NCBI RefSeq assembly: GCF_001543245.1
Contig: NZ_CP014163.1
Span: 1-64,000, forward strand
Source of the DNA: Aerococcus urinaehominis
GTDB lineage: Bacteria > Bacillota > Bacilli > Lactobacillales > Aerococcaceae
DNA length: 64,000 bases
Direction: 5' to 3'
This document shows positions 1-64,000 of this stretch, in pieces. Below the pieces are notes generated by a model, which worked only from the letters and a program-made list of their open reading frames with translations, was not told where the DNA came from and did no database searches. The position numbers and the translations under genes were made by a program. Position 1 is the first letter of the stretch, and each line of letters opens with the position of its first letter.

Positions 1-93
1 AATGACCAGCTCAAAGAAGAGGTGGCCGAATTAGGTCAAGAATTGTATGAAGAACAGCAGGGCGACCCAGATGAAAATAATATAGAGGGCTAG
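1..93 (+). CDS. 3' end of an unidentified gene (partial)
   Basis: An open frame enters from the left edge and ends at TAG 91-93, giving 30 residues rich in Glu, Asp and Gln and ending in an acidic tail (DENNIEG). The run of hydrophilic residues suggests an amphipathic helix followed by a flexible tail, as at the C-terminus of many soluble proteins. Too little is present to name the family. It reads in the same direction as the next gene, about 90 bp away. Confidence 0.5.
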   Translation, partial: NDQLKEEVAELGQELYEEQQGDPDENNIEG

Positions 94-186
94 CTGGTTA
101 GCGCTAAGCAAAACTCATCCTTAAGACCTATGACAAAAAGTAAGTTAGGCCTTAAAATAAACTTAGACAAGAAAAGGATGATGTAA

Positions 187-486
187 ATGAACTTAAAACG
201 TAAAACTAGTATCCCTGAATTAATTCGGTCATTCTTTAGTAATGAAACCCCTAATTATATTAAGTTAATTATGCTAGCCGCGGTGGCCTATGTGATTTCG
301 CCAATCGATCTCTTACCGGATATTATGGGGATTTTTGGTTTTGCTGATGATGCGGCGGTGGTAGCCGGACTCTTTTCATTGAGTATGTCGCTACTCGACA
401 ATCACAAGCAAAAAATCTTAAAGCAAGCCAAGGACAGCCACAGTGATGGCTACCATGAGGGTATTAAAGAGGCTGAAAAAATTTAA
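187..486 (+). CDS. YkvA-like DUF1232 small membrane protein
   Basis: This 99-residue protein carries the DUF1232 signature: a hydrophobic segment at about residues 25-40 running into SPIDLLPD (38-45), then a second hydrophobic stretch containing the Asp pair at 54-55. The family is widespread and small; its biochemical role is not established, and membrane association is inferred from the hydrophobic helices. The C-terminal 30 residues are charged and hydrophilic. The ATG follows AAAAGGATGATG, a usable ribosome site. A terminator lies directly after the stop, so it probably ends its own transcript. Confidence 0.8.
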   Translation: MNLKRKTSIPELIRSFFSNETPNYIKLIMLAAVAYVISPIDLLPDIMGIFGFADDAAVVAGLFSLSMSLLDNHKQKILKQAKDSHSDGYHEGIKEAEKI

Positions 487-500
487 AATAAATTTTTAAA

Positions 501-527
501 AAAACTGGGTCAAATCCCAGTTTTTTT
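501..527 (+). terminator. Intrinsic terminator after the DUF1232 gene
   Basis: AAACTGGG and CCCAGTTT form a stem around a TCAAAT loop and are followed by seven T residues. It sits 15 bp after the stop codon of the DUF1232 gene. Confidence 0.85.
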
Positions 528-610
528 ATTTACGGATTTTTTGAGCTGTCAATCCTTTTGCGGTTTCTTTTTATCCTGTTTTTTTAGCATATGCTGAAAA
601 CTTAACTAAA

Positions 611-623
611 AAAGTTCGGTTTT
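611..623 (-). promoter_or_regulatory. PurBox-like site upstream of the nucleoside transporter
   Basis: On the minus strand this reads AAAACCGAACTTT, which fits the PurBox pattern AWWWCCGAACWWT known for PurR regulation in Lactococcus and Bacillus at every position. It lies about 140 bp upstream of the nupC-like gene, whose substrates are nucleosides, so the context fits. Only one full box is evident; its distance from the proposed start of transcription (about 100 bp) is somewhat larger than usual. Regulation is inferred, not shown. Confidence 0.5.
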
Positions 624-682
624 TGGCAAAAAACGGCATTTTTACCAGACCCAAAAGACCGATATCATCGGCTTGGATGCGA

Positions 683-711
683 TTGCAGATTGATTATTAA
701 TATGGTTAAAT
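683..711 (+). promoter_or_regulatory. Candidate promoter of the nucleoside transporter
   Basis: TTGCAG (683-688) and TTAAAT (706-711) are separated by 17 bp, and transcription would start near 718, about 30 bp before the ATG. Both boxes deviate from consensus, as expected for an activated or repressed promoter. Confidence 0.4.
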
Positions 712-749
712 AAGGTGATATGTAAAACAGAACATTAGGAGGAACTTAT

Positions 750-2036
750 ATGGCAATTTTACGTGGCCTGATTGGTTTAATCACCATTGGGGCAATCGCA
801 GTTGGTTTTTCTTATGATCGCCAGGAGATCAAGCACAATCTGAAAAATATTGTGATTCAGTTGGCGATCATGCTGGTCTTGGCTTTTGTCTTTTTGAAGA
901 CGAATGTTGGTCTCAGCATCTTAACGGCAATTTCATCCTTCTTCTCTTGGCTGATTGACCAAGGTAAGACAGGGGTCGCCTTCTCATTTGGCGGTATTGT
1001 CCTCGAACAAGGGGCTAATGTCTTCTTCTTCCACGTCCTCTTGCCACTGGTCTTCATGTCAGCTTTAATTGGTATTTTGGAATATACCGGCGTGCTGAGC
1101 TTCTTTGTCAAGTGGATTGGCAAACTGGTTAACAAGATTACTGGGATGGGTGAGTTGGAATCCTATATGCCAATTGCGGCTACCTTATTAGGGTCGCCCC
1201 AAGTATTTATGACCATTGCCGACCAATTGCCACGTTTAAATAAAAAGCAATTATTTACGGTTGCCCTGCCTGCGATTGCGGTCGCCAATATTACCATGGT
1301 GGCGCCTTACCTAACCATGGTGACTGGCGAGTATGTGGTCGTGGCCTACTTCCTAAATATCTTCGCTGTTTTAGTAATTGCGGCCATTGTTGCCCCGCAG
1401 ACAGATGAAGAGAAGACCCTGGCTGGTCAAAACTTCGCTGCTGAAGAAGTTAAGGAAAAGGAACCCTTCTTCACCATGTTGGGTGCTTATATGACTAACG
1501 GGATGAATATCGCCATTGCCGTCTTGACCATGATGATTGGTTTTATTGGTTTGATTAACCTCTTGAATAACGGTTTTGATGCCATTATCGGCATCACCTT
1601 TACTGAAATTATGGGTTATGTCTTTGCCCCAATTGCCTTCTTATTGGGGGTACCGAGCGAGGATATTATCCAAGACGGTGCCATTATGGCGACTAAACTC
1701 TTCTCTAACGAGTTCGTTGCCATGGGTGAATTAAGTCAAATGACTGGTCTGACTGAAAAATCAGTTGCCATGATTTCAACCTATCTGGTTGGTTTTGCTA
1801 ACCTGGGTACTTTCGGTGGCGTATCGGCTGCCATTACCGCTATCAACAAGAAACAGGCGACCGCAGTCGGCGCCATGGCCATCAAGCTGATTTTAGCCGG
1901 CACCTTGGCTTCAGCCCTGACCGCAACTATCGTTGGCTTCTTCTTTTTATTAACTGTAGACCCGAATTTAACGACCAGGCTTGGGCTGAGAGCAGTCCAA
2001 GCTTTTTATATTTTGGCTAAGCTTAATTCTGTTTGA
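750..2036 (+). CDS. nupC: NupC-type concentrative nucleoside transporter
   Basis: This is a polytopic membrane protein of 428 residues resembling Bacillus subtilis NupC (about 393 residues), a cation-coupled nucleoside importer of the CNT family. Recognisable family stretches include the VLLPLVFMSALIGILEY region near residue 97, the GMGELESY motif near residue 131, and ATKLFSNEFVAM in the C-terminal half. The ATG follows AGGAGG at 8-bp spacing. The last 25 residues or so are not typical of the family: they are encoded across a strong intrinsic terminator (1979-2007), which suggests that the original stop codon was lost and the frame now runs on to TGA 2034-2036. A PurBox-like site upstream hints at purine control. 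Confidence 0.85.
   Translation: MAILRGLIGLITIGAIAVGFSYDRQEIKHNLKNIVIQLAIMLVLAFVFLKTNVGLSILTAISSFFSWLIDQGKTGVAFSFGGIVLEQGANVFFFHVLLPLVFMSALIGILEYTGVLSFFVKWIGKLVNKITGMGELESYMPIAATLLGSPQVFMTIADQLPRLNKKQLFTVALPAIAVANITMVAPYLTMVTGEYVVVAYFLNIFAVLVIAAIVAPQTDEEKTLAGQNFAAEEVKEKEPFFTMLGAYMTNGMNIAIAVLTMMIGFIGLINLLNNGFDAIIGITFTEIMGYVFAPIAFLLGVPSEDIIQDGAIMATKLFSNEFVAMGELSQMTGLTEKSVAMISTYLVGFANLGTFGGVSAAITAINKKQATAVGAMAIKLILAGTLASALTATIVGFFFLLTVDPNLTTRLGLRAVQAFYILAKLNSV
1979..2007 (+). terminator. Intrinsic terminator inside the 3' end of the nupC-like ORF
   Basis: GCTTGGGCTG and CAGTCCAAGC pair over 10 bp (one G-U pair) around an AGAG loop, followed by five T residues. The structure lies entirely inside the annotated reading frame, ahead of its stop codon. 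Confidence 0.75.
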
Positions 2037-2078
2037 TGATTGGGCGAGAGGAGCCGGGGAGGGGAAGGGTTTAAACTG

Positions 2079-2107
2079 TTGACATAATAAGCTTTATATT
2101 TTAAAAT
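2079..2107 (+). promoter_or_regulatory. Promoter of the yfcC-like gene
   Basis: A perfect TTGACA (2079-2084) is followed after 17 bp by TAAAAT (2102-2107). Transcription would start near 2114, giving a leader of about 75 nt to the ATG at 2188. Confidence 0.7.
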
Positions 2108-2187
2108 TTAAGTTTGCTTGGCGCAAGGCCATAGACAAGAAATGAATCATTAACTGGTGCACCGCGGTGTGCCGAGGAGGAATATTT

Positions 2188-3606
2188 ATGAACAAACTGA
2201 TGCAGCGGATGCGGAAGATGGAGATTCCCCATACCTATGTGCTGATTTTTACTTTAATTATGATAGCGGCTATCCTGTCTTGGATTGTACCCGCTGGGGA
2301 GTTCGAGCGGATTAGCCTGGACGGCCGCGAGGTGATTAACCCTGATTCCTTCCACTATGTGGCTAGCCAGCCTCAGGGGATTTTCTCCGTCCTCAAATCG
2401 ATTCCCCTAGGCTTTGCCCGGGTCCAAGACATTGCCTTTTTCCTGTTTGTAACCGGGGGCTCTTTTGGCTTGATTAACCAGACCGGGACCATTGAGGCTG
2501 CCCTCAGTCGGATTGTCCAAGGGCTAAGAGGTAAGGAGACAGTTGTAATCCCGGTTGTCCTCTTGATGATGGGAATTGCTGGTGCTACTATTGGCCTGAG
2601 CGAAGAAACCATTGTCTTTATTGCCTTGGGTGTGTCATTGGCCCGGGCCATGGGCTTTGATGCCCTGGTGGGTGTGGGCATGATTGGTTTAGGGGCCGGT
2701 ATTGGCTTTACCTCAGGTTTTATGAATCCCTTCTCGGTTGGTGTCGCCCAGTCAATAGCCGACCTGCCGCTTTTTTCGGGGATTGAACTGCGCTTGGTCC
2801 TCTTTGTTGTTCTCTGGCTAACCACTTCAGCCTTCTTGATGCGCTATGCTAAACGGGTCAAGGCTGATCCAAGTTTGAGTATTGTGGCCTATGAAGAGAA
2901 ACAGGCGAGGACCAGTGAAGACTTCCAAGATTTGAGCGGGGAGACCCAGATCCCTTACAGTGGCCGCCAAAAGGTTATCTCTTTTGTTTTTGTGGCTGGT
3001 TTCGCCATCATTGCCTTTGGTGTCCTTAAGCAAGGCTGGTTTATCACTGAAATTGGTGCCACCTTCCTGGGGATGGGTCTCTTATCAGGTCTCATTGCTG
3101 GCATGAAGCCGGGCCAAATAGCAGATGGCTTTATCGAAGGGGCCAAGGACATGATGTATGCCGCCTTGATTGTCGGCCTGGCCCAAAGTCTAATGATTAT
3201 TATGGAAGACGCTAAAATCATGGATACCTTTATCTATGCCTTGACCCACCTCATTTCCAACCTACCAGCCATCTTCTCGGCGGCTGGCATGTATGTGGTC
3301 CAAATTCTGATTAACTTCTTTATCAACTCGGGTTCAGGCCAGGCAGCTGTCACCATGCCAATCATGGTGCCCCTAGCTGACGCTTTGGGGGTGACCCGGC
3401 AGACAGCGGTTCTATCCTACCAACTGGGTAATGGTTTCTTGGATTCCATCATGCCCATGTCGGGTATCCTAATGGCCCAGCTGGCCATTGCCAAAATCCC
3501 TTATAAAAAATGGGTGAAATTCAGCCTGCCCTTGATGGGGATTTGGTTATTAATTGGTTTAATATTTGTGATCTATGCCCAAATGACGGGCTACGGTCCC
3601 TTCTAA
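2188..3606 (+). CDS. YfcC family transporter (probable amino-acid/peptide or organic anion carrier)
   Basis: The protein (472 residues from this start) is a multi-spanning membrane protein whose sequence follows the YfcC family closely: a first membrane helix leading to WIVPAGEF, a FVTGGSFGLINQTGTIE region, an ATIGLSEETIVF motif, GFMNPFSVGVAQSIADLP, and NSGSGQAAVTMPIMVPLAD near the C-terminus. Family members are described as putative basic amino acid or peptide-related carriers; the substrate here is not shown. The ATG at 2188 is preferred over an upstream GTG because GAGGAGG sits 7 bp before it. The M20 amidohydrolase follows after 15 bp, so the pair probably imports and hydrolyses an amidated or acylated compound. 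Confidence 0.8.
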   Translation: MNKLMQRMRKMEIPHTYVLIFTLIMIAAILSWIVPAGEFERISLDGREVINPDSFHYVASQPQGIFSVLKSIPLGFARVQDIAFFLFVTGGSFGLINQTGTIEAALSRIVQGLRGKETVVIPVVLLMMGIAGATIGLSEETIVFIALGVSLARAMGFDALVGVGMIGLGAGIGFTSGFMNPFSVGVAQSIADLPLFSGIELRLVLFVVLWLTTSAFLMRYAKRVKADPSLSIVAYEEKQARTSEDFQDLSGETQIPYSGRQKVISFVFVAGFAIIAFGVLKQGWFITEIGATFLGMGLLSGLIAGMKPGQIADGFIEGAKDMMYAALIVGLAQSLMIIMEDAKIMDTFIYALTHLISNLPAIFSAAGMYVVQILINFFINSGSGQAAVTMPIMVPLADALGVTRQTAVLSYQLGNGFLDSIMPMSGILMAQLAIAKIPYKKWVKFSLPLMGIWLLIGLIFVIYAQMTGYGPF

Positions 3607-3621
3607 AGAAAGGTGATTTAA

Positions 3622-4800
3622 TTGTCTAAAGATGCTTTACACCAAGTCGTTGCTGACTTGACAAGTGATTTAAAAAATCTGAGTGATTATATTTACGATA
3701 ACCCTGAACTAGGACTAGAAGAATATAAGTCGTCTCAGGCCCATGTCGATCTTTTAACCAAGCACGGTTTTGAGGTCACGTATCCTTATCTCGGCTTTGA
3801 AACGGCCTTCCGGGCCACCTATGATTCAGGCAAACCAGGGCCAACCGTGGCTTATCTATCTGAGTATGATGCCTTGCCAGGTATTGGCCATGGCTGCGGC
3901 CACAATATGCTGGGCACTGTTGATACTGGGGCTGGGATCGCCTTGTCCAAGGTGATTGACCAAATTGGTGGCCGGGTAGTGGTGCTGGGCACCCCAGCTG
4001 AAGAAACCGATGGGGTCAAGGTCGATATGGCCGCCTCCGATTGTTTTGATGACATTGACGTGGCCCTCTGCACCCATCCCTCCGACCGCAACACCATGTC
4101 GGGAGAATCCCTGGCTATGGAGGCCCTAGAGTTTGAATTCTTTGGCCACACTTCCCACGCTGCCGCTGCCCCTTGGGAGGGTAAAAATGCCCTGGATGCG
4201 GTGATTAATTTCTTTAATCTGATTAATGCCTTCCGCCAGCAAATGCGGACGGATGCCCGCATTCACGGCATTATCGTCGACGGCGGTCAAGCTGCCAATG
4301 TCATTCCTGACTACACCCGGGCCCAATTCTATGTGCGGGCCTTGGATTTGAACTATTTAAATGAACTGCATGACCGGGTGATTGGCATGGCTGAAGCCGC
4401 CAGTCAAGCAGCCGGCTGCCAGATGAAATGGCACCACTATGAAAAGACCTACCATAATCTGGTAACCAACCAGGTACTGAATGATTGCTATAACGCCAAC
4501 GCCGCTGACCTAGGCATTGAAATGCTGGGGGCTGAAGGTGATTTTGTCGGCTCCCTAGATATGGGTAATGTCTCTCAAGTGGTGCCAAGTATCCATGCCT
4601 ACTATGATATTGTTGAAAATGGCAGACTGTCAGGTCACACGGTCGAGTTTAGAGATTGTACTAAGACCGACTATGGCTATGCTGCTATGGTCAGAACGGT
4701 TGAGATTCTAGCCCGGACTGGTTACGATGTCATCAGCCAGCCTGACCTGTTAGAGAACATTCAAAAGGAATTTGTGGACTACAAGCAAGGCCAGGCTTAG
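3622..4800 (+). CDS. M20 family amidohydrolase (AbgB/M20D-like)
   Basis: This 392-residue cytosolic hydrolase has the M20D metal-binding set: Cys92 and His94 in GHGCGHN, the Glu pair at 127-128, His152, and His339 near the C-terminus. A dimerisation lid domain occupies about residues 165-280 and starts with GHTSHAAA. Members cleave acyl- or peptide-like amide bonds (aminobenzoyl-glutamate, N-acyl amino acids, dipeptides); the exact substrate cannot be read from sequence. The start is TTG, supported by AGAAAGGTGAT just upstream. It follows the YfcC-like carrier by 15 bp and shares its transcript, which ends at the terminator near 4870. Confidence 0.8.
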   Translation: MSKDALHQVVADLTSDLKNLSDYIYDNPELGLEEYKSSQAHVDLLTKHGFEVTYPYLGFETAFRATYDSGKPGPTVAYLSEYDALPGIGHGCGHNMLGTVDTGAGIALSKVIDQIGGRVVVLGTPAEETDGVKVDMAASDCFDDIDVALCTHPSDRNTMSGESLAMEALEFEFFGHTSHAAAAPWEGKNALDAVINFFNLINAFRQQMRTDARIHGIIVDGGQAANVIPDYTRAQFYVRALDLNYLNELHDRVIGMAEAASQAAGCQMKWHHYEKTYHNLVTNQVLNDCYNANAADLGIEMLGAEGDFVGSLDMGNVSQVVPSIHAYYDIVENGRLSGHTVEFRDCTKTDYGYAAMVRTVEILARTGYDVISQPDLLENIQKEFVDYKQGQA

Positions 4801-4858
4801 CTGGCTGATTGAGTCACTCACAGCTCGTCTAGCAAGTAAATTTTAACCACGAAATAAA

Positions 4859-4887
4859 CCCCAGGATAGCTTTTCCTGGGGCTTTTT
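4859..4887 (+). terminator. Terminator of the yfcC-amidohydrolase operon
   Basis: CCCCAGGA (4859-4866) pairs with TCCTGGGG (4874-4881) and is followed by C and a run of five T residues. It lies between two converging genes and may also limit read-through from the MarR gene. Confidence 0.8.
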
Positions 4888-4916
4888 CTATAGTTAATGG
4901 ATAAATAAAAATCTAC

Positions 4917-5345
4917 TTACCACTTAATATCCAATTGATGGCATAGGTTGTCAGATATTTTCTCAGCTGTTTCATTAAAAGTAAGCAAATCCGCTTGACT
5001 AATATCACTAACCACAGCTGCTTCCCATTGGGCCAGCAGGTCTTGTAGCTTGGGACAAAGGCTTTGGCCGGCATCGGTTAAATAGCACTGGTTATGGCCT
5101 GGGAATTCTTCACTTTCACGCCGGTAGATCAAATCGTCTGCCTCCAATTTTTTTAAAAGTTTAGAGAAGTTGCCCTTGTTAAGGCAGGTAAACCGATTGA
5201 GTTTACTTTGTAAGATGCCAGGTGCCTCATAGATTACCAGCAGGACAATCAGGTCTTGCATATTTAATTGTTGGTCTGCCAGCCTGACTTCTAATAATTT
5301 CTTGCCATACCTGAAAAAAATATTCATAAAGCAGATAAAATTCAT
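4917..5345 (-). CDS. MarR family transcriptional regulator
   Basis: The 142-residue product has the MarR layout: an N-terminal dimerisation helix, a winged helix with recognition region LNKGNFSKLLKKLEADDLI at about residues 55-75, a wing containing RRESEEFPGHNQCYLT, and C-terminal helices. MarR proteins bind palindromes as dimers and often control a neighbouring exporter. The start at 5345 is preferred over one nine codons upstream because GAAAGGAG precedes it by 7 bp. It is divergent from the ABC exporter pair, and a 19-bp palindrome lies exactly between them. It probably represses both itself and the exporter; the ligand is unknown. Confidence 0.85.
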   Translation of the reverse strand: MNFICFMNIFFRYGKKLLEVRLADQQLNMQDLIVLLVIYEAPGILQSKLNRFTCLNKGNFSKLLKKLEADDLIYRRESEEFPGHNQCYLTDAGQSLCPKLQDLLAQWEAAVVSDISQADLLTFNETAEKISDNLCHQLDIKW

Positions 5346-5385
5346 TGTGATACTCCTTTCGATAACATCCAAATACTTTTATCCG

Positions 5386-5430
5386 ATTATATAGATATCG
5401 GTTGTATTTTACAACCGCACAGTATATAAT
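5386..5430. promoter_or_regulatory. Divergent promoter pair of marR and the ABC exporter
   Basis: Rightward: TTGTAT (5402-5407), 17 bp, TATAAT (5425-5430). Leftward on the minus strand: TTGTAA (5414-5409), 17 bp, TATAAT (5391-5386). The two -35 boxes overlap within one palindrome, so one bound dimer would block both. Confidence 0.75.
5399..5417. promoter_or_regulatory. 19-bp palindromic operator for the MarR regulator
   Basis: CGGTTGTA (5399-5406) and TACAACCG (5410-5417) are perfect inverted arms around a TTT spacer. Size and symmetry fit a MarR dimer site. It overlaps the -35 boxes of both divergent promoters. Confidence 0.75.
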
Positions 5431-5470
5431 TTTAGCTATTAAATAATGGATTAAAAGATGGGGAGAAAAT

Positions 5471-6604
5471 ATGTTTTTAGCAATTAAAGAAATGAAGAAA
5501 GAAAAAGCCAGGTTCCTATTAATTATTAGTATTTTTGTACTGATTTCATACCTGGTTTATTTTTTAGTTGGTCTAGCTAATGGTCTAGCAGTGGATAACA
5601 GAACCGCAGTAGACCAGTGGGATGCCAGTCATATTATTTTAGCAGATGGGACCAATAACAATATATCGTCCTCAATGATCAACCAAGACCAACTTGACCA
5701 GGATTTAGCGGGCTTGGACTATCATTTGCTTAACCTGTCTCGGTCAGCAGCCTATATCAATGGCAAAGAAACAGATAGCAATACCATTAATATCACTTTA
5801 ATAGGTATGGATGACACATCAGAATTCTTTCCGCAAGTGATTGAAGGCGACCTACCAGCGGCTGATAATGAGGCGCTTGCTTCCGCTAGTCTCAAGTTAG
5901 AAGAGGGGATGGCAGTAGGTGATGAACTACAACTCTCAATGAGTGGCACCAGTTTCAAAATTGTTGGCTTCACTGAGGACTACAAGTACAATGTGTCACC
6001 GGTGATTTATACCAGCTTGCCAGCCGCTTCCATGTCGGCAATCATCAATCCACCTGGTGGGGCAACCAGTGGTCAGCCAACACCAGCGAAGGCTGACTTT
6101 GCTGGCCCAGATAGGGTTTCCGCCGCTCTGGTAAATTTTTCAGAGGCGGATAGCGATAGAATCACAGACCTAGAAGAAAAATATGATGTCATTACTAAGG
6201 CTGATTTCATTAAAGAAATACCTGGTTATTACGCCCAATTACTTACTTTTGGGCTCATGATTAGCTTCCTGATAGTCATTGCTGCCATTGTTTTAGGTGT
6301 TTTTCTTTACATCGTAACCATACAAAAGAAAGATATTTTCGGCATTATGAAAATCCAAGGTATATCTAATCGTTACATTTCTAAATCAGTTATCGTTCAG
6401 ACCTTTTTAGTGAGTTTGACGGGGATAACACTGGGGCTAATACTAACCTATGCCACTGAATATTTCCTCCCAGCCAGTGTGCCTTTTAGATCCAATATCA
6501 TTTATTACCTTGTTATTTCAGCTCTTATGCTGGTTACTTCGCAAATTGGTGCCTTCTTCTCAGTGAGAAGTGTATCTAATATCGACCCATTAGCAGTTAT
6601 TTAG
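5471..6604 (+). CDS. FtsX/MacB-like ABC transporter permease
   Basis: The 377-residue protein has the FtsX-permease layout: one membrane helix at about residues 15-38, a large extracytoplasmic domain to about residue 250, then three membrane helices (about 255-285, 305-325 and 340-365), ending in the usual VSNIDPLAVI tail. It would assemble as a dimer with the ATPase that starts 9 bp downstream. Such units act as exporters or mechanotransmission complexes, often for antimicrobial peptides, lipids or toxic compounds. GGGGAG sits before the ATG. Regulation by the divergent MarR protein is inferred from the shared operator. The substrate is unknown. Confidence 0.8.
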   Translation: MFLAIKEMKKEKARFLLIISIFVLISYLVYFLVGLANGLAVDNRTAVDQWDASHIILADGTNNNISSSMINQDQLDQDLAGLDYHLLNLSRSAAYINGKETDSNTINITLIGMDDTSEFFPQVIEGDLPAADNEALASASLKLEEGMAVGDELQLSMSGTSFKIVGFTEDYKYNVSPVIYTSLPAASMSAIINPPGGATSGQPTPAKADFAGPDRVSAALVNFSEADSDRITDLEEKYDVITKADFIKEIPGYYAQLLTFGLMISFLIVIAAIVLGVFLYIVTIQKKDIFGIMKIQGISNRYISKSVIVQTFLVSLTGITLGLILTYATEYFLPASVPFRSNIIYYLVISALMLVTSQIGAFFSVRSVSNIDPLAVI

Positions 6605-6612
6605 GAGGCACT

Positions 6613-7281
6613 ATGGAAATTATGAAGTTTGAAAAGGTCTACAAGACCTTTGAGGAAAACGGTGAAACAATTGAAGCCTTAAAAGAGGCATCCTTTAGCT
6701 TAAATGCAGGCGAGTTGGTTGCGATTGTCGGCCCGTCTGGTTCTGGTAAATCGACCTTGTTAACTATGATGGGGGGCTTGCAAAGGCCTTCTGGTGGCAC
6801 AATCACCTTTGCCGGTAGGGACCTGTCAGCCATGGATGAAAAAGAAAGAAACAAACTTAGGTTTGATAAAATCGGCTTTGTCTTGCAATCATCCAACCTG
6901 GTGCCTTATCTCACACTAGATGATCAATTTGCCTTGGTTGACCAGTTTGCCGGTAGAAAAAGAGACCAGCAAAAATCAGATGAGCTGCTTGAAAAAATGG
7001 CTATCCTTGACCGCAAAAATCAATATCCAGGTGACTTATCTGGAGGTGAGCGACAAAGGGGAGCAATTGCCAGAGCACTTTATACAGAACCAAATTTACT
7101 GTTAGCCGATGAGCCGACCGCCTCACTGGATTCAAAAAAAGCCATCGAGGTCATCCAGCTCTTAAAAGACCTAACGACTGATTCAGATAGAACCACCGTA
7201 CTCGTGACCCATGATGAGCGTTTGCTCGCGTATTGCGACCGGGTCTTTAAGGTATTGGACGGGGTCTTGGAGGAGCAATAG
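6613..7281 (+). CDS. LolD/MacB-type ABC transporter ATPase
   Basis: This 222-residue ATPase carries Walker A GPSGSGKST (residues 39-47), the Q-loop in VLQSSNLVPYL, signature LSGGERQRGAIARAL, Walker B LLLADEPTASLD, and the switch His in VTHDERL. Length and motifs are typical of the MacB/LolD class that pairs with FtsX-like permeases. It begins after GGAGG, 8 bp past the permease stop, so the two are translated from one message and form the exporter energised in the cytosol. Confidence 0.9.
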   Translation: MEIMKFEKVYKTFEENGETIEALKEASFSLNAGELVAIVGPSGSGKSTLLTMMGGLQRPSGGTITFAGRDLSAMDEKERNKLRFDKIGFVLQSSNLVPYLTLDDQFALVDQFAGRKRDQQKSDELLEKMAILDRKNQYPGDLSGGERQRGAIARALYTEPNLLLADEPTASLDSKKAIEVIQLLKDLTTDSDRTTVLVTHDERLLAYCDRVFKVLDGVLEEQ

Positions 7282-7297
7282 GGACGCTAACTAAAAT

Positions 7298-7345
7298 ACG
7301 CCAACTTATGTCAGGTCTATCATCCTGGTGTGAGTTGGCGTTTTT
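7298..7345 (+). terminator. Terminator of the ABC exporter operon
   Basis: ACGCCAACT (7298-7306) pairs with AGTTGGCGT (7333-7341) at the ends of a roughly 26-nt inner segment, followed by T residues to 7345. Confidence 0.7.
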
Positions 7346-7390
7346 ATATGGCTGGCAACCTGGGTTTATACCAGGCATACTGGGTTCACT

Positions 7391-7468
7391 TTGCTTAAAG
7401 CGCAAGGAAATCTTATAATTACTGTAGTTAAATATTTAAACCCTGGGCTCTTAAGTCCAGGTTTTTTT
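7391..7468 (+). promoter_or_regulatory. Orphan promoter followed closely by a terminator hairpin
   Basis: TTGCTT (7391-7396), 17 bp, TATAAT (7414-7419) form a good sigma-A promoter. About 20 nt past the expected start, CCTGGGC and GTCCAGG form a hairpin followed by seven T residues (7442-7468). The transcript would be about 40-45 nt unless read-through continues into the lipoprotein gene at 7611. There is no ORF. It may be a tiny RNA, or an attenuated leader of the lipoprotein gene. Confidence 0.45.
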
Positions 7469-7583
7469 CTTGTTAAATGTATATTAGCAGTGAAGACGGG
7501 TTCCAATCAGCTGAACTGATGGTCACGTCCTTTTTTCTAGATATCTTTTATTAGGAAAACTTTAATCGGATTCAATATTGTTC

Positions 7584-7589
7584 TATAAT
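7584..7589 (+). promoter_or_regulatory. Candidate -10 box of the DUF4767 lipoprotein gene
   Basis: A perfect TATAAT lies 27 bp before the ATG at 7611, but the matching -35 region (TTTAAT at 7561-7566, 17 bp away) is weak. The rest of 7346-7610 holds only the orphan promoter and hairpin unit described separately; no gene was found. Confidence 0.4.
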
Positions 7590-7610
7590 ATAAGCGAGGA
7601 GGGGATAGTT

Positions 7611-8357
7611 ATGAAAAAGTTAATATTACTATCACTAAGTGCCCTAAGTTTGGCGGGATGTTTTAGCCGCCAGGATAAACCGGACTACCAGTCATCAGAC
7701 AAGCGTCAGGCGACTAGCCAGAGCCAGTCAGGAAAGAAGTCGCAAAGCAGTCATAAGTCTGCCCAAGCCAGTAAGTCCCAGGCCAAGTCTACCAGTAAGG
7801 CTAGCCAGGCTGAAAGCCAAAACGAAGCCAGCAGTCAGGCCCCAGCTCAAAGTGCTAGCCAGACCAGCGAGGCTAAGCCGGCTGCTAGCCAAGCGAGTGA
7901 AAGCAAACCAGCTGAAGAAAAGCCAGCCTATGCCAGCTGGAATGCAGCAAAGGATGCGCAATTAGACGAGTTTATGGCGGCCTGGGGTCAGGACATGGGC
8001 CAACACTACCTGCGCTATTCGCCAGCCACCCAGCTTAACTTCTATGGGGTGGCAGTGCCGGATACTTTGATTATACCCGGTTATCAAATGACGCCGGTTT
8101 TTAATGACCAAGAAATTCCGATGACCTGGTACGGGGAAGGTGGCTCTGACAATGATTATCAAATTGTCGGTGTTTATTCTGATATGGAAACCTTCCAAAA
8201 ACCACCGGCACACCTGTATGTCATGGTGATCCACCAAGGGCAACCGCTGGTACTCTATACCGCTCAAAACCAGGGCAACCCTTACCAATACCTGTATTTT
8301 GAAACCACTGCCAACGAGCAATTGAGCCAAGGTTTTGCCAATATTGCTTACCAATAA
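7611..8357 (+). CDS. DUF4767 domain lipoprotein with Ser/Gln/Ala-rich linker
   Basis: The protein (248 residues) begins with a lipoprotein signal peptide ending in LSLAGC, so Cys16 would be lipidated and anchored outside the membrane. A low-complexity linker of Ser, Gln, Ala and Lys spans about residues 20-105. The remainder matches the DUF4767 pattern, starting at WNAAKDAQLDEFMAAWGQDMG and including later aromatic-rich strands. The function of DUF4767 is not established; it is common in lactic acid bacteria. The ATG at 7611 is chosen because GAGGAGGGG precedes it and the signal peptide starts there, rather than 11 codons upstream. Confidence 0.8.
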   Translation: MKKLILLSLSALSLAGCFSRQDKPDYQSSDKRQATSQSQSGKKSQSSHKSAQASKSQAKSTSKASQAESQNEASSQAPAQSASQTSEAKPAASQASESKPAEEKPAYASWNAAKDAQLDEFMAAWGQDMGQHYLRYSPATQLNFYGVAVPDTLIIPGYQMTPVFNDQEIPMTWYGEGGSDNDYQIVGVYSDMETFQKPPAHLYVMVIHQGQPLVLYTAQNQGNPYQYLYFETTANEQLSQGFANIAYQ

Positions 8358-8435
8358 AATTAGGCCAATAATTATGCCTGACGGTCGGTAGTAACGACTG
8401 ACTTGTTTTAGGCTGAGGGGGATGAGCGCTGATAA

Positions 8436-9389
8436 ATGGAAAAGATTATTTTAGATATTGACCCAGGGATTGATGATAGTTTGGCCCTAATTTTAGCGGT
8501 CCAATCCGGTGAATTTGACATTATCGGGGTAACGATTTCCAGCGGTAATGTCGATAGTGACCAGGGAGCTGCCAATGCCAGTTATGTCTTGAAGCTATTA
8601 GACCAGCAAAACATTCCTATCTATCAGGGCCGTAGCCAGTCAATTTACCAACCCTATACCGATGCCCGCGATACCCATGGCCAGGACGGCCTAGGTGAGG
8701 TGATTTTTGCCACCGGGTCTGATGCGGGTGACCAGCCGGCAGCTGAATTTATTGTCGACCAGTTATTGACGCATCCGGGTGAGATTAGCCTAGTGGCCCT
8801 GGGGCCTTTGACGAACCTGGCAGACGCCCTGGACCTGGATGACCAAATCTTAACCAAGGCCAAAAACCTGCGGATCATGGGTGGGGTCCACACCGTAAAT
8901 GGTAATTGTTCGCCGGTTGCTGAGTACAATTTTTGGTGTGACCCCTTGGCGGCTAAAGTAGTCTTTGATGCTGCCTTGCCAGCCACCTGGCTATACACCC
9001 TTGATGTCACCTATGATATTTTGCTGACGCCCAACATGCGGGAAATGATCAAGCAATTTGGCGGGTCTCTAGCAGACTTTGTTTATGCTATTACCCGCTT
9101 TTATGTCGACTTCCACTGGCAACAAGAGCGGACCTTAGGCTGTGTGATTAATGACCCCTTAGTTATTGCCGACATGATAAGGCCAATGACGGACTTTTTC
9201 CAGGCTCGTATCGACATGGTGGTTGACGGTCCTAACCGGGGCCAAGCGGTCATGGTGGCAGATACTTCCAGTCCCATTCACGTTTCGGATAAAGTTGACG
9301 CCCAAGCATTTTTCGATTATTTTCTTAAAACCTTGTTCCCAGAACACAGGGCTGATATTGACTTAATGCAGGCAAAAGGTATGATTTAG
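8436..9389 (+). CDS. Inosine/uridine-preferring nucleoside hydrolase
   Basis: This 317-residue enzyme belongs to the IunH family, which splits ribonucleosides into base and ribose in the cytosol. The calcium-binding motif DIDPGIDD lies at residues 7-14; further family motifs are GPLTNLADAL, the RIMGGV region, AEYNFWCDP and the C-terminal NDPLVIAD, which contributes the last Asp to the metal site. Length is typical. The ATG has a purine-rich GAGGGGG element about 14 bp upstream, a slightly long spacing. It could use nucleosides imported by the NupC-like carrier, though the two are not in one operon. Confidence 0.9.
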   Translation: MEKIILDIDPGIDDSLALILAVQSGEFDIIGVTISSGNVDSDQGAANASYVLKLLDQQNIPIYQGRSQSIYQPYTDARDTHGQDGLGEVIFATGSDAGDQPAAEFIVDQLLTHPGEISLVALGPLTNLADALDLDDQILTKAKNLRIMGGVHTVNGNCSPVAEYNFWCDPLAAKVVFDAALPATWLYTLDVTYDILLTPNMREMIKQFGGSLADFVYAITRFYVDFHWQQERTLGCVINDPLVIADMIRPMTDFFQARIDMVVDGPNRGQAVMVADTSSPIHVSDKVDAQAFFDYFLKTLFPEHRADIDLMQAKGMI

Positions 9390-9430
9390 TGGCTAAATAT
9401 GCCAGGGGCTAAACAAGTCTGATAGTTTAA

Positions 9431-9510
9431 AGCCCCCTTAACTGGCTTTTGATCGCTTATTCCGAGCTTTTATGCTAGGATAGCTAGGTATCATGTCAGT
9501 TAAGGGGGCT
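9431..9510 (+). repeat. Long-range perfect inverted repeat covering a ribosome binding site
   Basis: AGCCCCCTTAACTG (9431-9444) and CAGTTAAGGGGGCT (9497-9510) are perfect 14-bp inverted arms 52 bp apart. The right arm contains AAGGGGG, the ribosome site of the YczE-like gene (ATG 9518). In a long transcript both arms would pair and hide that site; the T-run after it also makes it terminator-like. An internal promoter lies between the arms. Confidence 0.75.
9449..9476 (+). promoter_or_regulatory. Candidate promoter between the arms of the inverted repeat
   Basis: TTGATC (9449-9454), 16 bp, TATGCT (9471-9476). A transcript starting near 9483 would contain only the right arm, leaving the ribosome site of the next gene free. 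Confidence 0.45.
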
Positions 9511-9517
9511 ATTTTTG

Positions 9518-10123
9518 ATGAATAAAAAGCAAGTACTAGCTTGGCTGTTAGCAATTGCTTTGATGGCTTTGGGTGTCAGCCTGGTGGCCCAAGCTGGTCT
9601 GGGCGCAACCGCTGTGACTAGCCTGGCCTATGTCCTCAACCAGGCCTGGGGCTGGTCCTTTGCTTTACTGAATTTTTGGCAAAATTTACTCTTGGTGCTA
9701 GGGCAAATTCTAATTAGGGGCCGGGCTTTTCCTAAATTTCAATGGTTACAGTTCTTTGTAGCCGGCTTTTTATCACTGATGATTGATTTGTGGTCCTGGC
9801 TATTAGCTGGTCTAGTGCCTACCAACTGGGTACTCAGTTTAACCATGGTGGTCCTAGCCTCCTTGTTTATGGCACTAGGGGCCCGGCTGCAAATCTATGC
9901 CCAGGGGCCTTTCAATCCAGCTGAGGGGATTGTCTATGCCATTAGCCAGGCGACCAACTGGACTTACGGCCGGGTCAAACTGGCCTTTGACTGGACCATT
10001 GTTGGCCTAGCGCTAGTTATATCCTACTGGCAGTTTGGCCAGATTATTGGGGTAGGGCTAGGCACACTCTTATCAGCGGTCTTAATCGGGGTTTTTGCGG
10101 ATGGTTTGAAGCGACTAGTCTAA
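9518..10123 (+). CDS. YczE/YyaS/YitT-like integral membrane protein
   Basis: The protein (about 201 residues) has five or six hydrophobic helices. Recognisable family features are a first helix ending in GLGATAVTSLAYVL, a GARLQIYAQGPFNPAEGIVYAIS stretch near residue 125, and a C-terminal VGLGTLLSAVLIGVFAD helix. The family's transport or signalling role is not known. The ATG at 9518 is preferred, with AAGGGGG 9 bp upstream; an adjoining TTG could add one residue. That ribosome site lies in the 3' arm of a long inverted repeat, which suggests translational control. Confidence 0.75.
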   Translation: MNKKQVLAWLLAIALMALGVSLVAQAGLGATAVTSLAYVLNQAWGWSFALLNFWQNLLLVLGQILIRGRAFPKFQWLQFFVAGFLSLMIDLWSWLLAGLVPTNWVLSLTMVVLASLFMALGARLQIYAQGPFNPAEGIVYAISQATNWTYGRVKLAFDWTIVGLALVISYWQFGQIIGVGLGTLLSAVLIGVFADGLKRLV

Positions 10124-10192
10124 GGCCACCAGATTTTGCCTGATTGCTAGCTACTAGATGCCTAATTGGAAGTTAGATTTAAGATACAAAAA

Positions 10193-10218
10193 AAAGAGAC
10201 TGGTTTCAGTCTCTTTTT
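10193..10218. terminator. Bidirectional terminator between the YczE-like gene and phnX
   Basis: AAAGAGACTG (10193-10202) and CAGTCTCTTT (10207-10216) form a perfect 10-bp stem with a GTTT loop. A T-run follows on the plus strand, and the A-run before it gives a T-run on the minus strand, so it serves converging genes. Confidence 0.85.
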
Positions 10219-10245
10219 CTGCTTAGGCATAAGTATGGCTTAGCT

Positions 10246-11025
10246 TTAGCCTAGTAAGAAGTCTTTTAATTCACTAAAGTTATCAAAGACTTGGTCAGCG
10301 CCAGCGGCCTCAAATTTCGCCTTAAGGTCAGCCTTTAACTGGTCTTGCGCGTCTTTGGATAGGGCTTCATACTCTTCTTGGCGCAGTCCCATTTCAGAAG
10401 AACCTTCTAGGACAGCTGTTGAATAAACCCCGGCATTGAGGCCTTCTTTGATGTCAGAAATGGTATCGCCAACCTTGATGACGCGACGAACGTCATCTAC
10501 CTCCAGTTCTTTCATGACCGCAAAAATCATGTAAGGGTAGGGACGGCCGTAGCCATCTACGTCGTCAGCCGTTTTATAGGTAGCTGGTTGATAACCTAAT
10601 TTAGTCGTGTGAGGTGTGAGGGCTGCCATCATTTCACTGGTGTAGCCAGTGGTTGAACCAATTTGCATGCCAGCTGCTTCAAGAGCAGCGATGGTGTCTA
10701 ATACACCTGGTTTTGGTTGGGCGAATTTATCGCTATCTAGGGTTTTTAAAATCGACGCATTAAAAGTCTGATAAACTTTTTCAACATCATCGTCAGTGGC
10801 TTGGCGACCATGGCATTCTTGCCAGACTTGTTCAATTCTTGGCATATTGAACATGGTGCGGATGTGGTCGATTTTGGTCATACCCATGGGTTCACGGATT
10901 TCTGCATCAGTCGCTTCAACCCCATTTTCCTTAAAAGCCAGGTCCAAAGCTTCAATTGGGGCAAAAGAGCCGAAGTCAACCGTGGTACCGGCCCAGTCAC
11001 AAATTAGTAAATCAAATTTTGTCAT
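10246..11025 (-). CDS. phnX: Phosphonoacetaldehyde hydrolase
   Basis: PhnX is a HAD-superfamily enzyme that breaks the C-P bond of phosphonoacetaldehyde to give acetaldehyde and phosphate. The nucleophile loop is DWAGTT (Asp10), and Lys51 in MGMTKIDHI matches the Schiff-base lysine that sets PhnX apart from other HAD proteins. The metal-binding GDTISDIKEG lies near residue 185. Length (259 residues) is normal. It begins one base after the phnW stop codon, with GGAGGG inside the phnW end, so the two are translationally linked. It is the last gene of the leftward 2-aminoethylphosphonate operon. Confidence 0.93.
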   Translation of the reverse strand: MTKFDLLICDWAGTTVDFGSFAPIEALDLAFKENGVEATDAEIREPMGMTKIDHIRTMFNMPRIEQVWQECHGRQATDDDVEKVYQTFNASILKTLDSDKFAQPKPGVLDTIAALEAAGMQIGSTTGYTSEMMAALTPHTTKLGYQPATYKTADDVDGYGRPYPYMIFAVMKELEVDDVRRVIKVGDTISDIKEGLNAGVYSTAVLEGSSEMGLRQEEYEALSKDAQDQLKADLKAKFEAAGADQVFDNFSELKDFLLG

Positions 11026-11026
11026 C

Positions 11027-12124
11027 TTATTTTCCCTCCAAATATTCTTTCATGATGGCAATAACCTTCTCCATATCCTCAGGGTAGATCTCCCCGATAT
11101 TACCAATTCTAAAAGTATCAATATCGGTGAGTTTACCAGGATAAATCACATAGCCCCGTGACTTGATGTAGTCATACATGTCCTGGAAGCTAATATCCCG
11201 GTCCTCTGGATAGAGGAAGGTGGTGATAATTGGGCCCTGGTAGAGGTCCGGAATAAAGGTCTTGAAGCCTAACGCTTTTAGACCCTGAGATAGGATTTCC
11301 TGATTTTTAGCATAACGCTGGTGGCGGGCCGTAACCCCGCCTTCTTCTTTGAATTCCTTGAGGGCTTGGTTGAAGGCGACAACAGAGTGGGTTGGTGAGG
11401 TAAACCGCCATTTACCATGATCTTGGTCGAGGGTTTGGTTTTGACCGTATAAATCAAGGGATAGGGTAGAGGCATTGTGCGCCCGGTCAGCTAAGAGGTC
11501 GCGCTTAACAACCACAATGGCAAAGCCTGGTACTCCTTGGATACACTTGTTTGAAGAGCCGACAAAGCCATCAATGTTGGTGAAATCAATGGGAATACCG
11601 CCAAAGCTAGAGATGGTATCGGCAAAGAAAATCTTGTCGTGCGCCTTGACCCGGTCAGCGATGGCTTCAATGGGGTTAAGGAGGCCAGTGGTGGTCTCGC
11701 TATGGACCGCAATGACATGGGTGATTTGCGGATTTTCTATTAGTAGCTGGTCGATTTGATCCAGGTCTGGCACTTGGTCAATTGCGACCGGGCAGTCAAC
11801 CACATTGAGTTTGGCGTAGTCAGCAATCTCCTTAATTCGGTCCCCATAAACACCATTGCGGATAACCATAAGACAGTCATCAGGACTAACCATGGTATCA
11901 ATCAAGGCTTCAACTCCGTAGGTACCTGAGCCCTGGACTAATACGCAAGTATAGTCCTGGTCAACCACCTGGGCAATATCTAGGATACCCTGGCGGATGT
12001 CCTGGGTGATTTGCTTGTACTCATCATCCCAGGTACAGTGGTCGAAATCCATGGCGGCCCGCACACTATCAGAGACAGTTAGTGGACCAGGCGTTAGTAA
12101 TTTATAAGTAGACAAATTGATCAC
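11027..12124 (-). CDS. phnW: 2-Aminoethylphosphonate-pyruvate transaminase
   Basis: PhnW transfers the amino group of 2-aminoethylphosphonate to pyruvate, giving phosphonoacetaldehyde for PhnX, and alanine. It is a PLP-dependent class V aminotransferase: Asp169 in FFADTISSFGG contacts the cofactor, and Lys193 in SSNKCIQG forms the internal aldimine. The N-terminal LLTPGPLT is typical. At 365 residues its length is normal. The start is GTG at 12124; a TTG three codons on (12115) has better spacing from AAAGAAG and is an alternative. It sits between the binding protein and phnX in the operon. Confidence 0.93.
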   Translation of the reverse strand: MINLSTYKLLTPGPLTVSDSVRAAMDFDHCTWDDEYKQITQDIRQGILDIAQVVDQDYTCVLVQGSGTYGVEALIDTMVSPDDCLMVIRNGVYGDRIKEIADYAKLNVVDCPVAIDQVPDLDQIDQLLIENPQITHVIAVHSETTTGLLNPIEAIADRVKAHDKIFFADTISSFGGIPIDFTNIDGFVGSSNKCIQGVPGFAIVVVKRDLLADRAHNASTLSLDLYGQNQTLDQDHGKWRFTSPTHSVVAFNQALKEFKEEGGVTARHQRYAKNQEILSQGLKALGFKTFIPDLYQGPIITTFLYPEDRDISFQDMYDYIKSRGYVIYPGKLTDIDTFRIGNIGEIYPEDMEKVIAIMKEYLEGK

Positions 12125-12141
12125 TTCTTTCTAAAGGGTTA

Positions 12142-13143
12142 CTATTGGGCGGCTTTTTGTTTGGCACGGGTTGATAATTCTTGGTGTTTTGCTAATAATT
12201 CAGCTGTTAGCGGCTCCCCGAATTTTTTAGCTTGGGCTGCTTCTTTATCAGCATTGCTTTCCTCACCTAGGTATAGGGCGCTCGGGTAGAATTCCTGGAT
12301 AGCTGGGCGACCTTCGTTAATGATGGTGTTAATCATTTCTTTAGCTAGGTTTTGCTTTTCTTCGTTACCCTTGTCAATCACAGCTAGTGATTCAGTTAGG
12401 GTATAGTTACCCTCGGTTGGATCAACGACCGCAATTGGCACACCATTTTCAGCTTCGCGTTGGACTTGGTGGCGTAAACCGAAACCAAAGGCTACTTCAC
12501 CAGCTTTGACCTTGTTTAAAGGCCCTGAACCAGAAGATTCGATGTGGTCACCAGCGTTTTTGTAGATACCCGCTAGGATTTCTTCGGCCTCGGCTTCACC
12601 ATAGTTATCGATTAGGGCTTGAACCATTAACCAAGCAGTTGATGAGGACTCGATATCTACAACAGCCACTTGACCAGCATACTTAGGGTCAGCTAGGTCT
12701 TTAATAGATTTAGGTACTGCTAAGCCTTCAGACTTAACTAATTCTTCATTGACGATGATGGCACCTTCTTGAGCAGTCATCGGGGCATAGTAGTCAGGGA
12801 TTTCATCGATGGTTTCCTTATCTAATGCTAAAGGCACAAACATATTATTACGTTCCTGGGCTGACTCAATATAGTAAGAGGACATGGTAATCATATCAGC
12901 TTCGATGGAGTTACCCTCAGCTAGGAGGCGGCCACCTAGTTCAGACGTCCCAAAAGTTTGGATTTCATATTGACCTTGGTAGCCGTTACCATCTAGGGTT
13001 TGACGGACGATTTCTAGGGCTTCTTCATCGGCGTTAGAGTAGATCACAACTTGGTCAGAGCCTTGGCCACAAGCCGCTAAAGTACTGGTAGCTAGCCCTA
13101 ATAAAGCAGTCAGCGCAATAGATTTCTTTAATACTTTTTTCAT
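12142..13143 (-). CDS. ABC transporter substrate-binding lipoprotein, probably for 2-aminoethylphosphonate
   Basis: This 333-residue extracellular binding protein has a lipoprotein signal ending in LAACGQ, with Cys25 as the anchor. The mature part follows the ferric iron/2-aminoethylphosphonate binding-protein pattern (class of PhnS), beginning VVIYSNADEEALE. Substrate assignment rests on context: phnW and phnX follow directly (17-bp gap) and the permease and ATPase precede it. Sequence alone would also allow an iron-type ligand. ATCTGGAGGA precedes the ATG. A binding lipoprotein tethered to the membrane would deliver ligand to the fused permease. Confidence 0.8.
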   Translation of the reverse strand: MKKVLKKSIALTALLGLATSTLAACGQGSDQVVIYSNADEEALEIVRQTLDGNGYQGQYEIQTFGTSELGGRLLAEGNSIEADMITMSSYYIESAQERNNMFVPLALDKETIDEIPDYYAPMTAQEGAIIVNEELVKSEGLAVPKSIKDLADPKYAGQVAVVDIESSSTAWLMVQALIDNYGEAEAEEILAGIYKNAGDHIESSGSGPLNKVKAGEVAFGFGLRHQVQREAENGVPIAVVDPTEGNYTLTESLAVIDKGNEEKQNLAKEMINTIINEGRPAIQEFYPSALYLGEESNADKEAAQAKKFGEPLTAELLAKHQELSTRAKQKAAQ

Positions 13144-13185
13144 GTTATATTCCTCCAGATATTAGTGGTTACTCGCGTGTTTGTC

Positions 13186-14784
13186 TTATAAATATTCAAA
13201 AATAGTTCTGACAATGACATTGGTTAAGAAAAGCATGATTGACAGGATAAAAACTTCATTGAAGCGGTTATAATACTGCAACTCTTGGATTTTAGTGGTG
13301 ATCAGGCTGGTCTTGGTTGACACAATAAAGATAACCGCTGATACCGTTACCATAGAGTTGATAAAGAAATAAGCAAAAACTTCCAAGAGGGCACTCATGA
13401 CATTAGGGGTAATAATTCGCTTCACAGTATTGAAGAAGGAATCACCCATCAGCAGGGCAGTGGGCTCCCAGGACTTGGATAATTTACCCAGGCTATCGCG
13501 CATAGTCAGGTATGGGGTTGAGAAGTAGTGGACCATATTGGCGATAATGATGATAAAGAAGGTGCCCTTGATTGGAGTCCGGTTAAATAGGAGTAGATAG
13601 GCTAGACCTAGCACCATACCAGGAATGGTATTGATAATGATCGCCGTCCAGTCAATTGACTTTTTAATACTGGTTTGCATCTTTGAGCGCGCCGTAATAA
13701 TCCCAGCCATATAGGCAGTAAGAGTACCAACCAGGGCCACGACACCAGAAATCATGACTGAGTTGGTATAAGCACGCATGATTGAAGAATCGGCGAAGGC
13801 TGAGTTAAAGTGTTCTAAACTAAAGTCAAGATTGTAAGGCCATGATGAGGTAAATGGCACCACAAAAATTGGTAAGAATAGACAGATAATTAAAAGTAGG
13901 AGTAGGCCAGAAATCAGTCCGAAGCTGATATCTCTAGCCTTGTTCTTGTTTGGCTGAATTTTTGAAATGCTATCGTAGGTGATGGCATTGCGGTTGGCCA
14001 GGTACAAGAGGTAGATAGAGATAATCGATGGCACTAGCATTAAAATCGCAATGACAGCCCCGTGACCAAAGTTAGGCAAGGATCCCAACATTTCGTTGTA
14101 GAGCCTGGTCGCAATCACAGCGTACTGGCCACCAATATAGGAAGGAATCTCATAGTCGGTAAAAGCCATAAAGAATGATTGGACAAAGGCAGCCGCCAAG
14201 GTAGGCCTTAAGGGTGTTAAAACCGTGGTATTAAATGTTTGCCATGGTGAATCACCCATGAGCTGCGACACAATGGCATAACGCTTATCAATAAACTTCA
14301 TAGCTGCGTTAATCATCAAGAAGGAAATCGGTAGGGTATACATGATATAACCTAGCAGTAAGCCTTGGAAACCATAGAAGTCCATCTCAGGTAAATTAAG
14401 CAGGTTGGTAAAGAGGCCTTGCTTACCAATCGAATAAATGATTGAGAAACCATAGGTAATGGTTGGTAAAAGCATGGGAATCATAATGACAACTGGGACG
14501 AGCTTCTTAAACCACTTGGGTAAGTTGGTATAGTTAACGGCATAGGCCACACAGAAGGCGAAAATGACAGATAGGGCAGCTGATACGAGGGCAACCTTCA
14601 GAGAATTAAAGAATTCTACCCATAATTGCGGGTCAGAGAAAATTTCTGTGAAGTTGGCCAAAGAAAAAGCGCTACCCACCATAAAGGCATTTACGAAGGA
14701 GTTAGCAATTGGGACAATCAAAAAGATAGCGAAGAAGATAACCAGGAGCCAGGAAATCATTTTGAGTTCTTTATTTTTTGCCAT
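13186..14784 (-). CDS. Fused two-domain ABC permease, probably for 2-aminoethylphosphonate
   Basis: The protein (about 532 residues) contains two copies of the binding-protein-dependent permease domain in tandem, each with about six membrane helices and an EAA-like loop (MGDSPWQTFNTTVLTPLRPT in the first, MGDSFFNTVKRIITPNVMSA in the second). A single fused permease of this size is typical of the PhnU2-type aminoethylphosphonate transporters and of iron FbpB proteins. An ATG at 14784 with AGGTGA before it is preferred; a GTG at 14793, directly after the ATPase stop, would add three residues. It works with the adjacent ATPase and binding lipoprotein. Confidence 0.85.
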   Translation of the reverse strand: MAKNKELKMISWLLVIFFAIFLIVPIANSFVNAFMVGSAFSLANFTEIFSDPQLWVEFFNSLKVALVSAALSVIFAFCVAYAVNYTNLPKWFKKLVPVVIMIPMLLPTITYGFSIIYSIGKQGLFTNLLNLPEMDFYGFQGLLLGYIMYTLPISFLMINAAMKFIDKRYAIVSQLMGDSPWQTFNTTVLTPLRPTLAAAFVQSFFMAFTDYEIPSYIGGQYAVIATRLYNEMLGSLPNFGHGAVIAILMLVPSIISIYLLYLANRNAITYDSISKIQPNKNKARDISFGLISGLLLLLIICLFLPIFVVPFTSSWPYNLDFSLEHFNSAFADSSIMRAYTNSVMISGVVALVGTLTAYMAGIITARSKMQTSIKKSIDWTAIIINTIPGMVLGLAYLLLFNRTPIKGTFFIIIIANMVHYFSTPYLTMRDSLGKLSKSWEPTALLMGDSFFNTVKRIITPNVMSALLEVFAYFFINSMVTVSAVIFIVSTKTSLITTKIQELQYYNRFNEVFILSIMLFLTNVIVRTIFEYL

Positions 14785-14793
14785 GTTAGTCAC

Positions 14794-15543
14794 CTACGCT
14801 TGGGTCTGGAAGAGGTTCAAAATATTTTCCCGCTTAATGTTAAGCTGGCTGATGATAAAATCTTTGACAAATTGGCTGGCTGGCGCCTTGATGATATTCA
14901 TACTGTCATCAAATTGCTCGACATGGCCATTATTAAGAATTAATACCTTGTCAGACAGGGTGAGGGCTTCTTCAGGATCATGGGTGACAATAATGGTCGC
15001 CAGGTTGTATTCTTTGGCAACAGTCTTGATCCGGTTTTTGATTTCTTCTTTGATAATACCGTCCAGGGCAGACAAAGGCTCATCCATTAACATCACGGCT
15101 GGTTTCATGACAATGGTTCTGGCGATAGCCACCCGCTGTTTCTGACCTCCTGATAGTTGAGAGACAGATTTCTCTAAGTGGTGGCCCAAGTTCATTAGCT
15201 CGATTATATTATCAACTTCAGCCTGGCTAGAAATAGTGGGGTTGTTGCGGAGACCGTACGTGATATTTTCGTAAACGTTCAAGTTAGGGAAGAGGGCATA
15301 ATCCTGGAAAACAATATTAAAGCCCCGCTTTTCCATCGGAACATTGGTAATATCTTGACCGTTATAGACAATCTGGCCCTTACTGGTGTCAAGCAAGCCT
15401 AAAATAATATTTAATAGGGTAGTTTTACCACAGCCAGATGGCCCTAAAATAGAAACAATATCGCCATCATCGACTGAGATGTTGACGTCTTTGAGGACAG
15501 GTTCTCCGCCAAATGATTTCTCGATGTTGATCAGTTCAAGCAA
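14794..15543 (-). CDS. ABC transporter ATPase of the phosphonate uptake system
   Basis: The 249-residue ATPase has Walker A GPSGCGKTT (residues 34-42), Q-loop VFQDYALFPN, signature LSGGQKQRVAIARTI, Walker B VMLMDEPLSALD and the switch HDPEEAL. It is about 100 residues shorter than most PhnT/FbpC proteins, lacking the C-terminal TOBE regulatory region. The start is TTG with AAAGGTGA upstream. It is the first gene of the leftward operon and ends 1-10 bp before the permease start. It energises uptake, probably of 2-aminoethylphosphonate. Confidence 0.88.
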   Translation of the reverse strand: MLELINIEKSFGGEPVLKDVNISVDDGDIVSILGPSGCGKTTLLNIILGLLDTSKGQIVYNGQDITNVPMEKRGFNIVFQDYALFPNLNVYENITYGLRNNPTISSQAEVDNIIELMNLGHHLEKSVSQLSGGQKQRVAIARTIVMKPAVMLMDEPLSALDGIIKEEIKNRIKTVAKEYNLATIIVTHDPEEALTLSDKVLILNNGHVEQFDDSMNIIKAPASQFVKDFIISQLNIKRENILNLFQTQA

Positions 15544-15676
15544 AGTAATTCACCTTTCTTTATTAAATTTTCAAGTAGCAAGTGATATTCGTCTTTCGAC
15601 TAAAACTATCATAGCGACTTAGTATTTAATTAATGTAAAAGTTCTGTGTTGTTTTTGTAATTATTTGTATAATCAA

Positions 15677-15705
15677 TTGCTTTACAAAATAATTATTTGT
15701 AAAAT
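15677..15705 (+). promoter_or_regulatory. Promoter and likely operator of the deoR-type gene
   Basis: TTGCTT (15677-15682), 17 bp, TAAAAT (15700-15705). The spacer holds the inverted repeat TTACAAA...TTTGTAA (15682-15702). The sequence TAATTATTTGTA occurs twice, at about 15658 and 15689, 31 bp apart. The repeated element is a plausible binding site for the regulator and could also affect the divergent phosphonate operon. Confidence 0.6.
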
Positions 15706-15725
15706 GACCCTGAGGAGGGCTAGAC

Positions 15726-16490
15726 ATGCTACAGGCAGATAGGCGGCAAGCGATTTTAGAGATTTTAGCCAAAGAAGGCAGTATAAAGACCAGTCAAATC
15801 AGCACGCGTTTACAAACCACCCGGCAAACCATCCATGCCGATTTAGAATTTCTACATAATGAAGGTAAACTCACCATGGTGAGAGGCGGAGCCGTCCAAA
15901 AGAAAACCTCTGCTGAGGACTCTGCTATGGTTAGACGGCAATATTTCCAAGCAGAAAAAGCAGCCATTGGCAAATTGGCTGCTAGTCAGGTGGATCATGG
16001 GGATACAATTTTTATCGATATGGGCACCACGGCCTTAGCTATGGTAGACCACTTGGCGGACAAGGAGGGCCTGTCGGTGGTGACTAATTCAATCGAAATT
16101 GACTAACGTTTATGTCTCCAGGACCGGCACAAAATCAGCTTGACAGGTGGACAAGTTAGAAATGATGAATTTTCCTTGTCAGGGGCAGATAGCCAGCAAA
16201 TGTTAAAACGAGTCTTTGTCGACAAGGCATTTTTGGGTGCTGGCGGCATCTCCCGCCGAGCAGGTGTGACTGACTATCATTTTGCTGAAGCAGAGCTGCG
16301 CCGGATTATTATGGCTAATGCCCGCTTTAATTACCTGTTAGCCGATTCAAGCAAGCAAGGCGTTGTAGCTGTTTCTAAATATGCCGACTTAGCTGATATT
16401 GATTACTATCTGAGCGATAATTTGGTCAATAAACCGCTCAAGCAAGCCCTAGAAGAGGCCCAGGTTCAGGTTTTATTAGCCGCTAGCTGA
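15726..16490 (+). pseudogene. DeoR family regulator interrupted by an in-frame TAA
   Basis: The frame opens with a DeoR helix-turn-helix (ILEILAKEGSIKTSQISTRL...TTRQTIHADLEFLHNEGKL, residues 10-55) and continues into the sugar-phosphate sensor domain up to VVTNSIEID. TAA at 16104-16106 then interrupts, but the same frame resumes at once and completes the domain (LTGGQVRNDEFSLSG, GAGGISRRAGVTD, LLADSSKQG) to a normal stop at 16488-16490. Without the TAA the product would be 254 residues, the usual DeoR length. This is a nonsense mutation, not a frameshift. The N-terminal fragment could still bind DNA. It stands divergent to the phosphonate operon, so it was probably its regulator. Confidence 0.8.
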
Positions 16491-16507
16491 CGATAAGCAG
16501 CTAAAAC

Positions 16508-16536
16508 TTGGAAATTGGGTACCAATATGCTACAAT
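16508..16536 (+). promoter_or_regulatory. ssrA promoter
   Basis: TTGGAA (16508-16513), 17 bp, TACAAT (16531-16536). It lies about 30 bp before the mature 5' end of the tmRNA, leaving room for a short processed leader. Confidence 0.7.
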
Positions 16537-16567
16537 ATTATTCAGCTGATTTTTATCGGCTTAACAC

Positions 16568-16931
16568 GGGGGTGTTTTCTGGATTCGACAGGCGACTCCC
16601 GGTGTATGACTACTATCCGCAGGTGACGACTGCGTAATAACGTCTCAGAGTAAAATTAACTGACAAAAACGAAAACCAAACTTTAGCTTTCGCTGCCTAA
16701 AAACAGTGAGCTAAGATCCGTCTAGCATCACCTATGTGCTAGGTCCGGGTCCTATTGCAGTAGGTTACGCCCTGAGCTTCCACCTGGAGCATAGGGGAAG
16801 AGATTAACCAGGTCCGCCAAGGGAAGCGGTTGTTGCTGTCCGCTCCTACGGCTAAACTAAACAGACAACTATGATGGTAAAAGTTGTATAACTGGCTCGT
16901 CTGGACAGGGGTTCGACTCCCCTCACCTCCA
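16568..16931 (+). ncRNA. ssrA: Transfer-messenger RNA (tmRNA)
   Basis: tmRNA rescues stalled ribosomes and tags the nascent protein for degradation. The 5' end GGGGGTG pairs with CACCTCC at 16924-16930 to form the acceptor stem, with A16931 as discriminator; CCA is not encoded. The tRNA-like 3' half contains the T-arm GGTTCGACTCC. The tag frame runs from GAC 16662 to TAA 16698-16700 and encodes DKNENQTLAFAA. The first tag residue would be Asp rather than the common Ala, and the end is AFAA rather than ALAA. A promoter precedes it and a long hairpin follows. Confidence 0.95.
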
Positions 16932-16957
16932 TGAAGGCTTAATTGAGAAGCCGCACC

Positions 16958-17017
16958 AACAAGTAAAAACGGAGCTAATCGTTGATAAAATAACGATTAG
17001 CTCCGTTTTTACTTGTT
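16958..17017. terminator. 26-bp perfect hairpin after ssrA
   Basis: The arms 16958-16983 and 16992-17017 are perfectly complementary over 26 bp with an 8-nt loop. The core GGAGCTAATCGTT is GC-rich and the flanks hold A5 and T5 runs, so the inner part functions as a terminator in either direction. The outer AACAAGTAAAAA also opens the terminator near 53,515. Confidence 0.8.
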
Positions 17018-17041
17018 TGGTTAATTGATAAAAGGGCATAT

Positions 17042-17078
17042 TTGACAAATATTTTGCACTCATTTTGCACCGTATAAT
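17042..17078 (+). promoter_or_regulatory. Candidate promoter facing the repeat array, with a direct repeat
   Basis: TATAAT lies at 17073-17078. Just upstream, ATTTTGCAC occurs twice (17051-17059 and 17062-17070), 11 bp apart, about one helical turn. A perfect TTGACA at 17042-17047 is 25 bp from the -10 box, too far for normal use. An activator bound to the direct repeat could drive transcription into the array. Confidence 0.35.
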
Positions 17079-17126
17079 ACTAGTAATAAGTTATAACAAA
17101 GCGACCTATTTTATCGTGTCTCAAAA

Positions 17127-17511
17127 CACTACACTAATTAAGCAAAAACATGTATAGAACTACCGCCCACGACGCTATTTTTAATATGCACTACTCTAAC
17201 GAGGCTAGAATGTGTAGAGAAATATCGCACCTACTGCAGATCCCTAAATTCACTACCTTAAATAGGGGAGAACGTGTAGAGAATCGTCACATCCAATATC
17301 AAACACCAGAATTCACTACCTAAAATAGACCAGATTATGTAGAGAAAAGCCGCACTTGAACCTTTCTGTTCCAATTTACTATCCTAACTAGGTTAGATCG
17401 TGTAGAGACCGCCACCTCCAGAGCCAGTTCCTCAATTCACTGTCCTAACTTACCCATAAAGTGTAGTGAATACTCTAAGCTATTTAAGCCAAATGCTAAA
17501 AAGCCCACTAC
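17127..17511. repeat. Array of about seven degenerate repeats with a 61-63-bp period
   Basis: The motif CACTAC or a near variant begins at 17127, 17189, 17251, 17314, 17377, 17438 and 17506, at intervals of 62, 62, 63, 63, 61 and 68 bp. Each of the first six is followed, 17-19 bp later, by GTGTAGAGAA or a variant. Between them the trend is CTAAnTAGG. After GTGTAGAGAA comes a CGCAC-like block, and AATT usually precedes CACTAC. About 18 bp per unit are not conserved. The ends form an imperfect inverted repeat (TTCACTAC with GTAGTGAA), perfect over 7 bp at its ends in the sixth unit (ATTCACT with AGTGAAT). Every frame has stops, so it is non-coding. No known element is recognised. The rest of 16932-17566 holds only the two terminators and the candidate promoter. 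Confidence 0.85.
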
Positions 17512-17523
17512 CTCAAAACACCA

Positions 17524-17553
17524 CAAAAAAAGCTAGGCGATTAGCCTAGCTTT
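17524..17553 (-). terminator. Terminator of the lactate oxidase operon
   Basis: AAAGCTAGGC (17529-17538) and GCCTAGCTTT (17544-17553) form a 10-bp stem with a 5-nt loop. On the minus strand a run of seven T residues follows. The plus side has only TTTCTCT, so it is mainly a leftward terminator. Confidence 0.85.
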
Positions 17554-17566
17554 CTCTATATCTATA

Positions 17567-18673
17567 CTATTTTAAATCTTTCAAACGGGCATTTTTAACA
17601 TCTGCGATGGTTTGGGTACCAGCTAATTGCATCACGCGTTGTAGGTCTTTTTCGAAGTATTCAAAGACTGATTTAACACCTTTCCAACCGCCTAAGGCAA
17701 GAGAGAAGAGGACAGGGCGACCGATAGCAATGATGTCAGCACCTGATGCCAGAGCCTTGAAGATGTGCTCGCCACGGCGCACACCTGAGTCAAAGACGAT
17801 TGGTACACGGCCAGCAACTGCTTCAGCGATTTCTTCAAGTACTTCAAATGAACCTGGGGCACCATCTAATTGACGACCACCGTGGTTAGATACCCAGATA
17901 CCGTCAGCGCCATTGGCAATACCAGCGATGGCATCTTCAGGTGTTTGTACACCTTTAAGGAAAACAGGTAGGCCAGAGTATTCTTTAATGAAGCGAATAT
18001 CATCTAGGTCGATTTTTTGTTTAGATTGACCGTAGATATTATTTAAGGACATATTGGCACCAGTACCGGTTAGGTAGCGAGATACGATTGGCATACCGAA
18101 TGGGTAAACGAATTGGTTTTTATCATCGCGGTCCCGGTTACCTGAAACCGTTGCATCTGCAGTTAGGATGATAGCAGAAGCACCGTCCTTTTTAGCTTCG
18201 TCTAAGATATTTTTATTTAATTCATCATCTTTAGACATGTAGATTTGGAACCAACGTGGGGTATCACCTAGACCAGCGTCAATTTCTTCAAAGCTGGCAC
18301 CTGAATATGCTGAGATTGACATCAATGAACCGCCAAATTCGGCAATCCCTTTAGCTGTACCTGCTTCTTTAGATTCGTGGGCTAAACCGTGGGCAGCGAT
18401 CGGCGCCATAATGAATGGTACTTTTAATTCGTGCTCAAAGATACGAGTATGGGTATCAGGGAATTCAACATTAGCAGCAACACGTGGTAAGATGCCTTTA
18501 TAGTTGAAGCACTCCACATTACGGCGGAGGGTGAACTCATCACCAGAGCCACCAGCCATGTAGTTGAAACCACCGTGAGGGACGATTTCACCAGCCATAT
18601 CCTCTAACTCGATGGTATTAATAATGTTTAATTCTTTCACTTCACTTGGGGCGTTGTAGTTAATTTCTGACAT
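17567..18673 (-). CDS. lox: L-lactate oxidase (FMN-dependent)
   Basis: This 368-residue flavoenzyme oxidises L-lactate to pyruvate and reduces oxygen to hydrogen peroxide. It resembles Aerococcus viridans lactate oxidase closely, and the active-site set is intact: Tyr38, Ala94, Tyr145, Arg180, Tyr214, Lys240, His264 (SNHGGRQ) and Arg267, each one or two positions lower than in that enzyme. Tyr214 favours a lactate oxidase over a general hydroxy-acid oxidase. AAAGGAG precedes the ATG. It lies 70 bp after the glcD-like gene and is probably co-transcribed, so both lactate isomers could be oxidised. Peroxide production with oxygen is expected. Confidence 0.9.
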
Positions 18674-18743
18674 AATAATTACTCCTTTAAATATATAATT
18701 GCTTAAACTTGCCAGAACTTAATGGCGCCTGGCAGCCATGTTA

Positions 18744-20078
18744 TCAATCTAAACTAAAGACCTTGCCTGGATTTAACATATTATCTGGGTCCAGGGCTTG
18801 TTTAATACTTTTCAGGACCTGCATATAGCTTTCGTCCTTGAAGTAGTGGAGGTATTCTTTCTTCTCTAGGCCAACACCGTGTTCAGCCGAGAGTAGGCCA
18901 CCTTTTTCGGCCACATAAGGGAAGAGGTCATTTTCATAGGCTTTTTTAGTATCTGCCCATTCCTGGTCATTTTGGTCATCACGGAGGACACAAATATGGA
19001 TATTACCGTCACCAGCATGACCGAAGAAACCAGTTTGGACATTATATATTTCGCCTAAACGTTTGCCTTCGACTACTAGGTTAGTAAACTCATGGTTAGG
19101 AACGACTGGGTCGTACATCTTCCAGTCACCACGGTTGGTGATGCCGTTAAGGATGTTGTCGCGGATTTCCCACATGGCTACAGCCTCTGTTTCAGATAAC
19201 TCGCGAACTTCCACCGCACCAGCTAGCTGACCTAATTGCTCAATGGCTTGGACTTGGAAATCAAGGCCATCAGCTGAGTTCTCTGCTACAGTGGTTAGTA
19301 GGAAGGCTTCACCTTTAACTTCAGGCATTTTCTTATTAATAAACTCTTCAGAATAACGGATACCTGACTCCTCTAAGAGCTCCAGGGCAACAGGTTGAAC
19401 AGGCGATTTAACCACCTCATAGATGGCATTAGCCACACCATCTAGGCTAGGGAAGCCCATAATAATTGATTTTTCAAAGGCAGGTCTTGGTAAAATCTTC
19501 AATTGGAATTCGGTCATGATACCCAGGGTACCTTCAGTACCGATGAATAAATCCTTAAGATCATAGGCAGTGGCGTCTTTTTTGTTTAAAGAACCAGCAT
19601 GGAGTTTTTCACCATTAGCTAAAACCACATCGAAGCCGCGGATATTATCTCGGGTCACGCCGTATGAGATAGCCCGCATGCCACCAGCGTTGGTAGCTGC
19701 TGTCCCACCAATAGAAGCATTTTTATTGCCAGGGTCAGGTGCATAGAAGTAAGGGGTCTCGGCTAAAAATTCTCTGAATTGAGCTAGAGTTACGCCGGCC
19801 TGAACATTTAAAGTCAGGGTTTTATCATCTAAGCCGAGGATTTTATCCATTTTTTCTAGGCTAATCAACCAGGCATTATCCTGTGGGTAAGTAGCTGAGG
19901 TGAGTCCGGTTTGGCTACCAACTGTCACTACTTTCTTACCAGCCTGTTTAGCTTCTTTCATAAAGTCTTGAACTTCTTCAGTAGATTTTGGAAAGGCAAT
20001 TAACTCGGCTGAACCAGCTTGGTCTTCTTCCATGTAGGTTTTTAAGTATTTATCGGCAACAGTTTTGTCTATTTCCAT
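18744..20078 (-). CDS. GlcD-type FAD-linked oxidase, probable D-lactate/2-hydroxyacid dehydrogenase
   Basis: The 444-residue protein has an N-terminal PCMH-type FAD-binding domain (about residues 20-200) with TVGSQTGLTSATYP, PDPGNKNASIGGTAATNAGG and the FIGTEGTLGI motif. A C-terminal FAD-oxidase domain follows, with GFFGHAGDGNIHI and the SAEHGVGLEKKEY metal/substrate region. Such enzymes oxidise D-lactate or glycolate. Pairing with an L-lactate oxidase gene makes D-lactate the likely substrate. AGGAGGG precedes the ATG. The promoter carries a cre-like site, which suggests repression by CcpA during growth on preferred sugars. Confidence 0.85.
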   Translation of the reverse strand: MEIDKTVADKYLKTYMEEDQAGSAELIAFPKSTEEVQDFMKEAKQAGKKVVTVGSQTGLTSATYPQDNAWLISLEKMDKILGLDDKTLTLNVQAGVTLAQFREFLAETPYFYAPDPGNKNASIGGTAATNAGGMRAISYGVTRDNIRGFDVVLANGEKLHAGSLNKKDATAYDLKDLFIGTEGTLGIMTEFQLKILPRPAFEKSIIMGFPSLDGVANAIYEVVKSPVQPVALELLEESGIRYSEEFINKKMPEVKGEAFLLTTVAENSADGLDFQVQAIEQLGQLAGAVEVRELSETEAVAMWEIRDNILNGITNRGDWKMYDPVVPNHEFTNLVVEGKRLGEIYNVQTGFFGHAGDGNIHICVLRDDQNDQEWADTKKAYENDLFPYVAEKGGLLSAEHGVGLEKKEYLHYFKDESYMQVLKSIKQALDPDNMLNPGKVFSLD

Positions 20079-20095
20079 TGGCGTCCCTCCTGTAA

Positions 20096-20109
20096 TGTAA
20101 GTGTTTACA
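20096..20109. promoter_or_regulatory. cre-like CcpA site at the lactate oxidation operon
   Basis: TGTAAGTGTTTACA fits the cre pattern TGWNANCGNTNWCA except for one base in the central CG. It covers the expected transcription start of the leftward operon, where bound CcpA would block initiation. Confidence 0.6.
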
Positions 20110-20114
20110 TAAAT

Positions 20115-20142
20115 ATCTTACCTGAAAGAAATTGAAAGTCAA
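20115..20142 (-). promoter_or_regulatory. Promoter of the glcD-lox operon
   Basis: On the minus strand TTGACT (20142-20137), 16 bp, TAAGAT (20120-20115). Transcription would begin near 20108, inside the cre-like site. Of the 20079-20528 gap, this promoter and the two for the next rightward gene are the only elements I can name; the rest is AT-rich with no gene. Confidence 0.65.
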
Positions 20143-20413
20143 CGCTAGATAAAAAAATCATTCGAATTCTAAGTGACGTGAAAACAATCACATAACTGAA
20201 ATAGTGACGGACTAGGTTTCAGCAAAAAACAAATTGTATTTTAAGCCCTTACATTACTTGTATATAAATGATGTATACCTTTACATTTTTAGATAGCTTT
20301 GAGCTAGAAATAGTGAATAATTTATTGTCGTCAAGTAAAAAGCTATGATAAGTGGGACTATATATGAAGGAAATTATTTTTATTAAAAATATTGATAAAT
20401 ATTGAATGGGCTA

Positions 20414-20442
20414 TTGTATTTGGATATCTGATGTTCTATAAT
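20414..20442 (+). promoter_or_regulatory. Upstream promoter of the HTH/DUF2187 gene
   Basis: TTGTAT (20414-20419), 17 bp, TATAAT (20437-20442). Transcription would start near 20449, giving a leader of about 80 nt. Confidence 0.5.
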
Positions 20443-20468
20443 GTAATATTTTGCTTTCTGGAATTTAT

Positions 20469-20497
20469 TTGTCATTTATGTTATACTTATATATAGA
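20469..20497 (+). promoter_or_regulatory. Proximal promoter of the HTH/DUF2187 gene
   Basis: TTGTCA (20469-20474), 17 bp, TATAGA (20492-20497). The start would be near 20504, just ahead of the ribosome site. Confidence 0.5.
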
Positions 20498-20528
20498 TGC
20501 AAGGTACTAGAGAGAAAGAGGCGTTGGT

Positions 20529-20873
20529 ATGACCATCAAAGTAACTCCAGATATGCAGACATTAGTAGAGTCGGAATTGCGACGGGGCACGAGCAAGTCT
20601 CGAATTGCCAGTTTGCTAGAACTAACCTATGAAGAGGCTTCAGAGGTGATTGACCAAGTCAATGAAGCCATCCGTCCCGATATTGGCGACGTAATTCGCT
20701 TCTCTTTTAGAGAATGCTCTATGGCTGGTCGCATTGAAAAATTATTGACTAATTCTGCGGTTGTTGTGATAAATTGGGATTATTCAGATCGAACTATGTA
20801 CGATACTTGCGAAGATCGTACCATCGTTAACTTTAAAGATATTGAGGAATTTGTAAATGTTGAGGCAGGCTAA
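20529..20873 (+). CDS. Small protein with N-terminal helix-turn-helix and DUF2187-like C-terminus
   Basis: The 114-residue product has an N-terminal helical part with a helix-turn-helix look (GTSKSRIASLLELTYEEASEVIDQV, residues 20-44). The C-terminal 60 residues resemble DUF2187 (YkvS-like): IGDVIRFSF, a turn, GRIEKLLTNSAVVVINWD, and the RTIVNFKDIEEF end. DUF2187 adopts a small beta-barrel that may bind nucleic acid; no function is established. The combination suggests a small DNA- or RNA-binding regulator, an inference only. It has two promoters and its own terminator, so it is separate from the fatty-acid operon that follows. Confidence 0.6.
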   Translation: MTIKVTPDMQTLVESELRRGTSKSRIASLLELTYEEASEVIDQVNEAIRPDIGDVIRFSFRECSMAGRIEKLLTNSAVVVINWDYSDRTMYDTCEDRTIVNFKDIEEFVNVEAG

Positions 20874-20887
20874 GCTTGTCTGTTTAA

Positions 20888-20925
20888 AAAAGGGTTTCAG
20901 CTTTGGCTGAAACCCTTTTCTTTTT
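20888..20925 (+). terminator. Terminator before the fatty-acid operon
   Basis: AAAAGGGTTTCAGC (20888-20901) and GCTGAAACCCTTTT (20906-20919) form a perfect 14-bp stem with a 4-nt loop, followed by CTTTTTT. Confidence 0.92.
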
Positions 20926-21006
20926 TATTTGGATATCATTTACTTTTATAGAAAAAAAGGACTAATTAGACTACAATAAACTTATTAATGTCATTTGTTA
21001 TTTATA

Positions 21007-21054
21007 TAGTTTTAGAAACTAGTTGACAAAGTTTTGACAATAATATAATATAAT
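21007..21054 (+). promoter_or_regulatory. fabH operon promoter region with a palindromic operator candidate
   Basis: TAGTTT-TAG-AAACTA (21007-21021) is a perfect palindrome directly abutting TTGACA (21023-21028). A second TTGACA lies at 21034-21039, and -10-like TATAAT copies lie at 21044-21049 and 21049-21054. Spacings of 15-20 bp make the exact promoter uncertain. The palindrome resembles the TAGTTTGA-type sites bound by FabT in other Lactobacillales, but no fabT gene is next to this operon. Confidence 0.5.
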
Positions 21055-21098
21055 TTTTGCTAGCTGATGAGGCTAGTCATGATGAAGGATTGAATGAT

Positions 21099-22067
21099 AT
21101 GAAGATAATAGCTAGTTCAGCTTACGTACCTGATCGTGTTGTCACTAACCAGGATCTAGAGAATTTGGTAGATACATCTGATGAATGGATCCAAAAAAGA
21201 ACTGGTATCCAAGAAAGACGTATTGCTGTTAATCAATCGGCCACTGAGATGGCGAGTCAGGTCGCTAAAGAACTATTAGCGGATAGCAAGATTGACCCAG
21301 ATGCGGTTAAACTGATTATCTGCGCTACCATGTCGGCTGACCACAGCTCACCGTCAACAGCAGCTGGTGTTCAGGCCGCTATTGGGGCCACAAATGCCAT
21401 GTGTTTTGATTTAGCGGCGGCTTGCTCAGGCTTTGTTTATAGCTTGAGTGTGGCTAGTAAAATTTTAGCTAGTCACGACCAAGGCTATGCCATCGTGATC
21501 GGTGTAGAAAAAATGTCACGTATTATCGATTGGCAAGATCGGACCACCTGTGTCCTCTTCGGTGATGGAGCAGGCGGGGTCTTACTCGAAGCTGGGTCGG
21601 ATTCATTTGTCTTAGCCGAGGACCTCAAGGCTGATGGCAGCCAGGGCCAGGCAATTTTGGCTGGTGGTCACAATGCACCCAATCCTTTTAACCAGCTTGA
21701 ATCCGCCAGTGACTTCTATATGCAGATGGATGGCCGGGCAGTCTATGACTTTTCCACCCGAACCGTGCCTCAGCAAATAGCGGACGTCCTAGCAGGGGCA
21801 GGCAAGGCAGTTGACCAAATTGACTACTTTGTACTCCACCAGGCCAACCGGCGCATGCTTAAGGTGATGGCCCGTAAGCTGGGGATTAGTCCAGATCAAC
21901 TACCAGTAAACCTAGATAAGTATGGTAATACATCAGCCGCTTCGGTACCGATTTTATTGAATGAATTGGTTAAAGAAGGTAAAATAGGGCTAGATCAGGA
22001 TCAGACAATTGTTTTATCTGGCTTTGGTGGCGGGTTAACCTGGGCATCAATGGTCATTAAAATTTAA
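21099..22067 (+). CDS. fabH: 3-Oxoacyl-ACP synthase III
   Basis: FabH starts each fatty-acid chain by condensing acetyl-CoA (or a branched acyl-CoA) with malonyl-ACP. The catalytic triad is present: Cys109 in DLAAACSGF, His247 in LHQANRRM and Asn277 in YGNTSAAS. Length is 322 residues. The ATG at 21099 is chosen because GAAGGAT lies 8 bp upstream and the family start MKI..S.YVP matches; a longer frame begins 14 codons earlier without a better ribosome site. It is the first gene of the operon that runs to accA. Confidence 0.95.
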   Translation: MKIIASSAYVPDRVVTNQDLENLVDTSDEWIQKRTGIQERRIAVNQSATEMASQVAKELLADSKIDPDAVKLIICATMSADHSSPSTAAGVQAAIGATNAMCFDLAAACSGFVYSLSVASKILASHDQGYAIVIGVEKMSRIIDWQDRTTCVLFGDGAGGVLLEAGSDSFVLAEDLKADGSQGQAILAGGHNAPNPFNQLESASDFYMQMDGRAVYDFSTRTVPQQIADVLAGAGKAVDQIDYFVLHQANRRMLKVMARKLGISPDQLPVNLDKYGNTSAASVPILLNELVKEGKIGLDQDQTIVLSGFGGGLTWASMVIKI

Positions 22068-22089
22068 AATTTATGGAGGATATATATTT

Positions 22090-22314
22090 ATGTCAACTTT
22101 TGAAACAATCCAAGAATTAATCGCAGACCAATTAGATATTGAAAAAGAAGAAATCAAGGAAACAACTAATATCCGTGAAGAATTAGAAGCGGACTCATTA
22201 GACTTGTTCCAAATCATCAACGATATCGAAGATGAATTTGATGTTGAAATTGATGAAGAAGAAGGCATCAACACTGTTCAAGACTTAGTTAACTTTGTTG
22301 ACGCTAATAAATAA
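22090..22314 (+). CDS. acpP: Acyl carrier protein
   Basis: This 74-residue acidic four-helix protein carries the growing acyl chain on a phosphopantetheine arm attached to Ser36 in the ADSLDLF motif. Length and charge are typical. GGAGG precedes the ATG. It sits 22 bp after fabH and before fabK, in the order usual for lactic acid bacteria. Confidence 0.96.
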   Translation: MSTFETIQELIADQLDIEKEEIKETTNIREELEADSLDLFQIINDIEDEFDVEIDEEEGINTVQDLVNFVDANK

Positions 22315-22359
22315 TTTACTGTAAAACAGATAGTTAATAGTTAGAGGTTGATCCATCCC

Positions 22360-23328
22360 GTGAAGACAAATTTTTGGCAAACATTAGGTGTAAAGTATCC
22401 CATTATTCAAGGCGCCATGGCTTGGGTAGCTGACGCTGACTTAGCGTCAGCAGTTTCCAATGCCGGTGGACTTGGCGTAATCGGAACTGGCCACGACTCG
22501 GTTGACATGATCCAGGCCAAGGTGGAAAAGGTAAAAACCTTAACAGATAAACCTTTCGCCGTTAATGTGATGATGTTAAATAAAGAAATCGACCAGGTGG
22601 TGGACTACCTATGCCAGGCCGGGATTTCTACCGTAACAACGGGGGCAGGTTCCCCAGGTAAATATATGGACCAATTTAACCAGGCTGGTATCAAGGTCAT
22701 TCCAGTCGTGGCGTCGGTGGCCCTAGCCCGGCGGATGGAAAAAGATGGTGTTGACGCCATTATCGTAGAAGGTATGGAGGCTGGGGGCCATATTGGTAAG
22801 CAAACGACCATGGCCCTAGTCCCTCAGGTTGTTGATGCCGTATCTATTCCGGTAGTAGCTGCCGGGGGTATCGGTGATGGCCGGGGGATGGCAGCAGCCT
22901 TTGCCCTGGGTGCCTGTGGTATCCAGGTGGGGACGCGCTTTGCAGCCTCCAAAGAGTCCAATGCCCACCCTAACTTTAAAAAGCGGATCTTTAAGGCCAA
23001 GGATATTGACACGGTTGTAACCGGTGAAGTAACTGGCCACCCCGTCCGTGTACTTCGTAATAAATTGACCCGGGAATATCTCGCCCTAGAAAAACAATTG
23101 ACTGGCCAAGAAAATCCTGATCTCAGTCAGTTAACGACTTTAGGTGCTGGTGCCCTTAGGCGCGCAGTGGTAGATGGTGATTTAGACCGGGGCTCCTTTA
23201 TGGCAGGCCAGATTGCTGGCTTGATTAAAGAAGAGGAGTCTTGCGAGGAAATTATCCAATCCTACATGCGTGTTTGCCAAGCCACCATCATGGACCAGGC
23301 CAAGTTATGGCAGTCTGATGATATTTAG
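22360..23328 (+). CDS. fabK: Enoyl-ACP reductase II (FMN-dependent)
   Basis: FabK reduces the enoyl-ACP double bond, using NAD(P)H and FMN, and replaces FabI in streptococci and relatives. The 322-residue TIM-barrel shows the family start YPIIQGAMAWVADADLASAVSNAGGLG and the FMN-phosphate region PVVAAGGIGDGRG and GVQVGTRF-like GIQVGTRFAAS. The GTG at 22360 is preferred over a TTG four codons upstream, because GAGG would abut that TTG. Having FabK predicts intrinsic resistance to triclosan, as known for the family. Confidence 0.92.
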   Translation: MKTNFWQTLGVKYPIIQGAMAWVADADLASAVSNAGGLGVIGTGHDSVDMIQAKVEKVKTLTDKPFAVNVMMLNKEIDQVVDYLCQAGISTVTTGAGSPGKYMDQFNQAGIKVIPVVASVALARRMEKDGVDAIIVEGMEAGGHIGKQTTMALVPQVVDAVSIPVVAAGGIGDGRGMAAAFALGACGIQVGTRFAASKESNAHPNFKKRIFKAKDIDTVVTGEVTGHPVRVLRNKLTREYLALEKQLTGQENPDLSQLTTLGAGALRRAVVDGDLDRGSFMAGQIAGLIKEEESCEEIIQSYMRVCQATIMDQAKLWQSDDI

Positions 23329-23408
23329 CTAGTTTAATAATTTATAACTAGCAATTAGGCTTAATAAAGGGGATATCTAGCTTAAAGCTGGATAGCCGCG
23401 TCAAAAGA

Positions 23409-23447
23409 AAAGGTAGTGGAACCAAGAGGTAACACTACCTTTATTTT
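23409..23447 (+). terminator. Hairpin between fabK and fabD
   Basis: AAAGGTAGTG (23409-23418) and CACTACCTTT (23433-23442) form a 10-bp stem around a 14-nt loop, followed by ATTTTA. It is an intrinsic-terminator-like structure inside the operon. It may lower expression of fabD and later genes relative to fabH-acpP-fabK, or end the first segment. Confidence 0.55.
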
Positions 23448-23480
23448 ATAAACACATTAACTATAAATGAGAGGGAGACT

Positions 23481-24416
23481 ATGACATTAGCTTTTATGTT
23501 TTCTGGCCAAGGTGCCCAATATACCGGCATGGGCCAGGATTTATTGGCTGCTTATCCAGAATTAACCAGCTACTTTGACCGGGCTAGTCAAGTGGTTGGC
23601 TACGATATGCAGGACCTATGTTTTAACCAGACTGAGAAAATCCATTTAACTGAATATACCCAACCGGCAATCTTAACCGTCTCAACCGCCATCCACCATT
23701 TGCTAGATCAGGCTGGGATTGAGGCTGACTATTTGGCCGGCCTTAGTTTAGGTGAGTACTCGGCCCTAGTTGCTGCTGGTGTCTTGGATTTTGACCAAGC
23801 TGTGCGGATTGTCCAAAATAGAGGGCGCTTTATGGCTCATGCCGTCCCGAATGGGGTCGGCAAGATGGTGGCGGTTATGAACGCTGACCGTGACTTGATT
23901 GAAGAAATTTGTGCTGCTTGTCGCGACCAACTGGGTAGCTATGTTGCCCCGGCAAACTATAATACACCTAAACAAATTGTCATTGGCGGCGACAACCAGG
24001 CCGTTGATTTAGCCTGCGAAAAATTACAGGCCGCTGGGGTCCGTAAGCTGATTCCTTTACAGGTTTCTGGCCCCTTCCATACCGCCTTACTAGCACCAGC
24101 TGCCCAAGAATTGGCTGATTATATAGCAGATGAGGACTTTAAGCCGCTAGCTAAGCCGGTTATCTCTAACACTACTGCCCGGCCCCATACTGACCAAGAC
24201 CTCAAGGCGCGTCTAGCCGACCAGGTCATGATGGGTGTCCGCTGGCAAGATTCCATTGACTACCTGATTGACCAGGGGGTAGATACCTTTGTTGAATTGG
24301 GACCGGGTAAAACCCTCATGAAATTTATGAAGCAAATTGATAAGTCTGTCCAGGCTTACCATGTTGAAGATGTGGCTAGTTTAGAAAAGACTTTGGCCGC
24401 CTTGAAAGGAGACTAG
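23481..24416 (+). CDS. fabD: Malonyl-CoA:ACP transacylase
   Basis: FabD loads malonate from CoA to ACP. The 311-residue enzyme shows the oxyanion motif FSGQGAQ (residues 7-13), nucleophile Ser89 in GLSLGEYSAL and His200 in SGPFHTALL. GAGAGGGAGA precedes the ATG. The gene follows a 152-bp gap containing a hairpin, the largest gap in the operon. Confidence 0.95.
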   Translation: MTLAFMFSGQGAQYTGMGQDLLAAYPELTSYFDRASQVVGYDMQDLCFNQTEKIHLTEYTQPAILTVSTAIHHLLDQAGIEADYLAGLSLGEYSALVAAGVLDFDQAVRIVQNRGRFMAHAVPNGVGKMVAVMNADRDLIEEICAACRDQLGSYVAPANYNTPKQIVIGGDNQAVDLACEKLQAAGVRKLIPLQVSGPFHTALLAPAAQELADYIADEDFKPLAKPVISNTTARPHTDQDLKARLADQVMMGVRWQDSIDYLIDQGVDTFVELGPGKTLMKFMKQIDKSVQAYHVEDVASLEKTLAALKGD

Positions 24417-24419
24417 TTC

Positions 24420-25151
24420 GTGTCTGATAAAAAAACGGTTGTGATTACAGGAGGTTCGCGCGGTATTGGTGCCGCCATTGCCCACCGCTACGCCCAAGAA
24501 AATTATAATATTGCTATTATTTCTCGGTCCGGTTCTCAAGCTGACCATATCCAGGCCCTAGAAGCCGAGGGTGTTCAAGTGGTCGATTTGAAGGGGGATA
24601 TTGCTGATAGCGATTTTGCCAAGGCTGCAATTAAAGAAATCCGCTCACATTTTGGCCGCATTGATGTCCTAGTCAATAATGCCGGTATTACCAAAGATGG
24701 CTTAATGATGCGGATGAAATCTGATGCCTTTGACGATGTCCTAGCGGTTAACCTAAAAGGGGCCTTTAACATGATGCAGGCGGTGTCTAAGGTCATGTTA
24801 AAACAAAAAGCCGGTGCCATTATTAATATGGCCTCGGTTGTGGCCCAGACTGGTAATGTGGGTCAGGTTAACTATGCGGCTTCTAAGGCTGGGTTAATCG
24901 GTATGACTAAGACAGCTGCGCGTGAGTTGGGTGGTTTTGGCATCACAGTGAACGCCATTGCCCCTGGCTATATTGAAACGGAAATGACAGATGCCATTCC
25001 AAACGAAAACAAAGCAGCCATGCTAGCCATGATTCCCCTCGGTCGTTTTGGCCAGGTGGATGAAATCGCAGATGTATGCTACCACCTTAGCCAAGCGACT
25101 TATATTACGGGTTCGACCATTGATGTCAATGGCGGCATGTACATGAATTAG
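24420..25151 (+). CDS. fabG: 3-Oxoacyl-ACP reductase
   Basis: FabG uses NADPH to reduce the 3-keto group. This short-chain dehydrogenase (243 residues) has the nucleotide-binding GGSRGIG (11-17), the NNAG motif at 86-89, and the catalytic Ser139, Tyr152 and Lys156. The start is GTG, with AAAGGAG inside the fabD end, so the genes are tightly coupled with a 3-bp gap. Confidence 0.95.
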   Translation: MSDKKTVVITGGSRGIGAAIAHRYAQENYNIAIISRSGSQADHIQALEAEGVQVVDLKGDIADSDFAKAAIKEIRSHFGRIDVLVNNAGITKDGLMMRMKSDAFDDVLAVNLKGAFNMMQAVSKVMLKQKAGAIINMASVVAQTGNVGQVNYAASKAGLIGMTKTAARELGGFGITVNAIAPGYIETEMTDAIPNENKAAMLAMIPLGRFGQVDEIADVCYHLSQATYITGSTIDVNGGMYMN

Positions 25152-25163
25152 GAGGATGCTATA

Positions 25164-26405
25164 ATGACAGAGAGAGTTGTAATCACCGGCATGGGTGCCA
25201 TCACCCCCTTAGGTAATGATGTAGCTACTTATTGGTCCGGTCTCAAGGCTGGTAATCATGCCTTTGGTCCCATCACTAAGTTTGATGCCAGTGAATTGGG
25301 GGTTAATTTAGCTGCTGAGGTTAAAGATTTCAAGGCCAAGGACTATATGGACCGTAAAGAGGCTAAACGCATGGATCCCTATTCTCAATATGGCATCGCC
25401 GCCTCCCAAGAAGCCATCAAAGATGCTGGATTAAACCTGGCTGACTTAGATACTGAGCGTTTTGGTGTTTATTTCGGTACCGGCATTGGTGGTATCCAAG
25501 AGATTGAAACCTCTATCAGAAAGATGCTGGACAAGGGACCAAAACGCGTGAATCCGCTCTTTGTTCCCATGGCCATTTCTAATATGGGCGCAGCCAATAT
25601 TTCTATGAATTTGGGTCTCCATGGCCCGGCTTTGACCATGGTAACAGCCTGTGCCTCTGCCAATAACGCTATTGGTGAAGCCTTCCGCTACATTAAGCAT
25701 GGTTATGCTGACTACATGTTAGCCGGTGGGGGTGAGTCTTCTATTAATGAAATCGGGATGGCTGGTTTTGATAACCTGACTGCCCTAAACGATACGGATA
25801 ACCCTGACCGGGCTTCAATTCCATTTGATAAGGACCGGGCTGGGTTCGTCATGGGTGAGGGTGCCGGCATGCTCGTTTTAGAATCCCTATCTTCAGCCCA
25901 GGCGCGCGGTGCTAAAATTTATGCGGAACTTGTTGGCTATGGCGCTACCTCTGACGCCTATCATTTGACAGCCCCACGTGAAGATGGCATGGGGGCGGTT
26001 AAAGCCATGAACCTGGCCCTAGCTGAAGCAGGTCTGAGCCACGAAGATGTTTCTTATATTAATGCTCACGGTACCTCTACACCAGCTAATGATTCATCGG
26101 AAACAGCCGCGATCAAAACAGCCTTTGGAGAGGAACTTGCCCACAAAATTCCTGTTTCGTCTACTAAGTCAGCCATTGGTCACTTATTGGGTGCGGCAGG
26201 TGCCGTGGAAGCTATCGCAGCCATCAAAGCCATTGAAGAAGGTTTTATTCCGCCAACTGTTGGCTACCAAGAGCAGGATCCAGCCTGCGATTTAGATTAT
26301 GTGCCAAATGAGGGCCGGGCTGCCGATGTTCAGGTAGTCCTATCCAATACCCTAGGCTTTGGCGGCCATAACACTGTACTATGTTTTAAGAAGATTGAGG
26401 CGTAA
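25164..26405 (+). CDS. fabF: 3-Oxoacyl-ACP synthase II
   Basis: FabF elongates acyl-ACP with malonyl-ACP. The 413-residue thiolase-fold enzyme has Cys163 in [11 protein letters not shown], and the two histidines in [11 protein letters not shown] and [17 protein letters not shown] precedes the ATG, 12 bp after fabG. In organisms with a single KAS II it also influences the share of unsaturated fatty acids. Confidence 0.95.
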
Positions 26406-26409
26406 GTAT

Positions 26410-26898
26410 ATGGATATTAATGAAATGAAAGAACTGATTGCGGCTGTTGACCAGTCTAGCATTCAGGAATTTGAAGCAAATGACCAGGATTATGCCATTC
26501 GTATTTCAAAACTAACTGAACCCAAACCGATCATTACTGGTGGGATGTTAACAAATCCAAATGATATCACTGACCAGCCAGTAGCTAGCAGTGTCAGCTC
26601 ACTTGACCAAACTTATGTAAACCAGCCAGAAGTTAATCAAGCTGCTGAGTCTGCTGTTAGCAATGGCACTTTGATCAAGTCGCCAATCGTAGGGGTAGTA
26701 TACCTACAACCAGCTCCGGATAAGGATGTCTTTAAAGAAGTTGGTGACTCAGTGCGTGAGGGCGAGACCTTGTGTATTGTTGAAGCCATGAAGTTGATGA
26801 ATGAAATTCCATCAACTGTAGCCGGCAAGGTGGCTAAGGTCTTGGTAGAAAATGGTCAAGTGGTTGAGTATGACCAACCCCTGTTTGAAATCATTTAA
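26410..26898 (+). CDS. accB: Biotin carboxyl carrier protein of acetyl-CoA carboxylase
   Basis: The 162-residue protein carries biotin on Lys128 in the motif EAMKLMNE, within the C-terminal biotinyl domain (about residues 85-162). The N-terminal part has a conserved helix and a flexible linker rich in Thr, Gln and Ser. The ATG at 26410 lies 4 bp past the fabF stop with GAGG inside fabF; an upstream frame through fabF is not the real start. Carboxybiotin shuttles between AccC and AccD-AccA. Confidence 0.94.
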   Translation: MDINEMKELIAAVDQSSIQEFEANDQDYAIRISKLTEPKPIITGGMLTNPNDITDQPVASSVSSLDQTYVNQPEVNQAAESAVSNGTLIKSPIVGVVYLQPAPDKDVFKEVGDSVREGETLCIVEAMKLMNEIPSTVAGKVAKVLVENGQVVEYDQPLFEII

Positions 26899-26908
26899 GG
26901 AGGCTAGT

Positions 26909-27373
26909 ATGAAGGCAGAGAATAAACCAATCTATACGGCAGCGGAAATAATGGACATTATTCCTAACCGCTATCCAATTTGCTATATTGATCGGGTCGA
27001 TGAACTGGAGCCAGGTAAGCGGGTTGTTGCCCGTAAAAATGTGACGATTAATGAAGATTATTTCCAGGGACATTTCCCTGGTAATCCAGTCATGCCTGGT
27101 GTATTGCAGGTAGAAACCCTGGCCCAAGCCGGTTCTATTCCTTTATTGTTGTCGCCTGATTTTGAAAATAAAACGGCCTATCTGGCTGGTTTGGATAAGG
27201 TGCGCTTTCGTGAAAATGTCGTGCCGGGTGATGTCTTAACTGTGACCGTGGATATTCATAAACTAAAACGGCGGATGGGTAATGCAACCGGCGTGATCAC
27301 TAATGAATATGGTCGGGTAGTTTGCCAGTGCGAAATGACCTTTATTATTACTGAAATTGACCAAACCGTGTAA
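26909..27373 (+). CDS. fabZ: 3-Hydroxyacyl-ACP dehydratase
   Basis: FabZ removes water from 3-hydroxyacyl-ACP. The 154-residue hot-dog enzyme has His55 in the GHFPGNPVMPG motif and Glu69 on the following helix (LQVETLAQ). AAGGAGG precedes the ATG at 26909. Only one FabZ/FabN is present here; whether it can isomerise the double bond to make unsaturated fatty acids cannot be told from this sequence. Confidence 0.95.
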   Translation: MKAENKPIYTAAEIMDIIPNRYPICYIDRVDELEPGKRVVARKNVTINEDYFQGHFPGNPVMPGVLQVETLAQAGSIPLLLSPDFENKTAYLAGLDKVRFRENVVPGDVLTVTVDIHKLKRRMGNATGVITNEYGRVVCQCEMTFIITEIDQTV

Positions 27374-27385
27374 GGTAGGGATAAG

Positions 27386-28753
27386 ATGTTTGAAAAGATT
27401 CTAATTGCCAACCGGGGTGAGATAGCTTGCCGGATTATCCGGACCTGCCAAGAACTAGGCATTGCAACTGTGGCTATATATTCTACCGCTGACCGCGATG
27501 CCCTCCATGTCCGTTTGGCTGACCAGGCAGTCTGCATTGGCGGCCCCCAGTCCAGTGATTCTTATTTGGATATGCAGGCCATTCTAAGTGCGGCCTATGT
27601 CACTCAGGCCCAGGCCATTCATCCTGGTTTTGGCTTTTTGGCGGAAAATGCTAAATTCGCCCGACTCTGCCAGGAGATGAATATCAAATTTATTGGTCCC
27701 AGCCCCGATGTGATTGACAAAATGGGCGACAAGCAGCATGCCCGGCAAACCATGATTGCTGCCCAGGTACCAGTAACACCTGGTTCAGAGGGCTTTATTA
27801 CGACAGTTGACCAGGGCTTAACAGTTGCCCAAAAAGTTGGCTACCCTGTGCTTTTAAAGGCAACGGCTGGTGGTGGTGGCAAGGGTATGCGGGTGGTGGC
27901 GTCTCCTGCAGACTTAGACCACCAATTCCATGAGGCCCAGAGAGAAGCCAAGCAAGCCTTTGGTGATGACCGCCTTTATTTGGAGAAAATCATTGCACCT
28001 GCCCGCCATATTGAAGTCCAAATTATTGGTGACCAGGCAGGCAATGTTATCCACCTGGGTGAGCGCGAATGTTCCCTCCAACGTAACCACCAAAAGGTCC
28101 TTGAAGAAACACCGTCGCCTTTTATCAGTGACCAGACGAGAACTGCCATCACCCAGGCAGCGGTGCGAGCTGGCGCGGGAGTGGGCTATGAGGGGGCCGG
28201 GACGATTGAATTCTTGGTTGACAATGATCAAAACTTCTATTTTATGGAAATGAATACCCGCATCCAAGTAGAACACCCAGTTACCGAAGAAGTAACAGGC
28301 GTCGATATTGTGGCGGAACAAATTCGGGTAGCAGCTGGCTTGCCACTTTCCTATGACCAAGAGGATATTATCTTTGAAGGCCACGCCATTGAGTGTCGGA
28401 TTAATGCCGAAGACCCTAGCCAAAACTTTATGCCAGCTATGGGCACCTTCGATTTTATCCACTTTCCTCAAGGCGGCTTAGGTCTGCGCATTGAAAGTGC
28501 TGTTTATCCAGGCTACCAAATGCCTGCCTTTTATGATAATATGATTGCGAAAATTATCTGTCGCGGCGAAGATCGCGACCAAGCTATCAGTAAAATGCGC
28601 CGGGCCCTAGCAGAACTGGATATTCAAGGCGTTAAGACCAACGCCCGGATGCAGGCTGCCCTGGTAGCAGACGCTGGCTTTATTGCTGGTGAATTTAATA
28701 ATAATTATCTGGAAGAAGTCTTCTTGCCAAGCTGGCTCAGCTCGGAGCTTTAG
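27386..28753 (+). CDS. accC: Biotin carboxylase subunit of acetyl-CoA carboxylase
   Basis: AccC carboxylates biotin on AccB using ATP and bicarbonate. The 455-residue ATP-grasp enzyme shows the N-terminal KILIANRGEIACRI, the glycine-rich ATP loop TAGGGGKGMR near residue 160, the ECSLQRNHQKV region, and MNTRIQVEHPVTE with the catalytic Arg and Glu. Length is standard. It follows fabZ by 12 bp. Confidence 0.95.
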   Translation: MFEKILIANRGEIACRIIRTCQELGIATVAIYSTADRDALHVRLADQAVCIGGPQSSDSYLDMQAILSAAYVTQAQAIHPGFGFLAENAKFARLCQEMNIKFIGPSPDVIDKMGDKQHARQTMIAAQVPVTPGSEGFITTVDQGLTVAQKVGYPVLLKATAGGGGKGMRVVASPADLDHQFHEAQREAKQAFGDDRLYLEKIIAPARHIEVQIIGDQAGNVIHLGERECSLQRNHQKVLEETPSPFISDQTRTAITQAAVRAGAGVGYEGAGTIEFLVDNDQNFYFMEMNTRIQVEHPVTEEVTGVDIVAEQIRVAAGLPLSYDQEDIIFEGHAIECRINAEDPSQNFMPAMGTFDFIHFPQGGLGLRIESAVYPGYQMPAFYDNMIAKIICRGEDRDQAISKMRRALAELDIQGVKTNARMQAALVADAGFIAGEFNNNYLEEVFLPSWLSSEL

Positions 28754-28775
28754 AAGATAGGAAGGAAGTTGAGTG

Positions 28776-29651
28776 ATGGGTTTTTCCCGCCGAAAGTCAT
28801 ATATAAAAATACCTAGTCGTAATGATCAAAGCAAACGACCAGTGGACAAAAATAATGCCCCTACCATTCCTGATGGAATGTGGCAAAAATGTCCTAACTG
28901 CAAGCAAACGGTTTTAAGTGATGATCTAGGGGATAATAAAGTCTGCCCACATTGTAACTATCATTTTCGCTTGGCCAGTAAGGACCGCTTAGCTATGGTG
29001 TGTGACCATGACAGCTTTGAGGAATTATTTGTTGATGACACCATTAACAATCCCTTGGACTTTCCCGGCTATGCAGATAAGAAAAAAGCAGCCCAGGACA
29101 AGACTGGTCTAGACGAGGCAATTGTGACAGGCGTGGGCCGCATCCTCAATTATCCAGCTTGTATCGGTGTCATGGATGCACACTTTATGATGGGCTCTAT
29201 GTCAGCCATGGTGGGGGAAAAGATTACCCGTCTGTTTGAATATGCCCTGGACCACCGGATGCCAGTCATTATTTTTACTGCTTCAGGGGGTGCCCGGATG
29301 CAAGAGGGCATCATGTCCTTGATGCAGATGGCCAAGGTTTCCCAGGCTGTGGCCCAGCACAGCCAAGCTGGCCTGCTCTATATACCGGTTTTGACGGATC
29401 CAACGACCGGTGGGGTCACAGCTTCTTTTGCCATGCAGGGCGATATTATCCTGGCCGAACCTGGTGCTATGATTGGTTTTGCTGGTAAGCGGGTGATTGA
29501 ACAGACGATCCGCCAAGAATTACCAGAAAACTTCCAGACGGCTGAACACCAACTTAAGCATGGTTTTATTGATATGATTGTACCCCGTTGGAAGATGCAA
29601 GTCGTTTTAGCTGAGTTGCTGTATCTCCACCACCAGGAAGTAGGTCGCTAG
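28776..29651 (+). CDS. accD: Acetyl-CoA carboxylase carboxyltransferase beta subunit
   Basis: AccD forms the carboxyltransferase with AccA. A zinc ribbon is made by Cys39, Cys42, Cys57 and Cys60 (CPNC...CPHC). The crotonase-like core contains ASGGARMQEG and PTTGGVTASFAMQGD. The ATG at 28776 with GGAAGG upstream is preferred over an adjoining GTG at 28773. Length is 291 residues, typical. Confidence 0.95.
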   Translation: MGFSRRKSYIKIPSRNDQSKRPVDKNNAPTIPDGMWQKCPNCKQTVLSDDLGDNKVCPHCNYHFRLASKDRLAMVCDHDSFEELFVDDTINNPLDFPGYADKKKAAQDKTGLDEAIVTGVGRILNYPACIGVMDAHFMMGSMSAMVGEKITRLFEYALDHRMPVIIFTASGGARMQEGIMSLMQMAKVSQAVAQHSQAGLLYIPVLTDPTTGGVTASFAMQGDIILAEPGAMIGFAGKRVIEQTIRQELPENFQTAEHQLKHGFIDMIVPRWKMQVVLAELLYLHHQEVGR

Positions 29652-29655
29652 AGCT

Positions 29656-30474
29656 ATGAGTAATGAAAATAAAAACCAGCCAAAAACTGTCCTTTCACCT
29701 AGCCAGGTGGTAGAGGCAGCTAGACGTATTGATCGGCTGACTAGTTCGGAAATTATTGACCAAATATGTGATATCTTCTATGAATTTCATGGCGACCGCC
29801 TCTACGGGGATGACCCAGCCATCTATGGTGGTATGGGCCAGATTGGTGATCACAAGGTAACTATTGTCGGTACCGAGAAGGGCCATACCATTGAGAGTAA
29901 TATCGCTAGGAATTTTGGCTCTCCCCATGCCGAGGGCTACCGCAAGGCAATCCGCCTGTTTAAACAGGCAGAGAAATTTAACCGTCCGGTCATTACCTTA
30001 ATCAATACCTCTGGTGCCTTTTGTGATACCGAGGCTGAGGACCGGGGAGTTGGAGAAGCCATTGCCCAATCGATGCAGGTCCTGGGCCAACTCAAGGTAC
30101 CGGTCATTGCCATTCTAATTGGTGAGGGTGGGTCAGGCGGTGCCTTGGCCCTGGCCACAGCCAACCAGGTTTGGATGATGGAGCAAGCCATGTATTCGAT
30201 CTTATCGCCAGAAGGCTTTGCCACGATTTTATGGAAGGATGCCAGTCGTAAGGATGAAGCAGCAGAATTAATGAAATTTACTGCCACCGACCTTTATGAC
30301 CTGGGCGTGATTGATAAAATTATTCCCGAACTCAAGGCCAATGGCGACAAGCTCAGCAACCGGCGCCTGCTTCGCCAATTAAAAACTTTGATTACCAGCA
30401 GTTTAGACGAGATGGCGACCTGGTCGGCTGACCAATTAGTAAACCAGCGCATTAGTCGCTTCCGTAAATATTAG
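29656..30474 (+). CDS. accA: Acetyl-CoA carboxylase carboxyltransferase alpha subunit
   Basis: AccA completes the carboxyltransferase, which moves the carboxyl group from biotin to acetyl-CoA, giving malonyl-CoA. The 272-residue crotonase-fold protein shows FYEFHGDRLYGDD, GSPHAEGYRKAIRL, and GEGGSGGALALA, with SPEGFATILWKD further on. It is 4 bp after accD and is the last gene of the operon; a terminator follows within 30 bp. Confidence 0.95.
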   Translation: MSNENKNQPKTVLSPSQVVEAARRIDRLTSSEIIDQICDIFYEFHGDRLYGDDPAIYGGMGQIGDHKVTIVGTEKGHTIESNIARNFGSPHAEGYRKAIRLFKQAEKFNRPVITLINTSGAFCDTEAEDRGVGEAIAQSMQVLGQLKVPVIAILIGEGGSGGALALATANQVWMMEQAMYSILSPEGFATILWKDASRKDEAAELMKFTATDLYDLGVIDKIIPELKANGDKLSNRRLLRQLKTLITSSLDEMATWSADQLVNQRISRFRKY

Positions 30475-30479
30475 TATTT

Positions 30480-30503
30480 AAGCCAGTTTACGCTGGCTTT
30501 TTT
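30480..30503 (+). terminator. Terminator of the fatty-acid operon
   Basis: AAGCCAG (30480-30486) and CTGGCTT (30493-30499) form a stem with a 6-nt loop, running into six T residues. Confidence 0.85.
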
Positions 30504-30588
30504 GTGTTTAAAGAAGAGTTAAAGAATAAATTCGTATGCTTTTTTATCATATGTTAGATGAAGAATATTAATTAAATATTATAACTTT

Positions 30589-30648
30589 AAAAGGCGATGA
30601 ATATAGAATCCATCGCCTTTTCACTTACAGGATTAAATCCCAGTAAGT
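30589..30648. repeat. Two adjacent hairpins in the gap before the DUF262 gene
   Basis: AAAAGGCGATG (30589-30599) pairs perfectly with CATCGCCTTTT (30611-30621) and could terminate in either direction. Immediately after it, ACTTAC (30623-30628) pairs with GTAAGT (30643-30648), with an inner GGATT/AATCC stem. The rest of 30504-30792 is AT-rich with no gene and no strong promoter that I can identify. Confidence 0.55.
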
Positions 30649-30792
30649 TTATCGGGTTACAATAGAATTTAGTTAAATCAGCACCAATAGTCTTAATGTA
30701 TTAAATCTTATTGTCCATTAAAACTTTTCACAAGAGATCTTTAAATTTCTTGTTAGATCACCTAGAATGGATTAAAGGAGGATTTTAAAAAT

Positions 30793-32661
30793 ATGAGATT
30801 ATCACCTGATTCACGTAAGATTAATGAAATATTCAGTATGAATTCAGATAGTAAATATATCATTCCTGTTTATCAAAGAGATTTTTCATGGAGAAATGAA
30901 AATATCGAAGAATTATTTACTGATATTTTAAATGAGGATCGTGGTTACTATTTAGGAAATTTATTAGTTACCCCAAACAGTGACAATGAAAGTTTTTTTG
31001 ATGTAGTTGACGGTCAGCAACGCTTGACAACAATTTCTCTATTACTGCTTGGTATTTATGATATTTTAGATGATTTAATCATTAATTCGGAACAAGATAG
31101 TATTGATGAAAATAATCGTAGAAGAGCTAATCGTATAATAAGTGATATACCAAGACAATTATTATATGATGAAACAGATATGGAACCTTCGCTTGAGCTT
31201 AGAGGTTTAAACGCCGATCTCTATAAAGATCTTCTTAATAGAATGTCTGACACACAAGAATTTACTCCTCATAAGCATCGCATAATGGGCAAAAGATATG
31301 ATTATATACAAGGATTACTTAAAAGTGAATTCATTGATGATTCGCCTACTAATCTTGCTGTAGAAAAAATAAATACTTTTTATGATAAATTAATATTTGC
31401 AGAATTACTACGAATTAAGGTTGATGATTTAACTGATGCCTTTACAATCTTTACTTCCTTTAATGCTAAAGGGCAACCACTTACCCTAATTGATTTATTG
31501 AAATCGTATTATTTAGAAAAGGCAGTTGACGTTATTGATACCAATGAAGCAGAAGAAAAATGGTTAGCATTAATTTCTATATTTTATGATGATAACTCTG
31601 AACCTATGTCAAGTGATATCACACAATTTCTACAAAATAACTATGACGCATTTGAAAACCCAACATCTTCATCGGTTACTAAAAGTAAGTCTTTAAAAGC
31701 CTATCAAAAATTATTCCGTATTAAAGGGGAACCATATATTAGAGAATTAACTGAACATGCCCAAATTTACTCTTTGATAAATAATAAATTAGTTAATTCA
31801 GCTGAAATAATTAGTAATCCAAAAATCACTGAAGAGATTTTGTCCTATTTAACTGAAATATATAATTTAGAAGCTACAACTGCTTTCCCATTCATTATGT
31901 TTATGCTGAGAGCGTATTTAAATGATCAAATTGATCAAAATTTAATGATAGATACCTTATCTTATATTAAGAATTATTATGTTAGACGTAACCTTACACT
32001 TGTGCCAAAATCATCAAATATACGGGCTAAAGTTTTAGGAGCTCTTAAAGAAATTAAGGAGAATCAAATTAACCTATCCGATTCACTGGAAATCTTTAAA
32101 GAAAAAATGAATAGTATTGCTGTAAGTGATAGTGAATTTGCCCACGCACTAAGGCAAGATATTTATGATGTTAACTCTAAAACAGCCAGAATTATTTTAA
32201 TCGATTTAGAACGTAAGTATGGCTCATATTTTGATCCTAAACAGAATCCAGATACTCTCGATGAGGAGATAGGTAAAAATAAAAAAAGATGGACGCTTGA
32301 ACACATCATGCCGCAAACCAAAAACTTATCATCTGAATGGGTAGAAATGCTTGATACACATGATAATTATTCTGAAGATGACATTATTAAAGAGCAACAA
32401 GCCCATATTCACAAAATAGGTAATTTAACCCTAACAGGTTATAATGCTGAACTATCGGCAAAAAGTTTTACTTCAAAACGTGATTATCAATCTAAAGATA
32501 ATAAGAAGTATACTGGTTTACGCACACCGCTTTATTTAAATAAATCGATTCCTAATGAAGATGAGTCGATTGATTCTAAAAGCCATTGGAATATCAAAGA
32601 TATTAATCGGCGCACGGAAATTTTAGCAAAGGCAGCCGAAAAACTATATCAAATTTTTTAG
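30793..32661 (+). CDS. DUF262/DUF1524 protein, GmrSD-type putative defence nuclease
   Basis: This 622-residue protein fuses an N-terminal DUF262 domain with a C-terminal DUF1524 HNH-type nuclease. DUF262 (a ParB/sulfiredoxin-like fold) shows VYQRDFSW (26-33) and DVVDGQQRLTT (70-80), thought to bind or hydrolyse nucleotides. The DUF1524 part has LEHIMPQT with His504, then HKIGNLTLTGYNAELS with His540 and Asn544. Fused GmrSD proteins are type IV enzymes that cleave modified phage DNA; that activity is inferred here. The gene is clearly more AT-rich than its neighbours, uses AT-rich codons and stands alone, all signs of transfer. AAAGGAGG precedes the ATG. Confidence 0.85.
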   Translation: MRLSPDSRKINEIFSMNSDSKYIIPVYQRDFSWRNENIEELFTDILNEDRGYYLGNLLVTPNSDNESFFDVVDGQQRLTTISLLLLGIYDILDDLIINSEQDSIDENNRRRANRIISDIPRQLLYDETDMEPSLELRGLNADLYKDLLNRMSDTQEFTPHKHRIMGKRYDYIQGLLKSEFIDDSPTNLAVEKINTFYDKLIFAELLRIKVDDLTDAFTIFTSFNAKGQPLTLIDLLKSYYLEKAVDVIDTNEAEEKWLALISIFYDDNSEPMSSDITQFLQNNYDAFENPTSSSVTKSKSLKAYQKLFRIKGEPYIRELTEHAQIYSLINNKLVNSAEIISNPKITEEILSYLTEIYNLEATTAFPFIMFMLRAYLNDQIDQNLMIDTLSYIKNYYVRRNLTLVPKSSNIRAKVLGALKEIKENQINLSDSLEIFKEKMNSIAVSDSEFAHALRQDIYDVNSKTARIILIDLERKYGSYFDPKQNPDTLDEEIGKNKKRWTLEHIMPQTKNLSSEWVEMLDTHDNYSEDDIIKEQQAHIHKIGNLTLTGYNAELSAKSFTSKRDYQSKDNKKYTGLRTPLYLNKSIPNEDESIDSKSHWNIKDINRRTEILAKAAEKLYQIF

Positions 32662-32810
32662 TCAAAAGCTGTTATCGATTATCCTGGTGCTAGCTACCAA
32701 AATAATGCTCTAAATAGTAAACTTTATATGCGTAAACAAGTGCTTAGACTTGTTCTCATAAAAACACATCACTATTTTGTGAGTAGCAAACTTAATATAT
32801 TCAAAAAAAT

Positions 32811-32862
32811 CGTCAAACGCTTAATTGTTAGGTGACAAAAGTGTTTGACGGTTTATTTTTTA
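32811..32862. terminator. Bidirectional terminator after the DUF262 gene
   Basis: CGTCAAACGCTT (32811-32822) and AAGTGTTTGACG (32839-32850) form a 12-bp stem with one G-U pair, followed by GTTTATTTTTT; the minus strand has seven T residues on its side. It serves the DUF262 gene and the converging gene at 32912. Confidence 0.8.
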
Positions 32863-32911
32863 TAGCGTAATAGTGGGGGGAAAATCTCAGCTTAATTAGG
32901 TGGATGGTTAT

Positions 32912-33433
32912 TTACCAATCATGCCCCTGGTGGCGGGCCTGGTAGAATTGAGTCAATCGCTTACTGATTTGATCCTTTTGTTTTAGTAGGCTAGTTAAGC
33001 CGGCTAGGAGTTCTTGAGAAGTATCCGCCATGGCCATCTCATCCTTTTGTTGGATAATCATTTCTTCCACTTCCTGGCAGGGCGCCTGGTCATAGAAGGT
33101 ATCAAGGATTTGGCTAATTTGCTGGCGTAAACGGTCTTTTCGTTGGTTTTCCATAGCCTTAATTTCATCTAGGGCGGCTAGAATCTGCCGATAGGGGACT
33201 TGTCTAGTCATGCGGCCATCCTTAACAACCACATATTCTTTGATAAAGGGGGAAATACCGGGATAGAGACCGTTAATTTGATAGTAACCATCGTATATCT
33301 GCCAGACGCCGGGACGGATCTCTGGTTGAAAATCACGGCGCAATTTAAAAGTGGGATCTTCATCAGTAATTTCAGCTAGCCAGGCCCGGCTATCTTCACT
33401 TAGGGGGGCAAGTTTCAATTCGTGGTAAATCAT
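32912..33433 (-). CDS. Hypothetical protein, 173 residues
   Basis: I do not recognise a family. The N-terminal half is predicted to be beta-rich, with aromatic residues (GVWQIYDGYYQINGLYPGI) and a FIKEYVVVKDGRM segment. The C-terminal half is a charged helical region with many Gln, Lys and Glu residues, compatible with a coiled coil (residues about 88-165). There is no signal peptide or membrane segment. AAAGGA lies upstream of the ATG. Gene-like codon use and flanking terminator support it being real. Confidence 0.6.
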   Translation of the reverse strand: MIYHELKLAPLSEDSRAWLAEITDEDPTFKLRRDFQPEIRPGVWQIYDGYYQINGLYPGISPFIKEYVVVKDGRMTRQVPYRQILAALDEIKAMENQRKDRLRQQISQILDTFYDQAPCQEVEEMIIQQKDEMAMADTSQELLAGLTSLLKQKDQISKRLTQFYQARHQGHDW

Positions 33434-33576
33434 AGGGCATCCTTTCCTTACTTTTAATTGGAGAGTGGTCTAGTTTTGCGCTTGAAGGCGCTTAAAAAAA
33501 TTAGCTAGCAGGGTGGTCTAACATGTTATTTGGACTTTAATCATGTATAATTAAGTGACTATAATTAAGGGGAGCG

Positions 33577-34593
33577 ATGATGATGATTAAATTAAAAAAA
33601 TTAGGCTTGGTTACTGCTAGTTTATGCTTGTTGGTCGCTTGCGGTCAAGGGTCGTCAGGTGATGACCAAGCGAGCCAGGCCAATCAGTCGTCTAGTGAAG
33701 TGGCTAGTGAACAAAAAGACCAAGCGAGCCAAGGCGGGGAATTAGCTGATTTTCAGGCCTATATGGACCAATTGGGATCAGGACAAAAGGTTGATTTTGA
33801 CCAGGCCCTGGCTGAGACACAAGCAGCTATAGACAAGAACTTGACCTTAGAAAATGGCCAGATTGACTCGCTGGTGAGTGCTGAAATGCAGGGGGCCAAA
33901 ACGCAGAACTTTACCAAAATTGACTTTGAACGTACCGGTGAAAATCCTGGTGACTATGATGCCTTGATAAGTGTCCACCCAGTAGGTGCCCATGCTAATC
34001 AATCCAGCCCGAGCCAGCAGGCTGCCATTGTTGATGGTATTTACTATTCTGCTGTGGTTGATCCAGATCAAGCGAGCCAGCGGCAGTGGACCCAGAATAA
34101 TGAATTAGAGGCTGATAGCCAGGGGGTTGTGTTTGACCTAATGGTGAATGAATTTTCTCGGGGCAATGTTACAGCTGATACGGTTGAACAAGTGACTGCT
34201 TATCAAGACGGTGAAAATAAAGTGTATCGTTTTGTCATGTCACAACCTGCCAAGGACAGTATTCTGGAAACCATTACTACCCAAGTAAGGGTTAACTACG
34301 AGCAAATGAAACAAGCTGCCGACGCCGGCGACCAGCAGGCCCAAGCCTTTATTGAAAATATGGGTGATATTGATGAGCTTGTCAATAGTTTCGCTGTAGC
34401 TGAATATGCAACTACTGTCCGGATTAATAAGGATGGCCAGCTTGATCTCTTGATGCAAGAGAGCCAAATTGATGCCAACGGGGAAAAATATACCTCGTCT
34501 AAATATGGGTCCAAATTAGCCATTAGTAATGACAAAAATGTGGCGGAGACTTTGAGTCAAGTTAAAACAGAAATTGCTAGTCAAACTCATTAA
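33577..34593 (+). CDS. Lipoprotein, paralogue of the one at 36120 (DUF6612-like)
   Basis: This 338-residue lipoprotein has a signal peptide ending in LCLLVACGQ, followed by a Ser/Gln/Ala-rich linker to about residue 55. The rest alternates short beta-like segments with turns. It shares a clear pattern with the lipoprotein at 36120: DF-x-AY/SYQ near the start, AxIDKNLxLxNGQ, a DYDAL/QYNAL stretch, NEFSRG/NDFTRG, an F-x-MSQ/L-x-MSQ segment and TVRINxxGxLDLxxxESQ. The arrangement is reminiscent of DUF6612-like or LolA-fold lipoproteins; no function is known. Three ATG codons occur in a row (33577, 33580, 33583) after GGGGAG, so the exact start is uncertain. Confidence 0.7.
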   Translation: MMMIKLKKLGLVTASLCLLVACGQGSSGDDQASQANQSSSEVASEQKDQASQGGELADFQAYMDQLGSGQKVDFDQALAETQAAIDKNLTLENGQIDSLVSAEMQGAKTQNFTKIDFERTGENPGDYDALISVHPVGAHANQSSPSQQAAIVDGIYYSAVVDPDQASQRQWTQNNELEADSQGVVFDLMVNEFSRGNVTADTVEQVTAYQDGENKVYRFVMSQPAKDSILETITTQVRVNYEQMKQAADAGDQQAQAFIENMGDIDELVNSFAVAEYATTVRINKDGQLDLLMQESQIDANGEKYTSSKYGSKLAISNDKNVAETLSQVKTEIASQTH

Positions 34594-34619
34594 GTTAAGT
34601 AAAGATAGGAGTAACTTTC

Positions 34620-35543
34620 TTGACTAAACCATTAGACATGCCTAATGCCTATCAAAGCTACCTGAGAACCGGCATCAAAGCCTATATAACTGGTGATAAA
34701 CTGGGGATGTTAGAAAACTTTGATTGCGCCAAGGCTTACCAGATTAATCATGAAGATTATTTGGCCAGTTTTTTCAGTATTTTGGCTGAGCACCAACTGA
34801 TAGGAGAAATCATTAAGACCATTGATTGGTTAAACCAGGCCAATATCTTCAAAGATCCAAGTGACCTCTATCCTTATATCAACCTGCTAGCAAACTTTGA
34901 CTTGGACCAGGCCACTGGCCAGACCCTACATGGTCAGGCTGCTTTTTTTGTTCTGGTGAACCAGGCCCTAGCCAATCTCTTGCCGCAAAAGGATGGGGTC
35001 AGACCTGACCAGGACCAGCTGGCAGCCAGCTTATCCCAATACCTTGACCGGGTTAATACTTTGTCTTTGGTGGACCAGGTCCAGGTCCAGTCTTTGCTAG
35101 CAGATTTACCGGCTGAGGTCCAAGTCAGCTGGGCCCGGTCATTTCTGGCAGCTGGTGCTAAAGGCTTGCTCAGAAGCGACCTCTTGCAGCTGGTGGCTAA
35201 CCAGGTCGAAGCAGGTGATGATAACGAAATTGATTACCTTAATTTCAACCAGCGGCCGGCTGAAATCAAGCCTAGTGATTTAGCTAAGCTTGATTTGACT
35301 GCCTATATTAATGAAGGTCTGGCCTATATCGCTGAAATTAGTCAGGATGACCCTAGTCAAGAAGCTTGGCTAGAGGAAGAGTGGCGGTTATTGGCCTACT
35401 ATTTTTATCCAGATTTTGACCTGCTCCAGGCTTGTCCCGGCCAAATTATTGATGCCCTCTTAGCCAATATCCAAGGACGTAGTCACTGGGATCAAGCCCT
35501 ACTCAGCCTGGTCAATCAAGTGAGAAGGCAGCTATATCGTTAG
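34620..35543 (+). CDS. Hypothetical cytosolic protein, 307 residues
   Basis: No family is recognised. The protein is almost wholly helical and acidic, rich in Asp, Gln, Leu and Ala, without signal peptide or membrane segments. The helical spacing suggests a repeat scaffold of the TPR type, but no clear TPR consensus is seen. The start is TTG at 34620, supported by AGGAG 8 bp upstream. It follows the lipoprotein by 26 bp and precedes the RNase H gene by 11 bp, so the three are probably one operon. Confidence 0.6.
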   Translation: MTKPLDMPNAYQSYLRTGIKAYITGDKLGMLENFDCAKAYQINHEDYLASFFSILAEHQLIGEIIKTIDWLNQANIFKDPSDLYPYINLLANFDLDQATGQTLHGQAAFFVLVNQALANLLPQKDGVRPDQDQLAASLSQYLDRVNTLSLVDQVQVQSLLADLPAEVQVSWARSFLAAGAKGLLRSDLLQLVANQVEAGDDNEIDYLNFNQRPAEIKPSDLAKLDLTAYINEGLAYIAEISQDDPSQEAWLEEEWRLLAYYFYPDFDLLQACPGQIIDALLANIQGRSHWDQALLSLVNQVRRQLYR

Positions 35544-35554
35544 GAGGGGACTGG

Positions 35555-35971
35555 ATGATTAAAATTTATGTTGATGGTTCAGTTAAAAACCAGCAGGGGC
35601 CGGCAGGTATTGGTTTAATTTGGCTGGAAGATGGCCAGCAGGACCAATTGGCTTTTCCCTTGACTAAAGAACTTGATAACCACCAAGCTGAATTTGCTGC
35701 TCTGGTGATAGCCCTTGAACTGCTGGCCAAGAAAGAAAAATTTGCTGAATGGATTCAAATCTTTACGGATTCTAAAACGGTCTACCAGGCAGTTCAAAAA
35801 AATTATACTAGGCAGGCTAGCTACCGACCTTGGTTGGACCAGGTGGTCAGGAAATTAGCTGACTTTGATAACTTATATATTAATTGGATTCCTGAAAAAC
35901 AAAACCGAGGGGCCGATAATATGGCCCGTCAGGGTTTGCATATGGCCCTAGATAAACTAAAAAGACAATAA
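35555..35971 (+). CDS. Ribonuclease HI family protein
   Basis: The 138-residue protein has the RNase H fold: Asp7 in IYVDGS, Glu at position 46 in HQAEFAAL, Asp in FTDSKTV and a final Asp in NRGADNMAR. These form the two-metal site that cuts RNA in RNA-DNA hybrids. It lacks the basic handle of E. coli RnhA and resembles the short YpdQ/YpeP-type homologues of Firmicutes. Its place between two cell-surface lipoprotein genes has no obvious functional reason. GGAGGGG precedes the ATG. Confidence 0.85.
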   Translation: MIKIYVDGSVKNQQGPAGIGLIWLEDGQQDQLAFPLTKELDNHQAEFAALVIALELLAKKEKFAEWIQIFTDSKTVYQAVQKNYTRQASYRPWLDQVVRKLADFDNLYINWIPEKQNRGADNMARQGLHMALDKLKRQ

Positions 35972-35997
35972 AATATCTTAATAGTTGATGTATGCAG

Positions 35998-36082
35998 CTA
36001 GGGCCACTGTCCAGCTGTTACAATTAATACCCAGAAGATAGACCTGTTTATGCTGTTCAGAACACTTTTAGCTGGACCCTAG
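35998..36082 (+). repeat. Interrupted inverted repeat upstream of the second lipoprotein gene
   Basis: CTAGG (35998-36002) and GTCCAGCT (36009-36016) are complementary to CCTAG (36078-36082) and AGCTGGAC (36070-36077). The result is a bulged stem around a 53-nt loop. It could be a leader structure of the lipoprotein gene or a regulator site; no T-run follows. Confidence 0.4.
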
Positions 36083-36119
36083 ATACAAAAATTCTAATTT
36101 TGAAAGAAGGATGCGAAAG

Positions 36120-37145
36120 ATGATCATTAATTTTAAAAAATTTGGGCTAATTGTGACCAGTCTGGCCTGTCTAGCGGCCTGCAATCAAACTGATAATGAG
36201 TCGGCTAATAATGATGATGCGACTCCTAATAGCAGCCAATCTCAAGCATCAAAAGCGCTACCAGCTAACCAGGATAAACAGACCGAATCCGCAGCCAATC
36301 AGCAACAAGATTTTAGCGGTCAAGTAATCGACCAGTCTGATTTTGCTAGCTATCAGGCTGGTCTAACAGATGGCCAGCCAGTTGATCCGGATAAGGTTTT
36401 AGAACTTATCCAAGCCGCCCTTGACAAGAATCTCCAGTTGGATAATGGCCAGTTTAGTCACACTATCATTCTTACTGATAGCAATCAAGCTAGTAAACAA
36501 GCCACTCAAGAAGTGACTTTTGAAGCTACTGGCTCAGTTGACCAGTATAATGCTCTGGTGACAAAGTATGATGACTCTAGCCAAACTAAAGCAAATAGCC
36601 ACATGGCTAGAATTGGTGGTCACTACTACGAAGTTAAGGCCAGTCAAAATCAGGCTGGTGACAAGCAATGGCAGCAGGCTAAGGAAGTCATTGAAATCCC
36701 CTTCAACCTGCTAGATAATGACTTTACTAGGGGAGACTTGACCAGAGCAAAAGTCAGTCAGGTCACCCACTACCTGGATGGCCAGGATCATGTTTATCAT
36801 CTTGATATGTCACAGGCAGCGAAAGAACAGTTACTGGCTGAAAGTCAGCAGTTTGTCAAAGATAATTATCGAGCGATTATCGCTGAAGCTGGCAACCAAT
36901 ATGGCCAGGAGCACTTAACCACTTTCGGAGATGTGACTGACCTGCTGGCTGATATTAGTGTGGCTGATTATGGTATGACTGTGCGAATTAACCAGGCCGG
37001 ATACCTAGATTTAATTGTCAAAGAAAGCCAGTTAGACTACCAAGGTCAAGTCTACCAGCGTTTATTAGATGGGTCCCAATTGCTGGCTGCTAATAGCAAC
37101 CAGGTTAAACAGCAGTTAGACCAAGTCAAGGCAGATATTAAATAA
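36120..37145 (+). CDS. Lipoprotein, paralogue of the one at 33577 (DUF6612-like)
   Basis: The 341-residue lipoprotein has a signal ending in LACLAACNQ and then an Asn/Ser/Gln-rich linker to about residue 65. Its mature part follows the 33577 protein through most of its length, including LDKNLQLDNGQ, NDFTRGDLT, the HLDMSQ segment and TVRINQAGYLDLIVKESQ. The two are thus an old local duplication separated by two other genes. The ATG at 36120 is preferred over 36111, because AAGAAGG abuts the earlier codon but lies 9 bp from this one. Function unknown; extracellular face of the membrane. Confidence 0.72.
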   Translation: MIINFKKFGLIVTSLACLAACNQTDNESANNDDATPNSSQSQASKALPANQDKQTESAANQQQDFSGQVIDQSDFASYQAGLTDGQPVDPDKVLELIQAALDKNLQLDNGQFSHTIILTDSNQASKQATQEVTFEATGSVDQYNALVTKYDDSSQTKANSHMARIGGHYYEVKASQNQAGDKQWQQAKEVIEIPFNLLDNDFTRGDLTRAKVSQVTHYLDGQDHVYHLDMSQAAKEQLLAESQQFVKDNYRAIIAEAGNQYGQEHLTTFGDVTDLLADISVADYGMTVRINQAGYLDLIVKESQLDYQGQVYQRLLDGSQLLAANSNQVKQQLDQVKADIK

Positions 37146-37154
37146 GACAAGAAT

Positions 37155-37207
37155 AAAAAAGCCAATCATCGACGGCATCACTAAGATGTGCTGGTGATTG
37201 GCTTTTT
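37155..37207. terminator. Bidirectional terminator between the lipoprotein and rlmL-like genes
   Basis: GCCAATCA (37161-37168) and TGATTGGC (37195-37202) pair around a 26-nt segment, flanked by A6 and T5 runs, which suits the converging genes. Confidence 0.75.
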
Positions 37208-37223
37208 ATAATGAGCAATTAGT

Positions 37224-38375
37224 TTACTTGGCCGATTTTCTAGGCGGTCGTTTGCCCCAGTATTGGAAGAGGTCTGTTCTGAGGGCACCGTTATAGAGCT
37301 TACGCTTTTTAGTAGCTTTTTGGCCGTAGTAGTCTTCAAAGGCTAGGTCTGAGGTTAAGATATATTTAGACCAGGTTTCTAAAGGTTGATAGACTTGCCC
37401 CATCTCTTGGTAGAGCTTGTGGACCTGGTCTTCATCGTTTAAGCGTTCCCCATAAGGTGGGTTGGCAACAATGACCCCATATTCTTTTTTAGTGGTAAAG
37501 TCAGCCACCTGCATCTGTTTAAAGGTGATTTGGTGGTCGACACCGGCAGCAATAGCATTGGCCTTAGCAATGTCAATCATGCGGTGGTCAATATCGGCAG
37601 CTAGAATATCTAATTGGACATCTTGGTCAATGGCTGCCAGCGCAGCTTGGCGGGCAGTTTGCCATTCTTGCTGGCGGAAAATATCCCAATCTTCACTAAT
37701 ATTATGGCGTTGGATACCTGGTGCCATGTTCATACCTATCATGGCAGCCTCAATGGCAATGGTGCCTGAGCCACAGGTTGGGTCGTAGAAGGGCTTGTCT
37801 GGATACCAATTGGTTAATTTAACCAGGGCGGCAGCCATATTTTCTTTTAGGGGGGCCCCACCTTTTTCGGTCCGGTATCCACGTTTAAATAATGAAGTGC
37901 CAGAAGTATCAAGGGTAATTAAAGCCTTGTCCTTGTGGAGGGCGACCTCAATGGGGTAGGTCACCCCTGTTTCTGGTAATTTACCCCGGCGATGGTAAAC
38001 GGTGGCTAGGCGGTCGACAATAGCCTTTTTAGTTAATTTTTGCAAGTTTGGTACGGAATGAAGTTTAGATTTAACAGACCGGCCAGCAACTGGAAAGGCG
38101 GCATCCATGGGTAAAATATCTTCCCAGGGCAGGGCTTTAACCCCTTCAAAGAGTTGGTCAAATGTGGTGGCCGGGAATTCGCCCATAATGATTTTTATGC
38201 GGTCAGCGGTCCGTAAATTAATATTTGTTTTGGCAATGTCAGCTAGATTGCCAGTAAAGCGGGCCCGCCCATTTTCTACTTCAACCTGGTAGCCCATCTC
38301 ACGTAGTTCTTGGCCAACTAAGGCCTCGATGCCAGCCGCGGCAGTGGCAATTAGCTTAATGTTTTCAAAATCCAT
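37224..38375 (-). CDS. THUMP-domain RNA methyltransferase (YpsC/RlmL N-terminal type)
   Basis: This 383-residue protein has an N-terminal THUMP domain (about residues 40-160) that binds RNA, and a Rossmann methyltransferase domain with DPTCGSGTIAIEAA (198-211) for S-adenosylmethionine and the catalytic NPPYGERL (305-312). The NPPY motif indicates methylation of an exocyclic base amine, as in m2G of 23S rRNA by RlmL/RlmKL. The Firmicutes protein corresponds to the N-terminal half of E. coli RlmL. AAAGGAG precedes the ATG. Confidence 0.85.
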   Translation of the reverse strand: MDFENIKLIATAAAGIEALVGQELREMGYQVEVENGRARFTGNLADIAKTNINLRTADRIKIIMGEFPATTFDQLFEGVKALPWEDILPMDAAFPVAGRSVKSKLHSVPNLQKLTKKAIVDRLATVYHRRGKLPETGVTYPIEVALHKDKALITLDTSGTSLFKRGYRTEKGGAPLKENMAAALVKLTNWYPDKPFYDPTCGSGTIAIEAAMIGMNMAPGIQRHNISEDWDIFRQQEWQTARQAALAAIDQDVQLDILAADIDHRMIDIAKANAIAAGVDHQITFKQMQVADFTTKKEYGVIVANPPYGERLNDEDQVHKLYQEMGQVYQPLETWSKYILTSDLAFEDYYGQKATKKRKLYNGALRTDLFQYWGKRPPRKSAK

Positions 38376-38418
38376 TTGATACTCCTTTTGGCAATTATGT
38401 TTCGTTTACTTTTAATTT

Positions 38419-38443
38419 AAAAAAAGGTTGGCATCAGCCAACC
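38419..38443 (-). terminator. Terminator of rnpB
   Basis: On the minus strand GGTTGGC and GCCAACC form a 7-bp stem with a 4-nt loop, followed by seven T residues. Confidence 0.9.
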
Positions 38444-38447
38444 TCAG

Positions 38448-38814
38448 CATGTAGATTTCTATAAGCCATGTTCTGTTCCATTACTCTTGCTAGGAGCAAT
38501 TTTGGTAATCATCTATCTACCTAATGGTCCGCCCGTCAGTTCATTTCCCTTTGGGCAGTGCCCCGACCAATGTTTGGGTTGCTCGCTCGAGGGGTTTACC
38601 CGTTCCAACTAGCGCATTTCTTTGCTAGATCGTCTCTGTGGCACCTTAGGCTGTTTGCCCACCTAGCCGAAACCTTAGTGGGGACCAGCGCCGTCAACTT
38701 AATGCCTTAGCTTATTTTTTCGCTAAGCACGAACACTACAAGCATCGCAGCTTGTGCGAGCATGGACTTTCCTCAGCTAGCTATTGCTAGCCGTGATTAC
38801 CCGAAACCTACAGT
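38448..38814 (-). ncRNA. rnpB: RNase P RNA, type B
   Basis: This is the catalytic RNA that removes tRNA 5' leaders. On the minus strand it opens with TGTAGGTTTC, which pairs with GAAATCTACA at the 3' end to form P1. It then shows the conserved GAGGAAAGTCCATGCTCGCAC block, AAACCCCTCGAGCGAGCAACCC in the middle, and ATAGATGATTACC with GAACATGGCTTATAG near the end, as in the Bacillus type. A TATAAT (38825-38820, minus) precedes it. Exact ends are estimated within a few bases. Confidence 0.93.
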
Positions 38815-38819
38815 AGATA

Positions 38820-38825
38820 ATTATA
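38820..38825 (-). promoter_or_regulatory. -10 box of rnpB
   Basis: TATAAT on the minus strand lies about 7 nt before the expected 5' end. The -35 region at 17-bp spacing (TAGTTA) is poor. Confidence 0.5.
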
Positions 38826-38854
38826 ACATTAAATTTTACTGATAACTATAAAAT

Positions 38855-39226
38855 TTAATAAATAATGGTATCATCGGTCGTTTCCATATCACGGTCGTCT
38901 TCGATATTACGGCGATGATGACTGCCGAAAACAGCCTTTTCTAGGTTGGACAAGCGACGGATGATATCGTAGTTAGTGGTACCAGCGGTGGGTTGGCTGC
39001 CTGGCTTACCAGCAATTTTTATATCATCGTCGGTATTTTTTTGCTTATTCCGTTGCCGCAGTCGGTCAATTTCATTTTTTAGGCTGGCGATTTCTTTTTC
39101 ATAAGACTCATAGTCACGGATAACTAGGTCTAAGAATTCATCAACCTCTTCTGTATTAAAGCCTCTTAAGGCAGGCTTAAATTCTTTTTGCAAGATTGCT
39201 TTAGTCGTTAAGTTACGTTTGGTCAT
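38855..39226 (-). CDS. gpsB: Cell division regulator GpsB
   Basis: GpsB is a DivIVA-related cytosolic adaptor that links cell division and peptidoglycan synthesis at the septum. The N-terminal membrane-binding domain shows ILQKEFKPALRGFNTEEVDEFLD (residues 10-32), then a coiled coil to about residue 65, a flexible linker, and the C-terminal helix DIIRRLSNLEKAVFG that forms the trimer. Length is about 123 residues. The ATG at 39226 follows GAGG with 11-bp spacing; a GTG at 39238 is less likely. Adjacent rnpB and the methyltransferase are the usual neighbours in Firmicutes. Confidence 0.9.
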   Translation of the reverse strand: MTKRNLTTKAILQKEFKPALRGFNTEEVDEFLDLVIRDYESYEKEIASLKNEIDRLRQRNKQKNTDDDIKIAGKPGSQPTAGTTNYDIIRRLSNLEKAVFGSHHRRNIEDDRDMETTDDTIIY

Positions 39227-39319
39227 GCCAATCAACACCTCATATTAATAGTCTTTACTAGTATAGCATATATTAGAGGCTAGAGTTCCGCAAAAGCGTG
39301 AAAAATAAGTTAAGCTTGA

Positions 39320-39347
39320 TTGTCATCAGCTGAAAATAAGCTATAAT
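39320..39347 (+). promoter_or_regulatory. Promoter of the DUF3013-prmA-rsmE operon
   Basis: TTGTCA (39320-39325), 16 bp, TATAAT (39342-39347). The start of transcription would be near 39354, about 25 bp before the first start codon. Confidence 0.65.
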
Positions 39348-39378
39348 AAGGATATTACATAAGAAATTAGGGATTAGT

Positions 39379-39876
39379 TTGAAACATACAGATAAATTAT
39401 TTTCATACATAGAAAGCCGACTCCAGGCTAGTCAGGTGACCTATCCTTGGCAATTAAGAGCTGGTCAAGCCGAGGACCATATTGATTTAGAGGTCTTAGT
39501 TGACTTACCTGGCAATCTGCCGGGAAACCTTTATCAAGATGGGGAGGGTGAGCCAGTCATTAATCCAGATTATCTGCGCCTGCATATTCAATTTGACTAC
39601 CGGGCCCTGGCTGACCAGGACAGTGACAGTGACTTAATTTACCGATTGGGCCCCTTAGCTGGCCAAGCTGGATTCCAATACGGGCAGATTGATATTTACC
39701 TAGAAGCAGTAAGTTTACTAGTCAGCCAAGCCCGTGTCCAAGTCCATGACTTAATGAATGGTCAGGGCTATGGTTTAGAGTTAGCCTGGCCAAGTCATTT
39801 TGTCAACCAATCCCTAACTAGCAGGCAGGCAATTGGCCGCTATGATGACCGTTTAATTTTGGAGGATGAAGACTAA
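39379..39876 (+). CDS. DUF3013 family protein
   Basis: This 165-residue protein matches the DUF3013 family found directly upstream of prmA in streptococci and lactobacilli. It is mixed alpha/beta, acidic, without signal peptide or membrane helices; the function is unknown. The start is TTG with AGGGA upstream. Its stop codon overlaps the prmA start (TAATG), so the two are translationally coupled and it probably relates to ribosome or methylation functions, an inference from neighbourhood alone. Confidence 0.7.
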   Translation: MKHTDKLFSYIESRLQASQVTYPWQLRAGQAEDHIDLEVLVDLPGNLPGNLYQDGEGEPVINPDYLRLHIQFDYRALADQDSDSDLIYRLGPLAGQAGFQYGQIDIYLEAVSLLVSQARVQVHDLMNGQGYGLELAWPSHFVNQSLTSRQAIGRYDDRLILEDED

Positions 39877-40829
39877 TGGCATGGCTAGAACTAAGCTTAA
39901 GATTACAAGAGGCGGATCCAGATTCGGTCTCAGCCTTTTTAATAGATATTGGCGCACTGGGGACCGAAATTATTGACCAGCGTGACGTTGACCAATTTCC
40001 TGATGATTACTTGGGTACCATTACCCAAGGCATGGATTTATCCCGCTATCAGGACCAGCCACTAGTTAAGGCCTATTTTGACCAAAATAGTGACCAGGAC
40101 CAACTTTTAGACCAAATCCATCAAGCTTGGGGCAGCCAAATTAGCCCCGACCAAGTGAGCTTTAACCGCCTCGAAGATCAAGACTGGGGTTCGGCTTACA
40201 AGACCTATTATCAACCCATCCAGTTATCCCGTTATTTAAGAATTGTCCCGCTGTGGCAGCAAGACCAAGACCAGGCCAGTGACCAAGACGGCCAGGCGAT
40301 TTATTTGGATCCCGGTTTAGCCTTTGGTACCGGTAGCCACGCTACTACCCAAGTCGCTTTAAAGCTGTTAGAATTAACCATTCGTCCCGGAGACCGGGTT
40401 TATGATGTGGGTACGGGATCGGGGATCCTAGCGATTGCTGCTGCTAAATTTGGCGCCTCTTGGGTAAGGGGACTCGAGTATGATGGCCAAGTCTTGGATA
40501 CTGCCCGGGAAAATGTTGTGGTTAACCAGGTGGACCAGGTGGTGGAAATTGCTCAGGCAGATTTGCTAGCTGGTCAAAGTGACCAGGTTGACTTGATTAC
40601 TGCCAATATTGTGGTTGAAATCTTATTACCACTGGTACCGCAAGCCTATGATTTGCTTAAAGTCCAAGGACGCTTGTTACTATCTGGTATTTATAAAGAT
40701 AATATTGACCAAATGCAGACTTGTTTACGTGACCATAATTTTGCTATTGAACTTGTCGTCCGGCGTGGTGACTGGTATGGTATTTTGGCTAGCAAGGGGA
40801 GGGATGCTTCTTGCAAAGATATTTTGTAG
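39876..40829 (+). CDS. prmA: Ribosomal protein L11 methyltransferase
   Basis: PrmA methylates lysines and the N-terminus of ribosomal protein L11. The 317-residue enzyme has a small N-terminal substrate-recognition domain, the AFGTGSHATTQ motif (149-159), and the S-adenosylmethionine loop DVGTGSGILAI (177-187), followed by ANIVVEILLPL. The ATG overlaps the stop of the previous gene. The 3' end overlaps the start of rsmE by 19 bp. Confidence 0.93.
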   Translation: MAWLELSLRLQEADPDSVSAFLIDIGALGTEIIDQRDVDQFPDDYLGTITQGMDLSRYQDQPLVKAYFDQNSDQDQLLDQIHQAWGSQISPDQVSFNRLEDQDWGSAYKTYYQPIQLSRYLRIVPLWQQDQDQASDQDGQAIYLDPGLAFGTGSHATTQVALKLLELTIRPGDRVYDVGTGSGILAIAAAKFGASWVRGLEYDGQVLDTARENVVVNQVDQVVEIAQADLLAGQSDQVDLITANIVVEILLPLVPQAYDLLKVQGRLLLSGIYKDNIDQMQTCLRDHNFAIELVVRRGDWYGILASKGRDASCKDIL

Positions 40830-41560
40830 ACCAATGCTTAAATCCTCAGGATAGTTTCCCCTTATCCAGGGCTGATAGCCATCACATCAGCCGGGTTTTG
40901 CGGATGCAAATTGGTGACCAGGTCCAGGTGGTTGACGGCAACCACCAGCTGTATCAAGCTGAAATTATTGACCTAGCTGACCTTGTGACAGTCCAGTTGG
41001 GTGATCGCTTGGATATTGAGACCGAGCTACCAGTCCAGGTCGCGGTTTTTTCTGGCCTAGCTAAGGGTGATAAATTTGAGTGGTTGGTTCAAAAATTGAC
41101 CGAACTAGGTGTCTACGAATTTTATCCGGTGGCCATGCGCTATTCAGTCGCTAAGTGGGAGCCAAAAAAAGCCGACAAAAAAGTGTCCCGGCTACAAAAA
41201 ATCATGCAGGCAGCGGCTGAACAGTCGAAACGCTTAGTTGTCCCGGTCTGTCAACCCTTGCATACTTTTGACCAGGCCTTGAGCCAATTAGCTAATTATG
41301 ATTATGTTATCGTCGCCTACGAAGAGTCTGCTAAACAAGGCGAGCGGTCGCAACTGGCCCAACTTTTAAATCAAGTCAAACCAGGAGAGCGACTAGCCTT
41401 AATCTTTGGTCCGGAAGGGGGATTAGCGCCCCATGAAATTGAGGTGCTTAGCCAATTAGAAAACTGCTATTTGGTTGGCCTTGGACCGCGGATTATGCGG
41501 ACGGAGACAGCACCCTTGTATGCCCTAGCTTGCATCTCGTACGTCTGTGAATTAAACTAA
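40811..41560 (+). CDS. rsmE: 16S rRNA m3U1498 methyltransferase
   Basis: RsmE methylates U1498 of 16S rRNA. The 249-residue SPOUT-fold enzyme shows the N-terminal PUA-like part with HHISRVLRM, the central AKGDKFEWLVQKLTELGV, and the C-terminal knot with IFGPEGGLAPHEIE and LGPRIMRTETAPLYAL, which binds the cofactor. The start is TTG, with GGGGAGGG inside prmA 7 bp upstream. Confidence 0.93.
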   Translation: MQRYFVDQCLNPQDSFPLSRADSHHISRVLRMQIGDQVQVVDGNHQLYQAEIIDLADLVTVQLGDRLDIETELPVQVAVFSGLAKGDKFEWLVQKLTELGVYEFYPVAMRYSVAKWEPKKADKKVSRLQKIMQAAAEQSKRLVVPVCQPLHTFDQALSQLANYDYVIVAYEESAKQGERSQLAQLLNQVKPGERLALIFGPEGGLAPHEIEVLSQLENCYLVGLGPRIMRTETAPLYALACISYVCELN

Positions 41561-41625
41561 ATAGCTAAAAATCTATGAAGGATGCCTAGCTATGACAAAA
41601 AAATAAATAGAGGGAGGCGCGAAAA

Positions 41626-43854
41626 ATGGCTAAATATAAAGATTATACCAAGCAAGAGGTTATTGACCTTTGCGCCAGCTACATGTCCAAAGAGGGCGTG
41701 GCCTATGTTGAAAAGGCAGCTGATTTTGCTGAGCGCGCCCACCGAGACCAAATGCGCAAGTCTGGTGAGCCGTACTTTATCCATCCCGTTCAAGTTGCTG
41801 CCATTATTGCTGAATTAAAAATGGACCCGGATACGGTAGTGACGGGTTTTCTCCATGATGTGGTTGAAGACACTGGTATATCGCTAGACGATATCGCCTA
41901 TTTTTTCTCACCAACTGTAGCTACCCTAGTTGATGGGGTTACCAAGCTAGGTAAGTTTAAATATAAGTCTCATGAGGAACAACTGGCAGAAAACCACCGT
42001 AAAATGCTTTTGGCCATGGCTAATGACCTGCGGGTAGTCATTGTTAAGCTGGCTGACCGCTTGCATAATATGCGGACTTTAAAATTCCATCGACCGGAAA
42101 AGCAGGTATCTATTTCCAGGGAGACCTTAGAAATCTATGCCCCCTTAGCCGATCGACTGGGGATATCATCTATCAAGTGGGAACTGGAAGATATTGCCCT
42201 GCGCTATATCGATCCTGAAGCCTACTATCAAATTGTTCACCTAATGGCTTCTAAGCGTGACCAGCGGGAACAATATATCCAAGAAACCATCGACCAACTC
42301 AAGGTCCAGGTGGCTAAAATTGTGGATACACCATTTGAAATTTACGGACGGCCCAAGCATATTTATTCGATTTACCGAAAAATGGTTGACCAGAAGAAGG
42401 AATTCGATGAGATTTTTGACTTCCTAGCAATTAGGGTCTTAGTAGAATCGGTCAAGGATTGTTATGCGGTCTTAGGCGCTACCCACACAGCTTGGAAACC
42501 ATTACCAGGACGCTTTAAAGACTATATCGCCATGCCCAAGGCTAACCTCTACCAATCCATCCATACTACAGTAATTGGGTCGTATGGCCTGCCGGTGGAA
42601 ATTCAAATTCGTACCTTTGAAATGCATGAGGTAGCTGAATACGGGGTTGCCGCTCACTGGGCTTATAAGCGGGGGCAAACTGATAAGGTTGAAGCTGACC
42701 CTCTTGACCAACAAATAGAGTGGTTTAAGCAACTCCAAGATTTAGGGGATGAGACTGGTTCAGCTACCGATTTTATGGAATCAGTCAAGCAAGATATCTT
42801 TAAAGATAAGGTTTATGTCTTTACCCCTAAAGGTGATGTGACCGAGCTGCCCAAGGGAGCTGTGCCTTTAGATTTCGCCTACAGTGTCCATACTGAGGTT
42901 GGTAACAAAACAGTGGGGGCCAAAATAAATTCTAAGATTGTCCCTTTGGATTACCAATTAAAAAATGGTGATATCGTTGAAATTTTGACCTCATCTAAAT
43001 CAGCTGGCCCATCTAGGGACTGGATTAAACTGGTTGCTACAAACCGGGCTCGCAATAAAATTAAGCGTTACTTCAAGTTGCAAGATCGCGATGAAAACAT
43101 TGAAAAGGGTCGTGACCTAGTTGAAAAATTAGTCGCAGACCACGATTTCACTATGAAAGAGGTCTACAACAAAAGGGTACTGGAAGACCTCTTGGACCGC
43201 TTTAATTTTTCTAGTGAAGACGACCTCTTTGCGGCTGTCGGTTTTGGAGAACTTTCGTCAACGGCTGTTGCCAACCGGATTTTAGAAAAACCGCGGCAAG
43301 AGCGGGAAAAAGAAGCCCGGCGACTTGAATTGGAAGAGGAATTAGCCAAAGAATCAACCAGCAAAGCGAAAAATGAAAAGATGACCATCCGCCATAAGGA
43401 TGGGGTTGTTGTCGAAGGCGTTGATAATTTGATGATGCGCCTGGCGCATTGCTGTAACCCAGTGCCTGGTGATGAAATCAGGGGTTATATTACTAAAGGC
43501 CGGGGCATCTCCGTCCACCGGGCTGACTGCCGCAATGTTGATCCAAGCTTGGTTGATACCGACCGCTTGATTGAAGTAGAGTGGGAGGACACAGCGGCCC
43601 ATAACGACCAGGAGTATGATGTCGCGATTGAAGTGGCTGCCTACAACCGGGGCGGTTTGTTAAATGATATTCTCCAGGTTATTTCTGCTTTTAACTTATC
43701 TTTGAACCAGGTTAATGGTAATGTTGACCAGAAGTATAATACGACCAAAATTCGCCTTCATATAGGCGTTCAGGGCTTGAACCAGCTAGATAAAATTCTT
43801 GATAAACTCAAGGGTATCCCTGATGTTTATGATGCACAACGAGCAGAATCATAG
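41626..43854 (+). CDS. rsh: Bifunctional (p)ppGpp synthetase/hydrolase
   Basis: The 742-residue RelA/SpoT homologue makes and degrades the alarmone (p)ppGpp. The N-terminal HD hydrolase domain is intact: His53, His77-Asp78 and Glu81-Asp82 (HDVVEDT). The synthetase domain (about 200-350) includes YQSIHTTV. A TGS domain (about 390-450, VYVFTPKGDVTELP) and a C-terminal ACT domain (about 665-740) follow, with a conserved Cys-rich LAHCCNPVPGD. Intact HD residues predict both activities. GGGAGG precedes the ATG. dtd follows 14 bp later, the usual order in Firmicutes. Confidence 0.95.
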   Translation: MAKYKDYTKQEVIDLCASYMSKEGVAYVEKAADFAERAHRDQMRKSGEPYFIHPVQVAAIIAELKMDPDTVVTGFLHDVVEDTGISLDDIAYFFSPTVATLVDGVTKLGKFKYKSHEEQLAENHRKMLLAMANDLRVVIVKLADRLHNMRTLKFHRPEKQVSISRETLEIYAPLADRLGISSIKWELEDIALRYIDPEAYYQIVHLMASKRDQREQYIQETIDQLKVQVAKIVDTPFEIYGRPKHIYSIYRKMVDQKKEFDEIFDFLAIRVLVESVKDCYAVLGATHTAWKPLPGRFKDYIAMPKANLYQSIHTTVIGSYGLPVEIQIRTFEMHEVAEYGVAAHWAYKRGQTDKVEADPLDQQIEWFKQLQDLGDETGSATDFMESVKQDIFKDKVYVFTPKGDVTELPKGAVPLDFAYSVHTEVGNKTVGAKINSKIVPLDYQLKNGDIVEILTSSKSAGPSRDWIKLVATNRARNKIKRYFKLQDRDENIEKGRDLVEKLVADHDFTMKEVYNKRVLEDLLDRFNFSSEDDLFAAVGFGELSSTAVANRILEKPRQEREKEARRLELEEELAKESTSKAKNEKMTIRHKDGVVVEGVDNLMMRLAHCCNPVPGDEIRGYITKGRGISVHRADCRNVDPSLVDTDRLIEVEWEDTAAHNDQEYDVAIEVAAYNRGGLLNDILQVISAFNLSLNQVNGNVDQKYNTTKIRLHIGVQGLNQLDKILDKLKGIPDVYDAQRAES

Positions 43855-43868
43855 TAAGGAGGCAAACG

Positions 43869-44315
43869 ATGCGGATAGTAATCCAAAGAGTTAGCCAGGC
43901 CCAGGTTACCATCGACCAGGAAGTTGTTGGTCAGATTGGGCCCGGTCTCATGTTGCTGGTAGGGGTATCCGACCAGGATGACCAGGATACCGTCGCCTAT
44001 ATGGCTAGAAAAATTGCCAATATGCGGATTTTTTCTGATGAGGCAGGTAAGATGAACCTATCAGTTAAAGATATTGGTGGTGCCGTGCTATCAATTTCTC
44101 AATTTACTTTGTATGCGCGCACCAAAAAGGGTAACCGACCTAGCTTTACCGATGCTGGGCAACCAGATTACTCTAATAAAATCTACCAGGCTTTAAATCA
44201 GGCCTTATCACAAGACTATCATTTACCAGTTGCAACTGGTGAATTTGGCGCCGACATGCAGGTTAGCTTAGTTAATGACGGTCCGGTAACGATTATATTA
44301 GACTCAGAAGAATAA
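43869..44315 (+). CDS. dtd: D-aminoacyl-tRNA deacylase
   Basis: Dtd hydrolyses D-aminoacyl-tRNA and glycyl-tRNA(Ala), guarding translation against D-amino acids. The 148-residue enzyme starts MRIVIQRVSQAQV and carries SISQFTLYA near residue 78 and the C-terminal NDGPVTIIL, which holds the Gly-cisPro-like motif. AAGGAGG precedes the ATG. It is co-transcribed with rsh and ends at the shared terminator. Confidence 0.95.
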   Translation: MRIVIQRVSQAQVTIDQEVVGQIGPGLMLLVGVSDQDDQDTVAYMARKIANMRIFSDEAGKMNLSVKDIGGAVLSISQFTLYARTKKGNRPSFTDAGQPDYSNKIYQALNQALSQDYHLPVATGEFGADMQVSLVNDGPVTIILDSEE

Positions 44316-44325
44316 ATGGTGACAT

Positions 44326-44360
44326 AAAAAATGCCTCGGCAACTTAGCCGAGGCATTTTT
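44326..44360. terminator. Bidirectional terminator between dtd and the cell-wall protein
   Basis: AAAAATGCCTCGGC and GCCGAGGCATTTTT form a perfect 14-bp stem around AACTTA, with T-runs available on both strands. Confidence 0.9.
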
Positions 44361-44373
44361 ATTTAGGCATAAC

Positions 44374-46842
44374 TTATTTAATTGTCAGGGCTGAACCTGG
44401 TTTACCACCTAGGTAGTACTCTTCTTCGAAGTAGTCCCGTGATGTCCAAGCGCGGGCACCGCGGTCATAGTAACGGTTACCAGAAGTTGATCCAGGGCCG
44501 CCATTCATATTATTGTAGGCTGGGTCGTAAACTAAGAATTTACCATCCTTGAAGCCAGCAATCACCTTATTGTGGTTGCGGCGGTTTTGGTGGGCAGGAT
44601 TAAATTGGTAAGCAGTATAACCATAGTATTGAATTGGATTACCTTTTAATACTTCACGAATAATTTGGTCAGTGCTGTAGCCTGAAATGTTCTCAACTGT
44701 ATGATCGACATTCTTCAAGTAAGAATCGTTAAGGTATTTAGTCAAGACAGGCGCTTCTACTACCTTATTAAAGCCAATACCTTGGACAAAGTTATTACCA
44801 TTTTGTCCACCTTTAACGCCATCTTTTTCCATTGGCACATTAGTAATTAGGGTCTTGATATCAGGGTTGACACCGACAGAACCTAACAGCATTGAAGCAG
44901 CACCACCGGCACAGCCGTAAGGAGCAAAGAAAGGTTTATACTGGCTACGATAAGGTACGTGGCTTAGTAAACGTTCAGTTCTTAATTGGTCAGCTGGAAT
45001 CCAACCAGTTAGCTTGTTATAGATGACTTGGTAGAAGGTTTTATCATCTGCACGGACAGCCTTGGCGATTGGGCGCACAACTGCTTCAGCAGCAATTTTA
45101 CCAATTTCACGAGCATGGTAGGTTAATTCTGGGCGACTAAATAAAGTCACTGCATTAAGAACCAGACCTCGCGCATCTTTATTGGTGATTTTTTGGCTAG
45201 ATTTAACACCCATGTATTGTGCTAACAACTTAGGTTGGTGCATTAACTTCTCAGTATGTTGGGTTAATGTTTTGTGACCACCAATTAAAGTAAAGTGGTT
45301 GAAGGTTTTATTGTTTAGCGCATTTAAAACTTGCTCTTGCAGGGTTAATTCATGGTTGCGCACTAATAAAATTGAAGTCTTGTGTTTATTAGCTAGTACC
45401 GAAGCTGGTAGGGCATCAGCGAAGGCTTCACCAGAAACAACATAGGTATGGTTATTTGGATTACCGTATTGTTTTAAGATGTTGCGGTTGACTTCATAGC
45501 GGTCGCGACCACCAATCCGGTAGGTTTTACCATGTTTAGCAATTTCTTGGGCAACCTTTTTAGAAATAGTTGCTTCGCCACCAATGATGGTGTAGCTTAA
45601 GCCTGGCTTCACATAGGCTTTAAATTCATTTTCAACCCGGTTGCCTCTAGTTAAGAGGATAGGGATTTGTTTTTGGGCAGCAACTTGGGCAATAGACAAA
45701 GCATCAGCAAAGCTTTCACCGCTGGCTACGAAGACCTGGTCTTGGGTTTTGCCAGTTGCTTTCGCCATTTCCGCGGCAACAAGGGCTGCTTGTTCGTAAC
45801 GGTTTTTACCGCCGATGCGCGTTACCACATAAGACTTAGCCAATTGGTCTTGAATTTCTTGGTTAACTGAGCGCAGACCACCCAAGATAACGACCTCGCG
45901 AGCCTTCAGACGGGCAATTTCCTTGATTGTTTCCTCTTCAATCCGGTCTGCCCGAGTTAATAGGATAGGCGCATCATAAAGCGCAGCTAGCGGAGCACCA
46001 GTTAAAGAGTCAGCGAATTGGTAACCATTAGCTAGGAAGACAACTTCTGATTGGTTCCAACCAGCCTGGCTAATAGCTACCGCATTCTTGAAGCGGTTTT
46101 GGCCAGCAATCCGGTCAGTATAAATGTTACCATCGGCTGCTTTAAAGTTAACTTGTGGGTCCTTGCTGTTATCTTTAGTTGCAGAAAGAGGTGTTTTGAT
46201 GGTAGTAGCTGGCTTGACCTTTTCAGGTAGGGCGTATTCTTTCGTGATAATAGCACGCAGTCCCGCCCCTTTCATAGGACGTCTCTTTAAGATATCTTCT
46301 TTAGAGGCTCTAACCACTAAAATTCGGTCGCCCTCATAGGGAGCAGTTTTAATTTCGCCAGATTTTTCATCATCGTAAGTGTAAGTATCTGACTCCGGCG
46401 TGTGTTTTATTACATAGTAAGTGTTGTCCACTATTACTAGCTCTGGCATACCAGCTTTATCTAATGGGACATCAAAATCACCTTTCTTAATAAAGACCTC
46501 TTCAGTTGCGTAAGGAAAGTCTAATTCCTCTTCATCATTATATATAAATGCTGGTCTAACACTAGATCTATTAGGGATAATCCAGCTATCTTCAACAATT
46601 GGTACACCATAACTATCTAATTTAGTGCCATCTGCGGCGACTGTTGCTACATTGCTGTTTGATGTTTCAACATTAGTCTCAACTGGCGTTTCTGGTTGAG
46701 ATGATGGCTGATTATTGTCTACGTTATCAGCAGTCACTGGCTCGATGGTCTCATCAGCTTGAACTGGTTGGCTTAGACCAACTAGTAGAGCAGTTGAGAA
46801 CAAGCTAACTGCTAGGGTCGATTTAAAATTTTTCTTTAACAT
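44374..46842 (-). CDS. Secreted cell-wall-binding repeat 2 protein with C39-like peptidase domain
   Basis: The 822-residue product begins with a signal peptide (LAVSLFSTALLVGLSQPVQA-DE). After a Thr/Asn/Val-rich region and a segment of unknown fold come three CW_binding_2 (PF04122) repeats, recognisable by DRIAGQNRF, TRIGGKNRYEQA and YRIGGRDRYEVN, each with FADAL-type motifs and an ILLTR strand. An SH3-like segment containing GWIPADQL follows. The C-terminus is a C39-type cysteine peptidase: APYGCAGGAASMLLG with the Cys, NHNKVIAGF with the His, and VYDPAYNN. The repeats anchor proteins to anionic wall polymers. The ATG at 46842 is chosen for GGAGG upstream. The substrate is unknown. Confidence 0.85.
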   Translation of the reverse strand: MLKKNFKSTLAVSLFSTALLVGLSQPVQADETIEPVTADNVDNNQPSSQPETPVETNVETSNSNVATVAADGTKLDSYGVPIVEDSWIIPNRSSVRPAFIYNDEEELDFPYATEEVFIKKGDFDVPLDKAGMPELVIVDNTYYVIKHTPESDTYTYDDEKSGEIKTAPYEGDRILVVRASKEDILKRRPMKGAGLRAIITKEYALPEKVKPATTIKTPLSATKDNSKDPQVNFKAADGNIYTDRIAGQNRFKNAVAISQAGWNQSEVVFLANGYQFADSLTGAPLAALYDAPILLTRADRIEEETIKEIARLKAREVVILGGLRSVNQEIQDQLAKSYVVTRIGGKNRYEQAALVAAEMAKATGKTQDQVFVASGESFADALSIAQVAAQKQIPILLTRGNRVENEFKAYVKPGLSYTIIGGEATISKKVAQEIAKHGKTYRIGGRDRYEVNRNILKQYGNPNNHTYVVSGEAFADALPASVLANKHKTSILLVRNHELTLQEQVLNALNNKTFNHFTLIGGHKTLTQHTEKLMHQPKLLAQYMGVKSSQKITNKDARGLVLNAVTLFSRPELTYHAREIGKIAAEAVVRPIAKAVRADDKTFYQVIYNKLTGWIPADQLRTERLLSHVPYRSQYKPFFAPYGCAGGAASMLLGSVGVNPDIKTLITNVPMEKDGVKGGQNGNNFVQGIGFNKVVEAPVLTKYLNDSYLKNVDHTVENISGYSTDQIIREVLKGNPIQYYGYTAYQFNPAHQNRRNHNKVIAGFKDGKFLVYDPAYNNMNGGPGSTSGNRYYDRGARAWTSRDYFEEEYYLGGKPGSALTIK

Positions 46843-46947
46843 AGGGTGGGCCTCCATTAAAAATATTTTATAATCATAAGATAACATTAAGAAATTATTT
46901 AAACAATATGAAAATTAGTTTCATTAAATTTTATAGAAATGAAAAAT

Positions 46948-46986
46948 AAAAAGAGCCAATCTGGGGATGACCCAGGATTGACTCTT
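46948..46986 (-). terminator. Terminator of the amidase gene
   Basis: On the minus strand AGAGTCAAT and ATTGGCTCT pair, with a second inner stem CTGGG/CCCAG, followed by TTTTT. Confidence 0.75.
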
Positions 46987-46994
46987 AAAGTGTT

Positions 46995-48368
46995 TTAAGC
47001 TTGCTGATCTGCTAGATAGCAGGCTAGACCATCCACAATGGCCTTGGCAACAGTTTTTTGGTATTCAGCTTGGGTGAAGGTAGACAAGTCATATGGGTTA
47101 GACATATAACCTAGTTCCAGCAAAATAGCAGGACGCTGGTTATCTCTTAGCACCTGGTAGTCGCCAAAGTGGCTACCGTTAGACCGTAGTGGCCCTTGTT
47201 CCATCAGCTGGGCTTGGACCTGTTGGGCGAGCTGGTAGGAGAGGCCTTCATCATAATAATAAACGGTCGTTCCGGACCGGGTGAGGTCTTCAGCGGCATC
47301 ATAGTGGAGGCTGACAAAGGCATCGGCTCCAGCCTGGTTGGCGATTTGAGGAATTTCAGCTAGGTCAACCAGCACGTCTTCTTGGCGGGTCATGATTACT
47401 TTGGCGCCCTCAGCTTCTAGCGCTTCTTTGAGATAATTAGCGGTGGATAGGGTGTTTTCCTTTTCATAGACGCTCTCACTAGCATCAATGGCACCAGGAT
47501 CTTCACCCCCATGACCGGGATCCACAACTATGGTTTTACCAGCTAAAGCCCCTTGATCACGGGCGGCTTTACCAGCTTCAGCCATGACATCGGCATTGCT
47601 GGTGACTAGCCAGTTAGCGACATAACCAACTTGGCCATCGATGGTTTCAACTTGGTAGAAGATATCATCTTGTCCCAGATAGCCCATCTGTTCATTATTA
47701 GGTAGGGTTGTAATGACTTCTGAATTCGTATCTGCTTGGCTATAGAGGTTGACGCCTTCTGCATTGGTATTCACGCTAGCTGGGTAATTGGCTAAAAATT
47801 CTTGGTAGGCCAACCTGGTTTCGCTATCCATGGCATAATGTCCTCGGTTAAGCATATTACCAGGGGTGATTTCGATATCAGCTTGGTTGATCCACGCAAT
47901 ACTTTGTGGCAATTGAATTTGTACTAGCCCCTTATCTTGATGAAGAATAGGGAACTTTTGATTACGATCAGCAGTTGCCACGACATTGGTCTGGTCGCTA
48001 GCATCGTAGAGCTGGGCCTGATCTTTGATCACGGTCGCAATAAAACCGTTAGCCTCATCAGGTAGCTGACCGGTCGATAACCAATTTGGTATCCAGCCGA
48101 CTTTACCGTTATTTAAGGCAATATAGGTCCAATCATTTTTTTCGTCGAGAACCTTATATTTGCTGCCGGCTTTAACTTGCTCCTGGATGTCATAGGTAAC
48201 GCTCGGCCCCTGGCGCATATTGACAACCGGAGATTGGATGACCCGGCTGTGGGCCTTGTTGTGTTGGTATATATCGTATCCAATTAGGGCAAAGAGGACA
48301 GCAATCAAGGTCAGGTAAATGATATATTGATTTTGGTTGGTTTTTATATGGTCTTTTACTTTCTGCAT
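46995..48368 (-). CDS. N-acetylmuramoyl-L-alanine amidase with SH3b domains
   Basis: This 457-residue protein has an N-terminal signal anchor (about residues 13-33), then SH3-type domains: the first with VVNMRQGPSVTYDIQ and GWIPNWL, a degenerate second, and a third with VNLYSQADTNSEVIT and GYVANWL. The C-terminal Amidase_3 domain begins VVDPGHGGEDPGA, contains a zinc-ligand Glu in ENTLS, SLHYDA with the His, and LLELGYMSN with the catalytic Glu. It cleaves the bond between muramic acid and the stem peptide. The ATG at 48368 has GGGAG 8 bp upstream; a longer frame starts 19 codons earlier. Probably used in daughter-cell separation. Confidence 0.9.
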   Translation of the reverse strand: MQKVKDHIKTNQNQYIIYLTLIAVLFALIGYDIYQHNKAHSRVIQSPVVNMRQGPSVTYDIQEQVKAGSKYKVLDEKNDWTYIALNNGKVGWIPNWLSTGQLPDEANGFIATVIKDQAQLYDASDQTNVVATADRNQKFPILHQDKGLVQIQLPQSIAWINQADIEITPGNMLNRGHYAMDSETRLAYQEFLANYPASVNTNAEGVNLYSQADTNSEVITTLPNNEQMGYLGQDDIFYQVETIDGQVGYVANWLVTSNADVMAEAGKAARDQGALAGKTIVVDPGHGGEDPGAIDASESVYEKENTLSTANYLKEALEAEGAKVIMTRQEDVLVDLAEIPQIANQAGADAFVSLHYDAAEDLTRSGTTVYYYDEGLSYQLAQQVQAQLMEQGPLRSNGSHFGDYQVLRDNQRPAILLELGYMSNPYDLSTFTQAEYQKTVAKAIVDGLACYLADQQA

Positions 48369-48469
48369 GGCCTTGCTCCCATCTACTTGTAAAACTAGTT
48401 TATCTATTTTACTAGTTAAAAGCAATTCTATTCAGGATTAATTTATTGACCTAGTTTTCTTGGCCAGTC

Positions 48470-48498
48470 TTGACTTTATTAGGGAAATTCGTTATTCT
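48470..48498 (+). promoter_or_regulatory. Promoter of the hisS-aspS T-box leader
   Basis: TTGACT (48470-48475), 17 bp, TATTCT (48493-48498). Transcription would start near 48505, at the head of the leader. Confidence 0.65.
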
Positions 48499-48504
48499 AG
48501 TTGA

Positions 48505-48722
48505 GAAATAGCTGATGAAGGATCGATTGCTTTTATAGTCTCAAGAGAGGACCCGCTTGGTGAAAGGGTTCGGCTGTACTTGCATGTGACAATCTGGAGG
48601 CGGATAATGCAAAGTTATCCCGTGTATGCGCGTTAAGCATTTGAGAGTATAATGATACTGAACTTAAGGTGGTACCACGAACAATTCGTCCTTATTCCAA
48701 TTTTTGGAATAGGGACTTTTTT
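48505..48722 (+). promoter_or_regulatory. T-box riboswitch controlling hisS-aspS
   Basis: The T-box sequence AAGGTGGTACCACG lies at 48666-48679 and is followed by a terminator: GTCCTTATTCC (48688-48698), GGAATAGGGAC (48706-48716), then six T residues. Binding of uncharged tRNA would favour the antiterminator. A long stem I precedes it. Candidate specifier triplets are GAC at 48588-48590 (Asp) and CAT at 48583-48585 (His); I cannot tell which is in the specifier loop. The downstream genes make both plausible. Confidence 0.9.
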
Positions 48723-48746
48723 ATTTCAGTTAGAGGAGGAAGTGTA

Positions 48747-50045
48747 TTGATTCAAAAACCAAAAGGGACGGTAGATATTCTACCTGGTCAAGTGGATGTT
48801 TGGCAATTTGTTGAAGAAACAGCCAAAGCTATCCTAGACCGTTACCGTTATTTTGAAATTAGAACCCCTATGTTTGAGTCTTACGACTTATTTGCGCGTG
48901 GGGTAGGGGAGACTACGGATGTGGTCTCAAAGGAAATGTACGATTTTTACGACAAGGGTGACCGCCATATCGCCCTAAAACCTGAAGGAACTGCCGCTGT
49001 CGTCCGGGCCTTCATCGAACATAAATTATATGCGCCAGAAGAAGCTAAACCCTATAAGGTCTTCTATCTAAGCCCTATGTTCCGCTATGAGCGCCCCCAA
49101 GGTGGTCGGCAACGCCAGTTTAACCAATTGGGTGTTGAAGTTTTTGGTAATGCCAATGCCAATACGGATGTGGAAGTTATTAGCCTAGCCTGGGATATTT
49201 TAACTAGTTTGGGTATTCATAATAAAAAGCTAGTGATTAATTCTTTGGGTACACCCGATACACGGCTTGCCTACCGTCAGGCCCTGATTGATTATTTAGA
49301 ACCCCATTTTGACCAATTGTCTAAGGATTCGCAAACCCGGCTACATAAGAACCCACTGCGGGTCCTTGATTCTAAAGCCCCGCAAGACCAGGAACTTGTC
49401 AAAGGTGCCCCGTCGATCTTGGCTTACTTGTCAGAAGCGTCTAAAGCCCGTTTTGATATGGTCCAAGCCATGCTTGATGATTTAGGGATTCCATACGAAA
49501 TTGATGCCAATATGGTGCGCGGCCTAGATTACTACCAGGACACTATTTTTGAAATTATGCCCCTGGGTGATGACCTCAATGCCCAGGCCACTATTTGTGG
49601 TGGCGGTTCCTATGATGGTTTGGTCAGTCAGTTATCTGACGGTAAACAAGAAGTGCCAGGCTGTGGTTTCGCTATCGGTCTGGAACGCTTGATTTTAACC
49701 ATGGCTGATCAGGACGTCCAAGTCCCTGAAATGCACCCACTTGATATTTACGTAGTTAATATTGGGGAGGAGACCGACCGTTACGCCATGAAGGTCCTCC
49801 ACCAGCTGCGTCAAGCAGGTTATACGGCTGACCGTGACTTTTTAATGCGTAAGGCTAAGCGCCAGTTCAAGGAAGCTGATAAGCAAGGTGCCGACCTGGT
49901 CATTACCATCGGTGGTCAAGAAATTGCCGACCAGGTTGTACAAATTAAAAATATGGCCAGTGGCAAGGAAGAAACCGTTGCCTATGCTGATTTAGCCGCT
50001 GATCCTAGACCAATCATCGAAGCGATTAAAGGAGATAATAAATAA
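48747..50045 (+). CDS. hisS: Histidyl-tRNA synthetase
   Basis: HisRS charges tRNA-His. The 432-residue class II synthetase has motif 1 near [12 protein letters not shown], motif 2 with [18 protein letters not shown], the histidine-A [10 protein letters not shown] motif, and motif 3 [10 protein letters not shown]; the C-terminal anticodon domain starts near residue 330. The start is TTG at 48747 with GAGGAGG 7 bp upstream; a longer frame begins inside the T-box and is not real. Its stop overlaps the aspS start (TAATG). Confidence 0.95.
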
Positions 50046-51814
50046 TGAAGAGAACAGAATATTGTGGTTTAATTTCTAAAGATTTTGTTGGACAAGATGT
50101 GACCCTAAAAGGTTGGGTCCAAAAGCGCCGTGACCTAGGTGGGGTTATTTTCGTCGACCTACGCGACCGGGAAGGCATTGTCCAAGTTGTATTTAATGAA
50201 GAAAACTTGGCTGGCCAATTTGACCAGGCTGAAAGATTACGGTCAGAGTATATTATCGAAGTACAAGGACAAGTAGTGGCTCGCGAAGCTGACCTAGTTA
50301 ATCCTAAAATTAAAACTGGTGAAGTAGAAGTTATGGCTAGCCAGCTAACTATCCTATCAACCGCTAAAACACCGCCATTTGCGGTTGAAGATGACATTGA
50401 TGTTAATGATGAAATCCGCTTAAAACATCGCTATGTCGACTTGCGCCGTCCTGAAATGACTAAAAACATCCTACTTCGCCATAAGGTAACCAAAGCCATC
50501 CGTAATTACTTAGATAATTTAGGCTTTGTTGATATTGAAACCCCTTATTTAACCAAATCTACCCCTGAAGGTGCCCGTGATTACCTAGTGCCTTCACGGG
50601 TCCATGAAGGTCAATTCTATGCCTTGCCACAGTCACCCCAATTATTTAAACAATTATTGATGGCGTCTGGTATGGACCGCTACTATCAAATCGTCCGCTG
50701 CTTCCGTGATGAAGACTTACGTGGTGACCGCCAACCAGAATTCACCCAGGTTGACTTAGAAACCAGCTTTTTAGGCCAAGAAGAAATTCGTGATATTGTG
50801 GAAGCTATGCTTAAACAGGTGATGAAAGAAAGCCGGGGACTTGAAATTGACCAGGCCTTCCCAGTGATTTCTTACGATGAAGCCATGGCCAAGTACGGTA
50901 CTGATAAACCTGATACCCGCTTTGATATGCACTTGGTCGACATTTCTGATATTGTTGACCAGTACGACTTTAAGGTCTTCAACCAGGCAGTTGAAAATGG
51001 CGGCATCGTTAAAGCCATTAATGTTAAAGGCGCCGGTGACAACTATTCACGTAAGGACCTCGATGGTCTAACTGATTTTGCCTCAACCTTTGGTGCCAAG
51101 GGTGTGGCTTGGATTAAGGTAACAGATGACGGTTTGACTGGACCAATTGGCAAGTTCTTTAAGGATAATCCAGCACCACTAACCGACCGCTTACAAGCAC
51201 AAGCAGGGGATATTTTAGTCTTCTTAGCTGACCAAGCTAGTGTCGTTAACCAATCATTAGCTGAAATTCGCTTGAAATTTGCCCGCGAGCTAGACTTGAT
51301 GGACCCAAATCAATTCAACTTCCTCTGGGTAGTCAACTGGCCACTCTTAGAGTACGATAATCAAGCTGGCCGTTATAATGCCATGCACCACCCATTCACC
51401 ATGCCAAATGAAGCTGATTTAGACAAGTTAGCTGACCAGCCTGACCAGGTTTATGCCCAAGCTTATGATATTGTGCTTAATGGTTACGAAATTGGTGGGG
51501 GCTCACTACGGATTCACAATAAAGATTTGCAAATGCAAATGTTTGAAACTCTTGGCTTTAGTCAAGAATCAGCCCAAGCCCAATTCGGCTTCTTATTAGA
51601 TGCCCTAGACTACGGTTTCCCACCACATGGCGGTTTAGCGCTAGGTTTAGACCGCTTAGTGATGCTCATTGCTGGTGAGGAAAATATTCGTGAAGTCATT
51701 GCCTTCCCTAAAAATGGTCGCGCCTTTGATCCGCTAACAGGGGCACCATCACCAGTTTCTGATGACCAATTAGAAGAATTATCTCTGGAAGTGACTAGTA
51801 TTGACCTTGATTAA
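50045..51814 (+). CDS. aspS: Aspartyl-tRNA synthetase
   Basis: AspRS charges tRNA-Asp. The 589-residue protein has the N-terminal OB-fold anticodon-binding domain (about 1-110, [23 protein letters not shown]), the class II core with [23 protein letters not shown] and [12 protein letters not shown], and the GAD insertion (about 285-420) typical of bacterial AspRS. It overlaps hisS by 1 bp and shares its T-box control. Whether it is discriminating or also charges tRNA-Asn cannot be said from this window. Confidence 0.96.
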
Positions 51815-51825
51815 GGAGTAGAGCG

Positions 51826-52869
51826 ATGAAAAAACGCACATGGTTTCTGGTAATTTTAGCGGCCCTCTTCCTAGTGATGGGGGCGCTAGGACAAACAATG
51901 ACCAACCACACGCTTTCGAGTGAGACTGTACAAGAAGCCTTGGGGCAAGCTGACCAAGAGGTGATTGTCCCAGGTAATCCCAATCAAAGGATTGCGGTGC
52001 TCAATGTGGAGGGGGTAATTGCTGGTCAGGCCGAAGATTCGCCCCTGGCTAGCCCACAAAGCTATCGTCATGAAGACCTGTTAGATCAAATCGATCTAAT
52101 TAAGGAAGATAAAACCGTTAAAGCCCTGCTTTTGGTTATTAACTCGCCAGGTGGTGGCGTCTATGAATCTGACCAATTGTATCGGGCCCTGGCTGACCTT
52201 AAAGAGGCCCGCCAGTTGCCAATCTATGTCTCGCAAGGGCCGGTAGCTGCTTCAGGTGGTTATATGATTTCCATGGTTGGCGATAAGGTTTTTGCGGATA
52301 TCAATACGACCACAGGATCAATCGGTGTCATCTCTCAGGCCTTAAATGCCAAAGGATTTATGGATGAGCATGGTTTCAAGGTTGAAGTTTTTAAATCTGG
52401 TGGCCCTAAGGATGCTGGTGCGATTTACCGGGATATGACTGATGATGAGAAAAAAATCTACCAGTCACAGGTCAACCAGATGTATGACCGGTTTGTTAGT
52501 ATTGTGGACCAGGGCCGGCCTAAGCTGAATGAAGACCAGGTACGTAAGCTGGCTGATGGCCGGACTTACACCGGTCAGCAGGCCAAGGATAATGGCTTGG
52601 TTGATGAACTGGGCTTTAAAGAAGATGCCCTGGCAGCCCTCCAGTCTGATCTGAACCTGGGAGAGGCTATGGTTGTTGACTACAGTCCTAAAATTCCTAA
52701 TCCGGCCTTAAACAGTTTACTGCCAGCCTTGTCTCAAGCTAAAGAAATGTTGGCTAAGCTTCAAAATGGCGGCCAGGACCAAGCACCGGCTGCGCAAATT
52801 GAAGCCATGAACCACTTGCTCGAATCGGGACAAGCACCGCGCTTCTACTATTTGTACGGGGGTGCCTAA
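51826..52869 (+). CDS. sppA: Signal peptide peptidase SppA
   Basis: SppA degrades cleaved signal peptides in the membrane. The 347-residue S49 peptidase has one N-terminal membrane helix (about residues 6-23), the catalytic Ser143 in PVAASGGYM and Lys195 in SGGPKDAGA, within four residues of the B. subtilis positions. NSPGGGVYES near residue 106 forms the oxyanion strand. AAGGAG precedes the ATG. It ends 1 bp before the RDD gene starts. Confidence 0.92.
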   Translation: MKKRTWFLVILAALFLVMGALGQTMTNHTLSSETVQEALGQADQEVIVPGNPNQRIAVLNVEGVIAGQAEDSPLASPQSYRHEDLLDQIDLIKEDKTVKALLLVINSPGGGVYESDQLYRALADLKEARQLPIYVSQGPVAASGGYMISMVGDKVFADINTTTGSIGVISQALNAKGFMDEHGFKVEVFKSGGPKDAGAIYRDMTDDEKKIYQSQVNQMYDRFVSIVDQGRPKLNEDQVRKLADGRTYTGQQAKDNGLVDELGFKEDALAALQSDLNLGEAMVVDYSPKIPNPALNSLLPALSQAKEMLAKLQNGGQDQAPAAQIEAMNHLLESGQAPRFYYLYGGA

Positions 52870-52870
52870 T

Positions 52871-53509
52871 ATGTTTAGACCCAAGTCAAAAAAAGCAGGT
52901 TCTCCTGACTATCCCGCACCCGAGCTTAACCAAAGCCTTTATGCCGGTCAGTTAGAAGCTGAAATTACTGCTGCCAAAGCAGACCGCCAAGACCAGGTTA
53001 AAAGCCTAGACTTGCAAGCCCTTTTGGCTGTCGCCCGGCAAAACTTTAAGCGACCATTAACCACCGCCTTTAGCCGGCAAATGTATGCAGGATTTTGGTC
53101 ACGTCTTTGGGCCTTTTTGCTGGATATGGCGATTGTAGCTAGCATTAACCAGCTTGTTATTGGTCTTGTCAGTATCGTTTGGCCTCATATTTTAACGACA
53201 GCCTGGCTAACTTACTTGGTATACCAGCTGCTTTTAATCAGCTATTTCAGCCTGGCATCCTATTGGACTAATGGCCAATCGATCGGCAAAGCCTTGTTTA
53301 AAATACAGCTTGTCCACGATGAATATAGGCAGTTGCCTTTTTCAATGTGCCTGGTCAGAGATGGTTTGGGGAAAATGATACTGACCCACTTGCCTATTTT
53401 AGCTGTGGTTGTTATATTTACCCCTAACCGGCGTAACTATATGGACTTTTTTACCGATACCACCACAATTAACTTGAAGCAAATTGCCTTTCTGTACGAA
53501 AACATATAA
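52871..53509 (+). CDS. RDD family membrane protein
   Basis: The protein (212 residues) has a hydrophilic N-terminal region of about 75 residues followed by an RDD domain: GFWSRLWAFLLDMAI gives the Arg and first Asp at the start of helix 1, two further helices follow, and the GQSIGKALFKIQLVHD and LVRDGLGKMI stretches complete the pattern. RDD proteins are proposed transporters or ion-handling proteins; the role here is unknown. The ATG at 52871 sits within the sppA end and is preferred over a GTG at 52862. It is probably co-transcribed with sppA. Confidence 0.8.
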   Translation: MFRPKSKKAGSPDYPAPELNQSLYAGQLEAEITAAKADRQDQVKSLDLQALLAVARQNFKRPLTTAFSRQMYAGFWSRLWAFLLDMAIVASINQLVIGLVSIVWPHILTTAWLTYLVYQLLLISYFSLASYWTNGQSIGKALFKIQLVHDEYRQLPFSMCLVRDGLGKMILTHLPILAVVVIFTPNRRNYMDFFTDTTTINLKQIAFLYENI

Positions 53510-53520
53510 ACAACAAGTAA

Positions 53521-53562
53521 AAAAACCGGACGATATTTTCAAAATATCGTCCGGTTTTTGTC
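53521..53562. terminator. Bidirectional terminator after the RDD gene
   Basis: The arms AAAACCGGACGATATTTT and AAAATATCGTCCGGTTTT are perfect 18-bp inverted repeats with a 1-nt centre, with T-runs on both sides. It is preceded by AACAAGTAAAAA, the same sequence that opens the long hairpin after ssrA. Confidence 0.88.
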
Positions 53563-53616
53563 TAAACATTTGGTCTTGACTAGACTTTTCTAGATCTAAA
53601 GTTTTTATACTTGTCT

Positions 53617-54453
53617 TTACATGGGTTTGTTCTCTAGGTTCAAGAACATCAAGATGAGGGTGGCTGTTTCTTCGATTGACCGGTCAGCGACGTTAATGAT
53701 TGGACATTGGAGTTCGTTATAAATCTTATGGGCGTAATCCAATTCCTCTTGGATGCGATTATCATTAGCATAGCGGGTCTGATCACCTAGGCCATAAGCA
53801 ATCATCCGTTCACGGCGGAATTTATTGAGCACGTTAACATCGTTAGTGAGGCCAATGATTTTACGACGGTCAATCTGGTAGATAGTGTCAGGCACTCTGG
53901 CTTCGGGTACGAGCGGCAAATTAGCCACCTTATAACCCGAATTGGCCAGATACATGGACAGGGGCGTTTTTGAAGTTCTAGATATACCTAATAGGACAAT
54001 ATCAGCTTCTTCAAAGCGGGAAGGATGTTGACCATCATCGTTGAGGACAGCAAATTCTAGGGCTTCAATGCGTTTATAATATTCGTCATCTAAGCGGTGC
54101 TTTGAACCAGGTTTACCTGTAGGCGCCATGTTAAAATCCTTAGACATGACATCAATCACCGGTTGTAAGACCCCATAGTAAAAAAGCTGGTGGTCCTGGC
54201 AGAAGTCCTGGGCATACTGGTTCATTTCGGGCTGGGAAAAAGAAGCAATAATATGGGCCTGGTTTTGGGCTGCCCTTTCCAAAATAGGGGCTAGGGCATC
54301 AATATGTTGCACAAAGGGATAGCGCTGGACATCATATTTAGCGGTGGGAAATTGGACCAGGGCACTATTAAAGGTGTTATTGACTAAGGACCCAACAGCG
54401 TCAGAAATGAGATAAAAAATGCTGGTTTGGTCCTGGTGGTTTGCTTGTGACAT
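53617..54453 (-). CDS. Pyruvate, phosphate dikinase regulatory protein (kinase/pyrophosphorylase)
   Basis: This 278-residue DUF299/YqfL-type protein reversibly phosphorylates and activates PPDK or PEP synthase, using ADP and phosphate. The family markers are the N-terminal IFYLISDAVGS, TGKPGSKHRLDDEYYKRIEALEFAV, and the P-loop-like LLGISRTSKTPLSMYLA, with PLVPEARVP following. No PPDK gene lies in this window, so its target must be elsewhere. GGAGG precedes the ATG. It is divergent from the Fur-family gene. Confidence 0.88.
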   Translation of the reverse strand: MSQANHQDQTSIFYLISDAVGSLVNNTFNSALVQFPTAKYDVQRYPFVQHIDALAPILERAAQNQAHIIASFSQPEMNQYAQDFCQDHQLFYYGVLQPVIDVMSKDFNMAPTGKPGSKHRLDDEYYKRIEALEFAVLNDDGQHPSRFEEADIVLLGISRTSKTPLSMYLANSGYKVANLPLVPEARVPDTIYQIDRRKIIGLTNDVNVLNKFRRERMIAYGLGDQTRYANDNRIQEELDYAHKIYNELQCPIINVADRSIEETATLILMFLNLENKPM

Positions 54454-54495
54454 GGGAAGACCTCCTTATTTTAGTCTATTATGAGTCAAGTATAA

Positions 54496-54523
54496 TTGCT
54501 TTTGCAAGTCTTTTCGCTATAAT
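54496..54523 (+). promoter_or_regulatory. Promoter of the Fur-family gene
   Basis: TTGCTT (54496-54501), 16 bp, TATAAT (54518-54523). The start of transcription would be near 54530, shortly before GAGGGAGGG. Confidence 0.65.
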
Positions 54524-54554
54524 AAAATAAGAATAAGGACGAGGGAGGGATATT

Positions 54555-54989
54555 ATGGCTGATTTTGTGCAAGAAGCGATGACCCAGCTTAAGGAAGCTG
54601 GTTATAAATACACTCAACGACGGGCTGATTTATTGGCGGTTTTTGCTGGTGAAGACCATGACCGGGCCTTTACTGCCCACCAGGTTCAAGAAGCAATCGC
54701 GGATAAGTATCCTAATATGAGCTTTGATACGATCTACCGAAATTTAAAGCTCTTTGCCGACCATCATTTGCTAGAAGAGACTGATCTAAATGGCGAAATG
54801 ATTTTTACCCGCCACTGTTCTCCGCATTTGGGCCACCATCATTTTATCTGTACCAATTGTGGTAAAACCATACCCATCCATCATTGCCCCATGGATATTT
54901 TTGTTGACCAGCTACCGGGCTGTAAAATTCAGGGTCACCGTTTTGAAATTCAGGGACTCTGCCCGGACTGCAATCCCGAAAACCAATAA
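54555..54989 (+). CDS. Fur family transcriptional regulator, Zur-like
   Basis: The 144-residue protein has an N-terminal winged helix (recognition helix around SFDTIYRNLKLF, residues 55-66) and a C-terminal metal domain. Structural zinc is bound by CTNCGKT (about 99-105) and CPDCNPE near the end. GHHHFIC and GCKIQGHRFEIQGLC supply further His ligands. The IQGHRFEIQG pattern favours a zinc-responsive Zur over PerR or iron Fur, but this is a resemblance only. No zinc transporter genes adjoin it. Confidence 0.8.
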   Translation: MADFVQEAMTQLKEAGYKYTQRRADLLAVFAGEDHDRAFTAHQVQEAIADKYPNMSFDTIYRNLKLFADHHLLEETDLNGEMIFTRHCSPHLGHHHFICTNCGKTIPIHHCPMDIFVDQLPGCKIQGHRFEIQGLCPDCNPENQ

Positions 54990-55005
54990 AAAATCAGATA
55001 TTTTA

Positions 55006-55034
55006 TTGACGAATTATTTAATTATCGCTATAAT
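55006..55034 (+). promoter_or_regulatory. Promoter of rpsU
   Basis: TTGACG (55006-55011), 17 bp, TATAAT (55029-55034), about 65 bp before the start codon. Confidence 0.75.
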
Positions 55035-55099
55035 CTTTTACAGAACATTTTCTTAATTGTGAGAAAATGATTTGTTGTAACGAGGGGAGGGGAAAATCC

Positions 55100-55273
55100 A
55101 TGTCAAAAACAGTAGTTCGTAAAAACGAATCACTTGATGATGCTCTTCGTCGCTTCAAACGTACAGTTTCAAAATCTGGTACTTTGCAAGAAGCTCGTAA
55201 ACGTGATTATTACGAGAAACCATCTGTTCGTCGTAAGAAAAAATCAGAAGCTGCGCGTAAGCGTAAATTCTAA
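55100..55273 (+). CDS. rpsU: 30S ribosomal protein S21
   Basis: S21 is a small, very basic protein of the 30S subunit platform involved in translation initiation. The 57-residue product starts [21 protein letters not shown] and ends in a Lys/Arg-rich tail [14 protein letters not shown], both typical. GGGAGGGG precedes the ATG at 55100; a longer frame beginning 11 codons upstream is not supported. It is followed by about 120 bp without a gene and then a terminator. Confidence 0.95.
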
Positions 55274-55395
55274 TGATTACGAGAGTATAGCACTTGCATA
55301 AAAGTATAGAAGGAACTGTCGAGAGGCGCGAGGTTTGTGTCATTGAGCATTCTTGATATGACCTCGTTATATTCATTTTATACGCTATTATTAAG

Positions 55396-55425
55396 CCTGG
55401 CCCTTGTGGTCAGGTTTTTTCTTTT
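55396..55425 (+). terminator. Terminator before phoH
   Basis: CCTGGCC (55396-55402) and GGTCAGG (55408-55414) pair with one G-U, followed by T6-C-T5. Confidence 0.8.
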
Positions 55426-55507
55426 TCTAGACTTTTATCAATGTGTTCGCCTAGCGGGCCAACATTTGTTATAATAAGACTAATACATTAGAGGAGGCGT
55501 AAAATCT

Positions 55508-56479
55508 TTGACCGACAAGCAAATCGCTAAGGAAATTTACCTACAAGACCCAGCTAATGCCATCCAGATTTATGGCCCTCATGATAAAAATCTGTCACTA
55601 ATTGAGGATCATTTTGAGGTGGCTGTTAATTCGCGAGGGGATAAAATTGAGATTGTTGGCCCTAGCGACCAGGTTCAGCTAGTAATTGAGCTTATATATC
55701 AATTAGAAGAACTTTTGGGGCGTAATATTCGTTTGACTGACCGCGATTTAATGACTGCCATTAAAATGGCTGCTAATGGTACCCTAGAGCATTTTATTGA
55801 TCTCTATGACCAGGCAATTGGTAAAAATTATGAAGGCAAGGCTATTCGGGCCAAGTCCTTTGGTCAAAAGCAGTATGTTGATGCCATTAACCACAATGCG
55901 ATTACCTTTGGCATTGGGCCGGCTGGTACGGGGAAAACCTTCCTTGCAGTGGTCTTAGCTGTCCAAGCCCTTAAACAGGGCCGAGTTCAAAGAATTATCC
56001 TTACTAGGCCTGCGGTTGAAGCAGGGGAGAGTCTCGGCTTCCTTCCTGGTGATCTGAAGGAAAAGGTCGATCCTTATTTACGCCCAATCTATGATGCCCT
56101 TTATAGTGTGGCAGGCAAAGAGTATACGGAGCGTTTAATTGAGCGAGAAGTGATTGAAATTGCGCCCCTTGCTTATATGAGGGGGCGGACCTTGGAAGAC
56201 GCCTTTGTCATTTTGGATGAGGCGCAAAATACAACGCCAGCCCAGATGAAAATGTTTTTAACGCGCTTGGGATTTGGTTCCCGCATGGTTGTTAACGGGG
56301 ATGCCACCCAAATTGACCTCCCACGTGGGGTTAAATCCGGTCTTTTAGATGCCAAAGAAAAGCTGGCTGGGTTAAAGGACATGCGCTTTATCTACTTTGA
56401 TGCTGAAGATGTGGTTCGCCACCCCGTTGTAGCCGCTATTATTAAAGCCTATGCTGACGAAGACCCAGCCGTAAAATAG
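55508..56479 (+). CDS. phoH: PhoH family ATPase
   Basis: The 323-residue protein of the PhoH/YbeZ group has a small N-terminal KH-like region (about 1-75) and an ATPase core with Walker A GPAGTGKT (137-144), Walker B VILDEAQNT and the GDATQIDLP motif. YbeZ-type proteins act with YbeY in rRNA processing and ribosome quality control, and ybeY is the next gene 10 bp away. The start is TTG with GAGGAGGCG upstream. It begins the phoH-ybeY-dgkA-era operon. Confidence 0.92.
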   Translation: MTDKQIAKEIYLQDPANAIQIYGPHDKNLSLIEDHFEVAVNSRGDKIEIVGPSDQVQLVIELIYQLEELLGRNIRLTDRDLMTAIKMAANGTLEHFIDLYDQAIGKNYEGKAIRAKSFGQKQYVDAINHNAITFGIGPAGTGKTFLAVVLAVQALKQGRVQRIILTRPAVEAGESLGFLPGDLKEKVDPYLRPIYDALYSVAGKEYTERLIEREVIEIAPLAYMRGRTLEDAFVILDEAQNTTPAQMKMFLTRLGFGSRMVVNGDATQIDLPRGVKSGLLDAKEKLAGLKDMRFIYFDAEDVVRHPVVAAIIKAYADEDPAVK

Positions 56480-56489
56480 GAGGCTAGCG

Positions 56490-56969
56490 ATGTTAGATAT
56501 TTTATTCACAGATGAAAACCATTACTTAAATGACCAGCAACAGGAACTATTAATCGACCTACTTAATTTTGCTAGTCACCAACTTTATCCAGAAGACCAG
56601 ATTGAAATGTCGCTGACGATTGTCTCTAACGCAGACATTCAGCAAATCAATCGCGACTACCGCGGTAAGGACCAGGTGACCGATGTGATTTCTTTCGCCA
56701 TTGAGGACCAAGGTGAGGGTGAAATGGCCATTTTTGGCTTGCCTGATGATTTACCACGTGAGATAGGGGATTTATTTATTGCCTACGAGCGTGCAGTAGA
56801 CCAGGCTAAGGATTATGGCCATTCCCTGGACCGTGAATTAGGATTCTTAGCCTTACATGGCTTTTTACATCTAAATGGCTATGATCACATGACCCCAGCA
56901 GATGAAAAAGAAATGTTTGGCCTGCAGAAGGAGTTGCTAGATGCTTATGGACTCACAAGAGCCGACTGA
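56490..56969 (+). CDS. ybeY: Endoribonuclease YbeY
   Basis: YbeY is a zinc endoribonuclease for 16S rRNA 3'-end maturation and ribosome quality control. The 159-residue product has the zinc motif HGFLHLNGYDH with His123, His127 and His133, preceded by the TDVISFA strand near residue 64. AGGAGG precedes the ATG. Its last 29 bp overlap dgkA. Confidence 0.95.
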   Translation: MLDILFTDENHYLNDQQQELLIDLLNFASHQLYPEDQIEMSLTIVSNADIQQINRDYRGKDQVTDVISFAIEDQGEGEMAIFGLPDDLPREIGDLFIAYERAVDQAKDYGHSLDRELGFLALHGFLHLNGYDHMTPADEKEMFGLQKELLDAYGLTRAD

Positions 56970-57363
56970 TCAAGGAGCTTATCGCCCGCAAATTGGCAAG
57001 AACAAACACTTTTTCCAGTCCCTAGGCCATGCCCTAGAAGGCATCAGCTTTGTGCTGAAACATGAGCGTAATTTCCGCTTTCAGTTGACCGCTACGGTGG
57101 CCGTTTTGCTTTTAGGTTGCCTGGTTGGCCTGGCCTCTTGGGAGTGGCTAGTGCTTATTTTAGCCTGTCTTTTAGTTTTGACCATGGAGCTAGTCAATAC
57201 CGTTATCGAATGGACCATTGATTTAATTGTTGGTGACCAGTACCATCCTGTTGCTAAACATGTCAAGGATGTGGGGGCAGGGACTGTTTTGACAGCTGCT
57301 ATTTTTGCGGTAGCGGTAGGTCTAATTATTTTCATACCTAAACTTTTATCTTTAATTGCCTAA
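56941..57363 (+). CDS. dgkA: Diacylglycerol/undecaprenol kinase
   Basis: This 140-residue membrane protein has three transmembrane helices and the family motif ELVNTVIEWTIDLI in the second, with KHVKDVGAGTVLTAA in the third. Gram-positive DgkA proteins chiefly phosphorylate undecaprenol for wall precursor recycling. An extended hydrophilic N-terminus precedes HERNFRFQ. The ATG at 56941 lies 8 bp after AAGGAG inside ybeY, so the genes overlap by 29 bp in another frame. The usual order ybeY-dgkA-era is kept. Confidence 0.92.
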   Translation: MLMDSQEPTDQGAYRPQIGKNKHFFQSLGHALEGISFVLKHERNFRFQLTATVAVLLLGCLVGLASWEWLVLILACLLVLTMELVNTVIEWTIDLIVGDQYHPVAKHVKDVGAGTVLTAAIFAVAVGLIIFIPKLLSLIA

Positions 57364-57373
57364 AGGAGTTTTT

Positions 57374-58294
57374 ATGCCAGAAAAAGAAGAACAAGCTTTC
57401 AAATCCGGTTTTGTCGCCATTGTGGGCCGCCCTAATGTGGGGAAATCGACTCTGATGAACCGCATTGTTGGTCAAAAAGTAGCTATTATGTCCGACAAGG
57501 CCCAAACCACCCGTAATAAGATTCAGGCCGTCTATACCGATGACCATATGCAGATTATTTTTATTGATACACCAGGTATTCATAAGCCCAAGCATGAACT
57601 AGGCGAATTTATGGTCAAATCTGCCTACCAGGCTTTAGGTGAGGTTGACGCCATCTTAATGCTAGTGAATGTCGAGCAAAAAATTGGTCCTGGTGACCGA
57701 TTTGTGATGGATAAACTCAGCGGCCATCAAGTGCCTAAGTTCCTCCTAGTCAATAAGATTGACAAGGTTTCTAAGCAGGAAATGCAGGAATTCATGGTCG
57801 ATATTCCGGAGCCTGAACTTTTTGATGAAATTATTCCTATTTCAGCGGTAGAAGGGGCTAATGTCGATTACCTGATGGAAAAATTGGCTCAATTGATGCC
57901 GGAAGGCCCGATGTATTATCCTGCTGATCAAATTTCTGACCATCCGGAATACTTTATCGTCAGTGAGTTAATTCGCGAGCAGCTGCTCCATCATACCCGC
58001 GAAGAGATTCCACACTCAATTGCAGTTGTGGTCGAGTCGATGGTGCCAGATCCAGACCAATCCCATGTGATTGACGTTGACGCGACCATTATTGTGGAGC
58101 GCAAGAGTCAAAAGGGGATTGTCATTGGTAAACAGGGCGCGATGCTCAAGAAAATTGGCTCGGCTGCCCGCTTAGAGATTGAAAAACTACTAGGATCTAG
58201 GGTCTACCTCAATCTTTGGGTTAAGATTGAAAAAGACTGGCGCGATAAGGGGCGGGCCCTCAGCCAGTTTGGTTACAAGGCGGATAATTATTAG
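57374..58294 (+). CDS. era: GTPase Era
   Basis: Era binds 16S rRNA during 30S assembly. The 306-residue protein has G1 GRPNVGKS (18-25), G3 DTPGIHKP, G4 NKID and G5 SAVEGANV, then a C-terminal KH domain (about 215-300) with IGKQGAMLKKIG. The ATG at 57374 with AAAGGAG upstream is preferred over a TTG six codons earlier. Its gene ends 198 bp before recO. Confidence 0.95.
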   Translation: MPEKEEQAFKSGFVAIVGRPNVGKSTLMNRIVGQKVAIMSDKAQTTRNKIQAVYTDDHMQIIFIDTPGIHKPKHELGEFMVKSAYQALGEVDAILMLVNVEQKIGPGDRFVMDKLSGHQVPKFLLVNKIDKVSKQEMQEFMVDIPEPELFDEIIPISAVEGANVDYLMEKLAQLMPEGPMYYPADQISDHPEYFIVSELIREQLLHHTREEIPHSIAVVVESMVPDPDQSHVIDVDATIIVERKSQKGIVIGKQGAMLKKIGSAARLEIEKLLGSRVYLNLWVKIEKDWRDKGRALSQFGYKADNY

Positions 58295-58362
58295 TTAAGG
58301 TGGGTGTGAGACTTGGCGCTCCAGAATGAATCACTGGAAGCAATCAGACCAATATCTGCAAG

Positions 58363-58476
58363 ATACTGAGTCAGCCTAGTGAAACCAATTCAGTTCAGCT
58401 TTTTCAAACCTGACTAGGCTACTAATATACGAATAATAACGAGAGCCCGGGACTTATGCCCCAGGCTCTTCTTTGT
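58363..58476 (+). repeat. Two hairpins between era and recO
   Basis: AGCCTAGT (58373-58380) and ACTAGGCT (58414-58421) pair across about 33 nt. Then AGAGCC (58442-58447) pairs with GGCTCT (58464-58469), followed by TCTTTGTT, a weak terminator-like structure. It may separate era from recO transcription. Confidence 0.45.
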
Positions 58477-58492
58477 TGGAGGAGCTGGTAAG

Positions 58493-59275
58493 ATGGCTAA
58501 GGAAAACTATTACGATGATTTTAAGGGCATTGTTTTATTTACGCGAAAATATCGTGATAAGGATATGATGGTAAAAATATTTACCCGGGAATTTGGAAAG
58601 AGGATGTTTTTTTTGCGCCACATTCAATCCCAAAAAAACCACTTTCGGACCGCGGCCCAGCCCTTTGTCCAAGCAGACTTTATTGGTCGGATTAACCGAG
58701 AAGGCCTGTCTTTTTTGAATGATTACTCTAATCTGGTATTTCCTAGTCAGATTATTCAAGATATTGATCGCCATGCCCACGCGGCTTATTTAGCCAGTCT
58801 GGTTGATGCCAGTATGGAGGACGGCGACCTAGATCCTGCCTTATTTGACCTTTTTCAGGGGGCAGTTACCTGCCTTAACCAGGATTTTGAACCAGAAATT
58901 ATCACCAATATTTTTGAGCTACAAATCTTACCCAAGTTTGGTAGTACTCCCTACCTTGCAGGTTGTGTCTATTGCCACCAAGACCAGGGTGCATTTGATT
59001 ATTCCATGAAATACCATGGCCTGCTTTGTCCCCAGCACTTTCACCTAGATGACCGCCGGCTGCATTGGTCGGGACGGACTGGTTATTTTGTACGCTTGCT
59101 GAGCCAAATTACCTACCAGCAGCTTGGCAAAATTAGTTTGCAGACCGAAACTAAACTAGCCTTGCGCCAGGCGATTGACCAGCTTTATGAGGAATATGTT
59201 GGTCTTCATTTGAAAACCCGCTCTTTTCTAGACCAACTGGCCCGTTTAAAAACAGGACCAGCAGAAAAAGATTGA
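58493..59275 (+). CDS. recO: DNA repair protein RecO
   Basis: RecO loads RecA at gaps together with RecF and RecR. The 260-residue protein has an N-terminal OB-fold (about 1-80, GIVLFTRKYRDKDMMVKIFTREFGK), a helical middle, and a zinc-binding segment with CVYCHQDQG and LLCPQH. GGAGGAG precedes the ATG. It follows era, as in most Firmicutes, and is followed by the glyQS leader. Confidence 0.93.
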   Translation: MAKENYYDDFKGIVLFTRKYRDKDMMVKIFTREFGKRMFFLRHIQSQKNHFRTAAQPFVQADFIGRINREGLSFLNDYSNLVFPSQIIQDIDRHAHAAYLASLVDASMEDGDLDPALFDLFQGAVTCLNQDFEPEIITNIFELQILPKFGSTPYLAGCVYCHQDQGAFDYSMKYHGLLCPQHFHLDDRRLHWSGRTGYFVRLLSQITYQQLGKISLQTETKLALRQAIDQLYEEYVGLHLKTRSFLDQLARLKTGPAEKD

Positions 59276-59300
59276 ATTAAGCCGCCATTTGGTCTAAAAT
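59272..59300 (+). promoter_or_regulatory. Promoter of the glyQS T-box leader
   Basis: TTGAAT (59272-59277), 17 bp, TAAAAT (59295-59300). The -35 box overlaps the recO stop codon. Confidence 0.65.
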
Positions 59301-59306
59301 AGGGTG

Positions 59307-59496
59307 GAAGGTAAAAGTGAGGTAACCAAGCCTCTTGGTGTTAGCGAGCCTGGTTGGTGGGAGCAGGTAGAAAGCTTGGTGAATGGCCCTTTTACAAGGA
59401 CATGAAAAAACGAATGAAGCGCTAGCTGAGCTAGAAGTAGGGTGGAACCGCGAGACATCGTCCCTATGTGTGTTTGACACACATAGGGGCTTTTTT
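59307..59496 (+). promoter_or_regulatory. T-box riboswitch controlling glyQ-glyS
   Basis: AGGGTGGAACCGCG at 59439-59452 is the T-box sequence. It is followed by the terminator CCCTATGTGTG (59462-59472), CACACATAGGG (59478-59488) and six T residues. A GGC triplet at 59385-59387 on the 3' side of stem I would be a glycine specifier. Uncharged tRNA-Gly should switch the leader to read-through. Confidence 0.9.
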
Positions 59497-59539
59497 CATG
59501 GCTATAAACTAATAGGTTATATAAAAAAGGAGAATGAAG

Positions 59540-60457
59540 ATGCAAGCTGTACAGACCGTTCAAGATATGATTCTGGGCTTACAAAATTTTTGGTCCCAGC
59601 AAAATTGCTTGGTGTTAAATGCTTACGATACAGAAAAAGGGGCGGGCACAATGAGCCCATATACCTTCTTAAGAGCGATTGGTCCAGAACCTTGGCAGGC
59701 TTGTTATGTTGAGCCTTCCCGCCGACCTGCTGATGGTCGCTACGGAGATAATCCTAACCGGGTTTACCAACACCACCAGTTTCAGGTGGTCATGAAACCT
59801 AATCCCGCCAATATCCAAGAGCTCTATATTCAAAGTTTAGAAATGCTCGGTATTGATCCACTGGCCCATGACATACGTTTTGTTGAGGACAACTGGGAAA
59901 ACCCTTCATTAGGTTGTGCCGGATTAGGCTGGGAAGTTTGGTTAGATGGGATGGAAATTACCCAGTTTACCTACTTCCAACAGGTCGGCGGTTTGGCCTG
60001 TAAACCAGTCACTTCTGAGATTACTTACGGGATTGAGCGGCTAGCGATGTATCTACAAGAAGTGGATTCTATTTATGATTTAGACTGGGCACCGGGTGTT
60101 AAATATGGCGAAATTTTTAAGCAACCAGAATATGAGCACTCAGTTTATTCTTTTGAAAAATCCAACACCGACATGCTATTCGCTGCTTTCAACCAGTATG
60201 AAGCTGAAGCCTTAGCGCAAATTGAAAATAACCTGGTTCATCCTGCCTATGATTATATTCTTAAGTGCTCTCATACATTCAACCTGCTAGATGCACGTGG
60301 TGTTATTTCTGTAACTGATCGGGCAGCCTACCTAGCACGTATTCGTAAGATGGCTCGGCAAGTGGCCAAGGCCTTTGTGGCGGAACGGAAGAAATTGGGT
60401 TATCCGTTACTAGATGAAGCCAGTGCCCAAGCCTTATTAGCAGAGGAGGAAGCCTAA
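59540..60457 (+). CDS. glyQ: Glycyl-tRNA synthetase alpha subunit
   Basis: GlyQ carries the catalytic class II core of the alpha2-beta2 bacterial GlyRS. The 305-residue product shows [42 protein letters not shown], and [21 protein letters not shown], all standard. The ATG at 59540 lies 7 bp after AAGGAG; one two codons upstream is too close. Its stop overlaps the glyS start (TAATG). Confidence 0.95.
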
Positions 60458-62544
60458 TGACTAAACATAATTATTTATTTGAGATTGGCCTAGAAGAAGT
60501 CCCGGCCAAGTATGTTGATAGTGCGAGACAGCAATTGGCCCAGCTGACAGCAGATTACTTGACTGAGCAGCGGGTTAGCTATGACCGAATCGAAAGTTTT
60601 GCGACTCCTCGCCGTTTAGCTGTCTATGTGGTCGGCCTTGCTGACCGACAAACTGATTTAGAAGAAGTTGCCAAGGGGCCAGCTCGTAAAGTGGCCCAGG
60701 ATGAAGACGGCAACTGGACCAAAGCCGCTATCGGCTTTAGCCGCGGCAAGGGACTCAGCCCTGATGATATTTATTTCGAGGAAATTAAGGGGGTCGACTA
60801 TGCCCATGTCAGAGTCCACCAACCAGGGCAACCTGTTCAAGAAATCTTGGGCAATCTTTATACTGTAATCGATAAAATCTACTTCCCAGTAACTATGCAC
60901 TGGGCTAACGAATCTTTTGAGTTTATTCGGCCAATTCATTGGTTTGTGTCCCTTTTAGATGACCAAGTTGTGCCATTCGAATTTTTAGGTGTTAAAGCTG
61001 GACGCACTAGTCGGGGCCACCGCTTCCTAGGGCAAAACCAGGTAGATATTGATCAAGCTGACAACTATTTGGCTATTTTACGCGACCAGTATGTGATTGC
61101 TGATCCTGTAGAGCGTAAACAGATGATAGTTGACCAAATCGAAGGCTTAGCAGCTGCTAATGATTTTGCTATTTTAGTCGACCATGATCTTTTAGATGAG
61201 GTTATTAATATTGTTGAGTATCCAACGGCCTTTGTTGGTGATTTCGACGAAAAATATTTGGAATTACCGCGTCAAGTCTTGATTACGACGATGCAAGACC
61301 ACCAACGCTACTTCCCGGTAGAAAACAAACAGGGTAAATTAATTAACCATTTTGTAGCTGTTCGTAATGGTTTAGCTGACCATATCGATATGGTTAGAGC
61401 AGGTAACGAAAAAGTTCTAGTTGCCCGCTTAGAAGATGCGGTCTTCTTTGTCAACGAAGACCAAAGCCATACCATTGATGACTTTGCACAGAAAGCCCGG
61501 AAAATGACCTTCCACGCTGAAATCGGGACCATGGGGGATAAGATGGACCGAGTTGGCCGGATTGCGACCTATTTAAAAGAAAAGTGGCAAAAGCAAGCTG
61601 ACGGCGCCTTTAGCCAGGTTCAAAAAGCCGATTTAGACCGGACCAGCAAAATTTATAAATTTGACCTTACAACTGGTATTGTAGATGAGTTCTCTGAACT
61701 GCAAGGTACTATGGGCGAAATTTATGCTAACCAAGCTGGTGAAAGTGCCCAAGTGGCCCAAGCTATTCGGGAACACTATTTGCCGCTAGCAGCAGGGGGC
61801 GACTTACCAACTTCTGATCTAGGAATTTTGTTTGCCGTGGCTGATAAGTTAGATACAATTATTTCTTTCTTTAACATTGGTCGGATACCTACTGGCTCCA
61901 ATGATCCTTTTGCCCTGCGTCGGCAGATGATAGGTATTATTAGCATTTTATCGCAATATCAGTTACCATTTGATTGGCAAGTAGATTTGGCCTTATTATT
62001 AAAAGATATTTACCAGCTTGATGATCAAGCTGTAGCTGAGCGCATCGACCAAGTAGGTCATTTTGTTGACGACCGCTTGAAGCAAAACTACCAACAAGCT
62101 GGGGTACGTTACGACATCTCGGAAGCGGTGCGGGCTAGTGACCAAGCAGATGTAGTTGCCAAGCATGAAGCTGCCCAGGTTCTGAACCAGCACAGCCAAG
62201 ACCCAGACTTTAAGACCAACGTTGAGGCTTGGTCACGTATTCTTAACCTGGGTAGCAAAGCCCAAGAATTGGGTGTATTAGGCCAGGCTGTTAATAGCGA
62301 TTTGTTTGAAACAGACAGTGAGGCAGCGCTTTACCAAGCCAGCCTAAACCTAGCTAATCAAGCCGGGGCAGAGAGCCGCTACCAAGACCTTAAAAGCCTA
62401 GTGCCTTTAATTGAGGCCTTCTTTGCTGAAAATATGGTCTTTACTGACAATGAAGCGGTTAGGGATAATCGTTTGGCTATTTTAGCTGGACCAGCTAGCC
62501 AAATTCGTCAGTTAGCAGATACAAATAAAATTGTTACTAAGTAA
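60457..62544 (+). CDS. glyS: Glycyl-tRNA synthetase beta subunit
   Basis: GlyS binds tRNA-Gly and is needed for activity of the complex. The 695-residue protein begins [16 protein letters not shown] and holds [48 protein letters not shown], and [13 protein letters not shown], all family signatures, and a C-terminal anticodon-binding helical domain. It overlaps glyQ by 1 bp and shares the glycine T-box. Confidence 0.95.
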
Positions 62545-62576
62545 AATCATTCATAATTAAAGAAAGGAGGGTTTTA

Positions 62577-63914
62577 ATGGCAAGTTCATTTCTAGATTAC
62601 GCTAAAATTTTTGTCAAAGCTGGAAAAGGTGGCGACGGAATGGTGGCTTTTCTGCGTGAGAAATATCGACCTGACGGCGGACCGGCTGGTGGTGATGGTG
62701 GCCGGGGTGGCTCAGTTATCTTCAAAGTAGATGAGGGACTGAGAACCTTATTAGACTTCCGCTATAACCGCCATTTTAAGGCCCAATCAGGTGAGAATGG
62801 GATGCCCAAGGGTATGTATGGCCGGGGGGCTGATGACCTTTACGTGAGCGTGCCACCCGGAACAACCATCCGGGATGCGGCAACCAACCAAGTCTTAGCT
62901 GATTTAGTGGACCACGGTGAGGAATGTGTCGTCGCTAAAGGTGGCCGAGGCGGCCGAGGCAATATTAAGTTTGCCACCCAAAACAATCCGGCCCCAGAAA
63001 TCGCTGAAAATGGTGAACCCGGCCAGGAGAGGGAATTAATTTTAGAATTAAAATTGATTGCTGATGCCGGCCTAATTGGTTTTCCATCTGTTGGCAAGTC
63101 AACGCTCTTGTCAATCGTATCAGCCGCTAAACCAAAGATAGGTGATTATCACTTTACGACCCTATCGCCTAATCTAGGCGTCGTCCGGCCTAACTACGGT
63201 GAAGACTTTGTCCTAGCTGACCTTCCCGGCCTAATTGAAGGGGCGGCTGAAGGTGTTGGTCTGGGTATTCGTTTCTTGCGCCATGTCGAGCGGACTAAGG
63301 TTATCTTGCATGTGGTTGATATGGGCGCTCATGAAAATCGGGACCCCTTTGATGATTATGTTAAGATTAACAAGGAACTCTTAGCTTATGATGAGACCTT
63401 GCTAGAGCGTCCGACTGTCATTGTGGCTAATAAGATGGATATTCCTGAGGGAATTTTATATCTTGAAGAGTTTAAGGCAAAACTAGCGGATTATTTTGCT
63501 AGTGACCATCCTGACTTAGCCTTGCCAGAAATTTTCCCAATTTCTGCCTACCAAAAAGAAGGCATTGATGATCTTGTCAACCGGATAGCTGAGCTCGTTA
63601 GTCAGGAAAATGAGCGCCTAGCCCAGTTAGCTGAGGAAGAGGCTGCCCAAGCGACTGACCAAGTTCAACTTTATACGCTAGCGGAAGAAGAGCCTGAATT
63701 TTATATTGACCGAGATCCCGATGGCGTCTTTGTTTTATCCGGCGATAAAATTGAAAAATCCTTCAAGATGGCTAATCTGGAGTATGACGAATCGGCCTTG
63801 CGCTTTGCCCGCCACTTAAAGCGGATTGGTGTTGACCAAGCCCTGGTAGAAGCAGGTGCTCAAGAGGGCGATATTGTCAGAATTCTAGATTATGAGTTTG
63901 AGTTTTTTGATTAA
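62577..63914 (+). CDS. obg: GTPase ObgE/CgtA
   Basis: Obg is a GTPase of 50S ribosome assembly and stress signalling. The 445-residue protein has the glycine-rich Obg fold (1-158, [17 protein letters not shown]), the G domain with GFPSVGKST (about 165-173), DLPGLIEGA and NKMD, and a C-terminal OCT domain of about 80 residues. GAAAGGAGGG precedes the ATG. A terminator follows it, so the next gene has a separate transcript or limited read-through. Confidence 0.95.
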
Positions 63915-63937
63915 CTAAAAGCATTTTATTATTTTGA

Positions 63938-63966
63938 GGTGGTAGCCAGCCTACCACCATTTTTAT
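63938..63966 (+). terminator. Terminator after obg
   Basis: GGTGGTAG (63938-63945) and CTACCACC (63951-63958) form an 8-bp stem with a 5-nt loop, followed by ATTTTTATT. Confidence 0.8.
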
Positions 63967-63980
63967 TGAAAGGAGCAGCC

Positions 63981-64000
63981 ATGGAAATCACATTTTTAGG
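63981..64000 (+). CDS. rnz: 5' end of a probable ribonuclease Z gene (partial)
   Basis: AAGGAG lies 8 bp before ATG 63981, and the visible frame reads MEITFLG. RNase Z proteins typically start ME-x-x-FLGTG, and rnz follows obg in many Lactobacillales. Only seven residues are visible, so this is a context-led guess. Confidence 0.45.

What the first reader, a model, noticed from the sequence alone, without database searches (positions are those of the whole stretch)
17127..17511. Unexplained tandem array with 61-63-bp period next to ssrA
Seven starts of a CACTAC-type block occur at 17127, 17189, 17251, 17314, 17377, 17438 and 17506. Six are closed 17-19 bp later by GTGTAGAGAA-like blocks. CGCAC follows and AATT precedes in most units. 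About 45 bp per unit are recognisably related, and about 18 bp are free. The ends of each unit can pair. Diverged sequence with a fixed period implies that spacing is selected, as for a multi-site protein platform, a multi-hairpin RNA, or a condensin/replication-type locus. It is non-coding, lies between two strong terminators, and matches no element I know.
Basis: partly seen in the sequence, partly recalled or inferred. Interest (0 to 1): 0.8.

Follow-up and report, generated by a model that had tools for sequence, protein, structure and literature searches.

The report
Helically phased extragenic palindrome arrays
The odd repeat beside ssrA is one of more than twenty non-coding arrays in this Aerococcus chromosome whose mostly palindromic units sit close to a whole number of DNA helix turns apart, and some related bacteria carry arrays of unrelated sequence that follow the same spacing rule, which points to DNA platforms for proteins rather than to an RNA.

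Summary
The array is real: six 38-bp imperfect palindromes (AATTCACTACCCTAACTnGGnGAGAAnGTGTAGAGAAT) 61-63 bp apart, plus a half unit, between ssrA and lctO. It is not local: the unit (F1) recurs in nine other places of this Aerococcus genome, and two further families (F2, F4) form arrays too. Neighbouring units lie 62 or 72-73 bp apart, rarely 53, 65, 71 or 115. F1 cores are 74% identical between arrays while spacers are no more alike than shuffled letters, yet spacer length is kept. F1, F2 and F4 have no convincing match in the other genomes searched, but tandem-repeat surveys of relatives list non-coding arrays of unrelated sequence with periods 41-42 and 51-52; several lie just 3' of lctO, as here. 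Together these periods fall near 10.4-10.5n (n = 4-7); a longer genus-wide family (115-121 bp) does not clearly fit. The window array does not fold as RNA better than shuffles. F1/F2 arrays lie 3' of genes (0 of 20 classified gaps divergent) and, with F4, hold 8 of 12 copies of one insertion sequence. No Y1 (RAYT) transposase was found. Best reading: REP/BIME-like palindromes forming a same-face protein-binding or topoisomerase platform at gene ends. The protein is unknown; phase-dependent duplication is the main rival.

The parts
16568..16931 (+). ssrA (tmRNA), neighbour on the left
   Evidence: ARAGORN; Rfam RF00023
16964..17011 (.). terminator-like hairpin, found on both strands, between ssrA and the array
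17123..17160 (+). F1 unit 1 (lowest score of the six)
   Evidence: PWM; model R1, 28.3 bits, E 3e-6
17185..17222 (+). F1 unit 2
   Evidence: 32.1 bits
17247..17284 (+). F1 unit 3 (highest score of the six)
   Evidence: 42.5 bits
17310..17347 (+). F1 unit 4
   Evidence: 28.5 bits
17373..17410 (+). F1 unit 5
   Evidence: 33.3 bits
17434..17471 (+). F1 unit 6 (right arm GTAGTGAAT; the only one of the six that folds clearly better than shuffles)
   Evidence: 30.9 bits; z -2.06
17506..17511 (+). left half-site only (CACTAC), no closing block
17522..17560 (-). terminator-like hairpin on the lctO strand
17567..18673 (-). lctO-like gene (FMN-dependent L-lactate oxidase type; name recalled, no family search), convergent with ssrA; in seven named loci of four other genera an array of unrelated sequence lies just 3' of its homologue

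Best explanation
The array is one member of a species-specific set of extragenic palindrome arrays that work at the level of double-stranded DNA. Each palindrome is a binding site for a dyad-recognising protein or topoisomerase. Spacing of whole helical turns (about 6 here, about 7 in the other F1 arrays) puts the sites on one face of the helix, so that bound protein can assemble cooperatively or wrap the DNA. Arrays sit 3' of genes, often between convergent ones, where transcription builds positive supercoils; the likeliest role is a supercoil sink, gyrase-loading site or insulator, functionally like E. coli BIME/REP elements. Shown: units, families, spacing, location, lack of better-than-chance RNA folding of this array, no Y1 transposase detected. 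Inferred: same-face protein binding and the topological role.
For: F1, nine arrays compared: core 74% identical between arrays, spacer 25-27% (shuffle 25%); over 12 array segments, spacing is 72 or 73 in 45 of 56 distances, 61-63 in the 5 of this array, 115 in 4, 65 and 71 once each (correcting hand-entered positions). F2 hits are nearly all 72-73 apart, F4 hits 61-63. In other genomes, non-coding arrays with at least 3 copies have periods 41 (4), 42 (1), 51 (5) and 52 (4), out of 24 listed (22, 2 new); the other ten are under evidence against. For 19 families (the four own family/period classes, and 40 and 43, included) phase concentration is R 0.92, reached by 0 of 8000 random sets; with 30 and 35 added R is 0.84, again 0 of 8000; with each of eight distinct periods used once p is 1e-4. 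F1/F2: 10 convergent, 10 co-directional, 0 divergent of 20 gaps that I classified by hand (one more ambiguous). Seven of 80 named lctO loci, in four genera, have an array starting about 95-205 bp after the lctO stop (one of the seven by eye). RNA folding z +1.0/+1.5 for this array.
Against: No protein was identified and no binding data exist. F2 spacers are partly conserved (35% against 25%), so part of the 73-bp constancy is ancestry. Exceptions inside F1: one 65-bp and one 71-bp spacing. Of the 24 arrays listed in other genomes, ten are not at 41-42 or 51-52: 40 and 43 (AT-rich), 30, 35, a tRNA cluster (79) and five of 116-120 bp. The genus-wide F3 family (115-121 bp) is not clearly quantised and was left out of the test; with four F3 periods and own 53, 65 and 115 included R falls to 0.78 at a best period of 10.88 (still 0 of 4000). 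Below 3 copies there are off-phase arrays such as 49 x 2.6, 60 x 2.6 and 75 x 2.3. Palindromy is not general: 8 of 19 consensus units pass p 0.05, and the F1 and F4 consensus units do not. Two of four F4 arrays and 2 of 15 classified arrays of other genomes are between divergent genes. G.T mismatches exceed A.C on the oriented strand (F1 31:17, F2 53:17), as a transcribed hairpin would give, though strand-biased mutation may explain it. The lpd loci of 29 other genomes gave no array of 3 or more copies, and most lctO loci have none.
Confidence: 0.45

Rival explanations
1. Neutral or selfish tandem repeats. Palindromes promote slippage or recombination, and the duplication process itself favours lengths of whole helical turns (for instance breakpoints made on one face of the helix by a topoisomerase or nuclease). 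Arrays persist 3' of genes because insertions there are tolerated.
For: Higher-order repeats of 146, 188 and 219 bp show duplication of several units at once. Families look species-restricted. Copies of one IS pile up in arrays, 8 of 12, which suggests that arrays tolerate disruption.
Against: F1 cores are kept at 74% while spacers are randomised and spacer length is kept; neutral decay should let indels spread the length. Recurrence just 3' of lctO in several genera.
Confidence: 0.3
2. Transcribed hairpin elements: units act as RNA hairpins (mRNA 3' stabilisers, attenuators or a multi-hairpin sRNA).
For: One F2 unit and one symmetric F1 unit fold strongly (z -4.9 and -6.2), one 661-kb F1 unit moderately (z -2.5); G.T exceeds A.C on the oriented strand; F1 pair counts are slightly above shuffles (29-58 of 500 shuffles reach them); arrays lie 3' of genes.
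Against: The window array folds no better than shuffles; five of its six units and the 1585-kb unit do not fold clearly better than shuffles; F2 pair counts are within shuffles (108-200 of 500); terminator-like hairpins flank the window array and the promoter-like matches there are at the chance level (2 against 2.0).
Confidence: 0.13
3. A mobile REP-like or MITE-like family spread by a transposase not recognised here, with function secondary.
For: Dispersed, intergenic, several families per genome as in REP species (PMC3733652; outline with abstract, one section and found passages seen).
Against: No Y1_Tnp (PF01797) in the genome at E 0.001, while 5 of 14 control genomes ring; nearly all detected units are in arrays rather than single; no target duplications of units were sought.
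Confidence: 0.1

Closest known systems
REP/BIME elements (GTAG/CGTC families)
   Same: 20-40 bp extragenic palindromes, many copies, several families per genome, often clustered, predominantly between convergent or co-directional genes (PMC3733652); targets of insertion sequences (PMC1525189, abstract)
   Different: No Y1/RAYT transposase found; no unpaired GTAG or CGTC tag; one-way arrays with a fixed 62 or 72-73 bp period; Lactobacillales host; spacing near whole helix turns in families of unrelated sequence
CRISPR arrays
   Same: Imperfectly palindromic repeat of about 37 bp with spacers of constant length
   Different: F1 repeats only about 80% alike within an array, spacers similar within arrays (56%); no cas-like neighbour noted among the ORFs listed beside the arrays (not searched by profile); a separate CRISPR-like array exists elsewhere in the genome
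EFAR, RUP, BOX and STAR repeats of Firmicutes (recalled; EFAR and RUP are also named in a passage of PMC3733652)
   Same: Dispersed small intergenic repeats in Gram-positive genomes
   Different: No sequence comparison was made; fixed helical spacing is not a feature I recall for them
Multi-site protein platforms such as plasmid centromeres and iterons (recalled)
   Same: Repeated sites at helix-compatible spacing for cooperative binding
   Different: Many chromosomal copies beside ordinary genes; longer sites and spacing; no cognate protein identified

Membership tests
REP/BIME (GTAG or CGTC, RAYT-linked) | short extragenic palindrome in high copy, 3' of genes | tested here: met
   for F1 and F2; F4 differs (2 of 4 arrays between divergent genes)
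REP/BIME (GTAG or CGTC, RAYT-linked) | unpaired GTAG or CGTC tag at one end | tested here: not met
   CTAC/GTAG lie opposite each other in the two arms of F1, and GTAG lies inside the F2 stem
REP/BIME (GTAG or CGTC, RAYT-linked) | Y1/RAYT transposase in the genome | tested here: not met
   PF01797: 0 matches in own genome; controls ring in 5 of 14
CRISPR | near-identical repeats with unique spacers | tested here: not met
   F1 within-array core 80%, spacer 56% identity
CRISPR | cas genes | tested here: inconclusive
   ORFs listed beside arrays show no cas-like gene by eye; no family search was run on them
structured non-coding RNA | folding better than shuffles and covarying pairs | tested here: not met
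   window array z +1.03 and +1.50; F1 pair counts reached by 29-58 of 500 shuffles, F2 by 108-200 of 500; no Rfam match over the array at gathering cut-offs
structured non-coding RNA | transcript | not testable with these tools
   no RNA-seq
DNA gyrase or nucleoid-protein site (BIME-2-like function) | protein binding or cleavage in vivo | not testable with these tools
   no binding data
integron attC, iterons, parS | cognate integrase, Rep or ParB and site consensus | not tested
   no search made

The most novel reading that the evidence does not exclude
Aerococcaceae and Carnobacteriaceae-type bacteria carry a general class of chromosomal DNA platforms: extragenic arrays of repeated, often palindromic sites whose sequence is free to change from species to species but whose period is locked to 4, 5, 6 or 7 turns of the double helix, placed mostly at the 3' ends of (probably highly transcribed) genes such as lctO and ssrA, and bound by fast-evolving or low-specificity proteins that manage supercoiling.
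Probability: 0.3. Interest if true: 0.87.

Novelty: new variant of a known kind. Interest (0 to 1): 0.7.

Why it matters
If it holds, the selected property of these repeats is spacing in helix turns rather than sequence, visible across genera with unrelated sequences. That would give a readable signature of protein-DNA architecture at gene ends in Gram-positive bacteria, and make the old question of what REP/BIME-type repeats do testable in a small genome with defined arrays (5-bp against 10-bp insertions, ChIP, gyrase mapping).

Tried and rejected
RNA reading: folding, pair counts and Rfam gave no support for the window array. Y1/RAYT mobility: PF01797 not found. Plasmid or phage origin: no blastn match in the plasmid and phage collections, no exact match of one unit pattern each for F1, F2, F4 in viral contigs nor of the F1 pattern in 84,980 species genomes; these collections may leave out the window's own genome. 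Relatives: F1, four single, partial, weak matches at E 0.03-0.08 in 59 other genomes; F2, 0 of 39 at E 0.01; F4, four weak partial matches at E 0.004-0.009 in 29. These model searches scored only the best 112-150 candidates per genome, so weak units, own ones too, may be missed. A dyad-only detector was too strict to be useful. Phase test on own distance classes alone: p 0.004, or 0.019 with the 65-bp spacing included. Chromosomal clustering: the 22 F1/F2 loci listed leave an 853-kb stretch around the origin empty (p 2.5e-5; 0.012 after merging neighbours); not explained. Array orientation, hand tally: 15 of 19 orientable loci run with replication, 4 against, 3 not orientable; one of the four (1661 kb) has mixed orientation marks, and the tally cannot be separated from gene direction. 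The Fundicoccus 42-bp array at L232:3770-4425 is overlapped by a 221-aa open frame and was not listed by my ORF-filtered survey; it was counted by eye and among the seven lctO loci, a weakness; the second array in L232 (5102-5230, 42 bp) passed the filter. A 114-bp repeat seen by autocorrelation in L239 was not listed by the filtered survey and was not examined. The 225 non-own loci partly overlap each other. Literature: searches listed no paper that by title or abstract start describes these arrays; only open-licence PMC papers are held and few were opened, so that is weak evidence. PMC3733652: outline with abstract, section on genome distribution and found passages seen; PMC1525189: outline with abstract seen; other papers seen only as listings.

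Full report
1. Observation. The shared core is a 38-bp imperfect palindrome, AATTCACTACCCTAACTnGGnGAGAAnGTGTAGAGAAT (alignment A1, 35 units from the window and four fetched stretches). Several of the six window units are among the lower-scoring members. In the window alone the signal is modest (0.430 autocorrelation at lag 62 against at most 0.397 in 30 shuffles; a loose two-block count did not beat chance), but a pattern of 33 positions hits three times, only here, against none in 100 shuffles.

2. It is one of many. A blastn of the array in its own genome found further places, and a sequence-only model of the unit found units at 17, 562, 662, 668, 1585, 1634-1635, 1651, 1661, 1707-1710 and 1757-1760 kb, E down to 1e-11: ten places including the window. 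I catalogued 68 units in 12 array segments, segments being split where an IS interrupts. A second family F2 (GAAGTAGCTTAAGTGGnGGAGTTAAGCTATTT) forms arrays at 675, 732, 1596, 1642-1644, 1710-1711, 1724, 1754, 1762, 1766, 1799, 1815 and 1819 kb. A third, F4 (CATTCTnnGCTAATTTTnnTTTTAGnTGACTTTGA), has 35 matches: 34 in arrays at 628, 698-700, 1647-1649 and 1651 kb and one single weak match at 616 kb. A fourth, F3, has a period of 115-121 bp and is shared with other species of the genus: 8 of 15 genus genomes match, counting the own one.

3. Spacing. Of 56 adjacent F1 distances, 29 are 73, 16 are 72, 5 (all in the window) are 61-63, 4 are 115, and one each is 65 and 71. F2 hits are almost all 72-73 apart; the variant array at 1596 kb has a 126-bp repeat made of 73 + 53 (from hit positions). 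F4 units are 62 apart, with 61 and 63 once each (gaps over IS copies not counted). Between nine F1 arrays the cores are 74% identical, but the spacers are 25% (left-aligned) and 27% (right-aligned) identical, which is what shuffled spacers give (25%) (the two symmetric 1707/1709 kb segments and the 1757 kb pair were left out). So in F1 spacer length is kept where spacer sequence is not. F2 spacers keep some similarity (35%) and F4 spacers too (34%), so there part of the constancy may be shared ancestry.

4. Other genera. Loci fetched for lctO (the best 80 of 347 kept) contained, by chance, arrays of unrelated sequence. A TRF survey (non-coding, at least 3 copies) over 225 partly overlapping loci outside the own genome, 2.13 million bases, listed 22 arrays: periods 41 (3), 42 (1), 51 (4), 52 (4), then 40 and 43 (AT-rich), 30, 35, 79 (tRNA genes) and five of 116-120 (F3-like or similar). 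A later set of 29 other-genome lctO loci added 41 bp x 4.9 (upstream of lctO) and 51 bp x 3.2 (3' of it), and showed an 84/126-bp signal in one more; 29 other-genome lpd loci added none with 3 copies. Below 3 copies off-phase arrays occur (49, 60, 75). Of 153 pairs among 18 consensus units only the two F1 forms are clearly similar, with two weaker pairs at z 3.1-3.6. For the 19 families used (40 and 43 included, one Fundicoccus array counted by eye, F3 and tRNA left out) the phase concentration is R 0.92 at a best period of 10.52, reached by 0 of 8000 random sets; adding 30 and 35 gives R 0.84, 0 of 8000; using each distinct period only once gives p 1e-4. The set was partly found opportunistically and some genera appear more than once, so I treat this as strong but not final.

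5. Place. Among F1/F2 loci I classed 10 gaps as convergent, 10 as co-directional, 0 as divergent and 1 as ambiguous (by hand from ORF lists); F4 differs (2 of 4 divergent), and of 15 classified arrays in other genomes 5 are convergent, 8 co-directional and 2 divergent. Neighbours of F1 arrays include ssrA and lctO, and genes that read as trigger factor and clpX, a ClpB-like gene, a TypA-like gene and a dihydrolipoamide dehydrogenase (names from reading the translations, not from a family search); that these are highly expressed is recalled, not measured. Seven of 80 named lctO loci, in Alkalibacterium, Fundicoccus, Desemzia and Atopostipes, have an array starting about 95-205 bp after the lctO stop (Fundicoccus by eye), the same gap as the window array. 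The 22 F1/F2 loci listed leave an 853-kb stretch that contains dnaA (1035 kb) empty.

6. Not an RNA, as far as can be tested. The window array folds no better than shuffles on either strand. F1 pair counts are only slightly above shuffles (29-58 of 500 reach them) though above slid controls on most measures, F2 counts are within shuffles (108-200 of 500), and an A.A mismatch is kept in 29 of 34 distinct F1 units. Single units tested: a symmetric F1 unit z -6.2, an F2 unit -4.9, a 661-kb F1 unit -2.5, a 1585-kb F1 unit +0.7, and the six window units between -2.1 and +1.1. An excess of G.T over A.C mismatches on the oriented strand is the one hint for an RNA or single-strand role, and strand-biased mutation could cause it.

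7. Mobile elements. One transposase-bearing insertion sequence (IS256-like by my reading) has 12 full copies, and 8 lie inside F1, F2 or F4 arrays. Published REP elements are likewise targets of insertion sequences (PMC1525189, abstract). No Y1 transposase, the partner of classical REPs, was found.

8. Mechanism. The facts that need explaining together are a conserved core, a randomised spacer of fixed length (F1), periods near whole helix turns in unrelated families, and a place mostly after genes. Same-face protein assembly on double-stranded DNA explains all four; supercoil handling by gyrase or a nucleoid protein fits the place and the BIME precedent (gyrase at E. coli REPs, passage in PMC3733652). 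The protein and the topological role are inferred. The chief rival is a duplication process that itself prefers whole turns.

Noticed in passing
L120:25-484 (G000:C1 about 1790024-1790483): CRISPR-like array, 61-bp period, repeat containing CCCGCATACGCGGGGGTGATCC (type I-E-like by eye) in the same genome.
   Followed up: no
G000:C1 1708170-1709465 and 11 further full copies: IS with 12 near-identical copies (IS256-like by reading), 8 of them inside palindrome arrays; an 8-bp direct repeat (GCTTATCT) flanks the 1708 kb copy.
   Followed up: partly
G000:C1 732.6-1585.4 kb: No F1/F2 array detected in this 853-kb stretch around dnaA, although arrays crowd 1.585-1.83 Mb and 0.56-0.73 Mb.
   Followed up: partly
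L042:3065-3577, L077:6097-6457, L097:15310-15925, L192, L209: F3: genus-wide extragenic family, 115-121 bp period, core like CACACCCTGTTTTAGTCGGGTTCG plus a long hairpin; 8 of 15 Aerococcus genomes match.
   Followed up: partly
L237:2040-2150, L240:4010-4100: In Atopostipes the array after lctO is followed by a sequence resembling SRP RNA (by eye), perhaps another small stable RNA gene beside lctO as ssrA is here.
   Followed up: no
L232:3770-4463: Fundicoccus 42-bp array is read through by an open frame of 221 aa with 14-residue repeats, probably spurious.
   Followed up: no
L076:13326-16912: Two probably secreted proteins with repeated domains, cell-wall-binding-like by eye, near the 1707-1711 kb arrays.
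   Followed up: no
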